Part shown: positions 1 to 11,937 of the stretch, one piece after another
Layout: each line of letters starts with the position of its first letter
Numbering within the stretch: the stretch's first letter is position 1
Assembly (NCBI GenBank): GCA_913057815.1
Contig: CAJXOV010000024.1
Location: 1 to 11,937, forward strand
From: an uncultured Flavobacteriales bacterium
GTDB taxonomy: Bacteria > Bacteroidota > Bacteroidia > Flavobacteriales_D > Sanyastnellaceae
Direction: 5' to 3'
Length of the DNA stretch: 11,937 nucleotides
The notes under the pieces: generated by a model
Told to the model about the DNA's origin: nothing
Databases searched by the model: none
What the model saw: the letters and a program-made list of their open reading frames with translations, nothing else
Made by a program: the position numbers and the translations under genes

Positions 1-31
1 GTCGGCAGCGTCAGATGTGTATAAGAGACAG
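1..31 (+). other. Nextera/Tn5 library adapter (artefact)
   Basis: The first 31 bases match the Illumina Nextera read-1 adapter: a short primer part followed by the 19-base Tn5 mosaic end AGATGTGTATAAGAGACAG at 13-31. This is not genomic sequence. Its exact inverse complement ends the window, so the two look like terminal inverted repeats of a transposon but are not. The ATG at 15 lies inside the adapter and creates a false start for the first gene. Confidence 0.97.
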
Positions 32-32
32 A

Positions 33-1181
33 GCCATACGTATTCAAAGCGAACGTACAGCCCAAAAAGAGCATTCGGTTCCTCTTTATCTCACCAGCAG
101 TTTTACTTTTGATTCTACCGAAGAAGGAGCTGCTATTTTCGCTGGAGAAACTCAAGGCAATCTATATTCTCGGTTTTCCAATCCCAATACGGATGAGTTC
201 ATCGAAAAGATGTGCGCACTGGAAAAGTGTGAGTCTGGAGTGGCCACTGCCAGCGGAATGGCAGCGGTGAACACTGCTCTCATGGCACATTTAAAAACTG
301 GCGATCATGTGGTAGCGGCCAGCGCTATTTTTGGGAATTCAAGGTATATTCTTTCTGAGATTTTGAAAGGGTTTGGTGTGGAATGTACTTTTGTAGAAGT
401 AGATAATAGTGTTTCTTGGGAAGAAGCGATTCTACCTAATACCAAGCTACTATTTGTAGAAACTCCTTCCAATCCAACTCTGAAAATTGCGGATTTAAAA
501 TTCCTGGGTGAGCTTTGTAATGCGCATGATATTATTTATGTGGTAGATAACTGTTTTGCAACACCTGTGCTACAAATTCCAGTAGATTCCGGAGCAGACT
601 TAGTTCTTCATTCTGCCACTAAGTATATAGATGGTCAGGGGCGTGTTTTGGGTGGCTGCATAGTAGGGAGCGAAAAATTTGTAAAACCATGTTATGACTA
701 TATCAGAAGAACAGGGGCTTCTCTGTCGCCATTTAACGCTTGGATACTTTCTAAAAGTTTAGAAACTTTAGCTATTAGAATGGATAGGCACTGTGCTTCT
801 GCAGTGTTGGTAAATGAGTTCTTAAAATCAGAATCGGAAATTGATTTCACCATTTATCCGCATGATGGAGACCATCCAAATTTCATTTTAGCCAAGCGTC
901 AGATGAAACAGGGAGGAGGTTTAGTAGGTTGTCAAGTAGCTGGCGGAAAAGAAAGAGGCGCACGTTTTTTAAATGCGTTAAACATGATTTCACTCACTGC
1001 TAATCTAGGAGATTCTAGAACCATAGCTACGCACCCAGCCTCTACTACACATTCTAAATTGTCTTCAGAAAGTCAATTAGAAGTAGGAATTACACCAGGA
1101 TTTATCCGCTTTTCAGTAGGGTTAGAACATCCCGAAGACATCATCAATGACATTAACCAAGCACTCCAAAAATCGAAATAA
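33..1181 (+). CDS. metZ: O-acylhomoserine sulfhydrylase (MetZ-like), 5' partial
   Basis: PLP-dependent enzyme of the Cys/Met metabolism family. The likely reaction is O-succinyl- or O-acetylhomoserine plus sulfide to homocysteine, in the cytoplasm. About 382 native residues are present. Family motifs visible are YSRFSNPNT near the N-terminus, ATASGMAA, the VVDNCFATP segment with the PLP-binding Asp, and the Schiff-base lysine in HSATKYIDGQGR (AAG codon at 621-623). The C-terminus is complete, ending in the typical GFIRFSVGLEHPEDI block. The 5' end is cut by the library adapter; the open frame continues into it and begins falsely at 15 with the residues MCIRDR. By comparison with the family only some ten N-terminal residues should be missing. 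The stop overlaps the next start (TAATG at 1179-1183), so the two genes are translationally coupled. Cystathionine gamma-synthase or gamma-lyase are alternatives in the same family, but the acyltransferase next door favours direct sulfhydrylation. Confidence 0.9.
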   Translation, partial: AIRIQSERTAQKEHSVPLYLTSSFTFDSTEEGAAIFAGETQGNLYSRFSNPNTDEFIEKMCALEKCESGVATASGMAAVNTALMAHLKTGDHVVAASAIFGNSRYILSEILKGFGVECTFVEVDNSVSWEEAILPNTKLLFVETPSNPTLKIADLKFLGELCNAHDIIYVVDNCFATPVLQIPVDSGADLVLHSATKYIDGQGRVLGGCIVGSEKFVKPCYDYIRRTGASLSPFNAWILSKSLETLAIRMDRHCASAVLVNEFLKSESEIDFTIYPHDGDHPNFILAKRQMKQGGGLVGCQVAGGKERGARFLNALNMISLTANLGDSRTIATHPASTTHSKLSSESQLEVGITPGFIRFSVGLEHPEDIINDINQALQKSK

Positions 1182-4100
1182 TGAACCCACATAATTACCT
1201 ATTAACTTCCCCCTACAAACTAGAGTCTGGAGAACAAATTCCAGATATTACCTTGGCTTATCACACCACAGGAACTTTAAATAAAAACCGTTCTAATGTG
1301 GTTTGGGTTTTCCATGCACTCACTGCTAATTCTGATGTTATGGAATGGTGGCCAGGAGTTTTTGGTTCAGGTCAGGTTTTTAATCCTGAGGAACATTTTA
1401 TCATTTGCGTTAATGTACTGGGCTCACCTTATGGAAGTTCTTTTCCTCAAGGATTAACATTCCCTCAGTTCACGGTTAGAGATGTGGTAGGGCTTCACTT
1501 AAAACTGGCCAAACACTTAGAAATTGACCAAATACAAGTAGCCATAGGAGGTTCTTTTGGTGGAGCGCAAGCACTAGAATTTGCCTACAGTTTTTCTGGG
1601 GGAATAGACCAATTGATTCTCTTAGCATCCAGTGCTAAGGAATCTGCCTGGGGAATAGCAGTGCATGAATCACAGCGACTGGCTTTGGAGTCCGACCCTA
1701 CATTTGGCGAGTTGGGCGGTGGAGCTTTCGGAATGAAAGCAGCCCGTTCAGCAGCTTTACTAACCTACAGAACTAGTGAATCATTTATAGCCACACAAAC
1801 AGATGAAGATGAAAAATTAGACAATTACTTGGCCTCCTCTTACATTCAATACCAAGGAGACAAATTCGTAAAACGATTTAACGCACTGAGCTATTACTAC
1901 CTATCAAAATGCCTGGATAGCCATAGCATAGGTAGAGACAGAGGTGGCGTAGAATACGCGCTGAGCAAAATTCAAATACCTACGCTAGTGATAGGTATAA
2001 CTTCGGATGCCCTGGTTCCAGTTAGACTCCAGCAATTTCTAGCTGAATACCTGCCCAACTCTGCCTATAGAGAATTAGAATCTGAATATGGACATGATGG
2101 ATTCTTAGTAGAAACGGTGAAAATCTCAAGCGAGATTAAGGACTTTTTATCTCCTAAGTACTTAACTAAACTCAAAAAGCGAACAGTGTTAAAATTTGGC
2201 GGAACATCTCTGGCCAATGGTCAACCCATAGAAGCCGTATTGGAAATTATTTTTAATCAAGCTAAAGAAAAATCTCTGGCACTAGTGGTTTCTGCTAAAG
2301 ATGATTCTACCGACAGGTTAGAAACCCTTTATATGAAAGCTGTTAAAGGAGAATCATTTGCTAAAGAATTAGATGAATTTATAGCGTTGCAATACTATGA
2401 TGGACTTCCGTTTTTAGCCGACAAATGCAAGAACTCTCTCTCTACTAAGCTAGAAGCACTATCTCTGCTTAACATGGATTCTGAAACAGTTAAAAATGAA
2501 ATCTTAGCAGCAGGTGAACTTATTAGCGCGTTGCAAATCACTGAGCTTCTAAAATCAAGAGGGTTAAAAGCTGAATTCATTGATGCCCGTGAAGTGATTT
2601 GGAAAAAAGAAAATGGATTGGTCGATAATTTGACCTCCAAAGTCTTAGTGAACAAAAGGCTAGAACTCATAGATGACCAAACAATTCCTGTATTTACTGG
2701 TTATATAGTTTCTAATCAAAAGGGACAAACTAGTAACCTAGGGAGAAACGGGTCTAATTATTCTGCTACGCTGCTGGCATCATTCATTCAAGCAGAAGAG
2801 GTGCAGAACTGGACGAACATAGATGGCGTCTATTCTGCTAGCCCGAAATATGTGCATAATGCTGCTAAAATTTCGGCATTATCATATAAGGAGGCCAATG
2901 AGTTAGCCAACTTTGGCGCCAGTATTCTCCATGCTAAAACTATTAAACCACTTATAGCGGCTAAAATTCCGCTGCTCATAAAGTCCACCCTGAATCCTAA
3001 AGCCGAAGGAACTCTTATCTCAGATCAAAAATCAGGGAAAGGAATGAAGGCCGTGAGTGTTATAGAAGATGTAGCATTAATTAAAATCCAAGGTTCCGGA
3101 CTATTAGAAAACATAGGAATTGATGGCAGAATATTCTCTACACTAGGACGGCTAAACATATCTATAAGAGTAATCAGTCAAGCGAGTTCTGAGCGTGGAA
3201 TAGGTTTTGTCATAGACCAATGCGATCAGTACCAAGCTCAAAAAGCGCTACTCACAGAGTTCGAGAAAGAACTAAAATCAGGAGAGGTATCAGTCATATC
3301 TGCAGATACTAATATGTCTATTATAGCCATTCTAGGAAGGCATAATTACTCATTAGAGAAAGCTATTGGCGGACTGCGAAGAAATAAGATTTGGCTACAC
3401 CTTATTAGCAATAGTATATCTGGTGAGCATATCTCTCTAGTAGTAGAGAATAAGCATCTCAAGAAAGCAGTAAATGTGGTTCACAATGAGGTGTTTGGTG
3501 TGACTAAAACATTGAACGTGTTCGCGTTTGGAAAAGGTACTGTAGGCGGAAGATTCTTAGACCAACTAGAGCAAACTACCTTAGAAACTGAGAAACACCG
3601 AGGTTTAAAAATTAGCCTTGTAGGTGTGGCAGATTCTAAAAAAGCTGTTTTCTGTGAATCTGGAATAAACGGCTGGGAAGAGCAATTGAAATACGCTACT
3701 CTTTCTAATCATCCAGAAGATGTTATCCAAATCCTTAAAGCGTCTGGTTTATCTGATATTGTGTTAGTAGATAATACTTCCTCCGAAGAAGTTACCGGAG
3801 CTTATGAGCTGTTTACTCAAGCCGGATTTGATTTAGTAGCTTCTAACAAAAAGGGGAATTCTTCTTCGTATGAATCCTATAAAAGCTTACGCGAAACGCT
3901 CCAGAAATCTGGCAAACAGTTTCTGTATGAGACCAATGTAGGTGCTGGATTGCCCATTATTGATACACTAAAGCATCTTAGGAATTCAGCCGATGTAATT
4001 ACCAGAGTAACAGGCGTTTTTAGTGGTTCTCTTAGTTACATTTTCAACCAATTCTCAGAGCTAGATGTTCCTTTTTCAAAAGTAATGTTAGAAGCCAGAG

Positions 4101-4567
4101 AAAAAGGATTTACAGAACCAGACCCTAGAGAAGATTTAAGTGGATTAGATGTAGCTAGAAAACTATTAATCTTAGCCAGAGAACTCGGCACTACCTCAGA
4201 AATGGAAGAGGTAGAAATAGAGAACTTGGTTCCCGAAACATTGCAACGCATAGCTTCTTATGAGGATTTTATAGCAGAAAAAGACCATTTAGACAGCTAC
4301 TATGCTGAACTAAAAAAGTCATTAAAAGAAGGATCTGTATTTAGATACACAGGAGATCTAAATTTAATAACCAACAAACTTAAAGTCTCTCTGGTGCAGG
4401 TAGAAAAAGAAACTCCACTTGGAAGCATTAAAAATGCAGACGCCATCATAGAGATTTATTCAGAAACCTACGGAGACCAACCCATGATTATTCAAGGTGC
4501 TGGGGCAGGTGCTGCGGTAACAGCCAGAGGTGTGTATTCGGATGTCGTAAGGTTAGGGAAAAGCTAG
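1181..4567 (+). CDS. MetX / aspartate kinase / homoserine dehydrogenase triple fusion
   Basis: One uninterrupted 1128-residue frame carries three enzymes. Residues 1 to about 325 are an alpha/beta-hydrolase homoserine O-acyltransferase (MetX type): HALTAN at 45-50, nucleophile elbow GGSFGG with Ser125, and Asp276 and His305 as the likely rest of the triad. Residues about 335-620 are aspartate kinase: KFGGTS at 338-343, AGELISA near 444, and the NIDGVYSASPK block near 546. Residues about 625-770 are ACT-type regulatory sequence, including the SQASSERGIGF segment. Residues about 778-1128 are homoserine dehydrogenase: NAD(P) loop FGKGTVGG at 783-790, ETNVGAGLPIIDTL at 917-930 and DPREDLSGLDVARK at 981-994. 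The last two-thirds have the length and order of a ThrA-type bifunctional enzyme. The protein would phosphorylate aspartate, reduce aspartate semialdehyde to homoserine, and acylate homoserine for the neighbouring sulfhydrylase. The acyl donor (acetyl- or succinyl-CoA) cannot be read from sequence. The ACT region suggests amino-acid feedback control. Confidence 0.93.
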   Translation: MNPHNYLLTSPYKLESGEQIPDITLAYHTTGTLNKNRSNVVWVFHALTANSDVMEWWPGVFGSGQVFNPEEHFIICVNVLGSPYGSSFPQGLTFPQFTVRDVVGLHLKLAKHLEIDQIQVAIGGSFGGAQALEFAYSFSGGIDQLILLASSAKESAWGIAVHESQRLALESDPTFGELGGGAFGMKAARSAALLTYRTSESFIATQTDEDEKLDNYLASSYIQYQGDKFVKRFNALSYYYLSKCLDSHSIGRDRGGVEYALSKIQIPTLVIGITSDALVPVRLQQFLAEYLPNSAYRELESEYGHDGFLVETVKISSEIKDFLSPKYLTKLKKRTVLKFGGTSLANGQPIEAVLEIIFNQAKEKSLALVVSAKDDSTDRLETLYMKAVKGESFAKELDEFIALQYYDGLPFLADKCKNSLSTKLEALSLLNMDSETVKNEILAAGELISALQITELLKSRGLKAEFIDAREVIWKKENGLVDNLTSKVLVNKRLELIDDQTIPVFTGYIVSNQKGQTSNLGRNGSNYSATLLASFIQAEEVQNWTNIDGVYSASPKYVHNAAKISALSYKEANELANFGASILHAKTIKPLIAAKIPLLIKSTLNPKAEGTLISDQKSGKGMKAVSVIEDVALIKIQGSGLLENIGIDGRIFSTLGRLNISIRVISQASSERGIGFVIDQCDQYQAQKALLTEFEKELKSGEVSVISADTNMSIIAILGRHNYSLEKAIGGLRRNKIWLHLISNSISGEHISLVVENKHLKKAVNVVHNEVFGVTKTLNVFAFGKGTVGGRFLDQLEQTTLETEKHRGLKISLVGVADSKKAVFCESGINGWEEQLKYATLSNHPEDVIQILKASGLSDIVLVDNTSSEEVTGAYELFTQAGFDLVASNKKGNSSSYESYKSLRETLQKSGKQFLYETNVGAGLPIIDTLKHLRNSADVITRVTGVFSGSLSYIFNQFSELDVPFSKVMLEAREKGFTEPDPREDLSGLDVARKLLILARELGTTSEMEEVEIENLVPETLQRIASYEDFIAEKDHLDSYYAELKKSLKEGSVFRYTGDLNLITNKLKVSLVQVEKETPLGSIKNADAIIEIYSETYGDQPMIIQGAGAGAAVTARGVYSDVVRLGKS

Positions 4568-4593
4568 GAAATATCATAGATTGCACTCATTCC

Positions 4594-5061
4594 ATGAAAG
4601 AAATCAGTATTAAAAAAGGAGACATCCTCCAAAGAAAAGGCGATTTAAATAGCAAGATTTACAATGTAAAGACTGGCTTATTGAGAAGCTATACCATTGA
4701 CGAACAAGGAAAAGAACACATTTATATGTTTGCTCCCGAAGATTGGATCATGTCTGATAACACCTTAGATAACGAGCCGTGTGATCTGTTCATAGATGCT
4801 TTGGAAGACTCTGAATTAGAAATGAGAAACAAAGACTTTACTGATGCTGACGTAAATACAGATAAGATTCTAAGAAGAATGGGTGTGTTACAAAAGCGGG
4901 TAATTATGCTCATGAGTTCTTCTGCTATAGAGAGATACGATCACTTTGTAGAACGTTACCCTCAGATAGTTCAGAGAGTACCTCAGAAGATGATAGCATC
5001 CTATTTAGGAATAACTCCCGAGGCTTTGAGTAGAGTTAAAAAAGAGAGATTTAGGAAATAG
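4594..5061 (+). CDS. short Crp/Fnr-family transcriptional regulator
   Basis: A 155-residue regulator. Residues about 3-75 form a cyclic-nucleotide-binding-type beta-roll (KKGDILQRKGD, then GLLRSYTIDEQGKEHIYMFAPEDW). A long dimerisation helix follows at about 85-118, then a C-terminal helix-turn-helix at about 127-152 (RVPQKMIASYLGITPEALSRVKK), a motif usual in Bacteroidota Crp-like proteins. It begins directly at the first beta-strand and lacks the N-terminal helix of about 30 residues found in many relatives. The frame is open upstream, but I saw no in-frame ATG in the roughly 145 bases checked, so 4594 is the best start. The classical cAMP-contact residues of E. coli Crp are not evident, so the ligand is unknown. 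It starts 26 bases after the metX-thrA fusion and lies ahead of two redox/membrane genes it may control. Confidence 0.88.
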   Translation: MKEISIKKGDILQRKGDLNSKIYNVKTGLLRSYTIDEQGKEHIYMFAPEDWIMSDNTLDNEPCDLFIDALEDSELEMRNKDFTDADVNTDKILRRMGVLQKRVIMLMSSSAIERYDHFVERYPQIVQRVPQKMIASYLGITPEALSRVKKERFRK

Positions 5062-5136
5062 AAGTAGGATTCTTAACCTATGTCAATGCGCACATCGAAA
5101 AGCTGATGCACCTTTGATTCATAAAATATTTATAAA

Positions 5137-5667
5137 ATGAAAAAAATATTCGCCATTGGAGCTAGCAATAGCAAGAATTCGATAAATAAAATCTTTGCTA
5201 CGCATATAGCTAATTCACTAAATGACTCGGAAGTAACAACACTAGACTGGAATGAGCTAGTTCTACCTCTTTACAGCCCAGACTTAGAAGCAGAAACAGG
5301 AATTCCCGCTGAAGCGGCAGTATTCAAAAAAATGATTGAAGATTCAGATGGAATTGTGCTTTCACTAGCCGAACATAATGGATTGCCTACAGCAGCCTTT
5401 AAGAATTTATGGGATTGGACTTCGAGAATCGAACAAAAATTTTGGGCTGATAAGCCTATGTTTTTGGCGTCTACTTCTCCTGGAGGAAGAGGTGGAATAG
5501 GAGCTTTAGGAGCGATTAAGAATATCATTTCACATTTTGGTGGAAATGTAATTGAGGATTTCTCGCTTCCTTCTTTTCAGCAAAACTTACAGGATGGGAA
5601 AATAGTAGATGCTGAATTATCTGCTGCTTTAACTGAAAAAATCAACTCGTTTCAACAATCCCTTTAA
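5137..5667 (+). CDS. NAD(P)H-dependent FMN reductase-family flavoprotein
   Basis: A 176-residue flavodoxin-fold protein of the NADPH-dependent FMN reductase family (azoreductase/ChrR/ArsH-like group). The N-terminal phosphate loop is GASNSKNS at 8-15. AEHNGLPTAAFKNLWDW at 78-94 corresponds to the family's conserved NG-P-LKN-DW flavin-contact block. STSPGGRGG at 112-120 is the second conserved loop. It is cytosolic, with no signal peptide. It probably transfers electrons from NAD(P)H through FMN to quinones, azo compounds or similar acceptors, but the substrate cannot be stated. It follows the Crp-like gene by 75 bases and precedes the DoxX-like gene by only 9, so the latter two are very likely co-transcribed. 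The start is preceded by an A/T-rich leader rather than a Shine-Dalgarno site. Confidence 0.88.
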   Translation: MKKIFAIGASNSKNSINKIFATHIANSLNDSEVTTLDWNELVLPLYSPDLEAETGIPAEAAVFKKMIEDSDGIVLSLAEHNGLPTAAFKNLWDWTSRIEQKFWADKPMFLASTSPGGRGGIGALGAIKNIISHFGGNVIEDFSLPSFQQNLQDGKIVDAELSAALTEKINSFQQSL

Positions 5668-5676
5668 TCTCAGAAA

Positions 5677-6039
5677 ATGAAAAAGATAAAAATTATAAAC
5701 TTAGTAAGTACTGGGCTATTTACAGCTCTGATGCTCATGTCTGCTGGAATGTACATTTTCAATCATGAAGAAATGGTTACAGTATTCCTAGGGTTAGGAT
5801 TTCCTGAATGGTTGATTTATCCTTTGGCTACGGCTAAGATTTTAGGATTATTAGCTCTTTGGTTTAGCAAGTCTGATTCTCTGAAAGAATGGGCATATGC
5901 AGGATTTTTCTTTAATGCATTATTGGCTTTTGGAGCTCATGTAGGAATAAACGATGGAGATTTTCCGGGTGCTGTAATAGCTTTTGTTCTTATCGGAATA
6001 TCTTATTTCACTTGGAAGAAACTAGCTAAGGGAGTATAA
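5677..6039 (+). CDS. DoxX-like four-helix membrane protein
   Basis: A 120-residue integral inner-membrane protein with four hydrophobic helices at about 6-27, 45-63, 71-90 and 97-113. The GFPEWLIYPLATAKILGLLAL stretch followed by LKEWAYAGFFFNALLA is the characteristic pattern of the DoxX-like family (DoxX_2 type), and the length matches that family. Members are often found beside oxidoreductases and have been linked to redox or thiol stress, but their biochemistry is mostly undefined. It lies 9 bases behind the FMN reductase gene, which suggests a membrane partner or co-regulated function. No enzyme activity is claimed. Confidence 0.82.
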   Translation: MKKIKIINLVSTGLFTALMLMSAGMYIFNHEEMVTVFLGLGFPEWLIYPLATAKILGLLALWFSKSDSLKEWAYAGFFFNALLAFGAHVGINDGDFPGAVIAFVLIGISYFTWKKLAKGV

Positions 6040-6091
6040 GTATTTAACAGGTCAGAAAATCACCCACATACTTTGGTGATTGGCTTAAGTG

Positions 6092-6099
6092 TAATTTTA
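6092..6099 (+). promoter_or_regulatory. possible Bacteroidota -7 element before the DUF2867 gene
   Basis: TAATTTTA at 6092-6099 matches the Bacteroidota -7 consensus TAnnTTTG except at the last base. TTTG at 6072-6075 lies 16 bases upstream, slightly short for the usual -33 spacing. The ATG is at 6117, which would leave a leader of about ten bases. In AT-rich DNA such matches arise easily by chance, so this is only a candidate. Confidence 0.25.
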
Positions 6100-6116
6100 G
6101 CGTCATTTGCAGTAGA

Positions 6117-7541
6117 ATGAAAATACTACTTACAGGCTCGAATGGCTATATAGGGAAAAGATTACTACCAGTTTTAGTGGAAGCAGGGCATGAAGTGGTC
6201 TGCTGCGTGAGAGACCCAGAGCGGTTTAATCCCCCAAAATCTAATAGAGGCAGTCTTTCTGTCATCGAGCTGGACTTGCTTAAAGAATCTACGTTAAGTA
6301 ACATCCCTAAAGACATAGATGGCGCATATTATTTGGTTCATTCCATGTCTTCTGAAGGAGATTTTTCTTCCTTAGAAGAAGAATGTGCCATAAACTTTAG
6401 AGATGCTATTTCCAATACTAACACTGCTCAAGTTATCTACCTAAGTGGAATCGTCAATGAATCTAATCTTTCTAAGCACCTCAGTTCTAGAAAAAACGTG
6501 GAAATGGAGTTGGCCAAAGGGAGTTATAATTTTACAACGCTCAGGGCAGGAATTATTATAGGTTCTGGAAGTGCTTCTTTTGAAATCATTAGAGATTTGG
6601 TAGAAAAATTACCAATCATGATAACGCCTAAGTGGTTAAATACCAAATGTCAACCGATAGGTATATCTGATGTAATGGCATTTTTATCTGGCTGTCTTTT
6701 TAACCCGAAAGTCTACAATCAGAGTTTCGACATAGGAGGGCCTGATGTCCTGGATTATAAAGAAATGTTGTTGGAGTTTGGTGCTTCTAGAAAGCTTTGG
6801 AGGAGAATTTATATTGTACCCATAATGACTCCCAAATTGTCCTCCTACTGGCTATATTTCGTCACTTCTACTTCTTACAAATTAGCTCAATCTTTAGTAG
6901 ACAGCATGAAGGTAGAAGTAGTCTGTGAAGATCGCAGAATAAATAGGATATTAGGAATTGAACCAATCAGTTACAGAGAGGCGTTGCAAAAAGCATTTGC
7001 TAAGATTGAAAACAATGAAATAGTTTCTAGTTGGAAAGATGCTTATGTGAGTAGTGGTGTGGTTTACAGTATTTCTGAGTTTATTCAAGTTCCCACTTTT
7101 GGGTGCTTTACAGACCAAAGAACCTCTAAAGTAGATAATATAGACAAGACTATTTATAGAGTCTGGAGTATAGGAGGTAAGACAGGGTGGTATTATGGGA
7201 CATGGCTCTGGAAACTAAGAGGCTATGTAGACAAGCTTAGTGGAGGTGTAGGTTTGAGAAGAGGGAGAACCAATCCCCATGAAATTAGCGTGGGGGATTC
7301 TTTGGACTTTTGGAGGGTTCTATATGCCAATAAAGAAGAAGGAAGACTGCTCCTTCTAGCCGAGATGAAACTACCTGGAGAAGCATGGCTCGAATTTAAA
7401 ATGCAGGGAGATGAGCTGGTTCAAACAGCCACTTTTCGTCCACTAGGGTTAGCAGGGAGAATGTATTGGTATGCCGTGCTTCCATTTCATGGATTTATCT
7501 TTAGCGGAATGCTCAGGAAATTGGCGAATACAAAGTCCTAA
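6117..7541 (+). CDS. NmrA-like Rossmann protein with C-terminal DUF2867 domain
   Basis: A 474-residue two-domain protein. Residues 1 to about 300 are an atypical short-chain dehydrogenase/NmrA-like NAD(P)-binding domain, with the dinucleotide loop TGSNGYIG at 6-13, VRDPERF at 31-37, YLVHSM at 72-77 and YLSGI at 108-112. The region around 235-300 is a linker or cap. Residues about 310-470 are a DUF2867 domain, recognised by GWYYGTWLWKLRGYVDKL near 357-374, GGVGLRRGRTNPHEISVGD at 376-394, DFWRV at 397-401 and LAEMKLPGEAWLEF. This architecture and length are common for proteins annotated as SDR-family oxidoreductase or DUF2867 protein. The usual SDR Tyr-x-x-x-Lys active site is not seen, so it may be a sensor or isomerase rather than a dehydrogenase. 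It is 77 bases downstream of the DoxX-like gene and may have its own promoter. Confidence 0.85.
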   Translation: MKILLTGSNGYIGKRLLPVLVEAGHEVVCCVRDPERFNPPKSNRGSLSVIELDLLKESTLSNIPKDIDGAYYLVHSMSSEGDFSSLEEECAINFRDAISNTNTAQVIYLSGIVNESNLSKHLSSRKNVEMELAKGSYNFTTLRAGIIIGSGSASFEIIRDLVEKLPIMITPKWLNTKCQPIGISDVMAFLSGCLFNPKVYNQSFDIGGPDVLDYKEMLLEFGASRKLWRRIYIVPIMTPKLSSYWLYFVTSTSYKLAQSLVDSMKVEVVCEDRRINRILGIEPISYREALQKAFAKIENNEIVSSWKDAYVSSGVVYSISEFIQVPTFGCFTDQRTSKVDNIDKTIYRVWSIGGKTGWYYGTWLWKLRGYVDKLSGGVGLRRGRTNPHEISVGDSLDFWRVLYANKEEGRLLLLAEMKLPGEAWLEFKMQGDELVQTATFRPLGLAGRMYWYAVLPFHGFIFSGMLRKLANTKS

Positions 7542-7614
7542 AATAACTTCTTTCAATTATTCATAGGACTTTCTGCAAAGCTTTAGGTCTAATGTTGCTT
7601 ACACTCTAGATTAT

Positions 7615-7630
7615 ATTGAACGATTTCAAT
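7615..7630. promoter_or_regulatory. small dyad upstream of proC
   Basis: ATTGAA (7615-7620) and TTCAAT (7625-7630) form a 6-base inverted repeat around a 4-base centre, about 43 bases before the proC start. The same 132-base gap contains the 10-base direct repeat TTTCAATTAT at 7551-7560 and 7624-7633. The dyad could be a regulator site, but it is short and A/T-rich and no matching regulator is known. The rest of the gap 7542-7673 shows no gene and no terminator. Confidence 0.2.
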
Positions 7631-7673
7631 TATCAAGAGAACCTAATTATTAGTTTCACAGTAAAAAGTGCAT

Positions 7674-8159
7674 ATGAAAGTCAATAAAATAGCCATTATA
7701 GGTTGCGGAAATTTAGGGACATCTATTCTTAATGGATTGATTTCTAGCGAGCATTATTCGAATGCAGCTATCACTGCTACCAGAAGAAAGGTTAGCTCTT
7801 TAGAGAAATACAAGAGCGAAGGTGTGCACATTACAGCAGATAATGCCAAGGCTGTGCAGCAGGCAGATATTCTTCTAATAAGCCTTAAACCATTCAATAT
7901 TCTAGAAGTGTTAGCAGAATTAAAACCTCATTTGACCAAGGATAAAACCATCGTTTCTTTGGCTACTGGCATTAGTATTTCTCAAATTGAAGAAGTAGTA
8001 GGTTCAGATATGTCTATTTATAGAGCCATGCCCAATACGGCTGCAGATGTGAAAGAATCGCTCACATGTATCTGCGCCAATCATGCCATTTCTGAAGAGG
8101 ATGAAGTGACTGAAATATTTAACTCTGTAGGGAAATCTATAGTTATAGAAGAAGGGTAA
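7674..8159 (+). CDS. proC: pyrroline-5-carboxylate reductase, N-terminal half (proC interrupted)
   Basis: This is the NAD(P)-binding half of ProC, which reduces 1-pyrroline-5-carboxylate to proline in the last step of proline synthesis. The ATG at 7674 is preferred to an in-frame GTG at 7668 because it gives the usual MKVNKIAIIGCGNLG start. Visible motifs are the dinucleotide loop GCGNLG at 10-15, LLISLKP at 67-73 and the family signature RAMPNTAADVKESLT at 117-131. The frame stops after 161 residues at a TAA (8157-8159). The same reading frame continues at once with the C-terminal half. A single base change from a sense codon (for example TTA, Leu) would restore a protein of about 263 residues, normal for ProC. 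It is therefore either a nonsense mutation, a consensus error, or a gene expressed as two halves. Confidence 0.9.
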   Translation: MKVNKIAIIGCGNLGTSILNGLISSEHYSNAAITATRRKVSSLEKYKSEGVHITADNAKAVQQADILLISLKPFNILEVLAELKPHLTKDKTIVSLATGISISQIEEVVGSDMSIYRAMPNTAADVKESLTCICANHAISEEDEVTEIFNSVGKSIVIEEG

Positions 8160-8465
8160 ATGGAAGCTGCCACAGTGCTGGGAGCATGTGGAATAGCTTA
8201 TGTACTCAGATTCATAAGAGGAATGATTCAAGGTGGAATAGAAATAGGATTTAGTGCTAAAGTGGCTACAGATATAGTTACTCATACAGTAAAAGGAGCT
8301 TCTGAGTTATTAATCCAAAACGAAACGCACCCAGAAGCTGAAATAGATAAAGTAACCACTCCTAGAGGCTGCACCATAGCAGGCTTAAACGAAATGGAAC
8401 ACAACGGGTTTAGTTCTGCACTTATTAAAGGAATAGTTACTTCTTATGAGAAAATACCTTCTTAG
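8160..8465 (+). CDS. proC: pyrroline-5-carboxylate reductase, C-terminal half (proC interrupted)
   Basis: 101 codons in the same frame as the N-terminal half encode the helical dimerisation domain of ProC. Motifs are MEAATVLGACGIAYVLRFI at the start, TVKGASELLIQ, and the conserved EIDKVTTPRGCTIAGLNEMEHNGFSSALIKGI block that in relatives forms part of the substrate and dimer site. The ATG at 8160 is the codon straight after the premature TAA and matches an internal residue of intact homologues, so it is probably not an evolved start. A terminating ribosome could still restart there. All conserved positions I can judge look undamaged, which argues for a very recent stop or an error. The end lies 7 bases from the end of the convergent MATE gene. 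Confidence 0.85.
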   Translation: MEAATVLGACGIAYVLRFIRGMIQGGIEIGFSAKVATDIVTHTVKGASELLIQNETHPEAEIDKVTTPRGCTIAGLNEMEHNGFSSALIKGIVTSYEKIPS

Positions 8466-8472
8466 ATACTGC

Positions 8473-9867
8473 TTAACGTTTAATTAACCGTTGAAAATCC
8501 TTCTTGTATTCACTCCATATGGAGACTTTGGCTAAGCTAGAACCTTCTTTTTTAAAGTGTTTTTGCATTTCAAATGATGCCAATAATCCTGCGAGAATAT
8601 TTCCAATGGATATCCCAAAGAAAATTCCCAAAACACCAAAATAAGAACCCGCCCAGGTGAGAGGAACAGTAAATAACAAGGATTTCACAAGCATGATTTT
8701 CATGGAGTTTAATGGCAACTGAAGTCCGTTAAATATGGATGAAGTAATGATAAATAAACCATAGAAAATATATGACGCACTTACGATGTAGAAATACATA
8801 GAAGTGTAATGAATAACCTCCACATCTTCACTGAAAAGGCCTGCTATAGGTCTAATAAATAGGATTAATAATATACTCACCAACAATCCCAAATAGGTAG
8901 ATGCTCTTCCTCCGAATGCTATGGATTCATTTATTCTAGATTGTTGTTTTGCGCCTAGATTTTGAGCTATGAATGGAGTGATAGCAGTACTTACACCTAA
9001 AATTCCTATCATTAATAAAGTTTGGATTCTACTGGCTACTCCAAATGCTGCTACTGCTTCAGAAGTTTGTCTGGCAAATAGAAATGTTAGATAAGTTAGT
9101 GTTAACGGTGCCACCATTTGGGTAATAATAGTAGGAAGACCGAGTTGACCAATTTCTTTTAATGTTGAAGTTAGTTTAGACACTGTATCCTTCAGGTTTA
9201 TCTTCAGTATTCTGTCTCTTTTAAGCAGAATCATCATTCCAATAAAAACAAATACCCAAGAATAGACTGTAGCCATAGCGGCACCTTCAATGCCCATTTT
9301 GGAGAATCCGAACCGGCCAAAAATCAAGACATAATCTAAAAATAAATTGATAATTCCTGCGATTCCCATTATTATCTCCGGAGTTCTGATATTACCTGTA
9401 GCTCTTAGAATACCTCCAGCCATTAAACCTGTGGTCAATAGAGGAACTCCCCAAAGTAATGGAATAATGTATTGTTTGATAAGAGGAATTATCACTTCAT
9501 CTGCACCCAAAGCACTGAAAATTGGCTCCACAAACTGGATTCCCGCTAGTGAGAAAGTAATAGACGAAATAACACTTAAGGATAATGCTACTGCCGCAGT
9601 TTGATTCACTTTCTCAGTGTTCTCTGTTCCTTTGGCTTTGCCTATAATTATGGACACACCTACTGCTAATCCCATAAATAATCCAACGACTAAAAAGTAT
9701 ATAGTTGACGCAAAACTCAAGGCAGCCAATTCATTAGAACCTAATTGTCCCACAAAATAAGTGTCTATAACTTGAAATAGAAATGTTGAAAGCATACCAA
9801 TACTTATTGGTAAGCTCATAGAAAACAACACACTGTTGGTTTCATCTTTGATTAAATCTTGTTTCAT
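8473..9867 (-). CDS. MATE-family multidrug efflux transporter
   Basis: A 464-residue polytopic inner-membrane protein, the usual length for MATE (NorM/DinF-like) exporters, with about twelve hydrophobic segments. Family features include FQVIDTYFVGQLGSNELAAL at about 31-50 in helix 1, GLAVGVSIIIGKAKG at 66-80 in helix 2, and a repeat of the same pattern in the second half (VAAFGVASRIQTLLMIGILGVSTAITPFIAQNLGA). Such proteins export cationic drugs or metabolites in exchange for Na+ or H+; substrate and coupling ion cannot be read here. It starts at an ATG after a short A/T-rich leader. It is convergent with proC (7-base gap) and isolated from the upstream operon by a strong terminator, so it is probably monocistronic. 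An operator-like dyad lies just before its start. Confidence 0.92.
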   Translation of the reverse strand: MKQDLIKDETNSVLFSMSLPISIGMLSTFLFQVIDTYFVGQLGSNELAALSFASTIYFLVVGLFMGLAVGVSIIIGKAKGTENTEKVNQTAAVALSLSVISSITFSLAGIQFVEPIFSALGADEVIIPLIKQYIIPLLWGVPLLTTGLMAGGILRATGNIRTPEIIMGIAGIINLFLDYVLIFGRFGFSKMGIEGAAMATVYSWVFVFIGMMILLKRDRILKINLKDTVSKLTSTLKEIGQLGLPTIITQMVAPLTLTYLTFLFARQTSEAVAAFGVASRIQTLLMIGILGVSTAITPFIAQNLGAKQQSRINESIAFGGRASTYLGLLVSILLILFIRPIAGLFSEDVEVIHYTSMYFYIVSASYIFYGLFIITSSIFNGLQLPLNSMKIMLVKSLLFTVPLTWAGSYFGVLGIFFGISIGNILAGLLASFEMQKHFKKEGSSLAKVSIWSEYKKDFQRLIKR

Positions 9868-9881
9868 TTTAGTAAAAATTA

Positions 9882-9898
9882 AACTGTAGTCTATAGTT
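9882..9898 (-). promoter_or_regulatory. operator-like dyad upstream of the MATE gene
   Basis: The 17 bases at 9882-9898 read AACTgTAGtCTAtAGTT, a dyad around a central base with seven of eight pairs matching. It lies 14 bases before the MATE start codon (minus strand), a position where a repressor could block transcription or translation. No regulator gene of a typical efflux type (TetR, MarR) is next to it, so assignment is by form and position only. Confidence 0.3.
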
Positions 9899-9978
9899 GA
9901 TAAAAGATGGTATAAATTACACGATTCCAGATCCGTATAAAGAAGTATTGCAACGCTTAAAAGTAATAAGAGAGCAAA

Positions 9979-10018
9979 TAAAAGTGACGATTAAGAAGAA
10001 TCTTAATCGTCACTTTTA
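9979..10018 (-). terminator. rho-independent terminator of the exported-protein operon
   Basis: A perfect 18-base inverted repeat (9979-9996 with 10001-10018) encloses a 4-base loop. Read on the minus strand, it begins 12 bases after the stop of the isochorismatase-fold gene, and the descending arm ends in TTTTA followed by TTTG, giving a U-rich tail. The stem contains a GTGACG core within A/T-rich flanks. The arm starting with AAAA would also give a T-run on the plus strand (TTTT at 10014-10017), but no plus-strand gene ends here. The remainder of the gap 9868-10030 holds the MATE leader and no gene. Confidence 0.88.
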
Positions 10019-10030
10019 AATATAAACTGC

Positions 10031-10753
10031 TTAGTACTTTCCTGCAATAGGATAGAAATGATTGTACATGATTTCAACAAATCCTCCTTTTATTTTCAAT
10101 CCCTTCATAGCCTTAGGATTTGTATAAGAACGTAACATTTCTGCTCCTGCTCCTTCCCAGGTGAATGGTATAGCTCCTGCCTGCACCATTCGATCTATAG
10201 CCATATTATGAGCCATAGTAGTAGCATCTCCCATTACATCGGCCATTAAATACACTTCATAACCATCTTTAAGAGCATCAAGAGCTGTGTAAGTTGGACA
10301 ACCTGAAGTCCACAAACCTGTGATCAAAATTTTCTTTCTTCCCGTTTTTTTCACAGCTTCTACTACTGCCTTATTTTGCCATGCATTCAATGAAACTCTA
10401 TCTATATTAACTACATCAGAATTAATTAGGGTTTTAATTGAATCAACCGTAGGCGCACTTCCAGTCATATTTACTCCGATAGTGGTTTCTATGACAGGAA
10501 CTCCAAATAAGTTAGCCGTCTTGATGATTCCCTGAAGATTATTCATCATCACCTGTTGGTCAATGTTTTCGACCACTTTTATCAAATCTGATTGCCAATC
10601 TATGACCAATAATACGGTGTTTTCTCCCGTCATTAAATTATCTGTAATAGGATCTTTAGGCACATAATTAGCATCTGGACTCTGTGCCGATACGTTTACT
10701 ATAAATACTGCTAGATACAAAGCGGTAAGCATAAATTTTATTCCGTTTTTCAT
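10031..10753 (-). CDS. secreted isochorismatase-fold (YcaC-like) cysteine hydrolase
   Basis: A 240-residue protein with an N-terminal signal peptide (hydrophobic core about 8-21, likely cleavage after the VSA at 21-23), so the mature enzyme should be periplasmic. The rest is an isochorismatase-like cysteine hydrolase: LLVIDWQSDL at 48-57 with candidate catalytic Asp52, and GLWTSGCPTYTALDALKDGY with candidate nucleophile Cys152. The segment VNIDRVSLNAWQN at 115-127, and the later DRMVQAGAIPFTWEGAGAEMLRSY, resemble E. coli YcaC more than true isochorismatases or nicotinamidases. The catalytic lysine is not obvious; Arg119 lies near where it would be expected. The substrate is unknown. It is the last gene of a three-gene minus-strand cluster, 39 bases behind the lipoprotein gene with an A-rich leader, and is followed by a strong terminator. 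Confidence 0.87.
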   Translation of the reverse strand: MKNGIKFMLTALYLAVFIVNVSAQSPDANYVPKDPITDNLMTGENTVLLVIDWQSDLIKVVENIDQQVMMNNLQGIIKTANLFGVPVIETTIGVNMTGSAPTVDSIKTLINSDVVNIDRVSLNAWQNKAVVEAVKKTGRKKILITGLWTSGCPTYTALDALKDGYEVYLMADVMGDATTMAHNMAIDRMVQAGAIPFTWEGAGAEMLRSYTNPKAMKGLKIKGGFVEIMYNHFYPIAGKY

Positions 10754-10792
10754 TTTGTTTGTTTTTATATTAATAATTATCTGACTTGTGAA

Positions 10793-11311
10793 TTAATTCG
10801 TTTCTCGTGCTATGTCTAAGGCTTCATTTAGCATGGAAACAACCCTTTGCTCATTCAAAGATTCTACAATTTGAACCTCAGTTCCTTGAAGTTTATATAT
10901 GAGTTCTTTGTACTGATTTAAAGTCCATCCTGCTGTATCGTAATTTCCTCCAGGGATCTGGTGAGCGGCAGCACTATATCTACATGCTCCTGGAGCGAAA
11001 AATATTACAGACCATTTGCGAGATTCTAGCTTTTTTATAAAGTCCGTATCATCTGTTGTAGGCACATAAGTGGCGTTTCCAATGAGTGGCGGCACTACTT
11101 TAGAAAACTGTAGTGACATCGTAGGGTCGCACCCTCGAGCTAATATGCTTTTGTTAGAGTTGTCTACTGCTGTTGTACTTTCTTTTTGCGTGTTTTTCAT
11201 GATAGATGTGTCCTTGTTTATAGATGGGTTATCGGATTTTTGACTTTGATTTTGAGAGCAGCTACTTAGCACAGCTAGTGCTGCTAAAAGCTTAATAATT
11301 TTCCAATTCAT
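10793..11311 (-). CDS. unrecognised lipoprotein, conserved-looking C-terminal domain
   Basis: I do not recognise the family. The 172-residue product begins with a lipoprotein signal: MNWK, a hydrophobic stretch, and the lipobox LSSC with lipidated Cys18. A Ser/Thr/Asn/Lys-rich linker follows to about residue 55. The probable folded part (about 57-170) contains Cys61 in ARGCDPT, a beta-strand-like WSVIFFAPGACRYSAAAHQIPGG with Cys110 at about 100-122, and alternating helix/strand to the C-terminus. The two cysteines could form a disulfide or one could be catalytic; the FFAPGAC stretch only faintly recalls thioredoxin folds and lacks CxxC. Its start overlaps the end of the upstream barrel gene by 20 bases, and the secreted hydrolase gene follows, so all three are probably one operon acting at the cell envelope. 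Confidence 0.75.
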   Translation of the reverse strand: MNWKIIKLLAALAVLSSCSQNQSQKSDNPSINKDTSIMKNTQKESTTAVDNSNKSILARGCDPTMSLQFSKVVPPLIGNATYVPTTDDTDFIKKLESRKWSVIFFAPGACRYSAAAHQIPGGNYDTAGWTLNQYKELIYKLQGTEVQIVESLNEQRVVSMLNEALDIARETN

Positions 11312-11906
11312 CGTTTGATTTTTTAATAATTTGATTGTTCATTTTATAACTGATCCCAAATAGCATAAGGCCATTGGTTTTTTCTATGTTAGCTGCTGTT
11401 TGATTGTTGAAAATGAGACTATGTGTAGCGTTTAAGGCTAGATTTTTAAGTACCTTATAATTGATGTTTATAGTATTATTGAATCCCCAAAATTTTGAGT
11501 TAGAAGTTGGGTGAAACGATTGTAAATCCCACATAAAGGACATTCGCGGTGCAATCGGACTTTGAACTTTTAATAACAACCCACCAACAGGGCTTGAAAG
11601 GTTCTCATCTCCTTTGAACTTAAAGTCCAAATACCCTGCAAATCCGCTCACTCTAATAAAGTCTTGTGAATTTTTATTTCGAATATTCACACCTAATCCT
11701 CCTCCTGCTATTACCGAATAATCTATCTGATATGATCTAGAAGTTCCATAACGTACAGTTGCCATCGGAAAGAAGCGATTATCGGTTTTGTGCTGGTAGA
11801 ATCCATACGACCAGAAATCATTTTGAACCAAAAAATCGTTTACTTCTAAGTAGTGGTAATCAGCTCTAAATTCCAAGAGTGATGATTTCTTGGAGAATGA
11901 TATTAG
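11292..11906 (-). CDS. outer-membrane beta-barrel protein, 5' partial (DUF481-like?)
   Basis: The last 205 or so residues of an envelope protein; the 5' end is lost at the library adapter. The open frame runs into the adapter and falsely starts at 11921 with the residues MYKRQ. The native part consists of repeated amphipathic beta-strands with aromatic girdles and short turns, for example LEFRADYHYLEV, YQIDYSVIAGGGLGVNI, FIRVSGFAGYLDFKF, NTININYKVL and GLMLFGISYKM. This is typical of an outer-membrane barrel. The general pattern, with Gly-rich strands and a closing GISYKM-type strand, is compatible with DUF481-family barrels, but this assignment is tentative. The stop lies inside the next gene (20-base overlap), indicating translational coupling with the lipoprotein. 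Confidence 0.7.
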   Translation of the reverse strand, partial: LISFSKKSSLLEFRADYHYLEVNDFLVQNDFWSYGFYQHKTDNRFFPMATVRYGTSRSYQIDYSVIAGGGLGVNIRNKNSQDFIRVSGFAGYLDFKFKGDENLSSPVGGLLLKVQSPIAPRMSFMWDLQSFHPTSNSKFWGFNNTININYKVLKNLALNATHSLIFNNQTAANIEKTNGLMLFGISYKMNNQIIKKSNDELENY

Positions 11907-11937
11907 CTGTCTCTTATACACATCTGACGCTGCCGAC
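11907..11937 (-). other. Nextera/Tn5 library adapter (artefact)
   Basis: The last 31 bases are the exact reverse complement of bases 1-31, starting with the Tn5 mosaic end CTGTCTCTTATACACATCT at 11907-11925. This is residual library adapter, not genomic sequence. The nine bases inside each adapter (32-40 and 11898-11906) differ, so there is no target duplication as a real Tn5-type insertion would leave internally. Confidence 0.97.

Follow-up and report, generated by a model that had tools for sequence, protein, structure and literature searches.

A MetX-aspartate kinase-homoserine dehydrogenase fusion of Bacteroidota with asparagine at the catalytic aspartate position of its kinase fold

Feedback control by isoenzymes has a textbook example in the aspartate pathway, and groups of aspartokinases were reportedly described by Lo et al. 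in 2009. Fusions of aspartate kinase (AK) and homoserine dehydrogenase (HSD) have been treated for Proteobacteria (Fondi 2007, PMC1885841), and the portion of that text covered here contains no word beginning with Bacteroid-, Cytophaga- or Flavobacter-. In the sections covered, GapMind (PMC7311316) discusses other fusions, and PMC10464499 and PMC11609274 have little bearing on fusion. A literature search at the level of titles and the beginnings of abstracts, outside subscription papers, brought up no paper that reports a MetX-AK-HSD fusion or such an inactive aspartate kinase.

The fusion protein and its domains

The window, i.e., the whole stretch of 11,937 nucleotides that was analysed, carries the fusion as one open frame directly behind a metY-like gene. 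The features are located as follows.

15..1181, plus strand: metY/metZ-type O-acylhomoserine sulfhydrylase (PF01053, 390 bits), 5' end truncated by the contig end
1181-4567, plus strand: fusion reading frame, a single open frame of 1128 amino acids
1181..2152, plus strand: MetX domain (homoserine O-acyltransferase), residues 1-324
1553-1555, plus strand: Ser125 of the MetX catalytic triad
2006-2008, plus strand: Asp276 of the MetX catalytic triad
2093-2095, plus strand: His305 of the MetX catalytic triad
2153..2179, plus strand: linker, residues 325-333, a gap between PDB alignments
2180..2986, plus strand: aspartate-kinase-fold domain, residues 334-602 (PF00696; columns mapped to E. coli LysC, ThrA and MetL)
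2756-2758, plus strand: Asn526 (LysC Asp202), by column mapping
2816-2818, plus strand: Asn546 (LysC Asp222), by column mapping
2921-2923, plus strand: Ser581 (LysC Lys257), by column mapping
2987..3496, plus strand: two ACT domains, residues 603-772
3410-3412, plus strand: Asn744 in the second ACT domain (Gln in ThrA-like proteins), by alignment column
3503..4564, plus strand: homoserine dehydrogenase domain, residues 775-1128
4568..4593, no strand: right boundary of the metY-fusion block, from blastn of the window against L159 and L160

Pfam domains were all found above cut-off, with Abhydrolase_1 at residues 40-311, AA_kinase at 333-602, NAD_binding_3 at 784-917, Homoserine_dh at 925-1123, and ACT_9 in two stretches of which the best spans 634-694. 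Pfam, the PDB sequence matches and the AlphaFold model concur on MetX followed by an aspartate kinase with two ACT domains and a homoserine dehydrogenase. The best PDB matches of MetX end at residue 319-323 and those of AK begin at 334-335, so that the linker is about 10 residues long, and the model falls below a pLDDT of 50 at residues 328-330. Given a mean pLDDT of 87.2 and a pTM of 0.57, the folds of the domains can be trusted and their mutual placement cannot. The sequence-only reading had described the three parts as one polypeptide with just such a short linker, and both points hold on the open frame, the Pfam domains, the PDB match ends and the low pLDDT.

The frame is unbroken at 2150-2190, where a stop or frameshift would have spoken against the fusion, and the spacing from the GHD His to the KFGG Lys is 31-34 residues in 65/65 window-type fusion rows, two of which are duplicates (P0001 is the window, and L003 and P0013 are the same protein). 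Among these rows, Luteibaculum oceani P0013 comes from a contig of 337 kb and P0004 from one of 1.8 Mb. An assembly or annotation artefact joining two neighbouring genes would agree with the adapter remnants at contig ends and with the fragmented source assembly of 627 contigs, but single-frame fusions with the same junction occur in 62 other clusters among the best 120 matches and in 31 named loci, and several of them come from cultured strains, on long contigs. Such an artefact is therefore considered extremely improbable, and a frameshift or chimera at the junction was rejected on the single frame and the constant spacing across relatives.

The MetX domain has an alpha/beta-hydrolase fold in which Ser125, Asp276 and His305, already noted as an intact set, are invariant across 56 aligned fusions (the window and 55 of the 62 other clusters; P0042, P0048, P0052 and P0056-P0059 were excluded as short). 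The curated NCBIfam MetX equivalogs score below cut-off, with 290 bits for TIGR01392 (cut-off 500) and 254 bits for NF001209 (cut-off 331), so the domain is MetX-like by fold and residues and not by curated models. MetX_acetyl models outscore MetX_succinyl models on this domain, all of them below cut-off.

The dehydrogenase domain combines PF00742 with Glu979, Asp990 and Lys994, which are invariant in all 235 aligned AK-HSD rows. In their roles, this set presumably corresponds to yeast Glu208, Asp219 and Lys223. As expected of a bifunctional AK-HSD, the chain holds AA_kinase, ACT, NAD_binding_3 and Homoserine_dh together. It reaches 753.6 bits with NF006959, the NCBIfam equivalog for AK-HSD I (cut-off 726), and 295 bits with TIGR00657 (cut-off 208.7), and stays below the cut-off of 582 with 561 bits for the AK-HSD II model.

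Distribution, repeated fusion and operon context

The protein search returned 7692 matches above threshold, of which the best 120 were analysed. Of these, 63 have all three parts (62 other clusters and P0001, the window itself), 17 are MetX-AK-ACT proteins without a dehydrogenase, 39 are AK-HSD alone, and one (P0071) combines MetX and HSD without a kinase. P0056 and P0059 appear without PF00742 and P0058 without the hydrolase domain in the domain listing, and blastp finds all three parts in them. Among the best 80 of at least 585 named loci, some of which (L060, L078 and others) are cut by contig ends, MetX-AK-HSD lies in one frame in 31, metX directly beside AK-HSD in 29, and AK-HSD without a nearby MetX in 20. 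Named carriers of the window-type fusion are Fulvivirga, Luteibaculum oceani and Marinigracilibium, together with Saprospiraceae and Flavobacteriales MAGs.

The fusion architecture is thus not new and is common to many Bacteroidota relatives, as had been suspected from the letters alone: by domain architecture, three-part fusions extend over Flavobacteriales, Saprospiraceae, Fulvivirga, Luteibaculum and others. Relatives do not always carry two separate genes, as fused and adjacent-gene forms both occur. The full fusion was found in 2 of 246 genomes of the own-order sample, own genome included, and, not counting the own genome, in 16 of 392 genomes sampled from the phylum, these 16 all being members of one family; six rows of the sampled-genome search that span the whole query are interrupted by stops and were left out of the fusion count. 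Of 396 genomes scanned at E 1e-170 for MetX-AK proteins that lack a dehydrogenase, the window's own was the sole match.

Across 47 fused frames (31 named and 16 sampled), MetX is 27-30% identical to that of the window and 51-90% identical to the Maribacter copy L025, which itself was left out of the comparison. Trees were quick searches with SH-aLRT as the only support, built from 104 of 235 eligible AK-HSD rows and 76 of 177 eligible MetX rows; AK-HSD frames below 740 residues, L083 among them, were ineligible. In the MetX tree, the window type (type a) and the other type (type b) are separated by branches 2.39 and 1.9 changes per column long, with stand-alone members in each. Their AK-HSD partners form sister clades (SH-aLRT 98 each) within one methionine clade (100) that is separate from ThrA-like proteins, and both sister clades contain fused and unfused proteins. 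Constraining all fused rows to one clade costs 1174 log-likelihood units with a p-AU of 2.9e-5 on a quick LG+G4 tree. A single ancestral fusion is rejected by this test together with the divergence of MetX. As the MetX of the 31 fused named loci comes from a different lineage, at least two fusion events joined MetX to this kinase-dehydrogenase, in two sister clades; this double origin is well supported. Given that metX adjoins AK-HSD in unfused relatives, the simplest origin is the joining of genes that were already neighbours in an operon.

The metY frame of the window scores 477 bits with NF006003, below the cut-off of 522, and overlaps the start of the fusion by one base (TAATG). Its first codons lie in adapter-like sequence at the contig end, so the true metY start is off the window; the contig starts inside metY, the leader is off the contig, and riboswitches are known from relatives. 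In Luteibaculum, a SAM riboswitch of 90.5 bits lies upstream of metY and the fusion (L162), and none was seen in L003, a shorter stretch of the same place. SAM riboswitches also lie 5' of the metY-like gene or the fusion in 11/11 type-b fused loci scanned (L022, L023, L024, L025, L026-L030, L034 and L048) and upstream of the unfused operon in L083. Near the unfused operons L004, L038, L040, L044, L061 and L065, some of them short stretches, no same-strand SAM riboswitch was found at threshold. In L061, a SAM-II element occurs on the other strand. The only SAM riboswitch found in the own genome (G000, C92) was rejected as the leader of the metY-fusion block, as it precedes a metH-like frame, read from the letters.

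The Luteibaculum oceani genome was taken as G042, whose frame contains P0013, and is 99% complete. Its one PF00742 match is the fusion, the sole homoserine dehydrogenase found, and threonine synthase (thrC) and homoserine kinase (thrB) were below cut-off or not found in it. The own genome has one Asd, no thrB or thrC over cut-off and no second dehydrogenase, absences which weigh little as it is only 80% complete. Placed behind metY, with riboswitches in related operons and with this gene content in Luteibaculum, the fusion looks dedicated to methionine; the methionine role, which had been proposed before, is well supported.

DNA similarity to two same-genus genomes starts at 4577, 10 bases downstream of the stop codon of the fusion, and both carry the downstream window genes in order with an SDR-like gene (judged by its letters) at the position of the fusion. 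The metY-fusion block is absent from the same-genus genomes G002 and G003, and G003 (99% complete) has no PF00742 match. As the flank is collinear without the block, the block was either gained in the own genome or lost in the same-genus genomes. A misbinned contig was rejected, as proC and the genes for SDR/DUF2867, FMN reductase, DoxX and a Crp-like protein share 66-99% identity with genes in the same order in G002 and G003 (FMN reductase and DoxX matched only in G002).

Residues of the kinase-fold and ACT domains

Mapped onto E. coli LysC, the kinase-fold domain keeps Lys8 (K338), Ser39 (S371), Thr45 (T377), Glu119 (E446), Arg198 (R522) and Ser201 (S525), as would be expected of an active aspartate kinase, and replaces Asp202 (N526), Asp222 (N546), Arg232 (K556) and Lys257 (S581). 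The catalytic Asp of such kinases, LysC Asp202, which we take to be the equivalent of Asp162 in NAGK, is thus an Asn in the window. In the parts of the sources covered, NAGK Asp162 is a key catalytic residue that positions Lys8 and Lys217 and whose mutant disrupts function (PMC2851564), the aspartate site of LysC includes Asp202 and Ser201 (PMC8092979), and Arg198 and Ser201 bind aspartate, Thr221 and Arg232 bind ATP, with Asp222 and Lys257 counted among the key residues of the catalytic site (PMC3195717).

The Asp202 column holds Asn in 187/187 methionine-clade rows and Asp in 48/48 ThrA-like rows, where rows outside the AK-HSD tree were labelled by architecture and neighbour, and where L060, cut before any MetX, was moved from ThrA-like to the methionine clade on the trait itself, its Asn; without this move, the counts are 186/186 for Asn and 48/49 for Asp. 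Residues kept among distinct sequences of type a, type b and ThrA-like proteins, respectively, are Asp202 in 0/100, 0/85 and 48/48 (0/185 for the methionine clade), Asp222 in 82/100, 1/85 and 48/48, Lys257 in 5/100, 2/85 and 48/48, Arg232 in 10/100, 0/85 and 39/48, and Arg198 in 94/100, 84/85 and 48/48. The equivalents of Lys8, Ser39, Thr45 and Glu119 are kept in every row with letters at those columns. Taken with the published roles, these counts point to a conserved aspartate side and an altered phosphoryl-transfer side, the change being greater in type b.

Asn also occupies the catalytic column in 17/17 MetX-AK-ACT proteins without a dehydrogenase among the best 120 matches. The catalytic Asp is present in E. 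coli LysC, ThrA and MetL, in five solved aspartokinases, and in 31/31 other aspartate kinases from 19 genomes with the fusion or the adjacent-gene form (15 ThrA-like and 16 monofunctional frames; further listed monofunctional kinases were left out). At least one further aspartate kinase scores above cut-off in 19/19 of these genomes. In the Bacteroidales loci L065, L070, L075 and L077 (the last outside the tree), metX lies beside a ThrA-like AK-HSD that keeps Asp, Lys257 and the ACT Gln, so Asn marks the methionine clade and not adjacency to metX. Loss of Lys257 was rejected as proof of a dead kinase and is not diagnostic, since E. coli MetL has Pro at this column, and in the GREGSD-type monofunctional kinases of these genomes it is Ser or Thr, with Asp kept.

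Apart from these replacements, the AK domain is not decaying, with purifying selection acting on it and with the aspartate-side residues in place. Its dN/dS is 0.02-0.11, resembling MetX and HSD, in 5/8 within-genus pairs with usable dS, all of them type b and none window-type; dS was saturated in 7/24 domain comparisons and above 1 in several others. A truncated relative comes from the uncultured Flavobacteriales contig L083, which has a riboswitch, metY (61% identical), metX (51%) and AK-HSD in a row, unfused. Its AK-HSD frame aligns to the window kinase only from about residue 522-529 on, and retains the C-lobe with ACT (40%) and the dehydrogenase (49%), which the end of the contig truncates. 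With the N-lobe of the window kinase, where the active-site columns up to 522 lie, tblastn gave no match there in any frame of L083 (best E 7.7, elsewhere), and a shrunken remnant may persist, as the P0064 query aligns further upstream, from its residue 151. If real, L083 would dispense with the kinase active site and keep ACT and dehydrogenase; the absence could also be an assembly deletion in one draft MAG contig.

In the first ACT domain, Gln667 is kept in every row. Column 744 of the second is Asn, His or Ser in 187/187 methionine-clade rows and Gln in 48/48 ThrA-like rows, and the loop at 719-733 is rewritten, reading GRHNYSLEKAI in the window. The Gln of the second ACT ligand loop that is expected of a threonine-sensitive ThrA, presumably a threonine-binding residue, is thus absent. 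These changes fit a loss of classical threonine control, and the domain may bind a new ligand. Control by threonine is not to be expected, given the lost Gln and the lack of thrB and thrC over cut-off in Luteibaculum and the own genome, which weakens the earlier view that the ACT domains are of the threonine-responsive kind.

Interpretation and comparison with known systems

We lean towards a two-step methionine enzyme in which the dehydrogenase acts before the acyltransferase and a module derived from the kinase serves as regulator or scaffold. The C-terminal dehydrogenase would make homoserine from aspartate semialdehyde, the N-terminal MetX domain would acylate it, and the neighbouring metY product would add sulfide next. 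The protein would have arisen as metX became joined to the gene following it in a metY-metX-(AK-HSD) operon, an event that took place at least twice and involved different MetX lineages. The kinase-fold domain has most likely lost any useful rate of aspartate phosphorylation and would act as a regulatory or scaffold module, possibly a sensor of aspartate or of an end product, with the other intact aspartate kinases of the cell supplying the semialdehyde. Architecture, residues, operon position, clade-wide replacement, further kinases and repeated fusion are the observations behind this reading; loss of kinase activity in the methionine clade is what we infer from the residues, regulation by the module and any benefit of coupling the two steps are likewise proposed, and channelling between dehydrogenase and acyltransferase is speculation. 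The sequence-only reading spoke of three enzymes, of which the fusion, the MetX triad and the dehydrogenase residues stand and the kinase lacks its catalytic Asp; with that Asp absent in 187/187 methionine-clade rows, the residues securely support just two of the three activities. It also noted that aspartate-semialdehyde dehydrogenase is missing from the fusion; this absence is less surprising if the protein does not carry out the kinase step, as dehydrogenase and acyltransferase are consecutive. A bolder form, which we put forward tentatively, holds that the kinase domain, a pseudo-kinase across the clade, still binds aspartate in a conserved pocket and, with the remodelled second ACT, gates HSD and MetX, that the pair was welded into one chain at least twice, and that the same dead module directly regulates MetX in the proteins without dehydrogenase.

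The main alternative is a true trifunctional enzyme whose kinase works with Asn and which catalyses steps 1, 3 and 4, like MetL plus MetX. Asp to Asn may still permit catalysis, and purifying selection that keeps the AK domain strongly conserved fits an active enzyme as well, as do the scores above the AK-HSD I and TIGR00657 cut-offs, the Lys8, Ser39, Thr45 and Glu119 equivalents kept throughout, and E. coli MetL, which does without Lys257 too. Yet the catalytic Asp is gone clade-wide and kept by ThrA-like sisters, type b has also lost Asp222 and Arg232 almost or entirely, all 19 genomes hold other kinases with Asp, and L083 is without the N-lobe, so that we regard this enzyme as possible and rather doubtful. 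An ordinary threonine-pathway ThrA joined to MetX, feeding threonine and methionine under threonine control, would account for the Gln of the first ACT, for the match of the AK-ACT fold to a threonine-sensitive aspartokinase and for the four Bacteroidales loci with metX beside a ThrA-like AK-HSD. It is opposed by the separate clade, the second-ACT Gln lost in 187/187 rows, thrB and thrC not over cut-off in Luteibaculum or the own genome, the ThrA-like AK-HSD with Asp in 15/16 type-b fusion genomes tested, and the SAM riboswitches upstream in relatives, and is judged very unlikely.

If the two-step reading is true, records named "bifunctional aspartate kinase/homoserine dehydrogenase", several of which are among the matches, carry an activity in their name that the proteins lack, and a metabolic pseudo-kinase beside active sisters is open to direct comparison. 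Because distant MetX lineages were repeatedly fused to the same partner, the repeated fusion suggests selection for coupling the dehydrogenase and acyltransferase steps.

Compared to the stand-alone MetX homoserine O-acetyltransferases (mycobacterial 5w8o and 6iog), the MetX of the window has the fold and the Ser-Asp-His triad in common, while it is fused, has shorter loops and stays below the curated MetX cut-offs. With E. coli MetL (aspartate kinase II-homoserine dehydrogenase II, next to metB), the window protein shares an AK-HSD directly behind the gene of a PLP enzyme of Cys/Met metabolism and the loss of the Lys257 equivalent, whereas MetL keeps the catalytic Asp and has no MetX domain, and the window protein is below the AK-HSD II cut-off. 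E. coli ThrA and the ThrA-like AK-HSD of Bacteroidota have the same AK-ACT-ACT-HSD order, in line with the NF006959 score, but the window protein lies in a separate clade with the equivalents of Asp202 and of the second-ACT Gln replaced. The single MetX-AK-HSD genes of Flavobacteriaceae (Maribacter, Muricauda, Tenacibaculum, Lutibacter and others) have the same architecture and the same Asn and lie near a metY-like gene in most loci, as the window fusion adjoins metY. Their MetX, at 27-30% identity, is of another lineage and their AK-HSD falls in the sister clade, and 15 of the 16 sampled Flavobacteriaceae fusion genomes (type b) also hold a ThrA-like AK-HSD with Asp.

Proteins without the dehydrogenase or the kinase part

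Seventeen proteins of 769-810 residues carry MetX, aspartate kinase (AK) and ACT parts without the homoserine dehydrogenase (HSD), and all 17 have Asn at position 526, the column of the catalytic Asp202 in E. coli LysC:
P0070, P0074, P0084-P0086, P0091, P0093-P0095
P0101, P0103-P0106, P0108, P0109, P0116

In P0071, a protein of 655 residues, MetX is joined to HSD, and the stretch that holds kinase and ACT in the window's fusion (residues 327-842) is absent. Either the protein has genuinely lost this internal stretch, or its 3.9-kb contig is misassembled. In locus L083, a SAM riboswitch, metY and metX are followed by the frame:
6416-8386, unfused methionine-type AK-HSD, kinase N-lobe not recognisable

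Fusion in a Pseudomonadota record

One fusion, whose MetX is of another lineage than the window's (type b), comes from a record that bears the name of a member of the Pseudomonadota, Marinicella pacifica:
L048, 5938-9372, type-b fusion

Despite the record name it falls within the Bacteroidota clade, due either to transfer or to contamination.

Same-genus genomes, contig ends and proC

Among genomes of the window's genus, G001 and G003 gave no match to PF00742 (Homoserine_dh) or threonine synthase (ThrC); ThrC is present in G002, whose dehydrogenase match is short and contains two TGA codons.

Inverted copies of one sequence, presumably transposase-adapter-like, occupy the window's two ends (1-32 and 11906-11937), and account for the spurious MCIRDR and MYKRQ starts of its end ORFs. 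An end of C92, another contig of the window's own genome, resembles them. One window frame is interrupted:
7668-8465, proC (pyrroline-5-carboxylate reductase), in-frame TAA at 8157-8159

In G002 and G003, by contrast, the proC frame is intact with 264 residues.
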